From assembly GCF_001282685.1 (NCBI RefSeq), contig NZ_LN875034.1:585551-649550 (forward strand): a stretch of 64,000 nucleotides of DNA, in the 5' to 3' direction. Made by a program: the position numbers and the translations under genes. Positions 1-64,000 of the stretch are shown here, in pieces (positions within the stretch are counted from its first letter, which is position 1; the number at the start of each line of letters is the position of its first letter). The notes beneath the pieces were generated by a model. That model saw only the letters and a program-made list of their open reading frames with translations. It ran no database searches and was not told the DNA's origin. The DNA comes from Niameybacter massiliensis (GTDB taxonomy: Bacteria; Bacillota; Clostridia; Lachnospirales; Cellulosilyticaceae).

Positions 1-1066
1 ATGCATACTCAGGAGAATCTTCCACTATAGAAGAAAACTGCTTCAATACACCAGCTTTTTCTAACTTTTTAGCAATAGCTAAGGCATCATTAGAATAGAC
101 TAAAGGATCAATTTCATTGGTATACCCATTCGGGCCATATAAGTAGAGAGAAGCATAGTTATAAGCTTGTGCTGCTCTTTTCTCAGTAGGATAGTTACCA
201 AGATAAATACGTTTTTTATTATAACCAATGATTGCACGATAGCTACTTTGATCTTTTGATACGCCGCGCCATTTCTTACTGGAACAAACACGGTTTTGAG
301 TGGAACGATGAGTAAGCCGCTTAGAGATAACCAATTCATCGTAGAGATCTTGATACTCCTGACGTGTTAAAAAAGGAAATGAATTAAGGGGATAAGGACT
401 ATCCTCTAGGCGATTATTAACAAGATCTGCAGCTTTATTATAAGCAATAGCCGCTTGTATCTCAGTTTCATAGTGGCCAATAGTAAGTGAGGTATTTTGT
501 AGAGCGATACGTGCAACATAAGTGGGTTGATTATAACGTTTTTCTTTTTTTACACCATAATAATGATTAATAACTTCTATATTCTCTCGTCTAAAATCAT
601 AACGATCACCATTCTTAAAACGATAATCTTTTAAGTAAATCATAGATTTGGTAAAACCAAAACGCCGTAAGATGTTCTCTTGATGATCACCCATATAGGT
701 ATAAAGGTAATCACGACGTTTATGAATACGTGTATTAGAGAAAAATAGAAGGTCCTTAAGATCAAAAGTTAAAACTAAATCAGGTTTTAAATAATACTTA
801 AAGCAATCCTTATATACATAGATGGGTGTTTTGAAATAAAAATTTGAATCTCTAAAGTTAATGCAGGAGATAAATTTATCAAAAGAAATAGGTATATCTA
901 CTGTATAAGCATCCACTGTTAAGTCACCTTCAAAGATTTGCTGAACAAAATCATAAGCCAGTGATGCAGATTCAGAATTATTATAAAGTCCAAGATATAT
1001 TTTTTTTGTTTTATACAAATAATAAACGCGGAACTTACTGTTCTGAGTAGGATAAATATATGCCAT
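1..1066 (-). CDS. Partial AP2-repeat DNA-binding protein (3' end outside window)
   Basis: An open frame reads from ATG at 1066 (minus strand, AAGGAAG seven bases upstream) to the window edge: 355 residues with no stop. Residues 266-311 look like an AP2 domain: WRGV, then RIYLGNYPTEKRAAQAY, then a Gly. Residues 169-217 hold a second copy (YYGV, YVARI, TIGHYETEIQAAIAYN), and residues 14-46 a degenerate third (IYLGLYNNSESASLAYD). Residues 150-166 (FKNGDRYDFRRENIEVI) resemble the tail of an HNH homing-endonuclease motif (D-N-R-x-E-N). In bacteria, AP2 domains usually accompany HNH nucleases of selfish elements; here I see no intact HNH catalytic His pair. It is divergent from transketolase. DNA binding is likely; nuclease activity is doubtful. 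The C-terminus is not visible. Confidence 0.7.
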   Translation of the reverse strand, partial: MAYIYPTQNSKFRVYYLYKTKKIYLGLYNNSESASLAYDFVQQIFEGDLTVDAYTVDIPISFDKFISCINFRDSNFYFKTPIYVYKDCFKYYLKPDLVLTFDLKDLLFFSNTRIHKRRDYLYTYMGDHQENILRRFGFTKSMIYLKDYRFKNGDRYDFRRENIEVINHYYGVKKEKRYNQPTYVARIALQNTSLTIGHYETEIQAAIAYNKAADLVNNRLEDSPYPLNSFPFLTRQEYQDLYDELVISKRLTHRSTQNRVCSSKKWRGVSKDQSSYRAIIGYNKKRIYLGNYPTEKRAAQAYNYASLYLYGPNGYTNEIDPLVYSNDALAIAKKLEKAGVLKQFSSIVEDSPEYA

Positions 1067-1195
1067 AACAAAACTTCCTTGCCTAATCAATTTAAATTAT
1101 TTACATGAAATAACTTCCATAATTATATCGGAATTCTAAAGAAGAAAATGAAGAGTATGAATTTGTAGATATAGCTAGAATATCGGTAAAACGTG

Positions 1196-1224
1196 TATAC
1201 AATACGAACAAAGCATATTATAAT
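1196..1224 (+). promoter_or_regulatory. Probable sigma-A promoter of transketolase
   Basis: TATACA (1196-1201) and a perfect TATAAT (1219-1224) are separated by 17 bases. The -35 matches consensus at 4 of 6 positions. The predicted start near 1231 leaves a ~40 base leader ending in AAGGAGG. Confidence 0.45.
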
Positions 1225-1271
1225 GAACAATAGGTAGAAAAGCTGTATGTATTTTAAGGAGGAAATTTTAA

Positions 1272-3251
1272 ATGAATTTACTAGACCAAAAGACGATCAA
1301 CACTATTCGTATCCTGTCAGCAGAAGCAATTCAAAAAGCTAACTCAGGACATCCAGGTTTACCACTTGGGTCAGCGCCAATGGCTTATACATTATGGAGC
1401 AAATACTTAAAACACAACCCACACAATCCAAATTGGGCTAACAGAGATCGCTTTGTTTTATCAGCAGGTCATGGTTCAGCTTTACTTTATTCTTTACTTC
1501 ATGTATTTGAATATGGTCTTACAATAGAAGATCTTCAAAACTTTAGACAAGAAGGAAGTCTTACACCAGGACATCCAGAATTCGGTCACACAGTAGGTGT
1601 AGAACTTACAACAGGCCCTCTTGGACAAGGTATTGCATCAGCAGTAGGTATGGCAATGGCAGAACGCCACTTAGCAGCACACTTCAATAAAGAAGGTTAT
1701 GATATCGTTGACCACTATACTTATGCATTAGTAGGTGATGGATGCCTTATGGAAGGTATTAGCTACGAAGCAGCATCACTTGCAGGTACATTAGGTCTTG
1801 ATAAATTAATCGTACTTTATGATTCAAATAACATTACTATCGAAGGTGATACACAAATTGCTTTCAAAGAAGATGTTAGAGCACGCTTTGAAGCACAAGG
1901 TTTTGCTACATTCTTAGTAGAAGATGGTAATGATGCAGATGCTATTGCAAAAGCAATTGAAGCTGCAAAAGTATCTGGCAAACCAAACTTCATTGAAGTG
2001 AAAACAAAAATTGGATACGGTTGTCCAGCTAAACAAGGTAAAGCAAGTGCACATGGTGAGCCTTTAGGTTACGATAACATTGCTGAAACTAGAAAATTCT
2101 TAGAACACCACGATCAAGAATTCTTCGTAGAAGATGAAGTAAAAGCACATATCAAAGCACTTAATGAAGAAAATGCAGCTAAAGAAGCAGCATGGAATAC
2201 ATTATTTGCAGCTTATGCAGAAGCTTATCCAGAGCTTGCAAAAGAATGGGCAGTATGGAATGGTAGTGAAACAGTAAATCTTGAAGACCTTTACGCAAAC
2301 TATGCAGATACTTCAAAATCACTTGCAACACGCCAAACTTCATACGAAATCATTAACCAAATTGCAAACAGAGTAGAAAACTTTGTAGGCGGTTCTGCAG
2401 ACCTTGCACCATCTACAAAAACATATATGGAAGGTAAAGGCGACTTCTACCAAGGAGATTACGCAGGTAGAAACCTTCACTTTGGTATCCGTGAACATGC
2501 TATGGCAGCGATTGCGAACGGTATGGCAGTACATGGAGGACTTAAAGTATTCTGTTCAACATTCTTCGTATTCAGTGATTACATGAAAAACTCAATGCGT
2601 TTAGCAGCACTTATGAAATTACCAGTATCATATGTTCTTACACATGATAGTATTGGTGTAGGTGAAGATGGTCCAACACATCAACCAATCGAACAACTTG
2701 CTATGCTTCGTAGTATGCCAAACATGGTAACTATTCGTCCAGCAGATGGAAAAGAAACAGTTGCAGCTTGGGAATATGCATTAAATAGTAAAGAACATCC
2801 AGTATCACTTGTTTTAACACGTCAAAACTTACCATACCTTGCAGGTACTGGTTGTGACCTTAAAAAAGGTGCTTATGTAATAGGGGATGTAGCTTCTAAA
2901 GATGCAGATATTATCCTTATCGCAACAGGTTCAGAAGTTAACCTTATTGAAACAGCAGCAAAAGAATTAGCAAAAGAAGGTATCAAGGCAGCAGTAGTAA
3001 GTATGCCATCATCAGACCTTTTTGAAATGCAAGATACAGCTTACCAAAACGAAATCTTACCAAAAGATAAAACAAAACGTGTCGCAGTAGAAGCAGCAAG
3101 CTCATTCGGATGGCACAAATACACAGGATTTGAAGGCGCAGTCATCTCTATGGATACATTCGGTGAATCAGCACCAGCAGATCTTATCTTCAAAAAACAC
3201 GGTTTCACAGTAGAAAACGTAGTAAAAGTAGCAAAAGAAGTTTTAAAATAA
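1272..3251 (+). CDS. tkt: Transketolase
   Basis: A thiamine-diphosphate enzyme of the non-oxidative pentose phosphate pathway that transfers two-carbon ketol units between sugar phosphates in the cytoplasm. The 659-residue length is typical. The N-terminal TPP domain shows [16 protein letters not shown] near residue 27, the [10 protein letters not shown] segment, and the GDG...N TPP-binding stretch ([18 protein letters not shown]). The middle Pyr domain has [16 protein letters not shown] with the catalytic Glu, followed by [20 protein letters not shown]-terminal domain completes it. AAGGAGG stands nine bases before the ATG. It is flanked by its own promoter and terminator, so it is monocistronic. 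Codons ending in C (AAC, TTC) are common, as in highly expressed genes. Confidence 0.97.
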
Positions 3252-3261
3252 ATTTTTTTAA

Positions 3262-3306
3262 AAAAAAGAGAGATTGTACATAGATGGTGTACAATCTCTC
3301 TTTTTT
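3262..3306 (+). terminator. Rho-independent terminator of tkt
   Basis: A 13 bp perfect stem (3268-3280 with 3288-3300) with a 7-base loop is followed by six T. An A-run precedes it, so it may act in both directions. Confidence 0.9.
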
Positions 3307-3310
3307 AATG

Positions 3311-4064
3311 AAATAAATATTTTATGGAGTGAGGATGTGCTTATATTTAGTCTACTTAGGTGAGCTGTCTAGCTGGATTCTCCTTCACCTGCTTCACTTC
3401 GCTTTCAGAGAAATGTAACTCATTCAAAAATAATAACGGTGTGAACTCACTTCGTTCAAACAGCACACCTAAAACCATTATTTTTTCATTTCGAACATTT
3501 CTTATCTGAAAACTACGTAGGCAGATTCCGGAGAACACACCTATCCTGTCACTTAATCAAGTCTACTAAATATACCCCCCTCACTTTGTGGACTGCGCCA
3601 GCGGAGAGATTACTAAACTTCATGTAGCTTATATTCTAAGTCCATCCTCGAAAAAAGCTCCATGGAGGTCATCCACGCATCACCGCCCTTTTCTACTTAG
3701 AAAGTTAACTTTTCACTTCCAGTGACATGCCGTGGAGAGGAAAGAAGAGCAAACGTCTCTTCTTTGGAAGGCAAAACCTTGCATGTCCCAATGTCTTTTG
3801 CTATCTCTCTACCGGAACGGCTATGATGTGATGGGCTGTAAGATGAGTTATTGTATGCAAACTTTCTCCGCAGACTTTTTAGAAGAGGCTTAGTGAATGG
3901 AATCAAACTGGTTTTAGGGAAATGTTTGAAGAAAAGTGAACTTCTTTTCTGAGTTTTGACCGTTAGTTTGATGGAATGAACTTAGCCTGTCTTAAAAGGC
4001 GAGGACTAGAAGTTGGAATACAATAAGCTTGCCTACATGCCCTCACACTAACCAAATATTTATT
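3311..4064. repeat. Long non-coding repeat element, copy 1, with terminal inverted repeats
   Basis: A 754 bp element repeated in the same orientation at 14510-15262. The ends carry an 11 bp perfect inverted repeat (AATAAATATTT at 3312-3322 and its complement at 4054-4064), followed inward by weaker inverted similarity (GTGAGG..ATGT). No frame longer than about 70 codons exists, and none has a convincing start. Internal hairpins include AAAGAAGAG/CTCTTCTTT (3741-3765) and a long-range pair ATCAAACT/AGTTTGAT (3902-3909 with 3965-3972). No target-site duplication is obvious. It lies directly after the tkt terminator. It may be a MITE-like mobile element or a repeated structured RNA; I cannot decide which from two copies. 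Confidence 0.9.
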
Positions 4065-4171
4065 TGTTATATATCCATGAAGACTAGTACAGTAGTTTTT
4101 GCATAATTATCTATAGGAAGAGTTCACTATGCATAAACATAATTGTAGTTGCAATATAGAAAAAACAAGTT

Positions 4172-4263
4172 TTATACATATCGTGAATAAGTTATTAACA
4201 AGAAAATAATGGTACAAACCTAATTATTTCAAGTTATTAACAGAGTTATACACACTATCCACA
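4172..4263. other. Cluster of DnaA-box-like 9-mers in a 472 bp gene-free stretch
   Basis: Between the repeat and the next promoter (4065-4440) no gene is visible. Five 9-mers near the DnaA-box consensus TTATCCACA occur on the plus strand: TTATACATA (4172), TTATTAACA (4192), TTATTAACA (4234), TTATACACA (4246) and CTATCCACA (4255); the last two abut. The AT-rich background makes chance matches likely. No dnaA or dnaN is nearby, so an origin is not claimed. Confidence 0.3.
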
Positions 4264-4440
4264 GAAAAAACACTCACAAAACATATGTTTGCTTCGGAAA
4301 TTGTTTCCAAAACTGTTAATAAAATTATAAATAAATTTATTTAAGATAATAAATAGAAATAAATCAAGTAATATCAAGGAGTATAGGGGTTAGGGGTGCT
4401 ACAATTAAAAATAATATAGATGAAAGTATAAAAAAATGTA

Positions 4441-4469
4441 TTGACTATTAATGCAAACATACTTATAAT
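4441..4469 (+). promoter_or_regulatory. Strong sigma-A promoter of the amino-acid ABC operon
   Basis: TTGACT (4441-4446), a 17-base spacer and a perfect TATAAT (4464-4469). The predicted start near 4476 gives a leader of about 60 bases before the lipoprotein gene. Confidence 0.85.
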
Positions 4470-4536
4470 TATTCATAAGTTAACAAGTTAAAAAATTACT
4501 TACATAAAAATATATAATCTATAGGGGGATTTAATC

Positions 4537-5301
4537 ATGAAAAAATTTATGAAAATAAGTGCAGTTATTTTAGCAGGTGTATTAAGCTTAGGAACATTTG
4601 TAGGATGTGGTAAACAAGATAGTAATGTTATCGTAATGGGAACTAATCCAACATTTCCTCCATTTGAAGATATCCAGGGAGATGAAATTGTAGGATTTGA
4701 CGTAGAGATTAGTAAGCTGGTTGCAGAAAAGTTAGGCAAAGAACTTAAAATAGAAGATATGGAATTTGGTCAACTTCTAGGCGCAGCATCAAGTGGAAAA
4801 ATTGACTTTATTGCAGCAGGTATGACAGCAACCGAAGATCGTGCAAAACAAGTAGATTTTTCAGTACCATACTTTGAATCTAAACAAGTTATTATTGTAG
4901 CTGAAGATAATGATTCAATCACACAAGCAGAAGATCTTGAAGGCAAAAAAGTAGGTGTACAACTTGGGACAACAGGAGACCTTTTTGTAAGCGGTTATGA
5001 ATCAGATGCAGGTGCAACAATCGATGTGGTTCAATTTGATAAAGGTGCTATGGCAGTTGCAGATCTCTCAATTGGTAAGATTGATGCCGTTGTATTAGAT
5101 GAAGAACCAGCTAAAAAGATTGTAGCAAACTATAAAGGTGTAAAACTTGTAGAAGCACCATTTATTGAAGAAGTATATGCTATTGCTGTTAAAAAAGGAA
5201 ATGCAGAACTTCTTAATACAATTAATGAAGTATTAAATGAAATTCAAAAAAATGGAACATATGATGCACTTTATGCAGAATACTTTGGTGTAACTGAATA
5301 A
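4537..5301 (+). CDS. Polar amino-acid ABC transporter, substrate-binding lipoprotein
   Basis: A 254-residue solute-binding protein of the family 3 type (GlnH/ArtJ-like), anchored outside the membrane to deliver an amino acid to the permease encoded next. The N-terminus is a lipoprotein signal (MKKFMKISAVILAGVLSLG, then TFVGC with the acylated Cys at residue 24). The mature part shows NPTFPPFEDIQGDEIVGFDV, typical of the ligand-binding opening, then GKIDFIAAGMTATEDR and FSVPYFES, signatures of this family. GGGGGA precedes the ATG. A terminator follows, then 240 bases, then permease and ATPase, so the binding protein is probably made in excess over the membrane parts. The exact substrate cannot be told from sequence. 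Confidence 0.93.
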   Translation: MKKFMKISAVILAGVLSLGTFVGCGKQDSNVIVMGTNPTFPPFEDIQGDEIVGFDVEISKLVAEKLGKELKIEDMEFGQLLGAASSGKIDFIAAGMTATEDRAKQVDFSVPYFESKQVIIVAEDNDSITQAEDLEGKKVGVQLGTTGDLFVSGYESDAGATIDVVQFDKGAMAVADLSIGKIDAVVLDEEPAKKIVANYKGVKLVEAPFIEEVYAIAVKKGNAELLNTINEVLNEIQKNGTYDALYAEYFGVTE

Positions 5302-5331
5302 AAAGAGGTGGATACCACCTCTTTCTTTTTT
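5301..5331 (+). terminator. Terminator/attenuator after the binding-protein gene
   Basis: A 10 bp stem AAAGAGGTGG/CCACCTCTTT with a 3-base loop is followed by a T-rich run. It probably limits read-through into the permease and ATPase genes. Confidence 0.8.
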
Positions 5332-5567
5332 AACTTATTTAAGTAATTATGTAAAATAAAGATTAAATATAAATATTTTATTTCATATTTTTGAAAAAGT
5401 GTTATAAAGGAATTAGCCTAATTTGCTGAGATAATAACGGTATAGAGATAATCAATAGTAGAAATAAAATTGAATAAAAGTATAAAAATTACTAGAAAAT
5501 ATATATTAAGTTATATATAATAAATAGTAGATTAAGTGAATAAATATTAAACTAAGGGAGGGGTTTT

Positions 5568-6272
5568 ATGTTTAGTTGGGATACAACAGTAGCTTTCTTT
5601 GAAACTTTTATAGAAAAAAAATATTATATAACGCTTCTTAATGGAATCCAAGAAACATTACTTTTAACATTGATTGCAACTATTATAGGTTTAATTATAG
5701 GGATTATAGTAGCAATGATTCAAGTTTCTGAGTTTCCTAATCGCTATAAGTGGGTAGGAGCAATTTTAAAAAAGATAACTAAAATTTATGTAGATTTTAT
5801 TCGTGGAACACCAGCCATTGCTCAAGTAAGTTTTATATGGTTAGTTATATTAGCAAAATCTAATATGCCAAGAGCAGTAGTAGGTGGTATAGCCTTTGGT
5901 ATTAACAGTGGTGCTTATATGGCAGAGCTTATTCGTGCAGGTATTCAAGGTATTGATAAAGGACAAATGGAAGCAGGACGTTCCCTTGGACTTTCCTATA
6001 CACAGACTATGAAGATGATTATTATTCCACAGGCATTTAGACATATGTTGCCAGCTCTTGTAAGTGAGTTTATTATATTAATTAAGGAAACAGCGGTTAT
6101 TGGTATGATTGGTGGACGTGATATTATGCGTGCAGCAAATATTATGATGACAGACTCAGGAAACTTCCTATGGCCAATCTTAATTGCTACAGCAACCTAT
6201 TTACTTTTAACAAGTACTTTTACATGGATTATGCGTATGGTAGAAAGAAATATTAACAAAGGACGTTTCTAA
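5568..6272 (+). CDS. Polar amino-acid ABC transporter permease
   Basis: A 234-residue inner-membrane subunit of the HisMQ/GlnP family that forms the channel with the neighbouring binding protein and ATPase. A hydrophobic helix at residues 27-48 (LLTLIATIIGLIIGIIVAM) begins the conserved core. FIRGTPAIAQVSFIWL at about residues 78-93 is the family signature. The EAA loop reads MEAGRSLGLSYTQTMKMIIIPQAFRHMLPAL at about 133-163. The start has GGGAGGGG upstream. It lies 12 bases before the ATPase gene, with which it must be cotranscribed. No promoter of its own was convincing in the 240 bases after the terminator. Confidence 0.93.
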   Translation: MFSWDTTVAFFETFIEKKYYITLLNGIQETLLLTLIATIIGLIIGIIVAMIQVSEFPNRYKWVGAILKKITKIYVDFIRGTPAIAQVSFIWLVILAKSNMPRAVVGGIAFGINSGAYMAELIRAGIQGIDKGQMEAGRSLGLSYTQTMKMIIIPQAFRHMLPALVSEFIILIKETAVIGMIGGRDIMRAANIMMTDSGNFLWPILIATATYLLLTSTFTWIMRMVERNINKGRF

Positions 6273-6284
6273 GGAGGTGAAGAG

Positions 6285-7007
6285 ATGATAGAAGTAAAAG
6301 GATTACATAAAAGCTTTGGGAAACTACAGGTCCTAAAAGGTATAGATGATTATATAGCTAAAAGTGAAGTAGTCGTTGTTATTGGACCATCTGGTTCTGG
6401 TAAATCTACCTACTTACGTTGCATCAATCGTATGGAAGAGGCTACTTCAGGACAAATCTTAGTAGATGGTGTAGATATTACGGATAAGAATGTAGAGATC
6501 AATCAAATTCGTCAAAAGGTAGGAATGGTATTTCAACACTTTAATCTTTTCCCACATATGACCGTTTTGGAAAATATTACCCTAGCACCTATTCAAGTTA
6601 AGAAGATGAATCCGGAAGAAGCAAAGAAGGTAGCCTATACACTTTTAGATAAGGTCGGCTTAAGAGAGAAAGCGGATGAATATCCAAATAAACTTTCAGG
6701 TGGACAAAAGCAAAGGATTGCAATAGCACGTGCACTTGCTATGAATCCAGAGGTCATGCTTTTTGACGAACCAACTTCTGCTCTTGACCCAGAAATGGTT
6801 AAGGAGGTTTTAGAAGTTATTAAAGATCTTGCAAAAGAAGGTATGACGATGATGATTGTAACCCATGAAATGGGATTTGCAAAAGAAGTAGGGACACGAC
6901 TTGTATTTATGGATGAAGGGAAGATACTTGAAGAAGGAAAACCAAAAGAAGTATTCGATAATCCAAGAGAAGAACGTACACAAATATTCTTAAGTAAGGT
7001 TTTATAG
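6285..7007 (+). CDS. Polar amino-acid ABC transporter ATPase
   Basis: A 240-residue cytoplasmic ATPase (GlnQ/HisP family) that powers the importer. Walker [10 protein letters not shown] is at residues 35-43, the Q-loop [16 protein letters not shown] follows, the ABC signature LSGGQKQR is at about 136, Walker B is [13 protein letters not shown] and the H-loop is [12 protein letters not shown]. Length and motifs are complete. AAGGAGGTGAAGAG immediately precedes the ATG. It is the third gene of the operon, ending before a terminator. Confidence 0.96.
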
Positions 7008-7105
7008 AAGGCACTATAAGTAGTTTATATAAGTAGGATTATTCTTTAAATAGGCTTAAGCTAATCTTAATTTTATAGATTAAATAAAAGAGAAATAATA
7101 TGGGT

Positions 7106-7146
7106 AAAGGCTATGTATCTTGGGGAAGGTACATAGCCTATTTTAA
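7106..7146 (+). terminator. Terminator of the amino-acid ABC operon
   Basis: GGCTATGTATC (7109-7119) pairs with GGTACATAGCC (7128-7138) using G-U pairs, followed by TTTTAAT. The rest of the 319-base gap 7008-7326 holds only the next promoter and leader. Confidence 0.7.
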
Positions 7147-7232
7147 TATTTATAGATTGAAAGCTTAGTGAAGAATAAAGAACATATATAAGCAAACAAA
7201 TATATTCTAATGTTTAAAGTTATTATATAAGG

Positions 7233-7261
7233 TTGTCAAAAATAATAAAATTAGGTAAAAT
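7233..7261 (+). promoter_or_regulatory. Sigma-A promoter of the SH3-domain gene
   Basis: TTGTCA (7233-7238), a 17-base spacer and TAAAAT (7256-7261); each hexamer matches consensus at 5 of 6 positions. Confidence 0.65.
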
Positions 7262-7326
7262 GAAATCACTTAATAAATATGTAACAAATGTAACAAGTAC
7301 ATAATAAAATGGTTAAGGAGTTACTT

Positions 7327-8229
7327 ATGAGGAAGACAACTAAAAAGTTTATATTATGCACAGCAGTGTTAAGTATGATGAGTGTACCTACTTTTGGAAG
7401 TATAATAGGGGCTATTCAATCTACAGGTGCAGTAGGATATAATAGTGAGGAACGATACATTATAGAGCTTGCTAAGGGGACACAGCATCAAGTATTAGAC
7501 TTACAAGAGGATAACGATATTTACCTTATAGATGTAGAAGGTAAATCTGTTTATGTAAATAAAGATTATTTAACAATACGTAAGGTCATTACTCAAACAA
7601 CCATGGAGGGTGTCAAAGTAAGGGAAATGGCATCTTCAGATGGAAAATTAATTAAAACATTAGGACAAGGTGAGATAGTAAGTGTTCTTTATCAAAACTC
7701 CAATTGGTATAACGTAGTGCTAGAAGATGGTACAGAAGGATATATCTATAAAACACAATTAGAAGATCCTGATCTAAAGCTAGTACCTCAAAAAGAGTTC
7801 CAAGCTCAAAAGGTTGAGGTATTAAATTGGAGTGTTGCTAAAGATGTAGTACCAAGAGGTGCTATTGTAACGATTGAAGATGTATATACAGGGAAAACTT
7901 TTAAAGTAAAACGTACTTTTGGGACTAATCATGCAGATGTTGAAACGTTAACAACGGCAGATACGCAGATGCTAAAAAGTATATGGGGGGGATTCTCGTG
8001 GGAGAGAAGACCTGTTATCGTACATATTAATGGACGTATGTTAGCAGCTTCTTTAGCAGGTATGCCTCATGCAGGAGATTCTTTAAATGGCGTTTCTGGA
8101 AATGGTATGAGTGGGGTGATAGATCTTCACTTTGTAGGGAGTAAAAGACATAAAGAAGGAAACATAGCGGCAGTAGTGGATCCTCAGCATCAAGCAGCTA
8201 TTCAACTTGCAGCTAACTACAAAAAGTAG
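7327..8229 (+). CDS. Secreted SH3-domain protein with an unassigned C-terminal domain
   Basis: I place the start at ATG 7327, because AAGGAG (7315-7320) lies six bases upstream and overlaps the longer frame's earlier ATG at 7309. That gives 300 residues. Residues 1-24 form a signal peptide (basic start, then FILCTAVLSMMSVPTFG), so the protein is exported. Residues about 90-146 are a bacterial SH3 domain (VKVRE, GEIVSVLYQNSNWYNV, GTEGYIY), likely wall- or peptide-binding; residues 44-84 may be a degenerate first copy. The C-terminal 130 residues carry several histidines (GTNHADVE, MPHAGD, DLHFVGSKRH) that might bind metal. Their arrangement recalls peptidoglycan peptidases, but I do not recognise the family. 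A role in cell-wall metabolism is inference. Confidence 0.8.
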   Translation: MRKTTKKFILCTAVLSMMSVPTFGSIIGAIQSTGAVGYNSEERYIIELAKGTQHQVLDLQEDNDIYLIDVEGKSVYVNKDYLTIRKVITQTTMEGVKVREMASSDGKLIKTLGQGEIVSVLYQNSNWYNVVLEDGTEGYIYKTQLEDPDLKLVPQKEFQAQKVEVLNWSVAKDVVPRGAIVTIEDVYTGKTFKVKRTFGTNHADVETLTTADTQMLKSIWGGFSWERRPVIVHINGRMLAASLAGMPHAGDSLNGVSGNGMSGVIDLHFVGSKRHKEGNIAAVVDPQHQAAIQLAANYKK

Positions 8230-8285
8230 CCCTATATTAGAAGTCATGAATACATAATGAATTAGAGATTAGATTAATAAAATAA

Positions 8286-8332
8286 AGGTGCTATGAACAA
8301 GGGATTTTATCTTTTATTCATAGCACTTTTTC
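8286..8332. terminator. Bidirectional terminator between SH3 gene and sppA
   Basis: GTGCTATGAA (8288-8297) pairs with TTCATAGCAC (8317-8326), with a T-run after it and an A-run before it. It serves the two convergent genes. Confidence 0.75.
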
Positions 8333-8350
8333 TATTGCTTATATAAATAT

Positions 8351-9334
8351 TTAATAGCTACTATTTCCTAAAGGTGAGATACAGTAGTAGCCAAATTTAT
8401 TAATATTACTTTCTAATTCAAGAATGGCAGAGAGTTCTGTCTTTGGTGTAAGATTAGGTAATTTTAAAAGCAACGTATCAAAGAAAGAAAGTGGAGCCTG
8501 TTCAATATAATTAAGAGGTAAATCCATAAGATCTTGAGATTCACGCATAATGGTTACTGTATCCTCAAAATTCCCTAATTGATCCACCAAACCATTTTCT
8601 AAAGCTTGTTTAGCTGTATAAATACGTCCATCAGCTAACTTACGAGCTTCTTCAAGAGAGAGATTACGTCCTTCGGATACTACTTCAATAAATTGAGTAT
8701 GTGTTTCATCTAGCATACTTTGTAAAATAGTACGTTGTTCATCAGTTAGGGGTTCGTATCCACTTCCCATTGCTTTATTTTCACCTGCGGTAATCGTTTC
8801 AACCTTAATCCCTAACTTCTCATAAAGACCAGAAATATCTATAATATTTTGCATGATAACGCCAATAGATCCAGTTAACGTATTACGGTTACAAATGATT
8901 TTATCAGCGGCACACCCAATATAGTACCCACCAGACGCAGCAGTGCTTCCGAAGCTTGCATAGACAGGACGCCCTGTAGATTTATATTCAAGTAATTTAA
9001 GGTAAATTTCATCGGTATGATAAACAGATCCACCAGGTGAATCAATAAAGACAATAAGTCCTTTACTCGAAGGATCATCTATAAGCGTACTTAAACTATT
9101 TATGATGAATTGATGATCATAATATGAAGTAGCAAACATACTAGAAGTGGTTTCACCAATACCCCCTTCAATACTAAGAACATCAATAAGATCTTCTAAC
9201 AAGCTAGAAGACTGGTGTGAAATAGAAGAACGTCCAATTCCACCTATAAGATTAACAATGAGTATAACAAAGAGTAAAAAGCAAGCAAGGCAGCTACTAA
9301 GAGCAATAATAAGACCAACTTTACGATTTTGCAT
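8351..9334 (-). CDS. sppA: Signal peptide peptidase SppA, S49 family
   Basis: A 327-residue membrane-bound serine protease that clears cleaved signal peptides. A single N-terminal membrane helix (residues 7-31) anchors it. The S49 core follows: GLIVFIDSPGGSVYHTDEIY at about 92-111, then STAASGGYYIGCAAD with the nucleophile Ser134, then TGSIGVIMQN, then GENKAMG with the general-base Lys187. The 53-residue spacing matches the Ser/Lys dyad of the short Gram-positive SppA. AGGAGG lies upstream of the ATG. It is convergent with the SH3 gene and separated from apbE by a terminator. Confidence 0.94.
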   Translation of the reverse strand: MQNRKVGLIIALSSCLACFLLFVILIVNLIGGIGRSSISHQSSSLLEDLIDVLSIEGGIGETTSSMFATSYYDHQFIINSLSTLIDDPSSKGLIVFIDSPGGSVYHTDEIYLKLLEYKSTGRPVYASFGSTAASGGYYIGCAADKIICNRNTLTGSIGVIMQNIIDISGLYEKLGIKVETITAGENKAMGSGYEPLTDEQRTILQSMLDETHTQFIEVVSEGRNLSLEEARKLADGRIYTAKQALENGLVDQLGNFEDTVTIMRESQDLMDLPLNYIEQAPLSFFDTLLLKLPNLTPKTELSAILELESNINKFGYYCISPLGNSSY

Positions 9335-9406
9335 AGAAATCCTCCTAAAAGATTTTAATAAAACAGATGAATTAAAATATGAATGTCTTCTTTATTATAG
9401 ACTAAA

Positions 9407-9450
9407 ATAAAAGCAAGAGGGAATTAAGATTAATTCCCTCTTGCTTTTAT
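9407..9450 (-). terminator. Terminator of apbE
   Basis: A perfect 21 bp stem (9407-9427 with 9430-9450) has only a 2-base centre, followed on the minus strand by a T-rich run. It begins five bases after the apbE stop. Confidence 0.85.
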
Positions 9451-9454
9451 CTGT

Positions 9455-10501
9455 TTAATTTATAAGTTCAAATGCTTCATTGGTAAGTACAAAGTTTCCT
9501 TTGAGGCCTTCAGTGATATAAATCTTTGAGTCTTTACTAATGAAAATAGCATCAACACCAGGAAGTGTTTGGACAAAGGCTAGTCCTTCTTCAAGACCTT
9601 TAGAAAAAACAGCAGTAGATAGAGCATCCCCATCAATAGATTTATCACTAATAATAGAAATCCCAGCAATATCATTATCAAAAGGATAACCTGTTTTTGG
9701 ATCAAGAATATGATGATATTTTTTACCATTAGCTTCAAGGAAGCGTTCATATATACCTGAAGTTACAACAGATTGATCAGCAACAGAAACATAGCCAACA
9801 ATATTGTTACGATTTTCAAAAGGATCTTGAATACCTACTTTCCAAAGTGAGCCATCTACTTTATGACCTAGAGTATAAATGTTCCCACCTAAATCGACTA
9901 AAGCGTGTTCTACACCTTTAGATGCGAGAAGGTCAGCAATAGCATCGGCAGTATAACCTTTAGCGATACCTCCTAGGTCTAGCTTCATATTTGGTTTTTC
10001 TAAATAAATAGTAGAAGCATCTGGATCTAAAATAATATTTTCATAACCAATAGTAGGAAGAGCTGCATCAATCTCTTCTTGACTAGGCACACGCGCTTCA
10101 GGGAGTCCGATACTCCAGAGTTTTACGATAGGTCCTACAGATAAATCAAAAGAACCATTTGTAAGTTCACTATAGTAAACACCTTTTTCTACAATATCAA
10201 AGAGTGTGCTATTTACTTTATAAGGGGCAGTGCCACTAGAAGCATTAAGTTCTGTAAGTAGGGTACTACTTTTATTTAAACTAAGCTCATTTTCGAGTTC
10301 TTTAACTAAGTTAAAGGCATCATTTAAGATTTCTGGGTCTTGATGATCAAAGAGTGTAACAGATACGGTTGTACCCATTAATAATTCAGTACGCTTTAAT
10401 GGATCTGATGAGGTATTCTTTGATACAGTGTTATTGCAACCTACAAAAAATAGGGAAGTAACTAAGCTTAAGGATATAAGTGATTTAAAAAAAGTCTTCA
10501 T
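9455..10501 (-). CDS. apbE: FAD:protein FMN transferase (flavinyltransferase), lipoprotein
   Basis: A 348-residue ApbE-family enzyme that transfers FMN from FAD onto a Thr of partner proteins outside the cytoplasmic membrane. The N-terminus is a lipoprotein signal with FVGC (Cys22). The core shows MGTTVSVTLFD near 43, KLDLGGIAKGYTADAIADLL near 173, VDLGGNIYTLG near 203 and a C-terminal DGDALSTAVFSKG segment with the catalytic Mg-binding Asp. It lies 185 bases downstream of the FMN-binding lipoprotein gene on the same strand; that lipoprotein carries the TGATS target motif and is the obvious substrate. This matches the FmnB role in flavin-based extracellular electron transfer. The terminator between the two genes means separate or partly coupled transcription. 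Confidence 0.94.
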   Translation of the reverse strand: MKTFFKSLISLSLVTSLFFVGCNNTVSKNTSSDPLKRTELLMGTTVSVTLFDHQDPEILNDAFNLVKELENELSLNKSSTLLTELNASSGTAPYKVNSTLFDIVEKGVYYSELTNGSFDLSVGPIVKLWSIGLPEARVPSQEEIDAALPTIGYENIILDPDASTIYLEKPNMKLDLGGIAKGYTADAIADLLASKGVEHALVDLGGNIYTLGHKVDGSLWKVGIQDPFENRNNIVGYVSVADQSVVTSGIYERFLEANGKKYHHILDPKTGYPFDNDIAGISIISDKSIDGDALSTAVFSKGLEEGLAFVQTLPGVDAIFISKDSKIYITEGLKGNFVLTNEAFELIN

Positions 10502-10639
10502 ATTAAAATCTCCTAGTAAATGTATCAGATAAGTAAATCTTTTATATTATATAGTACTATCTTGAAAATAAAAAGATAGGTATAACTCTAGTTTAACATA
10601 TGAAACAAGGAAGTATCATATGAGATTGTAGATTGAGAT

Positions 10640-10672
10640 AAAAAAAGGATGTTTGACTAGGTCAAACATCCT
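10640..10672 (-). terminator. Terminator of the FMN-binding lipoprotein gene
   Basis: A 12 bp perfect stem (10646-10657 with 10661-10672) with a 3-base loop is followed on the minus strand by seven T. Confidence 0.85.
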
Positions 10673-10686
10673 CAAGAATTTATATA

Positions 10687-11226
10687 TTACTCTGCAGCTG
10701 GAGCTTCAACAAGAAGAACTTCTGTGTTACCTTCTTGGATGTTAGCCATAAGAGCTGTAGCTAATGTTGCGAAATCATTTGATGAGCTTGTAGCACCTGT
10801 TACAACATCTACTGCAGCAGGATCTTGAGTAGCAACTAAACCTTCAGCTAAAGCTGGAGAGAATTCAGCTGGGCTTGTACCAGCGATATCTTTCATTTTT
10901 GCATTGTATTCAGCATCAGCTGATTTTAAAGCGCCTTCAGCATTTGCATAATCGAAAGCAGCAGCAGTGATTTGACCACCTTCAACTGTTACTTCTACGA
11001 AAGCTTTCCAACCACGTTCGTCAGCTTCAGCGTATTCAGCTTTGTATGCACCATCTTTTAATGCACTAGCTTCTTCAGCAGGAGCTTCTTCTGTTGTGTT
11101 GTCTTCAGCTGGAGTTTCTACAGCTGGTTTTTCAGCAGGAGCTTCTTCTTTTGATGAACAAGCTGTAAATGATCCAAGTGCAACTACTGATGCACACATT
11201 AATGCGAAAAGTTTTTTATTTTTCAT
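10687..11226 (-). CDS. FMN-binding lipoprotein, probable ApbE-flavinylated electron carrier
   Basis: A 179-residue exported lipoprotein: signal MKNKKLFALMCASVVALGS with the lipobox FTAC (Cys23). Residues about 24-55 are a low-complexity Ala/Glu/Pro linker (EEAPAEKPAVETPAE), which would hold the domain away from the membrane. An FMN_bind domain occupies about 56-170 and ends in VTGATSSS; Thr146 of TGATS is the expected covalent FMN site. PplA of Listeria, the final carrier in flavin-based extracellular electron transfer, is similar but has two such domains; this one has a single domain. With apbE beside it and ndh2 divergent, a role in electron export is likely. The actual acceptor is unknown. 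Confidence 0.85.
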   Translation of the reverse strand: MKNKKLFALMCASVVALGSFTACSSKEEAPAEKPAVETPAEDNTTEEAPAEEASALKDGAYKAEYAEADERGWKAFVEVTVEGGQITAAAFDYANAEGALKSADAEYNAKMKDIAGTSPAEFSPALAEGLVATQDPAAVDVVTGATSSSNDFATLATALMANIQEGNTEVLLVEAPAAE

Positions 11227-11551
11227 GTTTAATTTCTCCTAATCAATGTTAATTATGTAAAAACAAAGCACTCACTATTCTACTTCTGAAATGTTAATAA
11301 AATATGAACTTATACTGAATAAACTATGAACTACTATGAATTGATGTAATAATTTATGGAAATTTAGAAAATAACATAGGATAATATATTGTAAAAGTTA
11401 AAAAAGATAGATTATATAATGCTTAAATTAAAAATCCTTTAAAATGAAGCGAAATGGGATTATTTTAAAACTAGACAAATATGAAGATGTTGTGTACACT
11501 GTATTGGAAAATGGAAAAAAATTATGTTAAGTGGCTAGAAGGAGACAAGAC
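11227..11551. other. Divergent intergenic region of the electron-transfer cluster
   Basis: This 325-base AT-rich region must hold promoters for both the lipoprotein gene (minus) and ndh2 (plus). A perfect TATAAT at 11415-11420 lacks a good -35 at 17 bases. On the minus strand TAGAAT (11282-11277) is a possible -10. TATGAACT occurs twice and TATGAATT once within 11311-11344, an imperfect direct repeat that may be a regulator site. No gene is seen. Confidence 0.35.
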
Positions 11552-13417
11552 ATGGCAGCAACAAATATTGTAATTTTGGGTGCAGGTTACGCAGGTGTAC
11601 ATGCAGCTAAAAAACTAGCTAAAAAGTACAAGAAGAATAATGATGTAACAATCACACTCATTGACAAAAACCCTTACCATACACTCATGACAGAACTTCA
11701 TGAAGTGGCAGGAGGACGTGTACCAGAAGCATCAGTAAAAGTAGACCTACATAAAATCTTCCACCGCACAAAAGTAAATGTGGTAGTAGATTACATTGAA
11801 AATGTAGATTTAGAAAAACAAGTTGTTAAAACAACTCATGGTTCATATGACTACTCATACTTAATGGTAGGTCTTGGAAGTGAACCAGCATACTTTGGTG
11901 TACCAGGTGTAAAAGAACACGGGTTCAGCCTTTGGTCTTTAGATGATGCACTTACTATTCGTGAGCACATTGAGTACCAATTTAGAAAAGCTTCTATTGA
12001 AAGAGATGAAAAAGTAAGACGCGAAATGCTTACTTTCATCGTAGCAGGAGCAGGCTTTACAGGTATAGAAATGGCTGGAGAACTTCTTGAGTGGAAAGAT
12101 ACTTTAGCAGCAAAATATCATGTAGATGTAGAAGAAGTTCAAGTATATGTAGTTGAAGCAGCAGGAACAATTCTTAACATGCTTGACCAAAAACAAGCAG
12201 CAAAAGCTGAAAAGTATATGGTTAAACATAAAATTGAAGTGCTTAAAAATGCTCCAATTACAGAAGTTAAAGAAGATAGTATTACACTTAAAGATGGTAG
12301 AAGTATTGCAACACGTACACTTATTTGGACTTGTGGTATCCAATGTGCAACAAGTGCATCAGATGTAGCAGTAGAAAAAACACGTGCAAACCGTCTTAAA
12401 GCAAATGATTATATGCAAGCAGAAGGTCATGAGAACGTGTATGTAATAGGTGACTGTGCATATAATGAAGCGAATGGTAACTGTACTAATCCTCAGATTG
12501 TAGAAGCAGCAGAACAAACTGCTACAACAGCGGCTAAAAACATCATTGCATCTATTGAAAACAAAGAAAAAGTTGCTTTCAAAGGGAACTATCATGGATT
12601 CATGGTTTCTATTGGTGGACGTTATGGTGTAGCGAATCTTTCAGGCGTTAAGCTTTCAGGTTTCTTTGCAATGGTAATGAAACATATTGTAAACCTTATC
12701 TACTTATTTGGTGTATTAAATGTAAACTCTGTATACCATTACTTACAACACGAGTTCTTCGATATGAAACAAAATAGAAATATTATGAGAGGTCATATCT
12801 CTTCTGTTGGAAACCGTCTATGGACAGTACCTCTTAGATTATATATTGGTACATTATGGTTAATCGAAGGTCTTAAAAAGTTAATGGGTGAAGGCACATG
12901 GGATTCTATGTGGGAAACACTTAAAAACACAGGTGATTTAGCAGTTCAAATTGGTTCAGACAGTTGGATTAAAGCAGGTAACGTAAAAATGCCATTTGAT
13001 TGGTTATATGATGCAGTTTCATCAGCTTCTCAAACAGGAGATGCAGCATCTACATTTGCAGAACCTATTTTAGATAAAATGCCAGGTTTCTATGAAGCAA
13101 TCATGAAAATCATGATTCCTACACCAGAGATGGCAGTGTTCTTCCAAACAATCGTTGTTATTACAGAGATTTGTATTGGTCTTGCACTTATCGCTGGTTT
13201 ATTCACATGGTTAGCATCAGCAGCATCAGCATTTATGACAATTAACTTCGTATTATCTGCTATGGCTGGATGGGAAATCTTATGGTTCTTCTTCGGTGCA
13301 ATTGCGCTGATGAATGGATGTGGACGTGCATTTGGTCTTGATCACTATGTGTTACCATGGATTAATAAGATAGCTGGTAATTGGTGGCTTGGAGAAAACA
13401 AGCATATTTATAAATAA
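11552..13417 (+). CDS. ndh2: Type II NADH dehydrogenase with C-terminal membrane domain (EET-type Ndh2)
   Basis: ATG 11552 is preceded by AGAAGGAG seven bases upstream and is preferred over the GTG at 11531; this gives 621 residues. The first ~400 residues are an NDH-2 flavoprotein: NAD/FAD motifs VILGAGYAGVHAAKKLAKK at the start, VAGAGFTGIEMAGELLEW near 165-182, VYVIGDCAYNEANGNCTNP near 299. The remaining ~220 residues form a membrane domain with several hydrophobic helices (FFQTIVVITEICIGLALIAG, WEILWFFFGAIALMNGCGRA), DoxX-like in appearance. Ordinary NDH-2 enzymes lack this extension; the Ndh2 of the Listeria extracellular electron transfer locus has it. It should pass NADH electrons to a quinone pool. 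The polyprenyl synthase gene follows after 34 bases. Confidence 0.9.
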   Translation: MAATNIVILGAGYAGVHAAKKLAKKYKKNNDVTITLIDKNPYHTLMTELHEVAGGRVPEASVKVDLHKIFHRTKVNVVVDYIENVDLEKQVVKTTHGSYDYSYLMVGLGSEPAYFGVPGVKEHGFSLWSLDDALTIREHIEYQFRKASIERDEKVRREMLTFIVAGAGFTGIEMAGELLEWKDTLAAKYHVDVEEVQVYVVEAAGTILNMLDQKQAAKAEKYMVKHKIEVLKNAPITEVKEDSITLKDGRSIATRTLIWTCGIQCATSASDVAVEKTRANRLKANDYMQAEGHENVYVIGDCAYNEANGNCTNPQIVEAAEQTATTAAKNIIASIENKEKVAFKGNYHGFMVSIGGRYGVANLSGVKLSGFFAMVMKHIVNLIYLFGVLNVNSVYHYLQHEFFDMKQNRNIMRGHISSVGNRLWTVPLRLYIGTLWLIEGLKKLMGEGTWDSMWETLKNTGDLAVQIGSDSWIKAGNVKMPFDWLYDAVSSASQTGDAASTFAEPILDKMPGFYEAIMKIMIPTPEMAVFFQTIVVITEICIGLALIAGLFTWLASAASAFMTINFVLSAMAGWEILWFFFGAIALMNGCGRAFGLDHYVLPWINKIAGNWWLGENKHIYK

Positions 13418-13451
13418 AAAGTGAAAAATAAGATTAGAAAGAGGTGAAGGC

Positions 13452-14417
13452 ATGCACATCATTTGGAACCAGTATCCAGAGATCAAAGAAGAGTTACTTG
13501 AAATTATAAAATTAATGGATGAGAATGCAAAATGCAAGGATAAGGTGATTGAGCAATCTATTAAAGATCTTATTCATGCAAACGGCAAGATGATTAGGCC
13601 TGCCTTTACAGTTCTTGCAGCACATTTTGGAGAGTATGAACCTGAAAAGGTAAGAGCACTAGCTTCTGTAGTAGAACTATTTCATATGGCAACTTTAGTC
13701 CATGATGATGTTATAGATGATGCTAATCTTAGAAGAGGTGTTCCTACAATCCAAGCCAAATATGGAAAAGAATATGCAGTCTATATTGGAGATTACTTAT
13801 TCTGTATTTGTTTTAAAATTTTAGCAAGTACAGCATCTCTTCAAAGTATCCAAGTAGATAGTTTATCCATGTCTAGAATTTGTCTAGGAGAAGTAGAACA
13901 ACTTAATTCTAGATTTAATACTGAAGTATCAGTTAAAAATTATTTAAAACGTATTGCAGGAAAGACAGCAGAGCTTTTCTCATTAAGTCTTTATATAGGA
14001 GCAGCAGAATCAGGTTGTAGCGATAAGTTAGCCAAAAGCTTTTGGCGTATTGGACACCATATTGGAATGGCATTCCAAATTATTGATGATATCCTAGATT
14101 ATACAGGATGTGAAAAATCAGTTGGAAAAGATCATGCCAAAGATATTCAAGAAGGTGTGTTTAATCTTCCTCTTATCTATGCATTAGAAAAGCAACCTAA
14201 AGATTTATTAGCTTTATTAGAAAAGCATCCATATAGCGATACAGATCTAAAAGAAATTGTTCAGCTTGTAGATACTTATGGTGGCATTGATAGAGCAAGA
14301 AGATTAGCTCATCAATATACACAAAAAGCTTACAAGCATATAAATAAGCTTCCAGATAATGAATATAAAATGATTCTATTAGAAGTTGCACACAAGCTTT
14401 TAGATAGAGCTTATTAA
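13452..14417 (+). CDS. Polyprenyl diphosphate synthase (DmkB-like)
   Basis: A 321-residue trans-prenyltransferase that builds the isoprenoid tail of a quinone. The first Asp-rich motif is LVHDDVIDDANLRRG (about residues 80-94) and the second is QIIDDILDYTG (about 212-222). GKMIRPAF near 48 and GKTAELFSLS are also conserved. No bulky residue immediately upstream of the first motif clearly fixes a short chain (FHMATLVHDD), so a C30-C40 product is reasonable. AGAGGTGAAGG precedes the ATG. Cotranscription with ndh2 argues for a dedicated demethylmenaquinone-type carrier, as with DmkB in the Listeria cluster; the DmkA prenyltransferase is not in this window. Confidence 0.9.
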   Translation: MHIIWNQYPEIKEELLEIIKLMDENAKCKDKVIEQSIKDLIHANGKMIRPAFTVLAAHFGEYEPEKVRALASVVELFHMATLVHDDVIDDANLRRGVPTIQAKYGKEYAVYIGDYLFCICFKILASTASLQSIQVDSLSMSRICLGEVEQLNSRFNTEVSVKNYLKRIAGKTAELFSLSLYIGAAESGCSDKLAKSFWRIGHHIGMAFQIIDDILDYTGCEKSVGKDHAKDIQEGVFNLPLIYALEKQPKDLLALLEKHPYSDTDLKEIVQLVDTYGGIDRARRLAHQYTQKAYKHINKLPDNEYKMILLEVAHKLLDRAY

Positions 14418-14435
14418 AAATATAAAGACATGTTG

Positions 14436-14486
14436 AAGCACGTTTTAACTTAGTATACAGACTAAGTTAAAACGTGCTTTTTTATG
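14436..14486 (+). terminator. Terminator of the ndh2 operon
   Basis: A stem of about 19 bp (14436-14454 with 14461-14479) with a 6-base loop is followed by a T-run. Confidence 0.9.
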
Positions 14487-14509
14487 TTTTAGACTGCAAA
14501 GTATTAAGA

Positions 14510-15262
14510 AAATAAATATTTTATGGAGTGAGGATGTGCTTATATTTAGTCTACTTAGGTGAGCTGTCTAGCTGGATTCTCCTTCACCTGCTTCACTTCG
14601 CTTTCAGAGAAATGTAACTCATTCAAAAATAATAACGGTGTGAACTCACTTCGTTCAAACAGCACACCTAAAACCATTATTTTTTCATTTCGAACATTTC
14701 TTATCTGAAAACTACGTAGGCAGATTCCGGAGAACACACCTATCCTGTCACTTAATCAAGTCTACTAAATATACCCCCCTCACTTTGTGGACTGCGCCAG
14801 CGGAGAGATTACTAAACTTCATGTAGCTTATATTCTAAGTCCATCCTCGAAAAAAGCTCCATGGAGGTCATCCACGCATCACCGCCCTTTTCTACTTAGA
14901 AAGTTAACTTTTCACTTCCAGTGACATGCCGTGGAGAGGAAAGAAGAGCAAACATCTCTTCTTTGGAAGGCAAAACCTTGCATGTCCCAATGTCTTTTGC
15001 TATCTTTCTACCGGAACGGCTATGATGTGATGGGCTGTAAGGTGAGTTATTGTATGCAAACTTTCTCCGCAAACTTTTTAGAGAGGCTTAGTAAATGGAA
15101 TCAAACTGGTTTTAGGGAAATGTTTGAAGAAAAGTGAACTTCTTTTCTGAGTTTTGACCGTTAGTTTGATGGAATGAACTTAGCCTGTCTTAAAAGGCGA
15201 GGACTAGAAGTTGGAATACAATAAGCTTGCCTACATGCCCTCACACTAACCAAATATTTATT
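14510..15262. repeat. Long non-coding repeat element, copy 2, with terminal inverted repeats
   Basis: Same orientation and ends as 3311-4064. By eye the copies differ by five substitutions and one single-base deletion (copy-1 positions 3755, 3807, 3843, 3873, about 3884, and 3895). All fall within about 140 bp, so the other ~600 bp are identical. The deletion would shift any reading frame there, which supports a non-coding element. The substitution at 3755 falls in a hairpin loop and leaves its 9 bp stem intact. As in copy 1, the element starts just after a terminator. Together with a terminator and the nadA promoter it fills the 987-base gap 14418-15404. Confidence 0.9.
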
Positions 15263-15322
15263 ATTTAGGTAAGTCTATAGCAAAGATTTGCAATAGAATA
15301 ACAGATAAAATAAAAACGCATT

Positions 15323-15342
15323 ACATGTGACAAGACATATGT
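15323..15342. promoter_or_regulatory. Imperfect palindrome upstream of nadA, candidate NAD-regulator site
   Basis: ACATGTGACAAGACATATGT is a 20 bp imperfect inverted repeat (7 of 10 positions symmetric) immediately upstream of the -35 hexamer. De novo NAD genes in Firmicutes are commonly repressed by NiaR. I recall its operators containing a TGTCTTG-like core, which the complement here resembles, but assignment is inference. Confidence 0.4.
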
Positions 15343-15343
15343 A

Positions 15344-15372
15344 TTGTAAAAAATATTAAACAGTGGTATATT
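15344..15372 (+). promoter_or_regulatory. Sigma-A promoter of nadABC
   Basis: TTGTAA (15344-15349), a 17-base spacer and TATATT (15367-15372). The start codon lies about 26 bases past the predicted transcription start. Confidence 0.6.
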
Positions 15373-15404
15373 AACATTTATATGACATACAAGAGAGGTG
15401 AACT

Positions 15405-16319
15405 ATGAAAAAGCAAGAACTCATTCAGGCAATACAAACTTTAAAAAAAGAAAAAGATGCTATTATTTTAGCTCATTACTATACAGATGGAGATGTACAA
15501 GAAATAGCAGATTATGTGGGTGATTCCTATTATTTATCAAAGATAGCTAAGGAAGCACCACAGCAATTGATTGTTTTTTGTGGTGTACTTTTTATGGGGG
15601 AAAGTGCTAAGATTCTTAATCCAGATAAAAAGGTACTCATGCCAGATCCTAAAGCAGATTGCCCAATGGCTCATATGGTGACCTTAGAAGAAATTAAGAG
15701 AGTACGTGCAGAGCATGAAGACTTAGCAGTCGTGTGTTATATTAACTCAACTGCAGAGATTAAAGCGTTATCAGATGTCTGCGTAACCTCTGCAAATGCT
15801 TTAAAGATAGTAAAAAATATTGAGGCATCTAAGATTTTCTTTATTCCAGATGAGAACCTAGGAAGTTATGTAGCACAGCAAGTACCAGAAAAAGAATTTA
15901 TTTTTAATAAGGGATTTTGTCCAATACATAAGAGCATGTCTAAAGAATTAGTACAAGAAGCTAAAGCACAGTATCCAGAGGCAGAGATTTTAATCCATCC
16001 AGAGTGTACACCAGATGTTGTTGCGTTAGGTGATTATGTAGGAAGTACAAGTGGCATTATTGAATATGCAACGAAGAGTAATAAAGAAGAGTTTATTGTT
16101 TGTACAGAGATTGGTATAGAGTATGCTCTTAAACAAAATAATCCTCATAAAGTTTTTCGTTTTGTAGGGGAAATGAAAGCCTGTGTAAGTATGAAATGTG
16201 TAAGTTTAGAAACACTCTATGAGACTTTAAAAAATGAGCAATATGAGATAACTTTAGACGAAGATGTTATGAAAAAAGCAGAACATGCATTACTTGAGAT
16301 GCATCGTTTAGCACAATAA
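15405..16319 (+). CDS. nadA: Quinolinate synthase
   Basis: A [4Fe-4S] enzyme that condenses iminoaspartate with dihydroxyacetone phosphate to quinolinate, the second step of de novo NAD synthesis. The 304-residue length fits the compact type. AHYYTDGDVQEIADYVGDSYYLS near residues 23-45 is the conserved N-terminal signature. Three Cys-bearing segments fit the cluster ligands: FCGVLFMGESAKIL, HPECTPDV and GEMKACVSMKCVSL. AGAGAGGTGAAC precedes the ATG. It is the first gene of nadA-nadB-nadC; nadB starts 24 bases after its stop. Confidence 0.96.
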   Translation: MKKQELIQAIQTLKKEKDAIILAHYYTDGDVQEIADYVGDSYYLSKIAKEAPQQLIVFCGVLFMGESAKILNPDKKVLMPDPKADCPMAHMVTLEEIKRVRAEHEDLAVVCYINSTAEIKALSDVCVTSANALKIVKNIEASKIFFIPDENLGSYVAQQVPEKEFIFNKGFCPIHKSMSKELVQEAKAQYPEAEILIHPECTPDVVALGDYVGSTSGIIEYATKSNKEEFIVCTEIGIEYALKQNNPHKVFRFVGEMKACVSMKCVSLETLYETLKNEQYEITLDEDVMKKAEHALLEMHRLAQ

Positions 16320-16343
16320 GAATGCTTAAAAAGAAGGGATAAT

Positions 16344-17669
16344 ATGAACGACTCATATGATGTAATTATAGTAGGAACAGGGGTATCAGGGCTATTTGCA
16401 GCACTTCACTTACCTAGTACTTATAAAATTTTAATGATTAGTAAGGATACATTAGAAGCAAGCGACTCTTACCTTGCTCAAGGTGGTATTTCTACATTAA
16501 AACATGAAAATGACTATGTAAGTTATTTTGAAGATACTTTAAAAGCAGGAAGATATGAAAATAACAAAGAAGCAGTAGACATTATGATCAAAGAATCAAC
16601 ACGTACAATTAATGAGCTCATTCAGTATGGTGTAGCATTTGATTCATATGACGGTGAGCTAATTTATACCAGAGAAGGCGCACATTCTACCAATCGTATT
16701 TTGCATCATAAAGATATTACAGGCAAAGAAATTACTTCTAAGCTTTTAGAAAGAGTAAAAGAAAAAGAGAATATTGAATTAGTAGAGTTTGTAACAATGA
16801 TAGACTTACTTACAGTAGATCATACATGTAAGGGGATAGTTGTAAAATATAATAAAGGTCATAAAATGATTTATAGTAAGCAAGTGATCTTGGCAACAGG
16901 TGGTATAGGAGGCTTGTTTGAAAGCTCCACAAACTATAAGCACTTAACAGGAGATAGCTTAGCAATTGCTCTAAAGCATCATATTGAATTACAAGATATT
17001 CATTACATACAAATCCACCCAACTACTTTATATAGTCGTAAACAAGGACGACGTTTCCTTATATCAGAAGCAGTGAGAGGTGAGGGAGGTATTCTTCTTA
17101 ATAAGAATAAAAAGCGATTTGTAGATGAACTTTTACCTAGGGATGTAGTAAGTGTAGCAATTTATGATCAAATGGTAAAAGACAAGAGCCCATATGTTTG
17201 GCTTTCGTTAAAACATTTAGGTGCAGAGAAAATTAAACAACGCTTCCCTAATATCTATGAGCGATGCCTAGAAGAGGGGTATGATTTAGCCTATGAGCCT
17301 ATACCGGTTACACCTGCACAGCATTATTTTATGGGTGGTGTGAAAGTGAATATGCATAGTCAAACCTCTATGAAAGCTTTATATGCTGTAGGAGAAACGA
17401 GTTGTAATGGTGTACATGGACGTAATAGGTTAGCTAGCAATTCTTTATTAGAAAGTCTTATATTTGCAAGAAGAGCTGCCGAAAGTATTATTAGTGAAAT
17501 GAATAATATGGATAAACAAGATTACAATGATTCTCTAAAACAGGTTACATATGAGGAAGATAGCAGAAATTTAGAAACACAATACAAAGAACTTATTTTA
17601 GGTGAGATTAAGCGAAAGGATGAGAAATTCTATGATCAATGGTGTCACAATGACAATCAATGTGGATGA
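16344..17669 (+). CDS. nadB: L-aspartate oxidase
   Basis: An FAD enzyme that oxidises L-aspartate to iminoaspartate for NadA; in anaerobes fumarate can be the oxidant. The N-terminal Rossmann motif is IIVGTGVSGLFAALHL. SDSYLAQGGIS, REGAHSTNRILHHKDITGKEI, QIHPTTLY, RGEGGILLNKNKKRF and the C-terminal GETSCNGVHGRNRLASNSLLE block are typical, including the catalytic Arg residues. At 441 residues it is about 90-100 shorter than the E. coli or B. subtilis enzymes because most of the C-terminal helical domain is missing; the catalytic core looks complete. AAGAAGGGAT is the ribosome binding site. Its 3' end overlaps nadC. Confidence 0.94.
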   Translation: MNDSYDVIIVGTGVSGLFAALHLPSTYKILMISKDTLEASDSYLAQGGISTLKHENDYVSYFEDTLKAGRYENNKEAVDIMIKESTRTINELIQYGVAFDSYDGELIYTREGAHSTNRILHHKDITGKEITSKLLERVKEKENIELVEFVTMIDLLTVDHTCKGIVVKYNKGHKMIYSKQVILATGGIGGLFESSTNYKHLTGDSLAIALKHHIELQDIHYIQIHPTTLYSRKQGRRFLISEAVRGEGGILLNKNKKRFVDELLPRDVVSVAIYDQMVKDKSPYVWLSLKHLGAEKIKQRFPNIYERCLEEGYDLAYEPIPVTPAQHYFMGGVKVNMHSQTSMKALYAVGETSCNGVHGRNRLASNSLLESLIFARRAAESIISEMNNMDKQDYNDSLKQVTYEEDSRNLETQYKELILGEIKRKDEKFYDQWCHNDNQCG

Positions 17670-18483
17670 TAAAATACTTTTAGCTTTACAAGAGGATATT
17701 ACAAGTGAGGATGTTACAACCAATGCTATAGTAAGAAAACCTACACCAGCTCGCGCAGAACTGATTTGTAAGCAAGATGGTATATTAGCAGGGATTGAAG
17801 TTTTTAGACGTACTTTTGAACTATTAGGTGATATTTGTTTTACAACAGAGTATCAAGATGGAGCATCTATTAAAAAGGGGGATTTAATAGGTGTACTTGA
17901 AGGAGATGCAAAGGTTGTTTTATCAGGGGAGAGAACAGCGCTTAACTACCTTCAACGTATGAGTGGAATTGCGACCATGACAAATGAATTAGTAGCTGAA
18001 CTAGAAGGTAGCAAGACTAAACTACTAGATACACGTAAAACAACTCCAGGGATGCGCGTATTTGAAAAGTACGCTGTAAAAGTAGGAGGCGGATACAATC
18101 ATAGATTTAATCTATCAGATGGTATTCTTATAAAGGATAATCATATTGGAGCAGCTGGTGGCGTGAAAGAAGCTATTGTAATGGCAAAAGAATATGCACC
18201 ATTTGTAAGAAAGATAGAGGTAGAAGTAGAAAATCTAGATATGTTAGAGGAAGCATTAGAAGCAGGTGCAGATATTATTATGCTAGATAATATGTCACTA
18301 GAGATGATGGAAGAAGCTGTACAAAAAGTTGCTGGAAGAGCACAAACAGAGTGTTCAGGTAACGTATCTAAAGAAAGATTAAAAGATATTGCTAAGGTAG
18401 GAGTAGACTATGTGTCTTGCGGAGCACTTACACATTCAGCACCTATATTGGACTTTTCACTTAAAAATTTAATAAATCTATAA
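17632..18483 (+). CDS. nadC: Nicotinate-nucleotide pyrophosphorylase (carboxylating)
   Basis: Quinolinate phosphoribosyltransferase, which makes nicotinate mononucleotide from quinolinate and PRPP. Conserved segments are ALQEDITSEDVTTNAI, ICKQDGILAGIEV, SGERTALNYLQRMSGIAT, LLDTRKTTPGMRVFEKYAVKVGG (split here only by position), DGILIKDNHI and ADIIMLDNMS. The start is uncertain: GTG 17602, ATG 17620, ATG 17632 and ATG 17650 are in frame. I chose 17632 (283 residues), 11 bases after AAAGGA; 17650 would also fit the family's N-terminus. Either way the gene overlaps the end of nadB by 20-38 bases, so translation is probably coupled. Confidence 0.93.
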   Translation: MINGVTMTINVDDKILLALQEDITSEDVTTNAIVRKPTPARAELICKQDGILAGIEVFRRTFELLGDICFTTEYQDGASIKKGDLIGVLEGDAKVVLSGERTALNYLQRMSGIATMTNELVAELEGSKTKLLDTRKTTPGMRVFEKYAVKVGGGYNHRFNLSDGILIKDNHIGAAGGVKEAIVMAKEYAPFVRKIEVEVENLDMLEEALEAGADIIMLDNMSLEMMEEAVQKVAGRAQTECSGNVSKERLKDIAKVGVDYVSCGALTHSAPILDFSLKNLINL

Positions 18484-18587
18484 AGATGCCAAGATATTAC
18501 AGAATATCAAAAGATAATCAATGTACTTTTAAAGGATAAATATGTTAATGTCATAGTATAACAAATGCATAGATTTAGGAGGTTGAC

Positions 18588-18602
18588 GTGATATTAACAT
18601 GA
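18588..18602 (+). other. Possible four-codon leader ORF overlapping the next start
   Basis: AGGAGG (18577-18582) is ideally placed (5 bases) for GTG 18588, which reads GTG ATA TTA ACA TGA. Its stop overlaps ATG 18599 in the arrangement ATGA. The same AGGAGG is 16 bases from ATG 18599, too far for direct initiation. Translation of the small downstream gene may depend on re-initiation. Confidence 0.3.
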
Positions 18603-18817
18603 GAAGAGATGACTTTACTGCTGTTTTAGGAAAAACTTATATGAAGATGTGTATGTGGATGCCCTGGATTGCACTAATCCTGATATTAGGAGCTAAAACT
18701 TTAAATACATCATTTGAGAAAAGTGTTATTTATGTTGTTGCAACATTACTTATGATCAATGCTTTATATTTAGGATATAAATTTTTAATGTATAAGCAAA
18801 GTAAATGTTATAAATGA
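18599..18817 (+). CDS. Small two-helix membrane protein, unknown
   Basis: A 72-residue frame with two hydrophobic segments at about residues 19-35 (MWMPWIALILILGAK) and 44-64 (VIYVVATLLMINALYLGYKF), and a charged N-terminus (MRRDDF), so probably an integral membrane hairpin. I do not recognise a family. It follows nadC by 115 bases and ends before a strong bidirectional terminator. The ribosome binding site is unusually far from the ATG (see 18588-18602). It may be a real gene or a chance frame; hydrophobic composition and a clean terminator favour a gene. Confidence 0.5.
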   Translation: MRRDDFTAVLGKTYMKMCMWMPWIALILILGAKTLNTSFEKSVIYVVATLLMINALYLGYKFLMYKQSKCYK

Positions 18818-18853
18818 TTGATTATAATTTAGGCATATGTAAAATATCTATAT

Positions 18854-18895
18854 AAAATATTAAAGGGCTACCATGGGGTAGCCCTTTAATATTTT
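18854..18895. terminator. Bidirectional terminator between the small ORF and dapA
   Basis: A perfect 19 bp stem (18854-18872 with 18877-18895) with a 4-base loop has A- and T-rich arms, giving T-runs on both strands. Confidence 0.9.
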
Positions 18896-18915
18896 ATTGT
18901 TACTTAGTAAGGAAT

Positions 18916-19797
18916 TTATTTAAGAAGTCCATATTGAGTAAGAACCTTTTGAAGGACAGCTTCATTTTGTGGTTCCATGTCAATAAGAGGAAGACGACAT
19001 CCACCTACATTCATACCCATTAAATTCATTGCTTTCTTTACAGGTACTGGACTTGGTTCGCAAAAGAGTGCTTTAACCATAGGAAGTACTTGAAGTTGAA
19101 GTTTTCTTGCAGTTTCAATATCACCATCAAAGAAAGCTTGGCAAAGTGCATGTGTATCACTAGGGATGATATTAGCCATAACAGAGATTACGCCTTTACC
19201 ACCGAATGCAAGATAAGGAAGTACAAGTCCATCTTCACCGGAATAAATACTAAAATCACTTGGGCAAATATTCATAAGTTCTCCCACATGAGAGAAGTTA
19301 CATTCTTTAATTGCTACGATATTTTCGATTTGAGCAAGTTTTGCTGTTGTTTCAGGAGCTAAGTCTAATACAGTACGTGAAGGTACATTGTAAAGAATAA
19401 TTGGTGTAGATACACTTTTAGCAATAGCACTAAAATGTTCATAAAGTCCTTTTTGAGAAGTTTTGTTATAGTAAGGAACTACGCTAAGAATAGCATCTAC
19501 TCCTACAGACTCAGCATAACGGCTTGTAGCAATAGCATGATGTGTATCATTACTTCCAGCACCTGCAATAACAGGAATACGTTTAGCCACCTTTTCTACA
19601 GTATATCGAATAGCTTCGCGATGTTCTTCCATAGGCATTGTAGGGGCTTCACCTGTTGTACCACAAATAATAATGGCATCAGTACCTTCAGCAATGTGCC
19701 ATTCAATGAGTTCTCCTAATTTATCAAAATCAATACCCGTTTCATTGAAAGGGGTAATAATTGCAACACCAGAACCAGTAAAAATTGGTTGTTTCAT
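18916..19797 (-). CDS. dapA: 4-hydroxy-tetrahydrodipicolinate synthase
   Basis: A class I aldolase-like TIM barrel of 293 residues that condenses pyruvate with aspartate semialdehyde, the first committed step to diaminopimelate and lysine. [10 protein letters not shown] at 45-54, [14 protein letters not shown] at 109-122, LYNVPSRT at 135-142 with Tyr136, and VAIKECNFS with the Schiff-base Lys164 are all present. GGAGGAC precedes the ATG on the minus strand. It stands alone between the terminator and the divergent hpf region; no lysine riboswitch is apparent in the ~100 bases upstream. Confidence 0.96.
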
Positions 19798-19833
19798 AAA
19801 AATGTCCTCCTTATAAATAAGTCATTCTAAGAT

Positions 19834-19839
19834 ATTATA
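19834..19839 (-). promoter_or_regulatory. Candidate -10 element of dapA
   Basis: TATAAT on the minus strand, with TATACT 17 bases upstream as a poor -35. The predicted start leaves a leader of about 30 bases before the ATG at 19797. Confidence 0.35.
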
Positions 19840-20091
19840 CTATGGGGATTACTAATAGTATATACAGGAATGACATAAGTGGGGCATAGCTCATATAATA
19901 TTTCTATATATTTTTGTAAATATGGAACATCTTGATAAAAAAATAAGAGTTAAATTTATATTTAAGTATAAAATAATAAAAAAATAAATTAAATTATATA
20001 TAAAAAAGAGGAAATAGAAATAAAACGTAGAATATATATATTATAAAGCTTACCAAGACAACAAGGTAGTGTATTGAAAGGAGAGATACAG

Positions 20092-20625
20092 ATGAAATAC
20101 AACATTATAGGTAAAAATATTGAGGTAACAAAAGGTCTTGAAAATGCAGTAGTAGATAAGCTTCATAAACTCGATAAGTACTTCAACGAGGAAACTCCAG
20201 TACAAGTGATGCTTAGTGTAGAAAAACAACGACACATTATCGAGATTACCATTCCTTTCAATGGACAAATTTTAAGAGGCGAGATAGATGGCAAAGATAT
20301 GTATGCAATTATTGATGATGCCGTTGCCATCATCGAAAGACAAGTGGTACGTTTTAAAAATAAATTAAGACGTCGCCATAGAGGCAATCCAATAGGATTT
20401 GCAGATGATTTTATGAGTGCAGATTATGATGAAGATGAAACACTTAGAATTGACAGAAGAAAACAATTTGCTGTTAAACCCATGGATATAGAAGAAGCTA
20501 TTATGCAGATGGAATTAGTGGGACATACATTCTTTGTTTATAGAGATGCACAAACTGAAGAGGTAAATGTAGTTTATAAACGTAAAAATGGAACATATGG
20601 ATTAATTGAGCCAGTAGTAAGTTAA
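20092..20625 (+). CDS. hpf: Ribosome hibernation promoting factor, long form
   Basis: A 177-residue long HPF, which binds the 30S subunit and dimerises 70S ribosomes into inactive 100S particles in stationary phase or stress. The N-terminal domain (residues 1-100) starts MKYNIIGKNIEVTKGLENAVVDKL, typical of the S30AE fold; a basic stretch RFKNKLRRRHRG follows. The C-terminal dimerisation domain (about 120-177) reads KPMDIEEAIMQMELVGHTFFVYRDAQTEEVNVVYKRKNGTYGLIEP. I chose ATG 20092 because AAAGGAGAGA sits just upstream; the longer frame's TTG at 20074 is unlikely. It has its own terminator. Confidence 0.95.
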   Translation: MKYNIIGKNIEVTKGLENAVVDKLHKLDKYFNEETPVQVMLSVEKQRHIIEITIPFNGQILRGEIDGKDMYAIIDDAVAIIERQVVRFKNKLRRRHRGNPIGFADDFMSADYDEDETLRIDRRKQFAVKPMDIEEAIMQMELVGHTFFVYRDAQTEEVNVVYKRKNGTYGLIEPVVS

Positions 20626-20647
20626 TTCATTCAATAAATAAGTACCT

Positions 20648-20678
20648 AGGAGACCATTTATAAAGATGGTCTCTTTTT
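20648..20678 (+). terminator. Terminator of hpf
   Basis: GAGACCAT (20650-20657) pairs with ATGGTCTC (20666-20673), followed by five T. Confidence 0.85.
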
Positions 20679-20776
20679 AATTTGGAAATATGATGAATAG
20701 GAAATTGGATTACATAAATATAATAAGGGTTTTAGGCGTATAATAATTAAAGTCTATTGAAAATAAGGGGAAGTGC

Positions 20777-20805
20777 TTGATAAAACTAAGATTAAAAGGT
20801 AAAAT
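20777..20805 (+). promoter_or_regulatory. Sigma-A promoter of deoD
   Basis: TTGATA (20777-20782), a 17-base spacer and TAAAAT (20800-20805); each hexamer differs from consensus by one base. Confidence 0.7.
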
Positions 20806-20821
20806 ATTACATAAGCCTTTC

Positions 20822-20869
20822 TCTACCTTGCAAACTGAATCCGTGACATGATACATTGAAAAAGGTAGA
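20822..20869 (+). other. Hairpin in the deoD leader
   Basis: TCTACCTT (20822-20829) pairs with AAGGTAGA (20862-20869) around a 32-base loop, between the promoter and AGGAGG. It does not match a purine riboswitch that I can recognise, so function is unknown. Confidence 0.35.
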
Positions 20870-20897
20870 TGAAAAAATTTCATACAGGAGGATTATT

Positions 20898-21611
20898 ATG
20901 AATAATACACCAACTCCACATAACGGCGCAAAACTAGGTGATATTGCAAAAACAGTATTAATGCCTGGTGACCCATTACGTGCAAAATTTTTAGCAGATA
21001 CTTATTTAGAGGATGTAGTACAATACAACTCTGTAAGAGGAATGTACGGATATACAGGAACTTATAAAGGAAAACGCGTATCTGTTCAAGGACATGGTAT
21101 GGGAATTCCATCTATTGGAATCTATACTTATGAGCTTTTCAATTTCTATGGTGTTGAAAATATCATTCGTATTGGTTCAGCTGGTGCGATTGATGAAAGT
21201 CTTCACATCGGTGATATCGTAATCGGTATGGGTGCATGTACAAACTCAAACTATGAGGATCAATATAAATTACCAGGTCGTTTCTCTGCAATTGCTTCAT
21301 TTGATCTTGTAAAAAAAGCAGCAGACGAAGCTGAACGCTTAGGATATACTTACAAAGTAGGTAACTTATTATCAAGTGATACATTCTATGATGATGGCCA
21401 AACTCTTAAAGATTGGCAAAAAATGGGTGTATTAGCAGTTGAGATGGAAGCAACAGCACTTTATATGAATGCTGCACGTGCAGGTAAAAAAGCACTTACA
21501 ATTTGTACAGTTTCAGATTGCCCATTCACAGGAGAAGCAACAACAGCTGAAGAACGTCAAACTAAATTCACTCAAATGATGGATGTAGCATTATCATTAA
21601 TCGAAGAGTAA
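20898..21611 (+). CDS. deoD: Purine nucleoside phosphorylase, DeoD type
   Basis: A 237-residue hexameric-type PNP that splits purine (deoxy)ribonucleosides with phosphate to base and (deoxy)ribose 1-phosphate. [18 protein letters not shown] near 26-43 is the DeoD signature with phosphate-binding Gly and Arg. [16 protein letters not shown] near 64-79, [20 protein letters not shown], the VEMEATALY segment with the Met/Glu ribose contacts, and TVSDCPF with the catalytic Asp follow. The start is ATG 20898, seven bases after AGGAGG; the frame open from TTG 20856 lacks a binding site. It is monocistronic with its own promoter and terminator. Confidence 0.95.
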
Positions 21612-21614
21612 GAT

Positions 21615-21648
21615 TAAAGGCCGAGTAATTAAACTACTCGGTCTTTTG
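21615..21648 (+). terminator. Terminator of deoD
   Basis: CCGAGTA (21621-21627) pairs with TACTCGG (21635-21641), then TCTTTTGTT. Confidence 0.75.
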
Positions 21649-21756
21649 TTATGTATAGGGATTAGCTTTTGAATTAAGTAGATTATATTTGATTAAAGTA
21701 TAGAGTTTACATTAGGCATGGAATTGCTATAGGCCATAAAGTAAGAAGATGTAAAA

Positions 21757-21790
21757 ATTAAATGATATAAATTAAATGATATAAATTAAA
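21757..21790. repeat. Short AT-rich tandem repeat
   Basis: The 14-mer ATTAAATGATATAA occurs about 2.4 times in tandem in the gap before the gene at 21883. Confidence 0.7.
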
Positions 21791-21882
21791 GATATTGAAT
21801 AATGAGGTCAATATAGACTACAATAGAAGTAAGTGGAAGAAAATGTATTAAGGCCATTACAATTTTTGAGAACACTTAATGA

Positions 21883-22440
21883 TTGGGGGGATTGAGTACG
21901 AAAACATGGTTTAATGGAGACGGTGAAAGTAAGAGGAAGTTTGGGGGTAACAATCGCAGAGGGACTTTAAGTGATGAACTAAATAGAGCCGAACGGATAG
22001 GGAAGCAACTTAGGTGTGATGAAGCAGAGCTTAAGCCTATACAAATGTCTATACCAGTTCCGTCCAAACGCGAGTTGGTAATAGAAGAAATAGCCAAAGA
22101 AGCAAAGCCCAATTTAAATATAAATGAACCTTGGCAACCACAAAGAGTAGCTATTGACTATGAGATTAGATATGGAAGTAGGGAAGAGGCTCAATTATCA
22201 CCAAGTACTGAAAAAATGGTATCAGATACTGTATCACCAATTCAGGCAAATATCACAATATCTTTTGACAAAGATCATACAATGGCCTTTAATATGAATA
22301 TAGAATCTATTATTATGATTTTAAATAGTTCAGGAGAACAATTCGATTTTAAAATCACAAATGATGGTGAAGGTGGGCAAAAATTAAATATTACTGCTCC
22401 AACTAAGGTCCTTTATAAGATCTTAGCTTTATTTGAATAA
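21883..22440 (+). CDS. Unassigned protein
   Basis: A frame of up to 185 residues that I do not recognise. The start is unclear: only TTG codons (21883, 21892) occur in the first part, beside a GGGGGG run that is too close to 21892 to be a normal binding site; the next Met is near residue 55. The N-terminal third is basic and polar (ESKRKFGGNNRRGTLSDELNRAERIGKQ). The C-terminal third looks like a small beta-rich domain (QANITISFDKDHTMAFNMNIESIIMIL, then LNITAPTKVLYKIL). No signal peptide or membrane helix is visible. It lies 19 bases before the next unknown gene, so the two are probably cotranscribed. Confidence 0.6.
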   Translation: MGGLSTKTWFNGDGESKRKFGGNNRRGTLSDELNRAERIGKQLRCDEAELKPIQMSIPVPSKRELVIEEIAKEAKPNLNINEPWQPQRVAIDYEIRYGSREEAQLSPSTEKMVSDTVSPIQANITISFDKDHTMAFNMNIESIIMILNSSGEQFDFKITNDGEGGQKLNITAPTKVLYKILALFE

Positions 22441-22459
22441 CCTAGAAGGATGTGACTAT

Positions 22460-22948
22460 ATGGAACTTAAATGCACAAAGGAAGAGTTTAAAGCATTATT
22501 AGACTTAGTATATGCAGGGAATTTATTAATTAATGGGATGAGAGAAGTAGATGAACGTATTTTACCTCACTCAGAAATGGAACAAAAGATCTTTGCTATG
22601 GCAAAAGAATTTGGCTATGAAGAACTTATTGAGTTTGATGACGAATTTAATGAATATATGCCTACTAGAGCCTATGAAAATAGTGAAGTAAATGACTATA
22701 TCGATGCATATGAAGATAAAGTATTCTGGGAAGAACTTGTTGTACGTATGGCACGTAGACAAGCGCTTAATGAGTTAGGTGATGAAAATCCTGACATGAC
22801 AAGTGCAGAACTTAGACAAAGACAAATTGAATTAGAAGAATATTATGAAGATGAATTTATTGAAAATGGTATCTATCATTTAAAATGGATTAGACCTGAA
22901 ATTCAATCTGAAGAAGCAGCAAAAAAAGGAAGCAAATTAGAAGATTAA
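22460..22948 (+). CDS. Acidic cytoplasmic protein, unknown
   Basis: Start ATG 22460, preceded by AGAAGGATGTG, gives 162 residues beginning MELKCTKEEFKALLDLVYAG. Strongly acidic and apparently helical: DEFNEYMPTRAYENSEVNDYI in the middle and RQRQIELEEYYEDEFIENGI later. No signal peptide or membrane segment, and no motif that I can name. It is the second gene after 21883 and ends at a strong terminator whose stem begins at the stop codon. Confidence 0.7.
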   Translation: MELKCTKEEFKALLDLVYAGNLLINGMREVDERILPHSEMEQKIFAMAKEFGYEELIEFDDEFNEYMPTRAYENSEVNDYIDAYEDKVFWEELVVRMARRQALNELGDENPDMTSAELRQRQIELEEYYEDEFIENGIYHLKWIRPEIQSEEAAKKGSKLED

Positions 22949-22989
22949 GAAAGAGGCGATTACATATTTGTAATCGCCTCTTTCTTTTC
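22948..22989 (+). terminator. Terminator after the unknown gene pair
   Basis: A 17 bp stem (22948-22964 with 22969-22985) is followed by TTTC and further T/A-rich sequence. Confidence 0.85.
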
Positions 22990-23010
22990 ATTATACCTAA
23001 AGATGGCATG

Positions 23011-23044
23011 CTTATCTTAATTCATTCATATGAATTAAGATAAG
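23011..23044. other. Perfect inverted repeat at the 3' end of the 5'-nucleotidase gene
   Basis: A 15 bp stem (23011-23025 with 23030-23044) and 4-base loop stand directly after the minus-strand stop. There is no T-run on the minus strand, so it may stabilise mRNA rather than terminate. Confidence 0.6.
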
Positions 23045-23045
23045 A

Positions 23046-24560
23046 CTATTTTTTTATAGTAATGTAGTTTGTTGGATCTACAGTTACATGCTTATGCTTC
23101 ATGAAGTAATCGATAATAATCTCTGGCATTTCAACTAGAATCTCTTGAACAACTTTGCAACTTGGATACATACCATATCCGCCTACACCACTATAACGAT
23201 AGTTATTCATAGCAAGTGTTAAAGTATCTTCTAGGCCCACTTCTTTATCATGAAGAGTCATGGAAACGACACGTTCACCTACTGGTTTTGTAAGGTCGAG
23301 AGTATAGTGAAGAGGAGCAAAATAATCATAGTTGTAATGAGATACTTTAGGCTTTAAGAATTTGTCTGAAATAGAGATTTCATCATTTTCTAAATGGAAG
23401 TAGCTTGCTGTGTTTTCAAGACCTTCTTTTAATATTTCTCCTGTAACTTCTAAGACAATTAATGTATTTGGGAAGATATAAGTAGAAACAATATCACGTA
23501 CTGTAACTTCTTGATTAAATCCTTTAACACTGTTGGCAAATGAAGTACAGGCGATGTCAGCACCGCTACGTTCTAATTGAACTTGGTTAATAAAGTTTGC
23601 AAGTGGTGTACCATGAAGAGCCATTTCTAAATGATCACTTGGTGTAAGGGGCATGTTTAAGAAACCAACAGGTTCATCTAACCAAGTTTGAAGAGCTGAT
23701 TCAATAGGCATTAACTCATTATAAAGACGTTCATTGTATTCAATACCTGTTGAAATAAGTTCAGATTGTGTAGATGTTGTTCCATCTTCAGCTACCTCAA
23801 CTTCAACTTTAGCAAATTGAGTACCATATTGAGGTGTTTGAACAAGATGCGTACCACAGATTTCTTTGCCAAACATAGGTATATGTTGGTGACCTGTAAG
23901 AAGTACATCAAAATCAAAAGCTTCACAAATGGCATAAGCTAAGTTTTCTTTGCTCTCACTTAATTTTTTATTTGTTTCTAGATCATATTCTAATCCGCCG
24001 TGGTAAATTCCTACCATTAAATCTACCTGACCTTTAAGTGCTTCATAACTTGGGCGAATGCTATCAAGTGTAGCAGATACCATAAAGTTAGTTAAGTTTT
24101 CTTTCTTTTCCCATACAGGAATAAATTCTGTACTTACTCCAATTAAACCTACTTTTAATCCATTTTCTAATGTATGAATAGCATGTTTTTGAATAGGAAG
24201 TTGGTCTAGTTTATCATCTACATTCGTACAAAGACATGTAGCATTTACATAATCTAAGTAGCTTTTTAAATAATCATAGCCATAGTTAAAGTCATGATTT
24301 CCTAAAGTAATATAGTCATAACCAGCCACATTCATAACTTCTGCAATTGGATTTTTAGGTAAAGGTTGGCGACTTAAAAAAGTTGTAAAAGGAGAACCTT
24401 GAATAGTATCTCCACCATCTATAATTAAAGTATTTCCATCCTTTTTAAATTGTTCCATCATACATAAGAAACCTTGTGGTTTCTTTTCTTGGTCTCTATA
24501 ATCAGTTGGATAAACATATCCATGAACATCAGATGTAAAATAAAGCGTTAGTTTTTTCAT
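23046..24560 (-). CDS. Cytoplasmic 5'-nucleotidase / 2',3'-cyclic phosphodiesterase family protein
   Basis: Start ATG 24560 with GAGGTG six bases upstream gives 504 residues; the frame extends to a GTG at 24569 that overlaps the binding site. An N-terminal calcineurin-like metallophosphatase domain has FTSDVHGYV, IDGGDTIQGSP, TLGNHDFNYG, GIYHGGLEYD and LLTGHQH, the complete set of metal ligands. A C-terminal 5'-nucleotidase domain follows (HGTPLANFINQVQLERSGADIACTS split across about residue 320 on, with the YRYSGVGGYGMYP segment near 470). Family members are usually exported, but this one starts at the catalytic domain with no signal peptide, so it should act in the cytoplasm on nucleotides or related phosphate esters. 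Confidence 0.88.
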   Translation of the reverse strand: MKKLTLYFTSDVHGYVYPTDYRDQEKKPQGFLCMMEQFKKDGNTLIIDGGDTIQGSPFTTFLSRQPLPKNPIAEVMNVAGYDYITLGNHDFNYGYDYLKSYLDYVNATCLCTNVDDKLDQLPIQKHAIHTLENGLKVGLIGVSTEFIPVWEKKENLTNFMVSATLDSIRPSYEALKGQVDLMVGIYHGGLEYDLETNKKLSESKENLAYAICEAFDFDVLLTGHQHIPMFGKEICGTHLVQTPQYGTQFAKVEVEVAEDGTTSTQSELISTGIEYNERLYNELMPIESALQTWLDEPVGFLNMPLTPSDHLEMALHGTPLANFINQVQLERSGADIACTSFANSVKGFNQEVTVRDIVSTYIFPNTLIVLEVTGEILKEGLENTASYFHLENDEISISDKFLKPKVSHYNYDYFAPLHYTLDLTKPVGERVVSMTLHDKEVGLEDTLTLAMNNYRYSGVGGYGMYPSCKVVQEILVEMPEIIIDYFMKHKHVTVDPTNYITIKK

Positions 24561-24765
24561 AAAGTGCACCTCGTGAGTAATTTAAACAATCTCATGTATT
24601 ATATCAATAAATAACAAATCAAGCTATCTTTAGGATATGAATTAAAAAGAAAAAATATAGTTGTAAAAATTTTGCTAATTAACCAATGTATTTAGTGTTT
24701 TAGTCTATAATGAGATTAAGAGAAAAGTCTAAACTGAAAAAATATAGAAAGATAGGAGGGATAGG

Positions 24766-25533
24766 ATGATTCAAGTAAAACATCTTACCAAGACTTTTGT
24801 AAGAACGGTTAAATCAGGAAAAAGAATAGTGAAGGAAGATTTTAATGCGGTCGAGGATGTGTCCTTTGAGGTAGGAAAAGGAGAAGTGTATGGCATTTTA
24901 GGACCTAATGGTGCAGGTAAAACAACATTGCTTAGAATGCTAGCAGGTATTTTAACACCTACCTCGGGTGAAATAGTAGTTGGAGGCATTGAGTATAAGA
25001 AAGATAAGAATCAAGCTAAAAACCTTATTGGGTACTTATCGGGTAATACTAAATTATATGGTAGATTATCTCCAAGAGAAGTATTAGAAATCTTTGGGGG
25101 ACTTTACTCTATAGATAAGGCTACGTTAGATACAAGGATTGAAGAGATTATAGAACTATTAGATATGAGGAGCTTCGTAGATAATCGCATAGATAGACTT
25201 TCTACAGGGCAGACACAAAGAGCCTCTATTGCAAGGTGCCTTATACATTCACCAGAACTCTATATTTTTGATGAACCTACATTAGGATTAGATGTATTAA
25301 GTAGTAGAACGATTATTGACTTCATGAAGAGTGAGAAGGAAAAAGGGAAAACAGTTCTCTATTCAACTCACTATATGGAAGAGGCTGAAGCTTTATGTGA
25401 TCATATTATTATGATACATGAGGGGTGCATACTAGCGATGGGAACAAGTGATGAACTTAAATCTATGACTCAGACACATAATTTAAGAGATGCATTCATT
25501 CAACTCATGGAAGAAAAGGAGGTCATAGAATGA
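24766..25533 (+). CDS. ABC exporter ATPase, NatA type
   Basis: A 255-residue ATPase for the permease encoded next. Walker A GPNGAGKTT is near residue 46, the signature LSTGQTQRASIARCLIHSPELYI follows near 145, Walker B is IFDEPTLGLD, and the H-loop is YSTHYMEEAEALCDH. The domain order and the CcmA-like C-terminus fit the NatA/drug-exporter group. GGAGGGATAGG precedes the ATG. Its stop overlaps the ATG of the permease gene by four bases (ATGA), so translation is coupled. A perfect TATAAT at 24706 may be its -10, without a good -35. Confidence 0.92.
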   Translation: MIQVKHLTKTFVRTVKSGKRIVKEDFNAVEDVSFEVGKGEVYGILGPNGAGKTTLLRMLAGILTPTSGEIVVGGIEYKKDKNQAKNLIGYLSGNTKLYGRLSPREVLEIFGGLYSIDKATLDTRIEEIIELLDMRSFVDNRIDRLSTGQTQRASIARCLIHSPELYIFDEPTLGLDVLSSRTIIDFMKSEKEKGKTVLYSTHYMEEAEALCDHIIMIHEGCILAMGTSDELKSMTQTHNLRDAFIQLMEEKEVIE

Positions 25534-27551
25534 GAAGTTATATTATCAAAAACATCTTAAAAAAAGAACTGAAAGATATTTTTAGAGATAAGAAAACAAT
25601 CTTCATGATGATTGTCCTACCTATTTTACTTTATCCTGCTATTATGCTAATTACATCTCAGATTACAATGTATTCTATGAATAAAACAGAAACAGCTTCT
25701 TATAAAGTGAGTGTATCTAAAGGAAAGCTACACAATCAAATAATAGAGAAACTTCTGCAGGAAGAGGACTATGAACATTTAGAATTTATTGAAGTAGGAA
25801 ATCCAGGTGAAGCATTAGAACAACGAGAAATAGATGCTTATATAGAGGTAGAAGTGTTACCAACTCAGCAAATGAGTTATAAAATTTATATTAATTCATC
25901 TATAGGTCAGTCTCAAAATGCAGGGCATAAACTTCAAAACTTTTTAGAAGAATATAAGGAACAAATGATTTATAGTAACATAGAGCAAATAGGATTAGAC
26001 CCTATTATTTTATTAGAGCCTGTAGTCTACGATACAGTAGACTTAGCTAAGAATGAGCAGAAGGCTGGTCAGCTAATGGCCATGATTTTACCACTCATCC
26101 TGATTATAGGTATATTAATGGGTGCACTTTATCCAGCAATTGATGTGATGGCTGGTGAAAAAGAAAGAGGTACCATTGAGACCTTATTAACTTTGCCTGT
26201 TTCTAATTTAGAATTGATTATAGGTAAGTTCTTAGCAGTAGCCATTATTTCAATCATATCGGCAGTATTAAATGTAATCTCTATTGTGGCAAGTATTATG
26301 CTTGTTATGATAAGTGCAGATTTATCAGGGATGATGAGTCAGCTTAATATAGATGCAAAGCGCTTTATTGTACCATTTTTGATTGCCTTTATATGTATTT
26401 TAATCTTTGCTTTAATTGTCAGTGCGATTAGCATGTGTGTATGTAGTATGGCAAAAAGCTTTAAAGAGGCACAGAACTATGCAACGCCACTCATGCTTGT
26501 ATTAATGTTGCCTGGATATGCAAGCATGATACCGGGATTAGAGCTGACAACAGCAACAGCATGCATTCCTATTGTGAATGTCGTTTTACTGATTAAGAGC
26601 GTTTTAACTTTCCAATATAATATAGGTGCAATGGCTATAGTTATTGTCACTAACTTTGGGTTCCTTATATTATCTTTGATTATATTAGCTAAGATGTTTA
26701 ATTCGGAAGAAATTTTATTTGGAAGTAGTAAGGAGTTTTCTATCTTACAAAAACGCTACAATATTCAAAAGGGTACGCTACCAACACCAAGTGATAGCTT
26801 AATGATTTATGTGATTGCATTGCTTGGAATTATTTATATAGGTAGTTTGCTTCAAGTGAAGTTAGGCTTTTTAGGTTTAGCACTTACTCAAGCATTAGTT
26901 ATAGCTATTCCTATTCTATTTGGGTGGTATATCAAAACAGATTTTAAAGAAGCATTGTCGTTAAAGAAGCCGAAAGGTAAGCATATAGGTGGAGCAATTA
27001 TCTTATGGGGAGGGCTATTTTTCCTTGTACAAGGTATTTCATTATTAATGATGCTTGTTTCACCAGATTTACAAGAGCTCAATAATAAGCTTGCTCAAGC
27101 AGTGACTCATCCTAATTTGTTTGTTAATTTATTGGTTGTAGCAGCTTTGCCAGCTATTTGTGAAGAAGTATTATTTAGAGGTATGATTTATAAAGGGCTT
27201 GAAGATGATGGAAAACATGTGAAATGGGCAATCATTGTATCTGGAGTTTTATTTGGAATTATGCATTTAGATTTCTTTAGGATGATACCTACAGCTATTT
27301 TGGGTATAGGTTTTGCCTATATTGTATATTCTAGTAAATCTATTTTTTTAGCGATGATGGTACATTTCTTGAATAATGGTGTTATAGTATTAGTACAGCA
27401 CTTTATAGTACGCCCAGATGTAGAACCGGCTTTGACATCAGGGCAGATTATACAAAGTAGTGTTGTATATCTTTTGCTTAGTGTACTACCGTTAGTAACA
27501 GGTATGTTATTGCTAGGTTATAAAGATCAACCAAGTATTAAAAAAATATAG
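25530..27551 (+). CDS. NatB-type ABC permease fused to a CPBP intramembrane protease
   Basis: A 673-residue fusion. Residues 1-400 are an ABC-2/NatB permease: an N-terminal helix near 22-43, a large extracytoplasmic part to about 175, then GEKERGTIETLLTLPVSNLELIIGKF near 208-233 and several helices. Residues about 430-665 add further helices and a CPBP (Abi/CAAX-like) metalloprotease: CEEVLFRG with Glu545, Glu546 and Arg550, GVLFGIMHLDFF with a His, and MMVHFLNNGV with another His, all the expected catalytic residues. The likely job is export of, and perhaps processing of, a peptide or lipophilic compound, or Na+ extrusion as for NatAB. This fusion type is known among Clostridia; its substrate is not predictable. 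Confidence 0.9.
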   Translation: MRSYIIKNILKKELKDIFRDKKTIFMMIVLPILLYPAIMLITSQITMYSMNKTETASYKVSVSKGKLHNQIIEKLLQEEDYEHLEFIEVGNPGEALEQREIDAYIEVEVLPTQQMSYKIYINSSIGQSQNAGHKLQNFLEEYKEQMIYSNIEQIGLDPIILLEPVVYDTVDLAKNEQKAGQLMAMILPLILIIGILMGALYPAIDVMAGEKERGTIETLLTLPVSNLELIIGKFLAVAIISIISAVLNVISIVASIMLVMISADLSGMMSQLNIDAKRFIVPFLIAFICILIFALIVSAISMCVCSMAKSFKEAQNYATPLMLVLMLPGYASMIPGLELTTATACIPIVNVVLLIKSVLTFQYNIGAMAIVIVTNFGFLILSLIILAKMFNSEEILFGSSKEFSILQKRYNIQKGTLPTPSDSLMIYVIALLGIIYIGSLLQVKLGFLGLALTQALVIAIPILFGWYIKTDFKEALSLKKPKGKHIGGAIILWGGLFFLVQGISLLMMLVSPDLQELNNKLAQAVTHPNLFVNLLVVAALPAICEEVLFRGMIYKGLEDDGKHVKWAIIVSGVLFGIMHLDFFRMIPTAILGIGFAYIVYSSKSIFLAMMVHFLNNGVIVLVQHFIVRPDVEPALTSGQIIQSSVVYLLLSVLPLVTGMLLLGYKDQPSIKKI

Positions 27552-27632
27552 AGTTATTCATGAAATAGATTAAATAAAAGTAAAAATATACTTATAGTAA
27601 AGGATAACTTGTAGATAAAGGAATGAGTATAA

Positions 27633-28466
27633 ATGAAAATGAATAGTAAGGTTAAACGTACTGCATTAGATGAAAAACTAGATTCTTATAGAAGACAGGG
27701 GTATATTGTACCACCTAAAAATATTATTAAAAATGAAAAGCAAATAGAAGCTATTAAAAAAAGTGCAGTGATTAATACAGCTATACTTGATCATGTAGCA
27801 GAACATATTAAAGAAGGTATGACTACTTTAGAAATAGATGAGATGGTTTATCGCTTTACAAAGGAACATGATGCTACGCCAGCACCTCTTAACTATCATG
27901 GTTTCCCTAAGAGTGTATGTATTTCTATCAATCAAGAAGTATGTCATGGAATTCCTTCTAAGGATAGAGTTCTTCAAAATGGCGATATCGTTAATGTAGA
28001 TGTATCCACAATTTATCATGGATATTTTTCAGATGCATCTCGTATGTTTATTATTGGTGAAGCATCTGAAGAGGCTAAAAAAGTTGTAGAAGTAGCTAGA
28101 GAATGTATGCAAAAAGGGATAGAACAAGTTAAGCCATGGGGCTTATTAGGTGATGTGGGTGCAGCAATTAATGCACATGCTAAAGCACATGGATACAGTG
28201 TAGTAAGAGAAATTGGTGGACATGGAGTTGGCTTAGCGTTCCATGAAGACCCCTATGTAAGCCATGTGAGTAAGGCTGGCACAGGCATGCTTCTTGTACC
28301 AGGAATGATCTTTACTATTGAACCTATGGTCAATGTAGGAACAGCACGTGTAAAAGAAGATAAGAAAAATGGATGGACCATTTATACAGCAGATGGTAAG
28401 TTATCTGCACAATGGGAGAGTATGGTCCTTGTAACTGAAACAGGATATGAAATTTTAACTTGCTAG
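27633..28466 (+). CDS. map: Methionine aminopeptidase, type I
   Basis: A 277-residue metallo-aminopeptidase that removes initiator Met from nascent proteins. The five metal ligands are visible in order: NVDVSTIYHGYFSDASRMF (two Asp), GGHGVGLAFHEDP (His), FTIEPMVNVG (Glu) and WESMVLVTETG (Glu); the substrate-side His is in LNYHGFPKSVCISINQEVCHGIP. An N-terminal extension of about 40 basic residues (MKMNSKVKRTALDEKLDSYR) precedes the catalytic core; it lacks the Cys of SEC-C-type extensions. AAAGGA is ten bases before the ATG. The GNAT gene follows after 31 bases. Confidence 0.94.
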   Translation: MKMNSKVKRTALDEKLDSYRRQGYIVPPKNIIKNEKQIEAIKKSAVINTAILDHVAEHIKEGMTTLEIDEMVYRFTKEHDATPAPLNYHGFPKSVCISINQEVCHGIPSKDRVLQNGDIVNVDVSTIYHGYFSDASRMFIIGEASEEAKKVVEVARECMQKGIEQVKPWGLLGDVGAAINAHAKAHGYSVVREIGGHGVGLAFHEDPYVSHVSKAGTGMLLVPGMIFTIEPMVNVGTARVKEDKKNGWTIYTADGKLSAQWESMVLVTETGYEILTC

Positions 28467-28497
28467 GATATGCTTAAATTTGATTTTTTAGGAGTAA

Positions 28498-28947
28498 ATG
28501 AACGTGGAAAATATAGAGATTTTAAATAATATTACAGATAAAGATATGGCTAATATATTAGAGGTATGGGAGTCATCAGTAAGAGCAACCCATCTATTTT
28601 TAACAGAAGAGGATATAGTTTCTCTAAAGCCTTGTGTGGAAGAAGGGGCAAAATTCATTAGTCACTTAGCAGTCATAAGAAATGAAGAAGATGCCATCCA
28701 AGCATTTATAGGCATGCATGATAATAAAATTGAAATGTTGTTTGTAAAAGATACTTGTAGAGGTAAAGGACTTGGAAAACACCTTGTCAATTGGGCAATC
28801 AATACTTTGAATGTAAAATTTGTAGATGTAAATGAACAAAATGAGCAAGGTCTAGGATTTTATAAATATATGGGATTTGAAGTTTTTGATAGGTCAGAAT
28901 TAGATGAACAGGGCAACCCTTTCCCTATACTTTATATGAGACGATAA
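28498..28947 (+). CDS. GNAT-family N-acetyltransferase
   Basis: A 149-residue cytoplasmic acetyltransferase. The acetyl-CoA motif A is MLFVKDTCRGKGLGKHLVNWAI (Arg-x-x-Gly-x-Gly form) near residues 80-101, and the C-terminal motif GLGFYKYMGFEVFDRSELDEQ is typical. TTTAGGAG precedes the ATG. The acceptor cannot be predicted; small amines or ribosomal N-termini are possibilities. It shares a transcript with map, ending in the bidirectional terminator. Confidence 0.88.
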   Translation: MNVENIEILNNITDKDMANILEVWESSVRATHLFLTEEDIVSLKPCVEEGAKFISHLAVIRNEEDAIQAFIGMHDNKIEMLFVKDTCRGKGLGKHLVNWAINTLNVKFVDVNEQNEQGLGFYKYMGFEVFDRSELDEQGNPFPILYMRR

Positions 28948-28972
28948 CATATGTAATTCCAAATAAATAGTT

Positions 28973-29030
28973 AAAAAAGGAGCTGCCACGAGCTGAGTTT
29001 AATCAGCTAATGTGACAGCTCCTTTTTATT
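28973..29030. terminator. Bidirectional terminator between the GNAT gene and the ABC exporter operon
   Basis: AAAAAAGGAGCTG..AC pairs with GT..CAGCTCCTTTTT, enclosing a second inner hairpin AGCTGA/TCAGCT. A- and T-runs lie on both sides. Confidence 0.85.
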
Positions 29031-29051
29031 TACTGATGTTATTGAATATTC

Positions 29052-30899
29052 TTATGCAGATTGATCGAATTGGCTATTGTAGAGGTCTGCATAGATGCCG
29101 CCTTTTGCAAGAAGCTCATCATGAGTACCTTGTTCAAGTACATTACCGGCTTTCATGACTAGGATAACATCTGCGTCCTTGATGGTTGAAAGGCGATGGG
29201 CGATGACGAAGTTTGTCCTGCCTTCCATAAGGCGTGTCATGGCATTTTGAATATAGTGTTCTGTACGTGTATCAACGCTACTTGTTGCTTCATCTAGAAT
29301 AAGAATAGAAGGGTTAGCAAGGATGGCACGTGCGATAGTAAGAAGTTGTTTTTGGCCTTGAGAAATATTAGAGGCTTCTTCATTAAGAATTGTATCATAG
29401 CCTTGAGGTAATGTACGGATGAAGTGGTCAGCATGAGCTGCTTTTGCAACTTCTACAACTTCTTCAAAAGTAGCATTTTCTTTGCCGTAAGCAATATTAT
29501 CACGGATAGAACCTTTAAAGAGCCAAGTATCTTGAAGTACCATACCAAACAGTTGACGTAAGTCTTTACGAGTTAAGTCAGTAATATCAACACCATCTAC
29601 ACGAATCTCTCCACCATTAAGTTCGTAGAAACGCATAAGTAGATTGATCATAGTTGTCTTACCTGCACCAGTAGGCCCTACAATAGCAATGGTTTGACCA
29701 GGCTTTACTGTAATATTAAGGTCTTTCATCAGAAGATGATCAGGTGTATAACCAAAAGATACATGATCAAATACAACTTCACCTTTTGGATTTTTTATAG
29801 TAACTGGATTTGTTGCTTCAGGTACAGATTCTTCTTCATCAAGAATGGCAAAGACCCTTTCAGCAGAGGCAATAGTAGATTGAAGAATGTTAGCAATATT
29901 AGCAAGTTGATTAATCGGTTGAGTGAACTGTCTAGAGTACTGGATGAAGGCTTGAATATCACCAATAAGTAGACGACCGCTAACAGCTAAAACACCACCT
30001 ACGACAGCTACAACAACATATCCGATGTTATTAACAAGTCCCATAAGAGGCATAACAAGGCCAGAAACAAATTGTGCTTTCCAACCAGATTCATAAAGAG
30101 AATCATTAATAGATGTAAAGTGCTCTATAGATTCTTTTTCATGTCCAAATGCTTTTACAACAAGATGTCCAGTGTACATTTCTTCTATATGTCCATTAAG
30201 ATCACCAAGGGCATTTTGTTGAGCAGAGAAATGTGTTTGTGAACGACCGACAATAGGGCGAATAACAAAGATACCTAGAGGAAGTGTTATAAGAATAATC
30301 AAGGTTAAAATCCAACTAATGCTAAACATCATAATGGTTACTCCAATAAGGGTTACTACAGAAGTAATAAGTTGGGTAATACTTTGTTGAAGCGTATTAC
30401 TAATGTTATCTACGTCATTGGTCACTGTACTTAATAAATCTCCATTTGAATGGGAGTCAAAATATTTAAGAGGAAGACGTGATAACTTTTCGTTAACATC
30501 AGTACGTAATTTAAATACTGTGTTTTGGGCAACGTCTGCCATTAAATATTGTTGGAGATAGCTAAAGAATGCACTTAAAATATAGAAACCTGCTAGCCAC
30601 ATGAGAATGGTGAGTAAAGCATTAAAGTCGATACTACCAGTTCCTTTTGCCATGTTAACAACACCAGCAGCAATAGTATTGGTTGCTGACCCTAATATTT
30701 TAGGACTAGCAACGGCAAAAATTGTGCTTAAAGCTGCAAGGATGAAGACGATAATGAGTTTTGTACGAGCTGGATTAAGATAGCTTAATAAACGTCTAAA
30801 AGACCCTTTGAAGTCTTTGGCACGTGCACCAGCCATGACCATACCATGACCACCCATTGGGCCGCCAGGTCTATTTGGTTGTTTATGTTTATTTTCCAT
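29052..30899 (-). CDS. ABC exporter half-transporter, subunit B
   Basis: Start ATG 30899 with GGAGGAG upstream gives 615 residues; the longer frame to 30953 runs into the previous gene. The soluble N-terminus is Gly/Met/His-rich (PGGPMGGHGMVMAGARAKDF). Six membrane helices at about 50-330 are followed by an ATPase domain: Walker A GPTGAGKTT, signature ISQGQKQLLTIARA, Walker B ILILDEATSSVDTRTE and H-loop AHRLST. The canonical Glu after Walker B (DEATSS) is present. It overlaps the partner gene by 11 bases. Such pairs form heterodimeric multidrug or lipid exporters; the substrate is unknown. It is the last gene of the marR operon. Confidence 0.93.
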   Translation of the reverse strand: MENKHKQPNRPGGPMGGHGMVMAGARAKDFKGSFRRLLSYLNPARTKLIIVFILAALSTIFAVASPKILGSATNTIAAGVVNMAKGTGSIDFNALLTILMWLAGFYILSAFFSYLQQYLMADVAQNTVFKLRTDVNEKLSRLPLKYFDSHSNGDLLSTVTNDVDNISNTLQQSITQLITSVVTLIGVTIMMFSISWILTLIILITLPLGIFVIRPIVGRSQTHFSAQQNALGDLNGHIEEMYTGHLVVKAFGHEKESIEHFTSINDSLYESGWKAQFVSGLVMPLMGLVNNIGYVVVAVVGGVLAVSGRLLIGDIQAFIQYSRQFTQPINQLANIANILQSTIASAERVFAILDEEESVPEATNPVTIKNPKGEVVFDHVSFGYTPDHLLMKDLNITVKPGQTIAIVGPTGAGKTTMINLLMRFYELNGGEIRVDGVDITDLTRKDLRQLFGMVLQDTWLFKGSIRDNIAYGKENATFEEVVEVAKAAHADHFIRTLPQGYDTILNEEASNISQGQKQLLTIARAILANPSILILDEATSSVDTRTEHYIQNAMTRLMEGRTNFVIAHRLSTIKDADVILVMKAGNVLEQGTHDELLAKGGIYADLYNSQFDQSA

Positions 30900-32625
30900 T
30901 TTCAATCTCCTCCTTTGAAAGCTGAGATAGAGCAATTTCTTTGTAGACTTCACAAGTATCTAAAAGTTCACGATGCGTACCTTGACCTACTACTTTTCCA
31001 TCAAATAATACAAGAATTTCATCTGCATCCATAATCGTGCTAATACGTTGAGCAACAAGAATCATAGCAGATTCAGTAACTTCAGATTTAAGTGCTTTAC
31101 GAAGTGCAGAATCTGTTTTAAAGTCAAGGGCTGAAAAGCTATCATCAAAAATATAGATTTCAGGCTGACGTACAAGGGCACGAGCAATGCAAAGACGTTG
31201 CTTTTGACCACCAGATACATTCGTACCACCTTGAGAGATATAACTATCTAACCCTTTTTCCATATTAGAAACAAAGTCACGTGCTTGAGCAATGTCTAGT
31301 GCTCTCCAAAGGTCTTCATCTGTAGCATCTTCTTTACCATATTTAAGATTGTCACGAATCGTACCACTAAAGAGTAAGGCCTTTTGAGGGACCAAGCCAA
31401 CCTTATTACGAAGTTCCTCTTGGGTCATATCTTTAATATTTACACCATTAACTAAAATTTCACCTGAAGTTGTATCATAGAAGCGAGGAATTAAGTTAAT
31501 CAGTGTAGATTTACCAGAGCCCGTCCCACCAATGATAGCTGTGATTTTACCAGGCGTTGTCTCAAAGGAAATGTGAGAAAGAGCAGGTTCTTCACTATTA
31601 GGATAGTTAAAGGTAACATCTTTATAAGCAATTTGACCATGTAAAGAACTATGAGTTAACTCATGAACATGATCTTGAATTTCAAAAGGTGTCTCTAAGA
31701 CTTCATTAATACGTTCAGCAGATGCTGCAGCACGAGGAATCATAACAAACATCATAGTGACCATAACTAGTGCCATCATAATTTGCATAACATATTGAAT
31801 AAAAGCGATTAAGCTACCCACTTCAAAACTACCGGCTTCTATGCGAACTGCACCAAACCAGATAATAGCAACAGAAGTAAGATTTAATATAATCATCATA
31901 CTAGGCATAAGGACAGCCATAATTTTATTAACACGTATGGCAGTTGAAGTTAAGTCTTTATTAGCAGCGTCAAAGCGTTTTTGCTCATAGGTAACTTTAT
32001 TAAAAGCACGAATAACACGAATACCTGTTAAGTTTTCTCGAAGGACTAAATTAAGTTGGTCTAATTTCACTTGCATAGATTTAAAAAGTGGCATACCAAA
32101 CTTAGCAACAAGCCCAATAACAACGAGTAAAATAGGAATAGAAAAGGCCAATACAACAGAAAGTTCAAGGTTAGTAGATAAAGCCATAATAAGTCCACCA
32201 ATAACCATTAAAGGTGCAGTAACCATCATACGTAAGGACATAAGCACTAATTGTTGAACTTGAGTAATATCATTGGTTGTTCTTGTAATCAATGAAGAAG
32301 TTCCTAATTTGTTAAATTCACCTAAAGAAAAGGATTCTACTTTTATAAAAAGATCACGCCTTAGATCTTTGCTAAATCCCATAGCAACTTTGGCTGAATT
32401 TAAGTTTGCAAAGACCATAAATGCACTTCCTAATAATGCAACTAAGAGCATATAAAAACCAACGGATAGGATATAGGAGGTATTACCATTAGGTATACCA
32501 ATATCTACTATTTTGGCCATTAGTGTAGGAAGTAATAAGTTGGCAATCGTTTGTAAAAAAAGTAAAAACAGAGTAAGGATTGTAGCACCTAAATAAGGCT
32601 TAAGATATTTAGCTAGTCTAAACAT
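30889..32625 (-). CDS. ABC exporter half-transporter, subunit A
   Basis: A 578-residue half-transporter with about six membrane helices in the first 320 residues and an ATPase domain: Walker A GGTGSGKST, signature VSGGQKQRLCIARALV, Walker B IYIFDDSFSALDFKTD and a QRIST H-loop region. The residue after Walker B is Asp rather than Glu (FDDSFS) and the H-loop His is replaced by Gln (VAQRIST). Those changes mark the degenerate catalytic site seen in one partner of heterodimeric exporters; subunit B keeps both residues. It overlaps marR by 13 bases and subunit B by 11. Confidence 0.93.
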   Translation of the reverse strand: MFRLAKYLKPYLGATILTLFLLFLQTIANLLLPTLMAKIVDIGIPNGNTSYILSVGFYMLLVALLGSAFMVFANLNSAKVAMGFSKDLRRDLFIKVESFSLGEFNKLGTSSLITRTTNDITQVQQLVLMSLRMMVTAPLMVIGGLIMALSTNLELSVVLAFSIPILLVVIGLVAKFGMPLFKSMQVKLDQLNLVLRENLTGIRVIRAFNKVTYEQKRFDAANKDLTSTAIRVNKIMAVLMPSMMIILNLTSVAIIWFGAVRIEAGSFEVGSLIAFIQYVMQIMMALVMVTMMFVMIPRAAASAERINEVLETPFEIQDHVHELTHSSLHGQIAYKDVTFNYPNSEEPALSHISFETTPGKITAIIGGTGSGKSTLINLIPRFYDTTSGEILVNGVNIKDMTQEELRNKVGLVPQKALLFSGTIRDNLKYGKEDATDEDLWRALDIAQARDFVSNMEKGLDSYISQGGTNVSGGQKQRLCIARALVRQPEIYIFDDSFSALDFKTDSALRKALKSEVTESAMILVAQRISTIMDADEILVLFDGKVVGQGTHRELLDTCEVYKEIALSQLSKEEIENGK

Positions 32626-33065
32626 TTTTTGTCATCTCCTTGAGCATCAGATAGATTATCTCGAACCTGCATTAAAAGTCTTTTAAGCAGTATTTGTTCC
32701 TCTATGCTTAAATCTTTGTTGTAGAGTTGTTCGTTCTGGGCATAAAGTTTATGAAGTGCTTTACAAGTAGCATGCCCCTTTTTAGTTAAAAAAGTACGGC
32801 ATATACGTTTATCATTTTCATCCATTTGTTTATAAAGCATGCCAGTACGTTCAAGCCTTTTAATTGTTACAGTTACAGTAGAAGGCTTAACATGTAATTT
32901 AGAGGCCAAAGCAGATTGGTTGAGACCATCTTCTTCATAAAGACACATAAGTAGGGGGGCTTGTCCAGGGTGGAGGCCATATTCTTCAAATAATTCGTGA
33001 CTTCTGGTATATTGTAAGCGTATAATTTCCCATAATAAGCTATTGATTGTAAAATGATTTTTCAT
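32613..33065 (-). CDS. MarR-family transcriptional regulator
   Basis: A 150-residue winged-helix regulator, first gene of the exporter operon. The recognition region reads LNQSALASKLHVKPSTVTVTIKRLERTGMLYKQ (residues about 54-86), followed by the wing DENDKRICRTFLTKKG. It probably represses its own operon and is released by an exported compound. A palindrome between its likely -10 and start supports autoregulation (33084-33095). Cys148 near the C-terminus (KKCLD) is a lone Cys; redox sensing is not indicated. Confidence 0.9.
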   Translation of the reverse strand: MKNHFTINSLLWEIIRLQYTRSHELFEEYGLHPGQAPLLMCLYEEDGLNQSALASKLHVKPSTVTVTIKRLERTGMLYKQMDENDKRICRTFLTKKGHATCKALHKLYAQNEQLYNKDLSIEEQILLKRLLMQVRDNLSDAQGDDKKCLD

Positions 33066-33083
33066 GATTTCCTCCGATATTAG

Positions 33084-33095
33084 TTAGTTAACTAA
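33084..33095. promoter_or_regulatory. Likely MarR operator
   Basis: TTAGTTAACTAA is a perfect 12 bp palindrome between the minus-strand TATAAT (33100-33095) and the marR start at 33065. Bound protein would block transcription of marR and the exporter. Confidence 0.55.
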
Positions 33096-33325
33096 TTATA
33101 TAGCGATGAAATATGATAATTTGGTATCAAAATTATGAATAAAAAATGAACTTTATAGTCAAGAATAAATAAGAACATAACCTTACCCTACCTATAATTG
33201 GATGGGTTGGATAGTTGTAATAGTGTATAATATTTGATATACTTAGTGATAGCGTTTACTCTGATGAAACTTAGTATGTGATAAAATTGATACATATATA
33301 ACATAGAAAGAAGAAGGTGAAGATT

Positions 33326-35905
33326 TTGAAGAACTTTGTAGAGAAAATTTTTGGAACTCACTCTCAACGTGAGCTGAAAAGAATAGAACCAATCGTTGCA
33401 AAAATTGAAAGTTATGATGAAGCTATGCAAAAGCTTTCAGACGATGAGCTTAAAGCAAAAACAGCGGAGTTTAAAGAACGTTTAGCAAACGGAGAAACTT
33501 TAGATGATATTTTACCAGAAGCTTACGCAGTATGTCGTGAAGCTGGTTGGCGTGTAATGAAAATGAAACACTTTAAAGTACAGCTTATTGGGGGGGTTAT
33601 CCTCCATAACGGGCGTATTGCAGAGATGAGAACTGGTGAAGGTAAAACATTAGTAGCTACATTACCAGCTTATTTAAATGCCCTTTCAGGAAAAGGTGTA
33701 CATGTTGTAACAGTTAATGATTACCTTGCTAAACGTGATGCTGAGGAAATGGGACAACTTCATAACTTCTTAGGCCTTAGTGTAGGATGTATCTTAAGTG
33801 GTATGGAAAACGATGAAAGACGTGCGGCATACAATTGTGATATTACTTACGGTACAAACAATGAATTTGGTTTCGACTACTTACGTGACAACATGGTTCT
33901 TTATGCAGAGCAAATGGTTCAAAGACCACTTAACTATGCAATCATTGATGAGGTTGACTCTGTTCTTATTGATGAGGCAAGAACACCACTTATTATCTCT
34001 GGTAGTGGTTCAAAATCTACACACCTTTACAAAGCAGCTGATATCTTTGTAAGACGCCTTAAAAAAGGTAGACTTTTAGGTGAAGAAAGTGCTATGGCTT
34101 CTCTTATGAGAGAAGAAATAGAAGAAGAAGGGGACTTCATTGTTAATGAAAAAGAAAGAAATGTTACCCTTACAGCTGATGGTGTAAAAAAAGCAGAACA
34201 ATACTTTGGTATTGAAAACTTAGCTGACCCAGATAACATGGAAGTGCAACATCATATTAATATAGCGCTTAAAGCACATAACTTAATGCACCTTGAAAAA
34301 GACTACATTGTAGATGAAAAAGGTGAAATTGTTATTGTTGATGAATTTACAGGTCGTCTTATGGATGGACGTCGTTACTCAGATGGTCTTCACCAAGCGA
34401 TTGAAGCTAAAGAAGGCGTAGAAGTACAAAAAGAAAGTCAAACACTTGCAACAATTACTTTCCAAAATTACTTCAACAAATACAATAAAAAATCTGGTAT
34501 GACAGGTACAGCTTTAACAGAAGAAGGCGAGTTTAGAGATATTTATGGAATGGACGTTATTGTTATTCCTACAAATAGACCAATTCAACGTATTGACCAT
34601 GCAGATATGGTATTTAAAACAGAAGAAGCTAAATTCAAAGCTGTAATTGAAGATATTAGAAAATCTTATGAAAAACAACAACCAGTTCTTGTTGGTACAG
34701 TAACAATTGATACATCAGAACTTCTTAGCAAACTTCTTAAAAAAGAAGGTATTCGTCACCAAGTACTTAATGCGAAATATCATGCAAAAGAAGCTGAAAT
34801 TGTTTCATTAGCTGGTAAAAAGGGTGCTATAACAATCGCAACAAACATGGCTGGTCGTGGTACAGATATTAAACTTGAAGATGGTGTACAAGAACTTGGT
34901 GGTCTTAAAATCATCGGTACAGAACGCCATGAGTCAAGACGTATTGATAACCAGTTACGTGGACGTTCAGGACGTCAAGGTGACCCAGGTGAATCACGTT
35001 TCTACTTAGCTCTTGAAGATGATTTAATGCGTCTATTCATTCCAGAAACAACAATGAAAATGTTTGATGCACTTGGTCTTCCAGATGATGAACCAATCGA
35101 ACACAAAATTCTTTCAAAAGCGATTGAAAGAGCACAAACAAAAGTAGAAAGTAATAACTACGGTATTCGTAAACATCTTCTTGAATACGATAAGATTATG
35201 AATGAACAAAGAGAAGTTATCTACGGTGAACGTTTCAAAGTTCTTAAAAACGAAAATCTTAAAGATAATGTATTAAGCATGGCTAAAAATGTGATTACAA
35301 AAGCTGTTATGAGTGCAACAAATGGTATTGAGTATCCAGAAGACTGGAACTTAGCATCTATGATGGATCACCTTTCAACAATCATTCCATTTGAAGAAGT
35401 TGAATTTACAAAAGAAGAGCAACAAAATCTTACACCAGATAGCTTAATTGACCTTCTTTATAGCAAAGCAGAAGCTTTATATGAAGTAAAAGACAAAGAA
35501 ATTGGTGAGCAACTTCGTGAAATTGAACGTGTTATCATGCTTAAAGTAATTGACCAAAAATGGATGGATCATTTAGATAACATGGATCAAATGCGTCAAG
35601 GTATCAACCTTCAAGCATATGGTCAACGTGACCCATTAGTAGAATACCGTTTCTTAAGCTTTGATATCTTCGAAGAAATGACAGAAATCATTCAAGAAGA
35701 AACAGTTAAAGCACTCTTCCACGTAAGACTTCAACCACATCAAGAAATCAAACGTGAAGCAGTTATTAAAGTAACTGGCACAAACCATAAAGATGAAAGC
35801 TTAGGTGCTCAACCTGTAGTGAAAAAGGAAAAAGTAGGTCGTAATGACTTATGTCCATGTGGTAGCGGTAAAAAATACAAACAATGTTGTGGACAAAACG
35901 AATAA
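33326..35905 (+). CDS. secA: Preprotein translocase ATPase SecA
   Basis: The motor that pushes preproteins through SecYEG. I favour TTG 33326 (859 residues) because AGAAGGTGA lies five bases upstream; GTG 33317 overlaps that site. In order: [20 protein letters not shown] (Walker A, about 100), the [13 protein letters not shown] segment, [20 protein letters not shown] (Walker B and Asp-Glu), GMTGTA, the NBD2 block [21 protein letters not shown] (split at 20 here) and [20 protein letters not shown]. The helical scaffold follows, and a C-terminal zinc motif [17 protein letters not shown] that binds SecB-like partners or ribosomes. No prfB gene follows, unlike in many Firmicutes. It is monocistronic. 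Confidence 0.96.
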
Positions 35906-35913
35906 ATAAATTT

Positions 35914-35962
35914 AAGGCTCTAGATACAAGCGTAATAGCTTGTATCTAGAGCCTTTTTATTT
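35914..35962 (+). terminator. Terminator of secA
   Basis: An 18 bp stem (35914-35931 with 35938-35955) with a 6-base loop is followed by TTTTTAT. Confidence 0.9.
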
Positions 35963-36057
35963 GATAATAGAGCTTAAACTTAGATATAGTTTGAAGAAAT
36001 AATTGTAATTAATAATGAAAATAAAAATAAAATATTGATTAATATAAAATATTATAT

Positions 36058-36066
36058 TGCTATAAT
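36058..36066 (+). promoter_or_regulatory. Extended -10 promoter of the first EEP gene
   Basis: TGC-TATAAT (TG at 36058-36059, hexamer 36061-36066). No good -35 at 17 bases; TTGATT lies 20 bases upstream. Leader about 65 bases. Confidence 0.45.
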
Positions 36067-36135
36067 TGTAGGTTTTTAGTAATCTTGTTTATAAAGACAT
36101 CTAGAATAACTAGAGCATTGAGAGGAGAATTACAC

Positions 36136-36891
36136 ATGAAGTTTTTAACTTTTAATATTCGATGTGATTATAATCAAGATGGAAATAATAATTTCTGTTA
36201 TAGAAAGCCTTTAGTATTAGAGAAATTAAAAAAAGAATTACCAGATATAATTTGTTTTCAAGAAGTACTTCCTCATGTAGCAAGTTGGTTAAAAGAAAAT
36301 CTAGAGGAGTACTTTATCTTAGGATGTGGAAGAGATGAAAATCTAGAAGATGAACAAACAGCAATAGCATTTAAAAAGCAAAAATATCAGCTCATACATA
36401 TGAATACTTTTTGGCTATCACCAACCCCACAGGTACCGGGTTCACGTTATGAGCAACAAAGCATTTGTCCAAGGACTTGTACAGAAGTTATACTACAAGA
36501 TTTAGAGTCAAAAGAAATTTATCGTATTATTAATACTCATTTAGATCATGAAGGAAGTGAAGCTAGAAGGTTAGGTATGGCACAGATTTTAACTTATATA
36601 AAAGAAGTTGAAACATTTAAAGATGCATCTATCTGTCTAGCAGGAGATTTTAATGCAACACCAGATACTCCAGAAGTTAAAATAATTAGTGAAGCTGGAT
36701 TAATAGATCAAACAGAGGGAGTAGAGGGAACATACCATGAGTATGAAACACTACCAATAAATAATAAAATAGATTACATTTTTACATCGCCAGATTTAGT
36801 ATGTAATGATGTGACACCATGGAAAGATGAAAAAGAGGGTGTATATCTATCAGATCATTATCCTGTATGTGCTGAGATTATTAAAAAATAA
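36136..36891 (+). CDS. Endonuclease/exonuclease/phosphatase (EEP) family protein, paralog 1
   Basis: Start ATG 36136 after AGAGGAG gives 251 residues. It shows the complete EEP metal-phosphoesterase motif set: FNIRCDYNQD, ICFQEVLPHV with the metal-binding Glu, NTHLDHEGSEAR with the catalytic His-Asp region, GDFNATPDTPE, KIDYIFTSP and LSDHYPVCAE. No signal peptide, so cytoplasmic. EEP relatives include nucleases, sphingomyelinases and sugar- or inositol-phosphate phosphatases; GDFNA/SDHYPV forms without DNA-binding insertions commonly act on small substrates. It is about two-thirds identical by eye to the protein at 43093-43851. It lies just upstream of the two-component genes and may belong to the sugar locus. 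Confidence 0.85.
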   Translation: MKFLTFNIRCDYNQDGNNNFCYRKPLVLEKLKKELPDIICFQEVLPHVASWLKENLEEYFILGCGRDENLEDEQTAIAFKKQKYQLIHMNTFWLSPTPQVPGSRYEQQSICPRTCTEVILQDLESKEIYRIINTHLDHEGSEARRLGMAQILTYIKEVETFKDASICLAGDFNATPDTPEVKIISEAGLIDQTEGVEGTYHEYETLPINNKIDYIFTSPDLVCNDVTPWKDEKEGVYLSDHYPVCAEIIKK

Positions 36892-36931
36892 AAGAGAAGT
36901 ATAGAGCCAATAAATAAGTATAGCCATAAAG

Positions 36932-36979
36932 AGCTTAATCTTGATTACTAAAATGTAACTAAGATTAAGCTTTTTTATT
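36932..36979 (+). terminator. Terminator after the first EEP gene
   Basis: AGCTTAATCTT (36932-36942) pairs with AAGATTAAGCT (36961-36971), followed by six T. Confidence 0.8.
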
Positions 36980-37052
36980 TGTTGTATTTTAATAAATTTT
37001 TTATATAAGTAAATAAAATTAAACATAAAATATACAAATTGTGAAAAGAATG

Positions 37053-37061
37053 TGATATAAT
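37053..37061 (+). promoter_or_regulatory. Extended -10 promoter of the YesM/YesN-like genes
   Basis: TGA-TATAAT (TG at 37053-37054, hexamer 37056-37061), with no good -35. A consensus TTGACA at 37062 lacks a -10 at proper spacing. The leader is about 100 bases. Confidence 0.4.
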
Positions 37062-37167
37062 TTGACATGCATTAGTGTAATTTTAAAAGATATTATATAA
37101 ATACTATTATTTAATTTTATTGCTTGCTTAGTGAGCTTATATATTAGGAATGAGAAAAGAGGATCAA

Positions 37168-38943
37168 ATGACAAAAATATTAAAGAAAATTGGGGTATAT
37201 ATTTTTCATTCCAATACAATATTTATTCAACTTCTTGTATTTACTTTAGTTGTAAGTGTAGTACCTATTATTCTTATTAGTCTACTCTTATTTAATAAAA
37301 TGTCAGATCTAGTTGTAACGACTTTAGATAAATCATCCTCGCAGCTAGTACTTCAATATATGAATGATATTAATGGGAGCTTTTTTAGATATCAGGATAA
37401 GCTTCAACAGATAGCGAATAACACGATTATTATGGATGAATTATTAGGTAAAGGGGATGACTCTAATCCCTATATAAAAGGTGATAAAGTAAGTAAAGAG
37501 GTGAACAAGAGTTTACGATTAGAAGGCTATAGTGAATATAGGAACTGTATGATTTATTCAACCATATATGACTCAAAAATATATGGAAATAATGTATCCA
37601 TGTTAGAAGAGGCAGTGAAAGAAGTATGGTATATAGATCATCCAGAGTATAAAGGAAATATTTTCTCATATTTAACAGCTAATAGAAAAAACAAAGTGCT
37701 TTCATTAGTACAGCAAATCAATTATATAGATACAAATTCGTTTAAAAATAGTGATTTAGGATTCGTAAAGCTGGATTTATATGCTGATAAGTTATTTGAA
37801 CCTCCTAAAGATAAAGAAAATGGAACTTATTCTTATGACATTATTGTATTAGATGAAAGTAGTAATTTAATTTATGAATCCGAAGAACAATTGATTAGAG
37901 AGTTGGATGAAATCCCTTTTCACCAACTTACAAGTAATCAAATGACAGCGCATAATAATATGCTTATTTATAAAGATACGGTAAAGCGTTATGGATTAGA
38001 TATCATATTTTTGTTTGATAGCCATGTGTTGGTAGATAAGCAAGAGGAGTTAGGACGTTCAATTATTCCAATTATTTTAATTGTTATAGGTGTTATTATA
38101 ATAACAGCTTATTTGTTTACGAGAAGCTTTGCTTTTAGAGTAGAAAAATTAGTCCGTAAGATTAAGGCAGTAGAAGAAGGTGACCTTACAGTAACCGAAG
38201 AAATAGGTGGAAATGATGAAATTGCATTATTAGATAAGCAGTTCAACTCTATGGTTAAAAGACTAGACAAGCTAATTCAAAAAAATTATATACAACAACT
38301 AGAGAAGAAGGAGGCTGAACTTAGAAATTTACAATTGCAGATTAATCCACATTTCTTATATAACACTTTAGAAACAATCAGTGCAATGGCTGCTATAAAA
38401 GGGCTATTTAATATCTGTGATTTATGTGAGAAATTAGGAGAAATCTTTAGATACAGTTTAGGGAAAAACTATGGTGAGTACGTGACTATAGAACAAGAAT
38501 TAAAACATACTAAAAACTACATATTTATCCAAGAAGCAAGATTTGGCAATAAATTTGAGGTGGATTATAATGTACAATCAGAATTAATGCATGCTCAAAT
38601 ATTACGATTTATTTTACAACCTATTGTAGAGAATGCAATTATCCATGGACTTAGTAATCATACAAGGAAAGGTAAGTTAAGTATTTCTATCTATCAACAA
38701 GATGGTGATATTCTCATTGAAATAGAAGATGATGGAGTAGGAATGTCTAAAGAGCGTTTACAAGGACTTACTGAATATATTAATGATCAAGATAAAAATA
38801 TTAAGAGAACAACAAGAAGCATAGGTGTTAAAAATGTAAATCAAAGAATTAAATTATCCTGTGGAAATGACTATGGCATTATGATAAGAAGTGAATTAAA
38901 CGAAGGTAGTTGTTTTACAATACGTTTGCCGTTTGTGCAATAA
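37168..38943 (+). CDS. Sensor histidine kinase, YesM family
   Basis: Start ATG 37168 (AAGAGG five bases upstream; ATG 37150 has none) gives 591 residues. Two membrane helices, at about 20-43 and 286-308 (IIPIILIVIGVIIITAYLF), bracket an extracellular sensor domain of about 240 residues. A HAMP domain follows, then the His_kinase domain INPHFLYNTLETISAMA with phospho-acceptor His395. The ATPase domain has PIVENAIIHGL (N box), DDGVGMS and SIGVKNVNQRI (G boxes). YesM kinases sense extracellular oligosaccharides or their binding proteins and pair with AraC-type YesN regulators, as here. The likely target is the importer operon from 42164 or 43935. Confidence 0.93.
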   Translation: MTKILKKIGVYIFHSNTIFIQLLVFTLVVSVVPIILISLLLFNKMSDLVVTTLDKSSSQLVLQYMNDINGSFFRYQDKLQQIANNTIIMDELLGKGDDSNPYIKGDKVSKEVNKSLRLEGYSEYRNCMIYSTIYDSKIYGNNVSMLEEAVKEVWYIDHPEYKGNIFSYLTANRKNKVLSLVQQINYIDTNSFKNSDLGFVKLDLYADKLFEPPKDKENGTYSYDIIVLDESSNLIYESEEQLIRELDEIPFHQLTSNQMTAHNNMLIYKDTVKRYGLDIIFLFDSHVLVDKQEELGRSIIPIILIVIGVIIITAYLFTRSFAFRVEKLVRKIKAVEEGDLTVTEEIGGNDEIALLDKQFNSMVKRLDKLIQKNYIQQLEKKEAELRNLQLQINPHFLYNTLETISAMAAIKGLFNICDLCEKLGEIFRYSLGKNYGEYVTIEQELKHTKNYIFIQEARFGNKFEVDYNVQSELMHAQILRFILQPIVENAIIHGLSNHTRKGKLSISIYQQDGDILIEIEDDGVGMSKERLQGLTEYINDQDKNIKRTTRSIGVKNVNQRIKLSCGNDYGIMIRSELNEGSCFTIRLPFVQ

Positions 38944-38955
38944 GAGGAGGATAAA

Positions 38956-40569
38956 ATGGGGCGAAGTATTTTAATTGTAGATGATGAAGAACTGATTAGA
39001 CAAGGCATTAGAGCAAGAATTGATTATCTAGGATTTAAATTTGATTCTATACGAGAAGCAGATGATGGAACGACAGCATTATCTCTATTAGAACAAGCGC
39101 CAGCAGATGTTGTCATTACAGATATCCGAATGAATGATATGGATGGGATTGAGCTTATTGGAAAAGTGAAACCTTTATATCCACACATCCAGTTTATTAT
39201 TTTAAGTGGATATGCTGAATTTGCTTATGCAGAGCAAGCCATTAATTTAGGTGTTAATGCTTATCTTTTAAAGCCTATTTCAAATGAAGAATTGAAAAAG
39301 ACGATGAATAATGTTTTAGAGCGTATAGAACTTGAGGAACATAATCACAGAACAGTTAAATTAGGAGAGCAAATACTTGTTGAAAATCAAAAGCATATTT
39401 TTGAAAAGAATTTAAATGCGCTTTTATATCATCCTAATCCCTTAAAAGGAGAAGGCAAGGTACTATTTAATACAGTCAATGAACAATTCCCTTTAGAAAA
39501 AAGAAAATTTATGACTATTCTTATGAATATAGATGGAGATAGCTATGAGGGGAATAAATTTGGATATCAAGATATTAAACTTATACGTTTTACAATCAAA
39601 AATATCCTAAGTGATTTCCCATCTCAAAGTGATAAAGTAGTTATAAGTAACCTATCTAATACTAACCAATTATTTGCAATTTTGTCTAATGAATGTAGCA
39701 CTACATTAAGAGCTGAAGCAGAACAAGTTTTTTCAGCATTGCAGGGTGTGCTATGGAATCGTATGCAAATTTCTATTAGTATAGGGATTAGCTCAGTAAC
39801 AGATAAGCTATCATTAGATAGTACAAAAGAAGCACAAGAAGCTTTTCAACAAAGGCTTATTCATGGAAATGGGAGTATGTATTTTTATGATGATATTAAA
39901 TTATTATCAGGTACACAACTACCCACAAGTGAGCTAAATATGCTGAGTCAGTACATAGAGCGTAAAGATATAGGGAATATACAGGTTATTTTAAATGCTA
40001 TTTTCTCTGATGAGTGTATGCAACAATATAATGTGAATTACATACGTATTGTTTGGGTACGTATCATAGGAATTTTATTAAAGTCAGCTCACTCCAGCTT
40101 TGAGAAAGAGCCTCAAAAGGCAGAACAGCTTGTAATGGATTTAGATGATTTGGTGGGTATATCTTCTTTAGCGGAGTTAAGGGAGTACCTATGGACTTTA
40201 GTACTTGATTGTTTAGAAACAGATACACATATGGATACAAATGCTAAGAATAAAATTAAGCTTGCGACTAAGTATATTACAGATAATTATAATAAAGATA
40301 TTGCTATTAACGACTTAGCAGAACGTTTTATGATGAGTCCTAATTATTTTTCTTCTATATTTAAGAAAGAGACGGGACAAACAACAATTAATTATATTAA
40401 AGAACTCCGTATTAATAAGGCTAGAGAATACTTAGCACAATCATCAAAGAGTGTGGTAGATATTGCAAAAGAAGTAGGATATGAAGATAGCCAGTACTTC
40501 TTTAAAGTATTTAAAAAATCTACTGGCCAAACTCCATTACAGTATAGAAAGTCCTATAGTAAGTTATAG
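38956..40569 (+). CDS. Response regulator with AraC-type DNA-binding domain, YesN family
   Basis: A 537-residue transcription activator, 13 bases after its kinase gene. The N-terminal receiver domain (about 1-120) has ILIVDDEELIRQG, the phospho-acceptor Asp56 in VVITDIRMNDMDG and the Lys of YLLKPIS. A long middle region (about 130-430) of the kind found in YesN is unassigned. The C-terminal 100 residues form two helix-turn-helix motifs: INDLAERFMMSPNYFSSIFKKETGQ and VVDIAKEVGYEDSQYFFKVFKKSTGQTP (split for length). The 3' end overlaps the convergent PHP gene by six bases, with no terminator between. Confidence 0.93.
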   Translation: MGRSILIVDDEELIRQGIRARIDYLGFKFDSIREADDGTTALSLLEQAPADVVITDIRMNDMDGIELIGKVKPLYPHIQFIILSGYAEFAYAEQAINLGVNAYLLKPISNEELKKTMNNVLERIELEEHNHRTVKLGEQILVENQKHIFEKNLNALLYHPNPLKGEGKVLFNTVNEQFPLEKRKFMTILMNIDGDSYEGNKFGYQDIKLIRFTIKNILSDFPSQSDKVVISNLSNTNQLFAILSNECSTTLRAEAEQVFSALQGVLWNRMQISISIGISSVTDKLSLDSTKEAQEAFQQRLIHGNGSMYFYDDIKLLSGTQLPTSELNMLSQYIERKDIGNIQVILNAIFSDECMQQYNVNYIRIVWVRIIGILLKSAHSSFEKEPQKAEQLVMDLDDLVGISSLAELREYLWTLVLDCLETDTHMDTNAKNKIKLATKYITDNYNKDIAINDLAERFMMSPNYFSSIFKKETGQTTINYIKELRINKAREYLAQSSKSVVDIAKEVGYEDSQYFFKVFKKSTGQTPLQYRKSYSKL

Positions 40570-41487
40570 ATAGAGAACAGGGGCTATACAAACTAAGTTT
40601 TCAATTTCAAGAGAGCCTTGATAAAGTTTTGGTATAATAATAGATTCAGTATTTAAATCATCAATATTGATAGTAAGAGGAGCTTTGATATCCAATGGGA
40701 TAGATAAAGTTCCTTTTTTTGTACGTAAAGAAAGAAGATAATTTGTATGATCTTGTTCTATATAGCCAGGTTTTGAGGTTGAAATAATAGAGAACTGGAT
40801 AGTATGTGAATCAGGATTGATTTGAGTCTTAAGAAGAGGACCTTTTGACACCCATGTTTGTCCACTATGAATAGCTGTTTCTAATTCTATTTCAATATCT
40901 CCAGTAGCATTACCTTCAATAAAAGTAGCAAACTGATCATGCATACTATCTGTACCATGTAGATCCATCCCACTGGCTGCTGCAATACGATAACCTTGCA
41001 AGGTTAGGTCTTCCCACCAAAGTAAACCACGCTCATTCACTTCATGGAGAGGTTCTGGATTATTAAAGACTTCAATGAAATCTATAAAAGCATAATCAGT
41101 AAAGGTCATTTCGAACCCACAAGTAGCAATAGGGTAACCGCATGAGAAGGGATGAGCCACACCAGCCAGGGCTCCTTTTTCTTGTACTGCCTTAAAAAGA
41201 AGCTCTGGTTTATGCTTATTGATATTTTCCCAAGGAACGTATTCTTTTAGGTTGAGACATAAAATATGACCGTAATAAGTGGTGTATTCCATACCATAAA
41301 TACAAGGCATATCTATAGGGTATTCCTCTAATATTTTGTGAGCTTTTACATGGCCCGAGATTGTATTATGATCGGTTAAAGCAAAGGCATCCACTTTGTC
41401 TGCTAGCATAAAATCAATAAGTTGTTGTACTGTAAGATTGCCATCTGATTCCAATGTATGGTTATGTAGTTCTAAGCGTTTGTACAT
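40564..41487 (-). CDS. PHP-domain metal-dependent phosphoesterase
   Basis: A 307-residue PHP-domain protein, probably a cytoplasmic phosphoesterase. Metal-ligand motifs appear in order: RLELHNHTLESDGNL (His-x-His), DAFALTDHNTISGH, MEYTTYYGHIL, GVAHPFSCGYPI and AASGMDLHG. The C-terminal 90 residues, from about 215, look like a beta-rich extra domain (TQINPDSHTIQFSIISTS). No signal peptide. PHP relatives hydrolyse histidinol phosphate, nucleoside 3',5'-bisphosphates or sugar phosphates; the substrate here is unknown. It is transcribed with the upstream unknown gene 41505-41957 from the promoter at 42000-42028, against the sugar locus, and tail-to-tail with the YesN-like gene. Confidence 0.85.
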   Translation of the reverse strand: MYKRLELHNHTLESDGNLTVQQLIDFMLADKVDAFALTDHNTISGHVKAHKILEEYPIDMPCIYGMEYTTYYGHILCLNLKEYVPWENINKHKPELLFKAVQEKGALAGVAHPFSCGYPIATCGFEMTFTDYAFIDFIEVFNNPEPLHEVNERGLLWWEDLTLQGYRIAAASGMDLHGTDSMHDQFATFIEGNATGDIEIELETAIHSGQTWVSKGPLLKTQINPDSHTIQFSIISTSKPGYIEQDHTNYLLSLRTKKGTLSIPLDIKAPLTINIDDLNTESIIIPKLYQGSLEIENLVCIAPVLYL

Positions 41488-41504
41488 GATTTTAACCTCC
41501 TATT

Positions 41505-41957
41505 TTATTGTGCGGATAAAGATAATGAGTATTTAGTATCATCACGGATAACACTAAAGGCCACAATGGTGATACGTATGACACCGTTTATTTGAGACTG
41601 AGGGATACAGCCTGGAGTAGCATCAGTTTCACTAAAATACAGATGTCTACAGGTTTCTTGACGATGTATACCTCCAATAAATTGGTCATTCATTGTGACA
41701 ATAACTTGAAGTTCAGTTTTCATCCCACGAATAGTATTAGTAATCACTTCGTCACTAGCTGTATCGGCACCGTATTTAACGTTACAGGCAGCCACGAGTT
41801 CTTTCTTTAAATCATCAGTAATTACTTCATAACGTTGTTTATCAAAGCTAAAAGTTATGTCCATTTCTTTGTAAATATCATCTAAACACATTGTATAAGA
41901 GATTTGGCCCACAAAACCTTTGTTGAGTGTACCGCCAACTTCATATATTTTTTTCAT
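41505..41957 (-). CDS. Unassigned 150-residue protein, partner of the PHP gene
   Basis: A compact protein of 150 residues with no signal peptide or membrane segment. It starts MKKIYEVGGTLNKGFVGQIS and contains KTELQVIVTMNDQFIGGIH, with alternating hydrophobics that suggest a beta fold. I have seen similar sequences annotated as a domain of unknown function next to PHP phosphoesterases, but cannot name it safely. It is 17 bases upstream of the PHP gene on the same strand, so the two form an operon. AAAAAGGAGCATT precedes the ATG. Confidence 0.75.
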   Translation of the reverse strand: MKKIYEVGGTLNKGFVGQISYTMCLDDIYKEMDITFSFDKQRYEVITDDLKKELVAACNVKYGADTASDEVITNTIRGMKTELQVIVTMNDQFIGGIHRQETCRHLYFSETDATPGCIPQSQINGVIRITIVAFSVIRDDTKYSLSLSAQ

Positions 41958-41999
41958 CCGAATGCTCCTTTTTGGAAGTGAAATCTTAAAGATGTGATA

Positions 42000-42028
42000 A
42001 ATATACTATCATTTTTTGACTATTTCAA
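42000..42028 (-). promoter_or_regulatory. Sigma-A promoter of the PHP operon, with overlapping palindrome
   Basis: On the minus strand, TTGAAA (42028-42023), a 17-base spacer and TATATT (42005-42000). ACTATT-tc-AATAGT (42019-42032) is a perfect inverted repeat overlapping the -35, a possible operator. Confidence 0.65.
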
Positions 42029-42163
42029 TAGTATTAAAAAAGTCGTAGAAATATCCATTCCTTTGTGTAGAATAGTCCATTGTTATACATAAGTATCTTT
42101 AGTAATCTGACATTACAAAAAAGCTTCAATTATATTGACTGAATTAAGATGGAGGATAATGAG

Positions 42164-43093
42164 ATGAAACAACTTACATTTTCACAAGAAGGAAAGTTTA
42201 AACTATTACAATTTACAGATATTCATTTCAGCGACAACAATGAAGTGGATAAAGAAACTGTAGAATTAATGAGAAAAATACTAAAAGAGGAAAAGCCTGA
42301 TTTTATTATGATTACAGGAGATACAGTATATGGAGAAGAAAATGTAGATCATTTACCACTTGCTTTAACACCTGTTATTGAATCTAATATTCCTTTTAGT
42401 TATACATTTGGAAATCATGATACAGAAGAAGGGCAAGGATATGAAGCTTTATTTGAAGTACTTCAAGGTATTCCAACTTGTATGATGTACCATGATGCAA
42501 ACTCTAAAGTAGGAATGGGGAACCACACTTTAGAAGTAGTTGGCCATGATGGAGGAGTTAAGTGGGTTATTGCAGGGATAGATTCTGGTAACTATAATCC
42601 ATTGCCTCATATGGAAGGCTATGCTTATGTCCAAAAGCCACAAATTGAATGGTATCAAGATATGATGAGGAAGTATGAAGCTCAAAATCCAGATTTTGCG
42701 TCACTTGTATTTATGCATATTCCACTTCCTGAATATCATGAAGTTTGGGCAATGGAAACATGTTATGGCATGAAACGAGAAGGTATTTGTAGTCCAAAGA
42801 TTAACTCAGGATTTTTTGCAGCAATGCAAGAAGTAGGCCATACAAAAGGTGTATTTGTAGGACATGACCATATTAATGATTTCTACGGTGAAATGTACGG
42901 TATTACATTGGGGTATGGTAGAGCAACAGGGTATAACACATATGGACAAGAAGACTTCTTACGAGGTGCAAGAATCTTTATCTTGGATGAAAATAATACC
43001 GAAAGCTTTGAAACCTATGTAAGATTATCAGATGGTACCGTTATAGATAATCCATCTATGCATTTACCAGAAAGAGTAAGGGATGATAATTAA
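42164..43093 (+). CDS. Calcineurin-like metallophosphoesterase
   Basis: Start ATG 42164; GGAGG (42151-42155) is eight bases upstream and lies inside the longer frame that begins at 42149. The 309-residue protein has all five metallophosphatase motifs: FTDIHFSDN, MITGDTVYG, FGNHDTEEG, FMHIPLPEYHE and VGHDHINDF. The layout resembles the purple-acid-phosphatase-like (PA2-type) cytoplasmic group. No signal peptide. Its stop overlaps the ATG of the second EEP gene (TAATG), so the two phosphoesterases are translationally coupled. Both precede the importer genes and probably act on the same phosphorylated intermediate. Confidence 0.9.
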   Translation: MKQLTFSQEGKFKLLQFTDIHFSDNNEVDKETVELMRKILKEEKPDFIMITGDTVYGEENVDHLPLALTPVIESNIPFSYTFGNHDTEEGQGYEALFEVLQGIPTCMMYHDANSKVGMGNHTLEVVGHDGGVKWVIAGIDSGNYNPLPHMEGYAYVQKPQIEWYQDMMRKYEAQNPDFASLVFMHIPLPEYHEVWAMETCYGMKREGICSPKINSGFFAAMQEVGHTKGVFVGHDHINDFYGEMYGITLGYGRATGYNTYGQEDFLRGARIFILDENNTESFETYVRLSDGTVIDNPSMHLPERVRDDN

Positions 43094-43851
43094 TGAAGTT
43101 TGTAACCTTTAATATACGTTGTGATTATAATCAAGACGACAATAATAGCTTTTGCTATAGAAAACCTTATATCTTAGGAAAACTAAAAAATGAAAGTCCT
43201 GATATTATTTGTTTTCAAGAAATACTTCCACATGTAGCAACATGGTTAAAAGAAAATTTAACAGATTACTATGTATTGGGGTGTGGAAGAGATGAAAATT
43301 TAGAAGATGAACAAATCACTATTGCATTTAAAAAAATGCAATATCAAATGATAAGTATGAATACATTTTGGCTATCTGAAGCACCACAAGTTCCAGGATC
43401 ACGTTATGAAAAGCAAAGTATGTGTCCTAGGACGTGTACTGAAATGGTACTTCAAGATATAGAGACGAAAGAGATACTACGTGTGTTTAATACGCATCTT
43501 GATCATGAAGGAAGTGAAGCGCGTGTATTAGGGATGACACAAATCTTAACCTATATACAACAAATTACTCTATTTAAAGATGCAACGATTATTTTAACAG
43601 GAGACTTTAACGCCTATTCAAGTGATCCAGAAGTAACCATGATTAGTGAAGTAGGTAAATTGGTAGATTTGACTTCAGATTTAGAAGGGACATATCATGA
43701 TTTTGGTAGAGTAAAAGAAAATGAAAAGATAGATTATATCTTTTCATCACCTCATGTCGTGTGTGAGGAAAAGGGGCTTTGGACAGATGAGTACAATGGT
43801 GTATTTTTATCAGATCATTATCCGGTGTTCGTAGAAATGACCACTAAATAA
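43093..43851 (+). CDS. Endonuclease/exonuclease/phosphatase (EEP) family protein, paralog 2
   Basis: A 252-residue cytoplasmic EEP protein, about two-thirds identical by eye to the protein at 36136-36891 along its whole length, including FNIRCDYNQDDNN, CFQEILPHVATWLKENL, CGRDENLEDEQ, NTHLDHEGSEAR, GDFNAYS, KIDYIFSSP and LSDHYPVFVE. The identical spacing of motifs argues for duplication of one gene rather than convergence. It starts within the stop of the metallophosphoesterase gene and precedes the LplB-like permease gene by 83 bases. As for its paralog, a phosphomonoester or phosphodiester of a small sugar-like compound is the likely substrate; nuclease activity is less likely without a DNA-binding insertion. 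Confidence 0.86.
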   Translation: MKFVTFNIRCDYNQDDNNSFCYRKPYILGKLKNESPDIICFQEILPHVATWLKENLTDYYVLGCGRDENLEDEQITIAFKKMQYQMISMNTFWLSEAPQVPGSRYEKQSMCPRTCTEMVLQDIETKEILRVFNTHLDHEGSEARVLGMTQILTYIQQITLFKDATIILTGDFNAYSSDPEVTMISEVGKLVDLTSDLEGTYHDFGRVKENEKIDYIFSSPHVVCEEKGLWTDEYNGVFLSDHYPVFVEMTTK

Positions 43852-43865
43852 AGAAGTTTTGTACA

Positions 43866-43894
43866 TTGTTCAAAAAGCTTAAAAATTTTATCAT
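43866..43894 (+). promoter_or_regulatory. Weak candidate promoter before the importer genes
   Basis: TTGTTC (43866-43871), a 17-base spacer and TATCAT (43889-43894). The poor -35 would fit an activator-dependent promoter served by the YesN-like regulator. Confidence 0.35.
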
Positions 43895-43934
43895 AAAGGT
43901 AGATTAAAACACATCGACACGAAGGAGGAGTTAC

Positions 43935-44888
43935 ATGAGTAGTGTTATTGCTGCAAAAGCTGAATGTAAGACAGAGCAGGCAAAACCAAAATGGAAAAAG
44001 GTCTTGAAGTATTGGCCACTTTATTTAATGTTATTACCTGCTATTATTTACTTCATCTTACTTTGCTACGTACCAATGACAGGTATTGTGTTAGCATTTA
44101 AGGATTATTCCTTTAGAGAAGGTATATGGGGAAGCCCTTGGGTAGGACTTAGATATTTTAAAACCTTCTTTAGTAGTTATGATTGTGTCAGACTACTTCG
44201 TAACACATTAACGGTTGGTCTTATCAAATGTATTTTAGAATTCCCGTTTGCTATTTTTCTTGCATTGATGTTAAACGAAATTCGCAATTTGAAATTCAAA
44301 AAGACAGTGCAAACTATAACTTACTTACCACACTTTTTATCATCAGTAATTATTGTAACAATGATGCAAAGAGTGCTCGCTCCAAATACTGGGGTACTAA
44401 ACCAAATTATTGGTTCAATGGGAGGAGACCCTAGCACATTCTTCCTAATGGAAGCTAAATACTTCTTCCAAATTCTATTCTCTATGGACTTATGGAGAAA
44501 CATTGGTTGGGATTCCATCATTTACTTAGCTGCAATTAGCTCTGTAGATACAGCTCTTTATGAGGCAGCAGAAATGGATGGTTGTTCAAAACTTAAGAAA
44601 ATCTGGCATATTACATTGCCAAGTATTAGAGGAACAATTGGTCTACTCTTTATTATGGGTGTAGGTGGTCTTCTTTCTTCTGGATTTGAACAAATTTATT
44701 TATTAAGAACTCCAGGTAATATGGCATTAGCAGATACGCTAGATACTTTCGTTGTACGTATTGGTCTAGCAGGCGGACAGTTTGGATATGCAACAGCAAT
44801 TGGTTTAATTCAAGGTGTTGTAGGTTTAATACTTGTTATTATTTGTAATAAGTTATCCAAAAAATTCACTGAAGTAGGACTATGGTAA
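43935..44888 (+). CDS. Carbohydrate ABC permease, LplB family
   Basis: A 317-residue permease with six membrane helices, beginning WKKVLKYWPLYLMLLPAIIYF after a short polar N-terminus. LALMLNEIRNLKFKKTVQTI and the EAA loop EAAEMDGCSKLKKIWHITLP (about residues 216-235) mark the CUT1 LplB type. It pairs with the LplC-like permease at 46725 and the lipoprotein at 44911. The usual ATPase is not encoded nearby; these systems normally borrow a shared MsmX-type ATPase. AAGGAGGAG precedes the ATG. Confidence 0.92.
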   Translation: MSSVIAAKAECKTEQAKPKWKKVLKYWPLYLMLLPAIIYFILLCYVPMTGIVLAFKDYSFREGIWGSPWVGLRYFKTFFSSYDCVRLLRNTLTVGLIKCILEFPFAIFLALMLNEIRNLKFKKTVQTITYLPHFLSSVIIVTMMQRVLAPNTGVLNQIIGSMGGDPSTFFLMEAKYFFQILFSMDLWRNIGWDSIIYLAAISSVDTALYEAAEMDGCSKLKKIWHITLPSIRGTIGLLFIMGVGGLLSSGFEQIYLLRTPGNMALADTLDTFVVRIGLAGGQFGYATAIGLIQGVVGLILVIICNKLSKKFTEVGLW

Positions 44889-44910
44889 ATAAATAAGAGG
44901 AGGTAATAAG

Positions 44911-46662
44911 ATGAAAGGGAAAGTTTTTAAATCAATCGTAGCAACAACAATGGCAACAACGATGTTAATGGGAAGTTTAACAGGTTGTGCACAAAGTAGT
45001 GGTGGTAGCAGTAACGGTACGAGTACAGATACGAGTGTAGACACAAGTGACAAACCAGATACTTGGATTGCAGACCGTACAATTGTAGTTCAAGCTTATG
45101 TAGATGATATTGGTTATTCACTACCAAATAATTTAAGTGATACACCTGTTGGAAAAGAAATTAAAAGACTTACAGGGATTGATGTAGAGATTCAATATAC
45201 ACCAGGTGATAACGATGCAGCAGTTCTTGCTTCTCATCTTGCATCAGGTAGTATTCCAGATGTAGTTGTTACGTACTTAAATGATTCATCAAGACCAGAA
45301 TTTTCATTATTACATAAAGCAGCAAAAGAGGGGATGTTTGCTGATGTAACAGAGTATATGAAAAACTCAAAAGTATATAAGAAGTATTTAGAAGAAGGCT
45401 ATCTTCCAAATGATGCTTATAAAAATATTACTTTTAGAGATGACTTAGACGGTGCATACATCATGCAACTTTCTATTCCAGCAGTGGATAGAACACTAGA
45501 ATTCAATCCACAAGAAGAATATGTAGGTGGAATGTACATCCAAAAAGATATTGTAGATGCACTTGGTATTAATCCAAGTGAAATTAGAACACAAGAGCAA
45601 TTCTATCAATTATTAGTAGATATTAAAAATGGTGGTTTTACAGACGATCATGGTCAACCAGTTTATCCATTAGGACCTAAATACTGGGGTGGTTCAAAAG
45701 ATACTTTAGATTATATTGTTCGTGGTTATGACTGGGGAGTAAGTGATGGTTATAACATGGATACAGATGGAACAATCAAACATGAAGTTGAAACAGATTA
45801 TGTTTATAAGAAAATTGACTTTGTAAGACAATTATTAGCTGAAAATTTAATTAATCCAGAGTTCTTTACAATGGATGGAACACGTGCAGCTGAAGTATCA
45901 GAAACACACAACTCAGCTATTATTGCAGACGTACATAACTACAAAGAGATTGTATATCAAACAGGTGACTGGGTACCACTAGGACCTTTAGATGACTACA
46001 CAGGAGATAATGCAAGAACTGTTCGTGGTAAAACAGGTTATGGTGCTTGGGCTATCTCAGCAGATTCAAAAAATCCAGAAGAAATCTTTGCATTCTTTGA
46101 TTTCTTATCAACTCCACAAGGTAAAATGTTAGGAAATTACGGAGTTGAAGGTGTTCATTATGATTTAGTAGATGGTAAACCAGTGGTTAAAGAAGAAGTA
46201 TTAGAACATTTAAATAATGGTGATTCAGAATGGTTAATTAACAATGTAGGTGCATCATTTGGTGGATCTGGTGTAGTATTCTGGGAATATGTTATGACAG
46301 ACCTTGATTGGCTTGAAGAATGTGGAGAAAGTCGTCCAGGCGCATCTGCAGGAACAGGCTTTGAAGGCGCAATTCAAATTGCGACAGATTACCCATACAA
46401 GAAAAAACTTGTACCAGGATTAAAAGCAACAGCTTACCTTTCATCAGAAGGTTTAGAAGAAGTAAAAGCACAAATGTCATTACTTGACTATAGAGAAATG
46501 CTTGTTCAAGCAATGTATGCACCAAATGAAAAAGAAGTACAAAACATTGTAGAAGGTTTCCGTACACAACTTCAAAAAGCTGGTTTAGAAGAATTTAGAG
46601 ATTACTTAACAGAGACTTATACAGAAGATAAAGAAAGCATCAATTTCTATCCAGTGAATTAA
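44911..46662 (+). CDS. Oligosaccharide ABC transporter binding lipoprotein, LplA type
   Basis: A 583-residue extracytoplasmic solute-binding protein. The signal peptide is MKGKVFKSIVATTMATTMLM with lipobox LTGC (Cys27), then a Ser/Gly/Thr linker to about residue 45. The large size and VQAYVDDIGYSLPNNLSDTP beginning place it in the group that binds bulky oligosaccharides or glycopeptides. C-terminal WLEECGESRPGASAGTGFEG and YREMLVQAMYAPNEKEVQNI are typical of LplA/YtcQ proteins. AGAGGAGGTAATAAG is a strong binding site. A stable hairpin without a T-run follows its stop, as in many transporter operons where the binding protein is overproduced. Confidence 0.92.
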   Translation: MKGKVFKSIVATTMATTMLMGSLTGCAQSSGGSSNGTSTDTSVDTSDKPDTWIADRTIVVQAYVDDIGYSLPNNLSDTPVGKEIKRLTGIDVEIQYTPGDNDAAVLASHLASGSIPDVVVTYLNDSSRPEFSLLHKAAKEGMFADVTEYMKNSKVYKKYLEEGYLPNDAYKNITFRDDLDGAYIMQLSIPAVDRTLEFNPQEEYVGGMYIQKDIVDALGINPSEIRTQEQFYQLLVDIKNGGFTDDHGQPVYPLGPKYWGGSKDTLDYIVRGYDWGVSDGYNMDTDGTIKHEVETDYVYKKIDFVRQLLAENLINPEFFTMDGTRAAEVSETHNSAIIADVHNYKEIVYQTGDWVPLGPLDDYTGDNARTVRGKTGYGAWAISADSKNPEEIFAFFDFLSTPQGKMLGNYGVEGVHYDLVDGKPVVKEEVLEHLNNGDSEWLINNVGASFGGSGVVFWEYVMTDLDWLEECGESRPGASAGTGFEGAIQIATDYPYKKKLVPGLKATAYLSSEGLEEVKAQMSLLDYREMLVQAMYAPNEKEVQNIVEGFRTQLQKAGLEEFRDYLTETYTEDKESINFYPVN

Positions 46663-46664
46663 TC

Positions 46665-46700
46665 ATTATGCCTCTACTACTTTGGTAGTGGAGGCATAAT
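46665..46700 (+). other. Stabilising hairpin after the binding-protein gene
   Basis: A 16 bp stem (46665-46680 with 46685-46700, one G-U) and 4-base loop directly follow the stop and are followed by A, not T. It probably protects the upstream mRNA from 3' decay. Confidence 0.65.
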
Positions 46701-46724
46701 AAAAAAGAAAGGATATAGGAGTAC

Positions 46725-47645
46725 ATGGAAAAAGTGAAAAAGGTAAAGAAAACAAAAATTAAAGAAAATTTAGGTGACAGACTTATTCAGGCATTTATAT
46801 ATTTTGTTGTTATCGCACTATGCTTAGCAATTATAGTTCCTTGCATCAATGTATTAGCCTTATCCTTTAATGATGGAGCTGATGCAGCAAAAGGTGGTAT
46901 TTATTTCTGGCCTCGTGTATTTACTTTAGATAACTATAAAGAAGTATTTGCAGATGGCAAAATTATGAAAGCATACAGTATTACAATTGGAAGGACAGTA
47001 ATAGGAACATCATTAAGTTTAATTGTTACATCACTTGCAGCCTTTGCACTTAAAGAAAAGGATTTGCCAGGTAGAAAACTTATAACAATGATGATTACAT
47101 TCACTATGTTATTTAGTGGTGGTATGATTCCAACTTATATTCAATACAAAAATTTAGGATTATTAAACTCTTTCTGGGTATATGTTATCCCAGGAATGGT
47201 AGGTGTAACAAATCTATTAATGGTTAGAACATTCTTTGAATCTATTCCAGATAGCTTAGAGGAATCAGCTAAGTTAGATGGGTGTGGTTATTTTAAAACT
47301 TATACTCAAATAATCTTACCACTGAGTAAGCCTGTTATTGCAGTAGTAGGACTATATACAGCAGTAGGACATTGGAATGATTGGTTCTCAGGTGCATTTT
47401 ACATGAATTCTAGTAAATTATGGCCAGTACAAACAGTACTTCAACAAATGTTATCAAGAGCAATGGCTTCTTCACAAGAAGTTACAACAGCATCACAAGC
47501 AATTGCACAAGCTAATAGTGCTGTAACATCAGACTCATTAAAGATGGCTGCAGTTATTGTTACAACAGTTCCAATCCTTTGTGTATATCCTTTCGTACAA
47601 AAATATTTTGCTAAAGGTGCTATGATTGGAGCAGTAAAAGGATAA
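46725..47645 (+). CDS. Carbohydrate ABC permease, LplC/YtcP family
   Basis: A 306-residue permease. A basic N-terminus (VKKVKKTKIKENLGDRL) precedes the first helix FIYFVVIALCLAIIVPCINV. The EAA loop EESAKLDGCGYFKTYTQIIL is at about residues 179-198, and the C-terminal KYFAKGAMIGAVKG is typical of the LplC group. AAAGGATATAGGAG precedes the ATG. It forms the importer channel with the LplB-like protein. Confidence 0.92.
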   Translation: MEKVKKVKKTKIKENLGDRLIQAFIYFVVIALCLAIIVPCINVLALSFNDGADAAKGGIYFWPRVFTLDNYKEVFADGKIMKAYSITIGRTVIGTSLSLIVTSLAAFALKEKDLPGRKLITMMITFTMLFSGGMIPTYIQYKNLGLLNSFWVYVIPGMVGVTNLLMVRTFFESIPDSLEESAKLDGCGYFKTYTQIILPLSKPVIAVVGLYTAVGHWNDWFSGAFYMNSSKLWPVQTVLQQMLSRAMASSQEVTTASQAIAQANSAVTSDSLKMAAVIVTTVPILCVYPFVQKYFAKGAMIGAVKG

Positions 47646-47678
47646 GAAGTGGTAAATAACTTAAACATGAAAATAAGT

Positions 47679-47719
47679 GGGGCGTTGCACTAAGCCAAGT
47701 TAGCGCAGCGCTCCTTTTT
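47679..47719 (+). terminator. Terminator/attenuator between importer and catabolic genes
   Basis: GGGGCGTTGC (47679-47688) pairs fully, with two G-U pairs, with GCAGCGCTCC (47705-47714); five T follow. Only 17 bases then separate it from the PfkB start, so it likely lowers read-through from importer to enzymes. Confidence 0.75.
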
Positions 47720-47736
47720 GATAGAGGAGAATGAAA

Positions 47737-48669
47737 ATGAAAAAATGGGATGTATATGTCTATGGTGATATTAATATTGACCTTGTAATTCCAGGTGTAG
47801 AGAAGTTTCCTTTACCAGGGCAAGAGGATGTTGTAGATATAATGAATACCTATGTGGGTGGTGGCGCTGCAGTCTTTACATTAGGCATTGGAAAGTTAGG
47901 ATTAAATCCTGTATTTCAAGGAACTATTGGAGATGACTGCTATGGTAAGTTTATACGTGATGAGTTTCACATAAAAAATGTAGATGATACTTTACTTGCT
48001 ACAAGCAGTATGAATAAAACAGGTATCTCAATTAGCTTTACTAATGAAAAAGATCGTTCTTTCCTTACCTATAGAGGGACTAATGATGAGATAGACTTAT
48101 CCAAGATAGATCTTGAAGGTGTAGGACAATCTAGACATATTCATGTAACGGGGTATGCAGGCACTAAAAATCATCATCAGTACTTAGAACTTCTTAGAAG
48201 AGTAAAAGATATGAATGAAGTTACTGTATCTTTTGATTTAGGATGGGATGATGCTGGAGAATGGTATCAAGGTATTTATGAACTCTTCCCTTACATAGAT
48301 GTACTCTTTATGAATGAGACAGAAGCTATCCACTATAGTCGTAAACAAACAGCTATAGATGCTGCTCTAGATTTCTCACAAACATGTTCTTTAGTAGTGA
48401 TTAAATTAGGAAAGAAAGGTTCAATGGCAATAAAGAATGGGGAAATTTATGAAGCTTGTGCCTATACAGTGAAGGCTGTAGATACAACTGGAGCTGGAGA
48501 TTCCTTTAATGCAGGATTCGTATATGGATTTTTAAAGGGTAAGAGTGTAGAAGAAAGCCTTAAATGCGGTAATGGATGTGGTGCATTATCTGTAACACAA
48601 TTAGGTGGTAATACAGGTTTCCCACAAGAACATGAGCTATTAGAATTCATTTCAAAACAAGAAAGGTAG
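47737..48669 (+). CDS. PfkB/ribokinase-family sugar kinase
   Basis: Start ATG 47737 (GAGGAG seven bases upstream) gives 310 residues. The N-terminal signature is VYGDINIDLVI with FPLPGQEDVVDIMNTYVGGG, then VVIKLGKKGSMAIKNG and the anion-hole/catalytic motif VDTTGAGDSFNAGFVYGFL near residues 250-268, whose Asp is the catalytic base. It should phosphorylate a sugar or a nucleoside/sugar derivative with ATP in the cytoplasm. As a first intracellular step after ABC import it may supply the 6-phosphate group that the GH4 enzyme (48678) requires; that is inference. It is separated by eight bases from the GH4 gene. Confidence 0.92.
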   Translation: MKKWDVYVYGDINIDLVIPGVEKFPLPGQEDVVDIMNTYVGGGAAVFTLGIGKLGLNPVFQGTIGDDCYGKFIRDEFHIKNVDDTLLATSSMNKTGISISFTNEKDRSFLTYRGTNDEIDLSKIDLEGVGQSRHIHVTGYAGTKNHHQYLELLRRVKDMNEVTVSFDLGWDDAGEWYQGIYELFPYIDVLFMNETEAIHYSRKQTAIDAALDFSQTCSLVVIKLGKKGSMAIKNGEIYEACAYTVKAVDTTGAGDSFNAGFVYGFLKGKSVEESLKCGNGCGALSVTQLGGNTGFPQEHELLEFISKQER

Positions 48670-48677
48670 GAGATATC

Positions 48678-50036
48678 ATGAAAATAGCAGTTATTGGAGG
48701 CGCAGGTGTTCGTACCGTTATATTTGTTAATGGATTATTAGATCGTTATAAAGCTTTAAACATTAATAAGGTTGTTCTTTTTGATATAGACGGAGAGAAA
48801 TTGGAGATCATAGGTAAGCTTTGCAAACATGTTGTAGAACGTAGAAATGAAACGTTACAAGTAGAAGTTGCATATGAAGCAGTAGAAGCGATTACCGGAG
48901 CGGATTATATTGTTACAACACTTCGCGTAGGTGGGGACCACTCAAGAGTTGTAGATGAAACCATTGCATTAGAAACAGGAGTGATTGGTCAAGAGACAAC
49001 AGGTGTAGGTGGATTCTCTATGGCAGTACGTACAATTCCTGTACTTATAGAATACTGTGAACTCATTAAAGAGCACGCACCAAATGCTTGGATTTTCAAC
49101 TTTAGTAATCCTTCAGGTCTTGTGACACAAGCACTAAGAAGTAAGGGATATGACAAAATTATAGGGATTTGCGATGCACCAAGTAGTACTAAGTTCCGTA
49201 TGGCACATGCCCTAGATGTAGCAGAAAAAGATTTATATGTGGAATTCTTTGGACTTAATCATCTTTCTTGGATTAGTAGTGTGAAACGATACGAAGAGGA
49301 GATGCTACCTACATTATTAAATGACGATGCTTTCTTAAATGGCATTCAGGAGTTTTCTATGTTTGATCCAGATCTACTTAGACAAATTGGATTCTTACCA
49401 AATGAGTATCTTTATTACTACTATCATAGAGAAAAAGCATTAGAAAACATTCTTAAATCAGGTGCTACACGTGGTAAGACAATCGAAGCTGTAAATATAC
49501 AAATGATGGAAGAACTCAAACGTATTAATATAGATGAACAACCAGAAGAAGCACTTCAAATCTTCCTTTACTACATGGAAGTAAGAGAACGTTCTTATAT
49601 GAGTATTGAAACAGGAAGTAACAAAAAAGCAGAGATAGAAAGAGGTAATTTACAAGTTCCAGATGGTATAGGTTATGCTGGTGTGATGCTAGATTGTATT
49701 GAAGGTTTACAAAGTGAAGAAGGTAGACATCTTGTACTTTCTGTACAAAACCAAGGATGTATGGCAGGCTTAGCACCGGAAGATGTGGTTGAAGTAACTT
49801 GTAACGTTTCTAAAGAAGGCATCCATCCAGTAGCAGTTGGTGAAGTACCAGAGTACTGCAATGTCCTTATTCATGCTATTAAGTTATATGAAAAACTAAC
49901 AGTAGAAGCAATTTTTACAAAATCTAAAGAAAAAGCAATACAAGCATTAACATTACATCCACTTATTAATTCATACTCACTTGCAAAAGTACTTGTAGAA
50001 AAATACGACCAAGCTTATGGTGGGCTTTTTAATTAA
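48678..50036 (+). CDS. GH4 family 6-phospho-glycosidase
   Basis: A 452-residue NAD- and metal-dependent glycosidase. The N-terminal dinucleotide fold reads MKIAVIGGAGVRTVIFVNGL; TTLRVGGDHSRVVDE and GQETTGVGGFSMAVRTIPVL follow, with NFSNPSGLVTQAL. Metal ligands are Cys165 in GICDAPSS and His195 in FFGLNHLSW. GH4 enzymes open glycosidic bonds by a redox mechanism and many need a 6-phosphorylated substrate, usually delivered by a PTS. No PTS is encoded here; an ABC importer and a kinase are, so the phosphate may be added after uptake. AAGGTAGGAGATATC precedes the ATG. Confidence 0.92.
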   Translation: MKIAVIGGAGVRTVIFVNGLLDRYKALNINKVVLFDIDGEKLEIIGKLCKHVVERRNETLQVEVAYEAVEAITGADYIVTTLRVGGDHSRVVDETIALETGVIGQETTGVGGFSMAVRTIPVLIEYCELIKEHAPNAWIFNFSNPSGLVTQALRSKGYDKIIGICDAPSSTKFRMAHALDVAEKDLYVEFFGLNHLSWISSVKRYEEEMLPTLLNDDAFLNGIQEFSMFDPDLLRQIGFLPNEYLYYYYHREKALENILKSGATRGKTIEAVNIQMMEELKRINIDEQPEEALQIFLYYMEVRERSYMSIETGSNKKAEIERGNLQVPDGIGYAGVMLDCIEGLQSEEGRHLVLSVQNQGCMAGLAPEDVVEVTCNVSKEGIHPVAVGEVPEYCNVLIHAIKLYEKLTVEAIFTKSKEKAIQALTLHPLINSYSLAKVLVEKYDQAYGGLFN

Positions 50037-50059
50037 AGTAAACTTAAAGGAGAATACAT

Positions 50060-53000
50060 ATGCCATTTGACTTTCATAATAAAGGACGCATTAACAATTT
50101 AATCGAAGAACTTCAAGAACTTAGATATAGAAATCTCCATGATATTGCTTCATTTAATTGGTATACAGATGATGGGACAGTAGGTAATCGTATGCCACAA
50201 GGAGAACCAGTAACAGTAACACCTGGATTTAGATGGAAAGGCTGGGATCAATATAACTGGTTATGTACAAAAATTAGTATCCCAGAGACACTCAAAGATG
50301 AAGAAGTGATAGGGCTATTTGATTTTGGTGTACCTGTTGGAACAGGAAATAACAGTCACTTTGAAAGTTTACTTTATTTAAATGGTAAACCTTATCAAGG
50401 AGTAGATGGTAATCATAAAGAAATCTTCCTAGAAGTAGGTGAAAACGGATTAGAGTTAGATCTTAAGTTCCGAGTATGGTCAGGGCTAAGTGGAGGTGGC
50501 GTACCTCATGATATGGCTATGGAAATTGTACGTGCACAGTTTGGTGTACTGGACCATCCTACAGATGATCTTTATTTCTTAGCACGTAGCGTATTAGAAA
50601 CTCATGCACTACTAGACGATAACAATGAATACAAACAATGGTTACTGAGTGAGCTTGTTCAAACTTTTAAATTAGTAGATTACTTAGAACCAAAGTCAGA
50701 AGCATTCTATGCGAGTACAAAAAAAGCTTACGAATATTTAAGTAGTAAAATGGATGGACGCGGCAAGCCAAATGTAAGTGTGAGTATGTTAGGACATACG
50801 CATATTGATGTAGCTTGGCTATGGAGACTACGCCATACAAGAGAAAAGGCAGCAAGATCTTTCTCAACAGTGAATCGCTTAATGGACAAATATGATCATT
50901 ATAGCTTTTTACAGTCACAAGCTCAGCTTTATGAATATATCAAAAATGATTATCCGGATATCTATGAACATATCAAAAAGCGTGTAGCAGAAGGCAGATG
51001 GGAACCATCAGGTGCTATGTGGGTAGAGTGTGACTGTAATGTTGTATCAGGAGAATCTCTTGTAAGACAAATCTTAATAGGTAAGAACTTCTTCAAAGAT
51101 GAGTTTAATTATGAGAGTGAATTCCTATGGCTACCTGATGTATTTGGTTACTCATGGGCTATGCCACAGATTCTTAAGAAATCTGGTGTCAATACATTCA
51201 TGACAACCAAAATCAGCTGGAATGATATGAATAAGATGCCATATGATACCTTTACCTGGAGGGGAATGGATGGTAGTGAAGTGACAGCACACTTTATCAC
51301 AACAACAGATGAAGGCGATAGCTATTACACTTACAATGGAGATTCTAGACCTTATGCTGTAAAAGGCGTATGGGATAACTATAGCAATAAAGATACTAAC
51401 AATGACCTCATTATTTCTTATGGATATGGTGATGGAGGCGGTGGCCCAAACAGAGATATGATTAAAACAATCTCTACACTTAACCAGATTCCTGGTATTC
51501 CAAGTGTCAAAGTGGAAACAGCTACAGATTATTTTAGAAGACTCAATGAGACAATCACCAACAATGAAATGAATGGCTATCTTCCAACATGGGATGGAGA
51601 ACTCTACTTAGAATTCCATCGTGGGACCTATACTTCACAAGGCTATAACAAACGTATGAATCGTAAGCTAGAGAACTTCTTACGAGATACAGAAATTATG
51701 AGTGTCCTTGCACATCAGCTCAAAGGAGTTTCTTATAATAAAGAAGATTTATTAAAAGCATGGAAGATTGTACTTTGTCATCAATTCCATGATATTTTAC
51801 CAGGTTCATCAATTAAAGAAGTTTATGATGATAGCCGTCTTGAGTATGCACAAGCAAAGGCGCTACTGGATAATGCAATGGAACAAGTTAAAGTAAGTTT
51901 AATGACAGAAGAAGAAGGAACTTACACTGTATTTAATAATAGTAACTGGACAAGAGATAGCTACATTACAGTAGAAGGTGCGCAAGAAGGAGATACTTTT
52001 ATAAATGAAGAGGGCAATCTCTTAAAGAGTGCAGTAGAGGGTAGTGTGGCAACAGTCCTTATAAAAGGTATGAAACCATTTGCCTTTACTACAATTAAAA
52101 AGGTAAATAACTGTGATACAGTATTCCCATTAAAACTTAATACACAAGAAGTAGAGACACCTTATTACCGTATTAGCTGGAATGAAGCAGGGCAGCTTAT
52201 AAGTATCTATGACAAAGAAGCTAAGCGTGAGGTCTTGCCAGTAGGTGCAAAAGGAAATGTCCTTCAAGTATTTGAAGATAAACCTCGTTGTTTTGATGCT
52301 TGGGAGTTAGAAGCAACTATTGATCTTAAGATGGAAGAGGTAACCTGCTTAAAAGCAGTAGAAGTTAGACAAAATGAACTAGGTATCTTTGTAGATTTTA
52401 CATGGACTTACCATAAGTCAGAGATTAGACAAACTATGTGCCTCTACTTTGATAAGAAACGTATTGATTTCAAAACAGAAGTGGATTGGCAAGAACGTCA
52501 GCGCTTTGTAAAAGCTGCATTCCCTATTGATGTACGTGCAGTAGATGCAAGATTTGATATCCAATACGGTAATATTAGACGACCTATTACAAGAAACAAT
52601 AGCTGGGAAGCTGCTAAGTTTGAAGTCATTGCACATAAATGGATCGACTTATCAGAAACAGGTTATGGTGTAGCCCTTCTTAATGATTGTAAATATGGTC
52701 ATGACATTAAAGAAAATGTGATGCGTATATCTCTTATTAAGTCAGCAATAGATCCAGATTATAGTGCTGATTTAGGCAATCATACTTTTACCTATGCGAT
52801 TTTACCTCACAGCACTGAATGGTATGAGGCAAATATTGAGCAAGAAGCTTTTGATTTAAATAACCCATTAAATGCATTAGAAGGTACATGCAAGCTTATG
52901 AATAAATCACTTTTTGCTTTTGATCAAGCCAATATTGAAGTAGACTGTATTAAGCTTGCTGAACGAGGAGATCAAATCATCTTACGTTTCCATGAGTTTA

Positions 53001-53161
53001 TGGGAAGACGTACAAAAGTGAATGTACAAAGTGGATTAGAGATCGTAAGTTGGCAAGAATGTAACTTAATAGAAAATGCAATAGAAGAAGCAAAAACTTC
53101 TACTATTGCAGTAGAAGTGACACCTTATGAAATCAAAACTATATCAATTAACTTAAAATAA
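50060..53161 (+). CDS. GH38 alpha-mannosidase
   Basis: A 1033-residue retaining alpha-mannosidase. After an N-terminal domain of about 240 residues, the catalytic domain starts LGHTHIDVAWLWRLRHTREK (His, Asp zinc ligands). The nucleophile is Asp360 in WLPDVFGYSWAMPQIL. LYLEFHRGTYTSQGYNKRMNR and KIVLCHQFHDILPGSSIKEV (His zinc ligand) follow. The last ~400 residues are the beta-sandwich regions. There is no signal peptide, so it cleaves imported mannosides in the cytoplasm. GH38 acts on alpha-mannosyl ends of N-glycans and mannans. It is the strongest clue to the substrate of the locus. Confidence 0.95.
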   Translation: MPFDFHNKGRINNLIEELQELRYRNLHDIASFNWYTDDGTVGNRMPQGEPVTVTPGFRWKGWDQYNWLCTKISIPETLKDEEVIGLFDFGVPVGTGNNSHFESLLYLNGKPYQGVDGNHKEIFLEVGENGLELDLKFRVWSGLSGGGVPHDMAMEIVRAQFGVLDHPTDDLYFLARSVLETHALLDDNNEYKQWLLSELVQTFKLVDYLEPKSEAFYASTKKAYEYLSSKMDGRGKPNVSVSMLGHTHIDVAWLWRLRHTREKAARSFSTVNRLMDKYDHYSFLQSQAQLYEYIKNDYPDIYEHIKKRVAEGRWEPSGAMWVECDCNVVSGESLVRQILIGKNFFKDEFNYESEFLWLPDVFGYSWAMPQILKKSGVNTFMTTKISWNDMNKMPYDTFTWRGMDGSEVTAHFITTTDEGDSYYTYNGDSRPYAVKGVWDNYSNKDTNNDLIISYGYGDGGGGPNRDMIKTISTLNQIPGIPSVKVETATDYFRRLNETITNNEMNGYLPTWDGELYLEFHRGTYTSQGYNKRMNRKLENFLRDTEIMSVLAHQLKGVSYNKEDLLKAWKIVLCHQFHDILPGSSIKEVYDDSRLEYAQAKALLDNAMEQVKVSLMTEEEGTYTVFNNSNWTRDSYITVEGAQEGDTFINEEGNLLKSAVEGSVATVLIKGMKPFAFTTIKKVNNCDTVFPLKLNTQEVETPYYRISWNEAGQLISIYDKEAKREVLPVGAKGNVLQVFEDKPRCFDAWELEATIDLKMEEVTCLKAVEVRQNELGIFVDFTWTYHKSEIRQTMCLYFDKKRIDFKTEVDWQERQRFVKAAFPIDVRAVDARFDIQYGNIRRPITRNNSWEAAKFEVIAHKWIDLSETGYGVALLNDCKYGHDIKENVMRISLIKSAIDPDYSADLGNHTFTYAILPHSTEWYEANIEQEAFDLNNPLNALEGTCKLMNKSLFAFDQANIEVDCIKLAERGDQIILRFHEFMGRRTKVNVQSGLEIVSWQECNLIENAIEEAKTSTIAVEVTPYEIKTISINLK

Positions 53162-53181
53162 ATTAAAGGAGGAAGTAAAAG

Positions 53182-54678
53182 ATGCAGATTACCCAAAGTA
53201 CGACGCTCACTTATAATGAAGAAACTGAATATATTGTGATACCTTATTTAAAAGAAGAGGGTATCAAGGAGGAGTGGCTGAGACTTTTACTTCCAACTTT
53301 AAAAGAAGAATTTCCTATAGAAACTTTTATAAAAGAACAAAGTAAGCCTGTAATTTATATGAATCAAACATGGGTTCAACTAGAGTTTTTACCTATTATA
53401 AGAGAACAAGTTAATCCGTTAGAAGATGTTAGAAATATATTTAGCCAGTTTGGAAAAACAAATAATCAAAACTGTCAAATCCTATTAGAGCATTTACATA
53501 TTGAAGGCATCTTACAGAGTGAAATGATTCAGATCATTGTAGAGGCTTTGTATGAAGGTGCTTACCATTTTAATAAAGAACATTTAACAAAGGTAACGAG
53601 TGAAAATATTTTTGTATTAAGAGAACACCTAACAGATGAAAAATCAGATTTAACAATCACACTTGTAATGAACACAGATTATAAAGATGTGATTCAAAAA
53701 GGCATGGTGTATGGTAAAGCCATTAATCGTGGACGAACAATCGCTAATATTCCTAATAACTACCTACATGTTAAGGAATTTAGTGCATATGCTAAACAGC
53801 TTGCTACACACTATGGCTTAGAGTGTGAAGTGCTAGGTAATGAAGCATTACAGGCATTAAATTGTGGAGGTATTTTATCTGTTAATGCAGGAAGTGATAA
53901 AGAAGCCAATTTAGTAGTTCTTAAGTACCAAGGTTCTAAGGAGAAAGAACTTAATGCACTTATCGGAAAAGGTGTTATGTTTGATGCTGGAGGTTACCAT
54001 CTTAAATCTTTAGATGGTATGGATGGTATGAAATATGATATGTGTGGTGCAGCCAATGTGCTGGCAGTTATTGAAATGCTGGCAGCATTAAAATGTGAAA
54101 CCAATCTCTTAGCTGTTATACCGGCGGTTGAAAATGTCATTAGTCCAGCAGCGACTAAGATGGGAGATGTGATTACAACCATGTCTGGTAAGACAGTAGA
54201 AATTTGGAATACAGATGCTGAAGGTAGGCTTATTTTATGTGATGCACTAACTTATGCCATTAGGCAAGGGGCAACCAAGCTTATAGATTTAGCAACATTG
54301 ACGTATTCTTGCCAAGGTGCATTAGGAACAGAAATATCCGGTATTTTTTCAAATAATGAAGCGTTCTATCAAGAATTTCTAACCTATGCCAATAAGTCAG
54401 GAGAAAAAGTATGGAGACTTCCACTAGATACAATTTATCATAAGTTACTTAAAAATACTAAGACAGCAGACCTTATCAATTATGCACCTGGATACGGGGC
54501 AGGGGCGAGTGTGGCTGCTTGTTTCTTAGAAGAATTCATAGAAGAAAGACTACCTTGGATTCATTTAGATGTAGTGGGAACCGCAGTATGTAGAAGTGAT
54601 ATCAGTACGAAAGAAAAAGGAGCCACAGGTGTGCTAGCAAGTACAATAGCTTCTTACTTAGAGCATACAAGTAAGTGA
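53182..54678 (+). CDS. M17 leucyl aminopeptidase family protein
   Basis: A 498-residue cytoplasmic metallo-aminopeptidase. The N-terminal ~170 residues are poorly conserved. The catalytic domain has KGVMFDAGGYHLKSLDGMDG and KYDMCGAANVLAVIEMLAAL (Lys, Asp, Asp ligands), AVENVISPAATKMGDVITTM and WNTDAEGRLILCDALTYAIR with the Asp, Glu and catalytic Arg. The usual FDSGG is FDAGG here, and the residue after it differs (YHLK for the typical ISLK), which may alter specificity. An aminopeptidase inside a sugar operon is unusual and would fit a glycopeptide or amino-sugar conjugate substrate. Confidence 0.9.
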   Translation: MQITQSTTLTYNEETEYIVIPYLKEEGIKEEWLRLLLPTLKEEFPIETFIKEQSKPVIYMNQTWVQLEFLPIIREQVNPLEDVRNIFSQFGKTNNQNCQILLEHLHIEGILQSEMIQIIVEALYEGAYHFNKEHLTKVTSENIFVLREHLTDEKSDLTITLVMNTDYKDVIQKGMVYGKAINRGRTIANIPNNYLHVKEFSAYAKQLATHYGLECEVLGNEALQALNCGGILSVNAGSDKEANLVVLKYQGSKEKELNALIGKGVMFDAGGYHLKSLDGMDGMKYDMCGAANVLAVIEMLAALKCETNLLAVIPAVENVISPAATKMGDVITTMSGKTVEIWNTDAEGRLILCDALTYAIRQGATKLIDLATLTYSCQGALGTEISGIFSNNEAFYQEFLTYANKSGEKVWRLPLDTIYHKLLKNTKTADLINYAPGYGAGASVAACFLEEFIEERLPWIHLDVVGTAVCRSDISTKEKGATGVLASTIASYLEHTSK

Positions 54679-54761
54679 AGCTTGAGAGATTGCTAAAGGG
54701 TAGAATTTTATAGTTTTAGAATAGAGTAAAATAATATTTAGAATAAGTTAGGGAGGACAGC

Positions 54762-56330
54762 ATGAAAAACTATACATTTGATACGACAATTTCAAAAGAA
54801 GTCTTAGAAAACTATTTATCACGTTCTGTATCTGCAGCATTTTTTATTCATACCAAAACATTAGAAGATGACCTTAGAGCACTTAAAAATATGGGTGTAA
54901 AGTTTGTTGGGCGTGCTTCAGGTATATGGGAGCCAGATGAATGTGATGAGGAGCATTTCGCAAAATCTAAGTACTTAGCTGATCGTGTACACGAAGTAGA
55001 CCCAGAAATTATTTTACAAGCTTGTATTTTTGAAGCAGTTTATTTTTATGAAGATCGCTTTAAAGTACCGGCTTATGTATTTGAAGCTTTTGGGTTACCA
55101 GTAGAAGATAGAGGGTTTAGAGTAGCTGATATGCTTTTCCCAGAGAAGCCAAACGGGTTTATTTGGGGAGATGAAGGTGGGATTCCAGATCTCAATCGCT
55201 TAGAGGCAAGAATGTGGTTCTATTATCGTGCGACACGTTATATAGATGCAGGTTATGAAGCACTACATATGGGACAAATTCATCTTTATACAGCAAATGA
55301 TCATGGCATGAAGAAGATGCAAGAATTAATGCAAATGATTCGTGACTATGCCAAGATTCATGGACGACGTCATTTAGTACTTATGGATGCACATAGCCAT
55401 GGTATTAGTATAAATGGCAAACTCTTATTAGATTACAATGCGATGCCATTTACAAGAGTACCTCTACTTGATAGAGAAGGTGAAAAACTGGTAATGGTAC
55501 GTGAAGGCTTTAGTGAAGGTGGAGAAAGCCCAAGTGGTTGGTCAGCAGAGGCAATGCCATTTTTAATGGAGTATGATAACTGGGGCGGTAAGGTTCTGGA
55601 TAATTTTGATGACTATACTTATGAGGAAAGAGCATGGAAAGATTGGTGGGGGTATGATCAGATTGGTTGGTTTGCAAACCAAGATGAAAAAGGACAAAGT
55701 CACTTCCTAGAGTATTCCTATAAATGGACGGCTATTAATAATCCTAATGCCTACTTCGAAGTACCATTTAGAAGAACACTAAATAGTGCGGCAGTTAAAA
55801 TGCAACGAGCTGATAATGGTGAATGGGATACTCAAGATTATTATCAAATCAATACGAAGAGCGAAGCTTGCCCAATGGGATTTGGTCAAGAAGAGACAGT
55901 TAAGAAGCTATGGGAAACTGGTAATGAGCTAAGAAAGCAAGCAGCTAATCCATCCGATCTTATTCACTATGGATGCCATGAAGTCTATGATGAAGAAACA
56001 GGGATGAAACTTCCTGAGAAGGTAGTGGTTTATGGTAGTTTTCAACCACATGTAGGTGCAGTACAGAATGATTCAAATAGTGAAGTGACACGTATGTATT
56101 ATATAGGGGACAATACGTATACACTTTCTGTAGTGATGCCATTTGCAGGTGAGTTCGATTATGCTGTTTCAACTTATGGAACGTTGTCAGCAACTTATTG
56201 TTATGATACCTATCCAAGAAGTGGTTCATCAAATAAAGGGACTTTCAAAATAGAAAAAGATAATACAGTGGTGAGGTTCCGCTATAAGTTTATGGAGCAT
56301 GTAGTGACAGTTGAGCTATTTGAGGATTAA
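54762..56330 (+). CDS. Large cytoplasmic protein of unknown family in the mannoside locus
   Basis: 522 residues, no signal peptide, GTTAGGGAGGAC before the ATG. I do not recognise the family. Residues 1-300 have the rhythm of a TIM barrel: MGVKFVGRASGIWEP near 50, ILQACIFEAVYFYEDRF near 80, FIWGDEGGIPDLNRLEARMWFYY (split) near 133, HMGQIHLYTANDHGMKK near 170 and LVLMDAHSHGI near 205. Many acidic residues follow aromatic ones in these segments, like glycosidase active sites. The C-terminal part from about 410 is beta-rich (VVVYGSFQPHVGA, NTVVRFRYKF). A new glycosidase or sugar-processing enzyme is possible but unproven. It lies between the aminopeptidase and MgtC-type genes. Confidence 0.85.
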   Translation: MKNYTFDTTISKEVLENYLSRSVSAAFFIHTKTLEDDLRALKNMGVKFVGRASGIWEPDECDEEHFAKSKYLADRVHEVDPEIILQACIFEAVYFYEDRFKVPAYVFEAFGLPVEDRGFRVADMLFPEKPNGFIWGDEGGIPDLNRLEARMWFYYRATRYIDAGYEALHMGQIHLYTANDHGMKKMQELMQMIRDYAKIHGRRHLVLMDAHSHGISINGKLLLDYNAMPFTRVPLLDREGEKLVMVREGFSEGGESPSGWSAEAMPFLMEYDNWGGKVLDNFDDYTYEERAWKDWWGYDQIGWFANQDEKGQSHFLEYSYKWTAINNPNAYFEVPFRRTLNSAAVKMQRADNGEWDTQDYYQINTKSEACPMGFGQEETVKKLWETGNELRKQAANPSDLIHYGCHEVYDEETGMKLPEKVVVYGSFQPHVGAVQNDSNSEVTRMYYIGDNTYTLSVVMPFAGEFDYAVSTYGTLSATYCYDTYPRSGSSNKGTFKIEKDNTVVRFRYKFMEHVVTVELFED

Positions 56331-56350
56331 AACAGAAAGAAGGAAGAGGG

Positions 56351-57046
56351 ATGGTAGGCATCTTGGAGTATTTAGAAGAATTTAATTATGCTTCTATATT
56401 ATTACGACTCAGTTTAGCTGTTATTCTAGGTGGAATAGTAGGTGCAGAAAGAGCTACTAAAAGGCAGACAGCAGGTATACGTACCTTTGCTGTAGTTTGT
56501 TTAGGTGCTGCAATGGCTATGGTAACCAATGAGTATTTATGTGTACGTAGTGGAGATACAATAGATGCATCTCGTATGGCAGCACAAGTTATTAGTGGTG
56601 TAGGTTTCCTAGGGGTAGGAACAATTATTGTAACAGGTAAGAACCAAGTTAAGGGACTTACAACAGCAGCAAGTCTTTGGACTGTAGCAACATTAGGACT
56701 TGCAATTGGAGCAGGATTTATTTATGGGGCATGTGTAGGTTTTATCCTTATTATGGTTGCAGTTAAAGTACTAGAAAAAGCCAGTAGATATCAAGAAAAA
56801 CATAATAGAGTTCTTGAAATATATATGGAATTAAGTCCGGAAGGTGGAATGACTGAGGTCATGGAATATATTAAGTCTAAAGAGTTTGTTATTCGCTCTA
56901 TGCATCGGGATGGCCAAAATACATTTAAAAGTGAAGATGTAGCAGTAACAATGGAACTAGACTTAGGTACAAAAAAGGATCATAATAGTATTCTAGTGGA
57001 ACTAGAACATATAAAAGGATTAGACTACATAGAAGAGATCCGCTAA
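56351..57046 (+). CDS. MgtC/SapB family membrane protein
   Basis: A 231-residue protein with four or five membrane helices in the first 145 residues and a small soluble C-terminal domain. RLSLAVILGGIVGAERATKR followed by GIRTFAVVCLGAAMAMV near residues 20-60 is the MgtC signature, and VISGVGFLGVGTIIV and GLTTAASLWTVATLGLAIG complete it. Some homologues help cells under Mg2+ or phosphate stress; MgtC in pathogens affects phosphate uptake and ATP synthesis. A place among phosphoesterase genes may reflect phosphate homeostasis, but direct evidence is lacking. It is 20 bases after the unknown gene. Confidence 0.9.
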   Translation: MVGILEYLEEFNYASILLRLSLAVILGGIVGAERATKRQTAGIRTFAVVCLGAAMAMVTNEYLCVRSGDTIDASRMAAQVISGVGFLGVGTIIVTGKNQVKGLTTAASLWTVATLGLAIGAGFIYGACVGFILIMVAVKVLEKASRYQEKHNRVLEIYMELSPEGGMTEVMEYIKSKEFVIRSMHRDGQNTFKSEDVAVTMELDLGTKKDHNSILVELEHIKGLDYIEEIR

Positions 57047-57070
57047 TCTAATTTACGTAGAGGAGAATAG

Positions 57071-57877
57071 ATGATGTACTTAGCAGATTATCATATGCAT
57101 TCCAAATACTCTTTTGATGGACATGAAGAAATACATGTCCTTTGTGAAGAAGCAATCCGAAAAGGACTTAAGGAGATTGCGATTACAGATCATTATGATA
57201 TGTTCCAAGATAAAAAGTATAGTAGGGAGTTGGATCTTGTAAATTTGTATAAAGATATTGCAAGAGCTAAAGAAACTTATAAGGATAAGCTTATTGTAAG
57301 GGCGGGGATAGAAGTTGGTCAGCCTCAAGCTTCGCCAGATGAATATAGAAACTTCCTAGCAAACTATGAATTGGATTTTATTATAGGTTCTGTACATAAC
57401 TTAGAAGATGCCTTAGATGTAGGAGAGTATGATTTTTCTAAGATGGATATCTGTAAGGTATATGAACGCTATTTAGATTATTTAATAGAACTGGCTACCT
57501 CTTATGACTTTGATGTAATGGGACATATTACATATCCTATGCGTTATGCCTATAACCAATTGGGAAGTTACCCAGATATGGATCTTTTTAAGGAGCGAGT
57601 AGAAGCGCTTTATAAACTATTGATTCATAGAGGAAAAGGGATAGAGGTCAATGCATCAGGATTTTTTCAACCTATGAAAAGGTCTATGCCTGATCTAGAA
57701 CTTGTTAAGCTGTATAAAGCCTGTGGTGGAGAAATCATTACAGTAGGATGTGATGGACATTACTTACAACACATAGGGTGTGCAGTCAAAGAAGGATTAG
57801 AAGTTATAAAAGCAGCAGGTTTTAAAACGATTACAACATTTGAGAAGAGAAAACCTATCTTCAAGAATATAGAGTAA
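57071..57877 (+). CDS. Histidinol-phosphatase-like PHP protein (HisJ type)
   Basis: A 268-residue PHP protein with a complete metal-site set: DYHMHSKYSFDGHE near residue 6, EIAITDHYDMFQD, RAGIEVGQPQASPDE, DFIIGSVHNLEDALDVGEY, FDVMGHITYPMRY, IEVNASGF and TVGCDGHYLQHIG. It resembles HisJ, which removes phosphate from histidinol phosphate, but no other his gene is near, so another phosphate ester is plausible. This would be the fifth phosphoesterase-type protein in the 36-58 kb locus. GAGGAGAATAG precedes two ATG codons (57071 and 57074). Confidence 0.87.
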   Translation: MMYLADYHMHSKYSFDGHEEIHVLCEEAIRKGLKEIAITDHYDMFQDKKYSRELDLVNLYKDIARAKETYKDKLIVRAGIEVGQPQASPDEYRNFLANYELDFIIGSVHNLEDALDVGEYDFSKMDICKVYERYLDYLIELATSYDFDVMGHITYPMRYAYNQLGSYPDMDLFKERVEALYKLLIHRGKGIEVNASGFFQPMKRSMPDLELVKLYKACGGEIITVGCDGHYLQHIGCAVKEGLEVIKAAGFKTITTFEKRKPIFKNIE

Positions 57878-57885
57878 ACCTAACG

Positions 57886-57938
57886 ATTTCTAAAGTTCAG
57901 AGGAAGTTAAAACAAGCTGAGCTTTAGAAATTTATTTA
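57886..57938 (+). terminator. Probable terminator after the HisJ-like gene
   Basis: A 15 bp stem (57886-57900 with 57917-57931, one G-U) and 16-base loop is followed by a weak T-rich run. It lies close before the MFS gene. Confidence 0.55.
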
Positions 57939-57964
57939 TATTAAACAAATAAATGAGGTCTAAG

Positions 57965-59164
57965 ATGAAAGAGAAAATAGCAGAACATAAAAGATATATA
58001 GCTTTTATAGGTTTTGGATTATGTATGATTGTTTTGGGTGCAAGTGATAGTCTAAGAGGTATTTTTTCAGCTGTATTTCAAAACCATTTTAGTCTGTCTA
58101 CAACAGAACTATCTCTCATTGTAACAGTAAGTTATTTGGGCAATTTAGTTTTCTTATTATGTGGTGGCAATTTGCTCGATCGCTTCAATAAGAAAAAGGT
58201 CTTTTTGATGACACTAGGCGTATGGATGATAGGTGCACTACTTTTTGTAACAAGTGAGAGCTACCCTTTACTGTTAGTAGGAATGTTTTTATGTATGGGT
58301 ACATCTACGTTGATGAATACAACGATTAATATTTTAGTACCTGTTATTTTTGCTGCATCACCAGGGCTTATTGTAAATATCCTTTTCTTTGTTCAAGGAA
58401 TAGGAACAAGTGGCGCACAAAATATAGTCGGTCGAGCAGCAGTTGATATTGTAAACTGGAAGCTAGTAAATGGTGTATTACTAGGTGGGGCGCTAGTGAG
58501 TATGCTTATTCTCTTTTTCTTTAATATGCCTCAGGTTACTCAAAAAGAAAAAGAGTCCATCTCTTATAAGAGCATTTTAAAAAATCCAGCTTTTATCTAT
58601 TGTATTTTAATTTTTGGTTTTTACTTTATTGCAGAACACGGTATACTTAATTGGTTTTTACTTTATGGCATTAATGGTTTAGGGATTCAAACAAACCAGG
58701 CAGCGGTATTACTTTCTATTTTCTTTGGCGGTATAACGGTAGGAAGACTAATTTTCGCACCTGTTGTACAGAAGTTAGGTGTAGAAAGAAGTATTATAAT
58801 CTTTGGTGGAATAGCCACTATTCTATATGGGATAGGTATAGTAGGAGGAAGTTCTACAGTCGTTGTATTAAGTAGTGCAGGCTTAGCTTTTTCTATTTTA
58901 TATCCAACCCTTGTATTAATGCTTCAAAATTACTATGAAAAAGAATGCATTGCATCTGCAACGGGTATGATTATTAGTATTGCCACATTATTTGATATAG
59001 GATTTAATCTAGTATTTGGAAAAGTAGTAGACTTAATAGGCATGCGCTTAGCCTTTTTCATCTTATTAGGTAGCATGATTATGTTCTTTATTTGCCTGAT
59101 GCTATTTTGGAAACGTGCGAAACAATATAAGCAAATAGAACCAGAGCAAGCTATGAAAATTTAA
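57965..59164 (+). CDS. MFS transporter
   Basis: Start ATG 57965 with GAGG six bases upstream gives 399 residues with about twelve membrane helices. The conserved loop GGNLLDRFNKKKVFLMTLGV near residues 61-80 is the MFS motif A. The general layout resembles fucose/glucose-permease-like (FucP) carriers. The compound moved cannot be predicted; import of a simple sugar or export of a breakdown product of the upstream locus are options. A possible terminator precedes it, so it may be only partly cotranscribed. Confidence 0.88.
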   Translation: MKEKIAEHKRYIAFIGFGLCMIVLGASDSLRGIFSAVFQNHFSLSTTELSLIVTVSYLGNLVFLLCGGNLLDRFNKKKVFLMTLGVWMIGALLFVTSESYPLLLVGMFLCMGTSTLMNTTINILVPVIFAASPGLIVNILFFVQGIGTSGAQNIVGRAAVDIVNWKLVNGVLLGGALVSMLILFFFNMPQVTQKEKESISYKSILKNPAFIYCILIFGFYFIAEHGILNWFLLYGINGLGIQTNQAAVLLSIFFGGITVGRLIFAPVVQKLGVERSIIIFGGIATILYGIGIVGGSSTVVVLSSAGLAFSILYPTLVLMLQNYYEKECIASATGMIISIATLFDIGFNLVFGKVVDLIGMRLAFFILLGSMIMFFICLMLFWKRAKQYKQIEPEQAMKI

Positions 59165-59191
59165 AATAACAAAATAAGATAATTATAGAGC

Positions 59192-59238
59192 AAAGCTCCC
59201 TCTTAAAACGCCTTAATAGGCATAAGAAGGAGCTTTTT
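59192..59238 (+). terminator. Terminator of the MFS gene
   Basis: AAAGCTCC pairs with GGAGCTTT, extended inward by TCTTA/TAAGA and GCC/GGC with small bulges, followed by a T-run. Confidence 0.7.
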
Positions 59239-59314
59239 GTGTATTCAGCTTTTGTTCAGCTAAGGAAGATATACTTAATAACAGTCAAACTGAAATGATA
59301 AAGGAGAATGAAGG

Positions 59315-60727
59315 ATGCTGTTTTCAAGTATTATCTTTTTATTTATTTGCTTACCTTGTATTTTATTAATTTATTATGGATTGTGTCGTACAAGAAAATG
59401 GAAAAATTACTTTCTACTGTGTGTGAGTCTTGGATTCTATGCATGGGGAGAGCCTAAATATATCGTATTACTTTTAGTATGTATCTTAGGGAACTATGTA
59501 TTTGGAAGGTTTGCAGAAAGCTTGCCAAAAGGAAGCCGTAAGGTACAGATCATGATTGTAGCTATGTTGGTCTTTAATCTAGGTATTTTAGGTATTTTTA
59601 AATACTTAGGATTTGCTGTAGCGACTTGCAATAGTGTATTGAAACTAGATTGGAATATTCCCAATGTAATTCTTCCAATAGGTATATCATTCTTTACATT
59701 CCAAGGTATATCTTATGTTATAGATATTTATAGAGGTAAAGGGAGAGCACTTGAAAATGTATTAGATGTGGGACTTTATATCGCTTTCTTCCCTCAACTT
59801 ATAGCAGGTCCTATTGTACGTTATGAGACAGTAGCAGAGGAGTTAAGAGAAAGGAGAGAGAACGTAGAGGACTTTGCAGAAGGGGTTATAAGATTTGCAG
59901 AAGGGTTAGGTAAAAAGGTTATTTTAGCTAATAACTTTGCATTAGTGGCAGATAAAGCTTTTGGATTACCAGATGGGCAGTTATCAGTAGTATTTGCATG
60001 GTTAGGCGCAATAAGCTATATGCTTCAAGTATACTTTGATTTTAGTGGTTATTCAGATATGGCTATAGGACTTGGAAGGATGTTTGGGTTCCATTTTTGT
60101 GAGAACTTTAGAGCACCTTATACAGCAAAGACCATCTCTGAGTTTTGGAGAAGATGGCATATTTCTTTAGGCTCATGGTTTAGAGATTATGTATATATTC
60201 CTTTAGGGGGTAACCGTGTAACCAAGAAAAGTCGCCTTATATGTAATTTATTGATTGTATGGGGATTAACAGGTATATGGCATGGTGCCAACTGGACATT
60301 TATTGTATGGGGACTTTATTTTGGGTTACTTATAATGACAGAGAAGGTTGGGGGATTAGAAAAGAAATTAATCAAGTTACCATTTGTAGGACATATTTAT
60401 ACCCTCTTACTTGTGTTAATCGGATGGGTATTCTTTAGAGCAGACTCTTTAATACAAGCGATACAGTACTTAAAAGTGATGTTTGGATTCGAACAAGTGA
60501 CCTTCTTAGGAAGTTTAGCCAACTTATATCTACAAGAGAACTTTATATTGCTTATTATAGGTGCTATTTGTTGCTTACCTCTTAAAGAATGGGTAGATCG
60601 ATATCAATTAACAGAACATACAAGTTTACAGGTTATTTATAGAGTAGGATTAAGTATCGTAACAGTTATTGCAGTAGCTTATCTCGTTAAAGGGAGCTAC
60701 AATCCTTTCATCTATTTCAATTTTTAA
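59315..60727 (+). CDS. MBOAT-family O-acyltransferase (AlgI/DltB-like)
   Basis: A 470-residue polytopic membrane enzyme. LPIGISFFTFQGISYVIDIYRG near residues 121-142, FPQLIAGPIVRYE, DFSGYSDMAIGLGRMFGFHF, then the signature ISEFWRRWHISLGSWFRDYV near 271-290 and the catalytic His in GLTGIWHGANWTFIVWGLYF. Members add acyl groups, usually acetyl, across the membrane to alginate, peptidoglycan or teichoic acids. The next gene codes for a DHHW protein, the usual partner for polysaccharide O-acetylation. AAAGGAGAATGAAGG precedes the ATG. Confidence 0.94.
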   Translation: MLFSSIIFLFICLPCILLIYYGLCRTRKWKNYFLLCVSLGFYAWGEPKYIVLLLVCILGNYVFGRFAESLPKGSRKVQIMIVAMLVFNLGILGIFKYLGFAVATCNSVLKLDWNIPNVILPIGISFFTFQGISYVIDIYRGKGRALENVLDVGLYIAFFPQLIAGPIVRYETVAEELRERRENVEDFAEGVIRFAEGLGKKVILANNFALVADKAFGLPDGQLSVVFAWLGAISYMLQVYFDFSGYSDMAIGLGRMFGFHFCENFRAPYTAKTISEFWRRWHISLGSWFRDYVYIPLGGNRVTKKSRLICNLLIVWGLTGIWHGANWTFIVWGLYFGLLIMTEKVGGLEKKLIKLPFVGHIYTLLLVLIGWVFFRADSLIQAIQYLKVMFGFEQVTFLGSLANLYLQENFILLIIGAICCLPLKEWVDRYQLTEHTSLQVIYRVGLSIVTVIAVAYLVKGSYNPFIYFNF

Positions 60728-60827
60728 TACTAAACTGTTGTACAAAAATAAAGCAAATGCTTAGAAATAGGTAAGAACTTAAGAGTAGACTATTGGATTA
60801 AAAGAAATTTAGGAGGGAGATAGCAGA

Positions 60828-62021
60828 ATGAAAAAAATACAGTATTGGACGATTATTTTATTTTGTATAGCACTTTTATTAGGAGGGGGTATGACTGTTC
60901 TTAAAAATGGTAAGACAATTGCTGCCTCAGTGATATATTCTATTAAAGATCAATATACGTCCAATCCTTCTGGGGAAAGTCTTGTCAGTGGGTTTACAGA
61001 GGGGATGGAAGAGGGCGTAACAGATAACTTCTGGTTGAAAGAACTTTATGTTGATCTTTATGGATTAACAGAGAGATTATTAGGTAGGGATTATATTAGG
61101 GATGCTAATCCATCCAATGTAGTTGTGAAAGACCAAGATGAGAATTTACATTTTATTACGTTCCCATTTGATTATGAACAACCTTTAAATGGGTTAGTAG
61201 AGATAAATGAAGCACTAAAACAAGAGAGAATACCGCTACTTTTCGTACAAACACCTCTTAAGGTTATAGAAGACTATACAACATTACCACCATCAGTAGT
61301 GGATTACTCTAAGAAAAATACAGATGAATTTTTAAGTAAGCTTGAAGAAAATGATATAGACTTTATAGATTTGCGTGAGAATGTTAAAAAGGATGGTTTA
61401 GACTTATCGACTTTATTCTTTAAGACGGATCACCATTGGAGAACAGAGACAGCTTTTTGGGCAACCGATAAAGTTACTCAGATATTAAATGAAAGATATA
61501 GCTTAGATTTAAATCAAGATGGGAGTTATACAGACTTAAAATCTTACAATAAAAAGACTTATAAAAACTTCTTCTTAGGTTCACAAGGTAGACGTGTAGG
61601 GAGACTATACGCAGGCGTAGATAACTATACTCTCATCACGCCAAAGTTTAATACAGATTATGAAGTCACTATCAATAAAAGTGATTCAAGTACAACGTAT
61701 GCAGGAACTTTTGAGGAAACCATACTCAAACACAGCTTGTTAGATGAGGAGGAAAGTGTTTATACTAATAGATATGCAAGTTACTTTGGAGGCGATTATC
61801 CAGAAGTCATCATAAAAAATAAACTTCAAAAAGAAGGAAAGAAAGTATTAATTGTAAAAGATTCTTTTGCACTTCCTTTTTCAGCTTTTCTTTCTACTAT
61901 GTTTGAAGAGACTAGAATGATTGATACAAGATATTTTAAAGAAGATTTATTAAATTATATAGATGATTATCAACCAGATGTAGTTCTTTATGTTTATAAA
62001 TCTATGAAAACAATACAGTAA
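60828..62021 (+). CDS. DHHW/AlgX-like extracytoplasmic O-acetyltransferase component
   Basis: A 397-residue protein with one N-terminal membrane anchor (YWTIILFCIALLLGGGMTVL) and an extracellular SGNH-like domain. The DHHW motif is FKTDHHWRTETAFWATDKV near residues 199-217; IVKDSFALPFSAFLSTMF near 344-361 carries the likely catalytic Ser. MBOAT-DHHW pairs acetylate exopolysaccharides: MBOAT moves the acetyl group over the membrane and the DHHW protein attaches it. The polymer here is unknown. It is 100 bases after the MBOAT gene and 11 before the response regulator gene. Confidence 0.9.
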   Translation: MKKIQYWTIILFCIALLLGGGMTVLKNGKTIAASVIYSIKDQYTSNPSGESLVSGFTEGMEEGVTDNFWLKELYVDLYGLTERLLGRDYIRDANPSNVVVKDQDENLHFITFPFDYEQPLNGLVEINEALKQERIPLLFVQTPLKVIEDYTTLPPSVVDYSKKNTDEFLSKLEENDIDFIDLRENVKKDGLDLSTLFFKTDHHWRTETAFWATDKVTQILNERYSLDLNQDGSYTDLKSYNKKTYKNFFLGSQGRRVGRLYAGVDNYTLITPKFNTDYEVTINKSDSSTTYAGTFEETILKHSLLDEEESVYTNRYASYFGGDYPEVIIKNKLQKEGKKVLIVKDSFALPFSAFLSTMFEETRMIDTRYFKEDLLNYIDDYQPDVVLYVYKSMKTIQ

Positions 62022-62032
62022 GAGGTGAAAGT

Positions 62033-62713
62033 GTGATACGCGTACTTCTTGTAGAAGATAATCAAAAGGTAAGTCACAATATTGTGAAGTACTTAGAAGA
62101 GGAGTTTAGTATTCAACCTGTTTACACAGGAGAGGAGGCTATTCTCTATTTAGATGCAGAAAGCTATGACTTAATGATTTTAGATTTGATGTTACCAGGA
62201 CAAGATGGATTAAGTGTATTAAGTTATGTAGAGAAGAAAAAGTTGCCAATAGGTGTGATTGTACTAACGGCAAAAGAAGATTTAGGGGATAAGCTTAAAG
62301 CATTTAATTTAGGTGCTAGAGACTACTTAACAAAACCATTTTTTATGGAAGAGTTAAAGGCAAGGCTCTACGTTATTTTAAAAAGCTTAGGTAAAATTAC
62401 AAGTTCGAACCATATTCAATTTAAGGACTTGGTCATAGACCTTAATAAAAAAGAAGTATGGGTATTAGATCAAAAGGTTGAGTTAAATGAAAAGACCTTT
62501 CATCTGTTGGAGTACTTAATGTTAAATCAAGGTATACTACTTTTCAAAGAACAAATTTTTGAGAGAATTTGTGGATATAATAGTGATGCATCTATAGATA
62601 TTATTGAAGTATATATGAGTAGATTACGAAAATGTCTAAGCCCTTTTAAATATGATAAATACATTGTAACCAAGAGGGGGATGGGCTATATATTAGATGA
62701 TAAGGTTGAATAA
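62033..62713 (+). CDS. OmpR-family response regulator
   Basis: A 226-residue regulator: receiver domain with LLVEDNQKVSHN, phospho-acceptor Asp51 in LMILDLMLPGQDG, Thr in IVLTAKE and Lys in YLTKPF. A winged-helix DNA-binding domain (about 128-224) has EKTFHLLEYLMLNQGILLFK and VTKRGMGYIL. The start is GTG 62033 with AAGAGGTGAAAG upstream. The gene follows the DHHW gene by 11 bases and the kinase gene starts one base after its stop, so it probably is in the same transcript and may control the acetylation genes. Confidence 0.94.
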   Translation: MIRVLLVEDNQKVSHNIVKYLEEEFSIQPVYTGEEAILYLDAESYDLMILDLMLPGQDGLSVLSYVEKKKLPIGVIVLTAKEDLGDKLKAFNLGARDYLTKPFFMEELKARLYVILKSLGKITSSNHIQFKDLVIDLNKKEVWVLDQKVELNEKTFHLLEYLMLNQGILLFKEQIFERICGYNSDASIDIIEVYMSRLRKCLSPFKYDKYIVTKRGMGYILDDKVE

Positions 62714-62714
62714 T

Positions 62715-63971
62715 ATGAGTAGACAAGATATTTTTAAGACCACTAAGAAAAAGATTATAGGAATAAGCTTCGGTATAGTACTTGTAAGCCTTTTAACATT
62801 AGCCATGCTTACTCAAGTTTTTTATCGTGCACGTTTGTTTGCTAATGTAGATAGACAACTTTTAACCCATCGTAACATGATACTCAATGAAAAAATTATA
62901 AAAGGCAAAGGTGAATATAAAGAAGTTATTTTACCTGCACCACTTACACCGGATATTATTAGTTTTGTATGGAAAGATGGAGAAGTAGTGGATGAGAGCC
63001 CACATGTTTATTTTGGAGAAGGTAAATATCCAAGCTTCCCAAGTGAAGAAACAGAAGGTATTATTACACTTGATAGTGATGGGTATTACTATAGAGGTGT
63101 TAGCTTTATAAAAGAGGGTTTAGTTGTGCAATTACTTTTAAATGTAGATGCTGAACTTCAATCTGTGCAACAACTGGTAAGAGCTACTTGGTTAAGTCTT
63201 TTGATTCTCTTACTGGTGACTTTTGGACTCGCTACCTACTTAGCGAATAAAGTCCTTAAACCTATTAGACGTGCCTATGACCAACAGGTATTTTTTGTGC
63301 AAGATGCTTCTCATGAGATGCGTACACCACTAGCTGTTATAAAAGGGCAATTAGAACTTTTAAGTAGACATAGAACCGATCAAATAGAAGAACACTTTGA
63401 AGAACTAGCTCAGGTTATGAATGAAGTCCATGCACTCGAAAAGTTAAATAGTGACCTACTCTTCTTATCTAAAGAAGATGTAGGAACCCATCTAAATGTA
63501 GAGAAGATAGAACTAAATCAATTTATTGAAGAAATAAGTGAGTTCTATGAAGATATAAGTGAAATTCAGGATAAAAGATTCATACTAGAAAAAAGTGAGG
63601 TACTGCAGTCTACATGGGTAGAATGGGATAGAGTAAAGGTGAAGAGATGTCTAACCATCTTGCTTGAGAATGCTTTTAAATACACATTAGAATGTGGCGT
63701 GATTACTCTTAAGGTAGAACAAGAAAATAAAAAAATTAAAATCAGTGTAAAAGATACGGGTATTGGAATTAAAGATGAAGACCAAAAGAGAATATTTGAT
63801 CGTTTCTTTAGAAGCAGTGATGTAAGAGGAAGAAGTATTGATGGAAGTGGTATTGGACTGAGCCTACTACAATCTTTAGCAAATACCATGAATATAGAAA
63901 TCAAAATAACCTCAGAATATGGTAAGGGAAGCTGCTTTACATTAGAAATACCTATTCAGATAAAGGCTTAG
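62715..63971 (+). CDS. Sensor histidine kinase
   Basis: Start ATG 62715 (AAGGTTG six bases upstream) gives 418 residues; the longer frame from 62697 overlaps the regulator gene. Two membrane helices at about 15-37 and 157-178 flank an extracytoplasmic domain of about 120 residues. There is no obvious full HAMP, only a short linker VLKPIRRAYDQQVFFVQ. The dimerisation domain has DASHEMRTPLAVIKGQLELL with His200; the ATPase domain has LLENAFKYTLE (N box), VKDTGIGIKDEDQKRIFDRFF (G1 and F boxes, split) and GSGIGLSLLQSLA (G2). It should phosphorylate the OmpR-type regulator. The stimulus is unknown. Confidence 0.93.
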   Translation: MSRQDIFKTTKKKIIGISFGIVLVSLLTLAMLTQVFYRARLFANVDRQLLTHRNMILNEKIIKGKGEYKEVILPAPLTPDIISFVWKDGEVVDESPHVYFGEGKYPSFPSEETEGIITLDSDGYYYRGVSFIKEGLVVQLLLNVDAELQSVQQLVRATWLSLLILLLVTFGLATYLANKVLKPIRRAYDQQVFFVQDASHEMRTPLAVIKGQLELLSRHRTDQIEEHFEELAQVMNEVHALEKLNSDLLFLSKEDVGTHLNVEKIELNQFIEEISEFYEDISEIQDKRFILEKSEVLQSTWVEWDRVKVKRCLTILLENAFKYTLECGVITLKVEQENKKIKISVKDTGIGIKDEDQKRIFDRFFRSSDVRGRSIDGSGIGLSLLQSLANTMNIEIKITSEYGKGSCFTLEIPIQIKA

Positions 63972-64000
63972 ATGTATTAATATAAAGAGTATGCTATAAT

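Follow-up and report, generated by a model that had tools for sequence, protein, structure and literature searches.

The DNA analysed here (the window) is a stretch of 64,000 nucleotides from contig NZ_LN875034.1 of Niameybacter massiliensis, a genome placed near Cellulosilyticum, and its positions serve as coordinates for the extracellular electron transfer (EET) cluster described below (Table 1). The cluster consists of apbE and a pplA-like gene on one strand, and ndh2 and hepT on the other. The open reading frames (ORFs) of all four are open and full length and their products match the corresponding Pfam families, which confirms the genes read from the sequence in the initial annotation. 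Since the four-gene set is syntenic in relatives, its occurrence is beyond chance. The pplA-like gene and ndh2 diverge from one common promoter region, as they do at eight further loci (L010-L015, L017, L021), but the promoter scan was uninformative, with 28 found vs. 28.3 expected. No Rfam family was detected in the window at gathering scores.

Table 1. Features of the EET cluster, in window positions.
Feature	Position	Strand	Basis or remark
Terminator-like hairpin 3′ of apbE	9407..9450	-	20 pairs; T-rich tail possible on + strand too
ApbE lipoprotein, FAD:protein FMN transferase, FmnB-like	9455..10501	-	Pfam, closest solved structure
Terminator-like hairpin between pplA and apbE	10645..10673	-	13 pairs
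PplA-like lipoprotein, single FMN-binding domain	10687..11226	-	FMN_bind, NCBIfam PplA, solved-structure match
Flavinylation motif T143-G-A-T146	10789..10800	-	FMN attachment predicted at Thr146; motif and alignment
Divergent intergenic region pplA/ndh2	11227..11530	.	Promoter scan at chance level
Ndh2, type II NADH dehydrogenase with C-terminal membrane extension	11531..13417	+	Pyr_redox_2, DoxX, relatives
DoxX-like segment of the Ndh2 extension, residues 507-574	13049..13252	+	Pfam DoxX
HepT/DmkB-like polyprenyl diphosphate synthase	13452..14417	+	polyprenyl_synt; NCBIfam; gene order
Terminator-like hairpin 3′ of hepT	14435..14480	+	20 pairs

Loci of flavin-based EET (FLEET) are operationally defined by an NADH dehydrogenase with a transmembrane helix near genes for lipidated ApbE and FMN-binding proteins (Meheust et al. 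2021; PMC8238504). The present cluster has this composition: an Ndh2 with a membrane helix is encoded near ApbE and FMN-binding genes with a signal or lipidation site. Ndh2 contains a Pyr_redox_2 domain (135 bits, residues 12-329), and the extra membrane domain noted earlier is borne out by a DoxX match of 31 bits (cut-off 23.6). The best solved NDH-2 covers residues 9-397 only, and hydropathy peaks lie at residues 378-396, 540-558 and 573-591. The protein is 58-73% identical to 18 Clostridium-type relatives and 60-72% to 14 aligned relatives. In a structure model of low confidence (15 input sequences; mean pLDDT 60, mostly <50 in the extension), the DoxX-like segment is helical. HepT matches polyprenyl_synt with 230 bits; its best NCBIfam match, heptaprenyl diphosphate synthase component II, scores 273 bits, under the cut-off of 456.55, so that the DmkB-like synthase of FLEET loci is recognized here at the level of the Pfam family and not of the NCBIfam equivalog.

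ApbE (Pfam ApbE domain, 300.5 bits) carries the lipoprotein signal expected of a FLEET ApbE/FmnB, its lipobox being judged by eye. Among solved proteins it comes closest to Listeria FmnB (7esa, E 3e-101, 342 bits; the runner-up reaches 220 bits), whose PDB codes are given in PMC8906456. In the tree it groups with the cluster/Clostridium type (82/83), apart from the ApbE of G021. It is the single PF02424 match in the whole genome and thus the sole ApbE found. The genome also encodes Rnf, away from the EET cluster (C11, L033) and with RnfG as its own flavoprotein; RnfB, G, D and C all exceed their NCBIfam cut-offs. The lone ApbE must serve Rnf as well, and its presence by itself is therefore no evidence of EET. 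The initial view of a flavin-based EET cluster holds as far as the locus is of FLEET type, but not where it counted ApbE as evidence.

The PplA-like protein has one FMN_bind domain, at 24.6 bits barely above the cut-off of 22, and its sole NCBIfam match is PplA (129 bits, under the curated cut-off of 325). Its lipobox, assigned by eye, places the lipidated cysteine at Cys23 of FTAC, and the closest solved structure is C. perfringens CPE2226 (E 5e-26). The expected motif is in place: TGATSSS starts at residue 143 in a DVVTGAT context, which makes its second threonine residue 146. Across 12 aligned sequences D140 and G144 are invariant, and T143, A145 and T146 are at least 90% conserved. Listeria PplA bears two flavins, at Thr143 and Thr265 (PMC8906456), vs. 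one site here. The single domain had been read as a reduction. The count stands, the reading does not: at 9 of 18 related loci the PplA-like protein is about as long or shorter (137 to 160 aa), and by this comparison a one-domain PplA is normal in the related group rather than specific to the strain. A second PplA-like lipoprotein is encoded in the genome, near siderophore-type ABC genes.

The 18 related FLEET loci compared (Cellulosilyticum L007 and L069, Clostridium L009-L024) share the gene types, the divergent apbE-pplA/ndh2 layout and one-domain PplA-like proteins. They differ at one point: between ndh2 and hepT, where Niameybacter has a gap of 34 bases, the nearest relatives hold eetA-eetB, as do 13 of the 18 loci and, within the same family, G001, G002 and G003. 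The pair is absent there from the other five. EetA, EetB and UbiA references had no blastp match (E <= 1e-3) among window ORFs of at least 60 aa, in line with the earlier statement that EetA, EetB and DmkA lie outside the window. The genome search suggested at that time recovered one EetA (PF07009, 111 bits) and one EetB (PF07456, 145 bits), encoded next to each other on another contig (C11) and hence not in the apbE-pplA/ndh2-hepT cluster, but no DmkA-type UbiA. The locus is thus split, as had been proposed, but not short of EetA and EetB.

Such separation of EetB and ApbE on different contigs recurs in G008, G010 and G017, vs. 16 of 20 family genomes with EetB in which the two are close together. 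The remote eetAB locus is common to G017 and G021 (on the rrf2-nifS-nifU-mnmA side, names by eye), and in the tree this EetB groups with theirs (99/99) and not with cluster EetB. That it is the cluster's own pair, relocated, is ruled out by identities of 34-37% to the nearest relatives' EetB vs. 58-59% to that of G017 and G021. In Listeria, EetB is required for flavinylation of PplA, and 572 Clostridia genomes are reported to have eetB in the vicinity of Rnf genes (both in PMC9973259). The same ApbE/EetAB kit would be needed for Niameybacter Rnf too.

How, then, might the parts work together? The reading preferred here, to which a probability of about 0.7 is given, is a FLEET-type EET locus with dispersed parts whose quinone ring comes from outside the cell. 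By analogy with homologues, Ndh2 would oxidize cytosolic NADH and deliver the electrons to a membrane naphthoquinone whose prenyl tail HepT would provide. The quinol would reduce the FMN linked covalently to Thr146 of the PplA-like lipoprotein, and this in turn outside acceptors, for which ferric iron, shuttles and a fumarate-reductase-like flavinylated lipoprotein with its gene elsewhere in the genome are candidates. FAD, the source of the FMN that ApbE would attach, would be exported with the help of the remote ECF-S subunit of EetB type, and the same ApbE would serve RnfG and RnfD. The kit resembles that of the Listeria EET locus (FmnB-like ApbE, PplA-like lipoprotein, membrane-extended Ndh2 and DmkB-like synthase, with EetA and EetB in the genome), whereas EetAB lie on another contig and neither a DmkA-type UbiA nor quinone-ring synthesis was found in Niameybacter. 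As FLEET is known from many Firmicutes, the cluster alone adds one more case; what makes it useful is its state, with dispersed parts and a quinone ring for which no route was found. FAD export, flavinylation, prenyl-chain synthesis and electron transfer would be spread over separate replicon regions, with one ApbE for both Rnf and EET. Clostridium intestinale, for which PMC13134045 reports no Fe(III) oxide reduction, has the locus pplA-ndh2-eetA-eetB-hepT and no apbE within the 21.9 kb covered. A cluster without ApbE would thus at least not be sufficient, with the proviso that strains may differ.

The quinone is the critical part. In profile searches of the genome, the best MenD matches reached 66.6 and 57 bits vs. 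a cut-off of 244.2, and the better of them is an acetolactate synthase (788 bits). MqnA/MqnD gave one partial match, which at 29.5 bits barely exceeds the cut-off of 26; the protein matched is a lipoprotein that has an ABC permease of its own. None of 26 genomes has a convincing MqnA/D (best 45.6 bits). A DmkA-type UbiA occurs in 22 of the 24 Ndh2-bearing genomes examined. What this genome has instead are two weaker MenA-like UbiA proteins on contigs C6 and C11, off the cluster contig and each beside an ABC importer operon, which against DHNA prenyltransferase models score 121.6 vs. 264 (C6) and 101.6 vs. 289 (C11). These might substitute for DmkA. The strain apparently cannot make the quinone usually used by FLEET, and since no ring synthesis was found, the quinone is probably taken from neighbouring organisms. 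Absence of demethylmenaquinone-pathway genes had been named as grounds for abandoning the EET reading, and it applies by half: MenD, convincing MqnA/D and a DmkA-type UbiA were not found in the genome. Lactiplantibacillus plantarum, a quinone auxotroph, performs EET and needs neither dmkA nor dmkB once DHNA is given (PMC10746273, PMC9888254). These missing genes are for that reason no refutation, and EET would then depend on outside quinone. Like Niameybacter, L. plantarum combines Ndh2 and PplA without quinone-ring synthesis, but its locus contains dmkA.

Flavinylated reductases linked to EET exist in Gram-positive bacteria. It is a real, if less probable, possibility that electrons go mainly to an extracellular reductase of the fumarate-reductase-like type rather than to minerals or electrodes: the genome has a gene for a lipoprotein of 614 aa that combines FAD_binding_2 with FMN_bind at its C-terminus (flavocytochrome c family, NCBIfam), and the EET cluster of G003 contains, beside apbE, a gene for a protein 69% identical to it. 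Here, however, the gene lies on another contig and the PplA-like protein occupies the cluster.

A decaying FLEET remnant, in which ApbE is retained for Rnf while ndh2, pplA and hepT are being lost after the loss of cluster eetAB and dmkA, seems unlikely. It would fit a genome with neither cluster-type eetAB nor DmkA, as well as the five related loci without eetAB at this point and G004, which has no Ndh2 and where only apbE and eetAB are left between the neighbours that flank the G001 cluster. Yet all four ORFs are intact, Ndh2 remains close to its aligned relatives, the flavinylation motif is preserved, the units are framed by three strong terminator-like hairpins, and the genome has a putatively functional EetAB set at the remote locus. 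An ordinary complete FLEET with DmkA and the quinone genes in the unassembled part is improbable, for although assembly completeness is 98% (11 contigs) and most Ndh2-bearing genomes do have DmkA, the missing portion would have to contain MenD, MqnA/D and DmkA together, and MqnA/D is convincing in none of the 26 genomes. Equally doubtful is that Ndh2 and a membrane quinone serve internal redox balance only, the lipoprotein acting in iron uptake or sensing, as the siderophore-type neighbours of the second PplA-like gene would favour, because the divergent genes pplA and ndh2 have a promoter region in common, here and at the eight related loci.

If the preferred reading of externally supplied quinone is correct, the ring must enter the cell. 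Importers of soluble quinone-ring precursors have been called unknown in print. From gene neighbourhood, it is tentatively proposed, at somewhat short of even odds, that EET clostridia without naphthoquinone-ring synthesis have dedicated ABC importers for such precursors (candidates being DHNA, 1,4-dihydroxy-6-naphthoate or a conjugate), with genes next to that of the prenyltransferase using them, so that EET would run on neighbours' quinones. Such importers, if true, would be a genetic marker of quinone cross-feeding for gut and soil ecology.

Three arrangements are seen. An NMT1-type substrate-binding protein (SBP), ATPase and permease lie beside an MqnP-type UbiA in all seven relatives that have such a UbiA. 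A related set lies beside the C6 UbiA here and in G018, that is, at two of seven C6-type loci, the other five (all Clostridium) adjoining an Mgl-type galactose transporter. A CUT1-type set with a signal-less NMT1-like protein accompanies the C11 UbiA (4/4). For this NMT1-like protein phmmer detected no significant match among solved structures (best E 0.24), and its single-sequence model (mean pLDDT 40) is unusable for deciding between MqnA/MqnD- and THI5-like. The broader idea that every MenA-like UbiA has an NMT1 importer at its side was ruled out: none occurs within two ORFs of a DmkA-type UbiA at 23 of 23 loci, some of them cut by contig or stretch ends. Non-NMT1 ABC components do so at two of these (G032, and a PstS-like one in G006), and ABC neighbours thus occur without a link to quinones too. 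In G025, the C11-type UbiA/importer set directly adjoins the EET cluster. Two of the seven genomes with the MqnP-type arrangement, Clostridium sp. D43t1 and C. cuniculi, have it within the EET locus itself, in the order ndh2-hepT ... UbiD-UbiA-UbiX-SBP-ATPase-permease-apbE-eetA-eetB.

The four genes of the initial annotation, apbE, pplA, ndh2 and hepT, all have open reading frames and lie where it placed them, confirming the observation. The first two are on the minus strand and the others on the plus strand, diverging across a 304-base region, with terminator-like hairpins 3′ of hepT, pplA and apbE. Among solved structures, Listeria FmnB is the closest to the window ApbE. The PplA-like lipoprotein carries a single FMN-binding domain (motif DVVTGAT), and Thr146 is the acceptor predicted from its sequence. 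Residues 9-397 of Ndh2 match solved NDH-2 enzymes, while its extension is helical in a low-confidence model and partly DoxX-like; the nearest named record found comes from Candidatus Cellulosilyticum pullistercoris (73%), followed by Clostridium species (58-69%). HepT is a heptaprenyl-type synthase by Pfam family, its best NCBIfam match being below cut-off. About 1 kb past hepT stand NadA-like, NadB-like and, by eye, NadC-looking genes, which are not kept beside the extracellular electron transfer (EET) cluster in the relatives viewed; NadB requires an electron acceptor.

By the operational definition of Meheust et al. (PMC8238504), this is a flavin-based EET (FLEET) locus. Of the eight genes on the Listeria list (PMC8906456), the seven other than FmnA were searched for: four are in the window, two are elsewhere in the genome (4.57 Mb, 11 contigs, 98% complete), and DmkA was not found. 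The initial interpretation is supported in part: the locus is FLEET-type and split, with an ordinary core, and what sets it apart is that its flavin kit is a mosaic and that no route to the quinone was found. Of two open-licence papers found on Cellulosilyticum with EET, neither is about this cluster, judging by titles. PMC13134045 reports that Clostridium intestinale does not reduce Fe(III) oxide. Strain DSM 6191 carries pplA-ndh2-eetA-eetB-hepT, with no apbE within the 21.9 kb examined, which fits a need for ApbE or quinone, or another role of the cluster there.

A whole-genome profile search, as the initial annotation had proposed for eetA, eetB and dmkA, recovered one EetA and one EetB, mutually adjacent on another contig, C11, and no DmkA-type UbiA. 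In 13 of 18 related loci, and also in the family genomes G001, G002 and G003, eetA-eetB lies between ndh2 and hepT, a gap of 34 bases in the window. The pair is absent from that gap in L008, L009, L016, L022 and L024; it lies upstream within the same cluster in L009 (genome G025), and downstream in Clostridium sp. D43t1 and C. cuniculi (L008, L024; genomes G024, G039). EetB from C11 is 58-59% identical to its counterparts in G017 and G021 but only 34-37% to those of G001-G003, and eetAB occupies one common locus in N. massiliensis, G017 and G021, the last with apbE ahead of the pair. In trees with some long branches, EetB joins G017 and G021 (99/99), and the window ApbE joins cluster and Clostridium ApbE with moderate support (82/83), apart from that of G021. 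The simplest history suggested by these sequences is that the cluster apbE and resident eetAB would have been kept, and the cluster eetAB and resident apbE lost. EetB is found in 20 of 24 family genomes, always as a single copy, and ApbE in 22, singly save for two in G010. Of the 20 EetB-bearing genomes, 16 have the two near each other on a single contig, whereas N. massiliensis, G008, G010 and G017 have them on separate contigs; a split kit is therefore uncommon, not unique. In PMC9973259, eetB is close to apbE in 2,169 of 4,214 eetB-bearing genomes.

The single ApbE must serve all FMN_bind proteins, matched at five sites in the genome (see table), RnfG among them; the Rnf subunits B, C, D and G exceed NCBIfam cut-offs. 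The 221-aa lipoprotein possibly performs extracellular ferric reduction serving iron uptake. The G003 homologue of the 614-aa protein is 69% identical, and its gene adjoins apbE within the EET cluster; that apbE is split into two ORFs by intervening stops (one TGA and two TAA within the match), being either a broken gene or an assembly error. G004 has no Ndh2 and retains apbE and eetAB between genes flanking the G001 cluster, so the flavin kit can outlive EET.

Coordinates of features, with the five FMN_bind sites of N. massiliensis
Feature	Source	Coordinates
FMN_bind site 1: RnfG	N. massiliensis	
FMN_bind site 2: 614-aa lipoprotein whose FAD domain is fumarate-reductase-like and whose FMN_bind domain (DAVTGAS) is C-terminal	N. 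massiliensis, C11	L034:6878-8722
FMN_bind site 3: 163-aa lipoprotein adjoining acetate-transporter gene	N. massiliensis	
FMN_bind site 4: PplA	N. massiliensis, window	
FMN_bind site 5: 221-aa PplA-like lipoprotein (DVVTGAT), close to ABC genes of the siderophore type	N. massiliensis, C11	L036:9100-9765
Split cluster apbE	G003	L071:4322-5385
NadA-, NadB- and NadC-like genes	N. massiliensis, window	15405-18483 (+)
U32 protein and aminotransferase, examples	Clostridium sp. D43t1	L008:5010-8224
		L130:9565-12795
C11-type operon		L037:7501-14087; also L141, L142, L009/L169

The reading of a split Listeria-like locus holds for the FLEET-type genes, and its quinone side does so less well. Of the demethylmenaquinone pathway genes whose absence was to count against it, a DmkA-type UbiA, MenD and a convincing MqnA/D were not found; HepT and MenA-like UbiA proteins are present in the genome. 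In N. massiliensis, the one genome searched for MenD, there are two hits, scoring 66.6 and 57 bits where the cut-off is 244.2; the first is an acetolactate synthase. The sole MqnA/D (PF02621) match there is partial (29.5 bits, cut-off 26), and is a lipoprotein having its own permease; across 26 genomes, including the seven with MqnP-type UbiA, nothing exceeds 45.6 bits. UbiA (PF01040) gives three matches above cut-off and one below. One UbiA adjoins glycan-type genes, by eye; those of contigs C6 and C11 are MenA-like, far below model cut-offs that the DmkA-type proteins of G001 and L009 exceed. Among 24 genomes picked for having Ndh2, many closely related, 22 have a DmkA-type UbiA (one a fragment at a contig end), and none was found in N. 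massiliensis and G024. Five other genomes of the set lack Ndh2, and two of them (G004, G006) also have a DmkA-type UbiA, which is therefore not EET-specific. G035 has a separate menaquinone-like cluster (L162, L165) with HepT-like, DoxX-like, UbiA and, by eye, MenG-looking methyltransferase genes, adjoining complex-I-like genes in L162.

How might the ring then be supplied? From their gene neighbourhood, we give a probability of roughly 40% that ABC sets beside the prenyltransferases are quinone-precursor importers. In all seven genomes with MqnP-type UbiA, which are not independent (G024 and G039 are close kin, as are G034, G035 and G038; the others are G001 and G032), the same gene run continues with an NMT1-type substrate-binding protein (SBP), an ATPase and a permease, and such an SBP lies within two ORFs of DmkA-type UbiA at 0 of 23 control loci. 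UbiX and UbiD are each in six of the seven runs; the L008 UbiD exceeds the menaquinone decarboxylase equivalog cut-off (679 vs 495.9). Six modules are preceded by a U32 protein (top model matches TrhP and UbiU, neither reaching its cut-off) together with a class III aminotransferase; these might modify the imported ring. In G024 and G039 (L171, L172 with L008, L024) the importer genes are inside the EET locus, in the order ndh2-hepT-U32-aminotransferase-UbiD-UbiA-UbiX-SBP-ATPase-permease, then apbE, eetA and eetB. NMT1-type SBPs carry many different compounds, and the best NCBIfam matches here are sulfonate binders, below cut-off. In the open-licence literature, judged from titles and the starts of abstracts, no paper describes an importer of DHNA or another precursor; papers of 2016 and 2017 call such transporters unknown.

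The C6 UbiA gene of N. massiliensis stands back to back with an SBP-ATPase-permease set, whose SBP is 30-33% identical to the MqnP-linked SBPs (E 1e-46 to 4e-53); compared with another NMT1-like SBP of the genome it gives no real match (E 0.83). The arrangement recurs in G018, with identities of 67% for UbiA and 56% for the SBP. Five Clostridium C6-type UbiA genes adjoin an Mgl-type sugar transporter instead, which weakens the link between C6 UbiA and an importer. The C11 UbiA belongs to a six-gene operon encoding a CUT1-type ABC transporter (ATPase, sugar-type SBP, two permeases), UbiA and a signal-less NMT1-like protein, kept in N. massiliensis, G025, G030 and G036; in G025 (L009) about 60 bases separate the end of this operon from the EET cluster's eetB.
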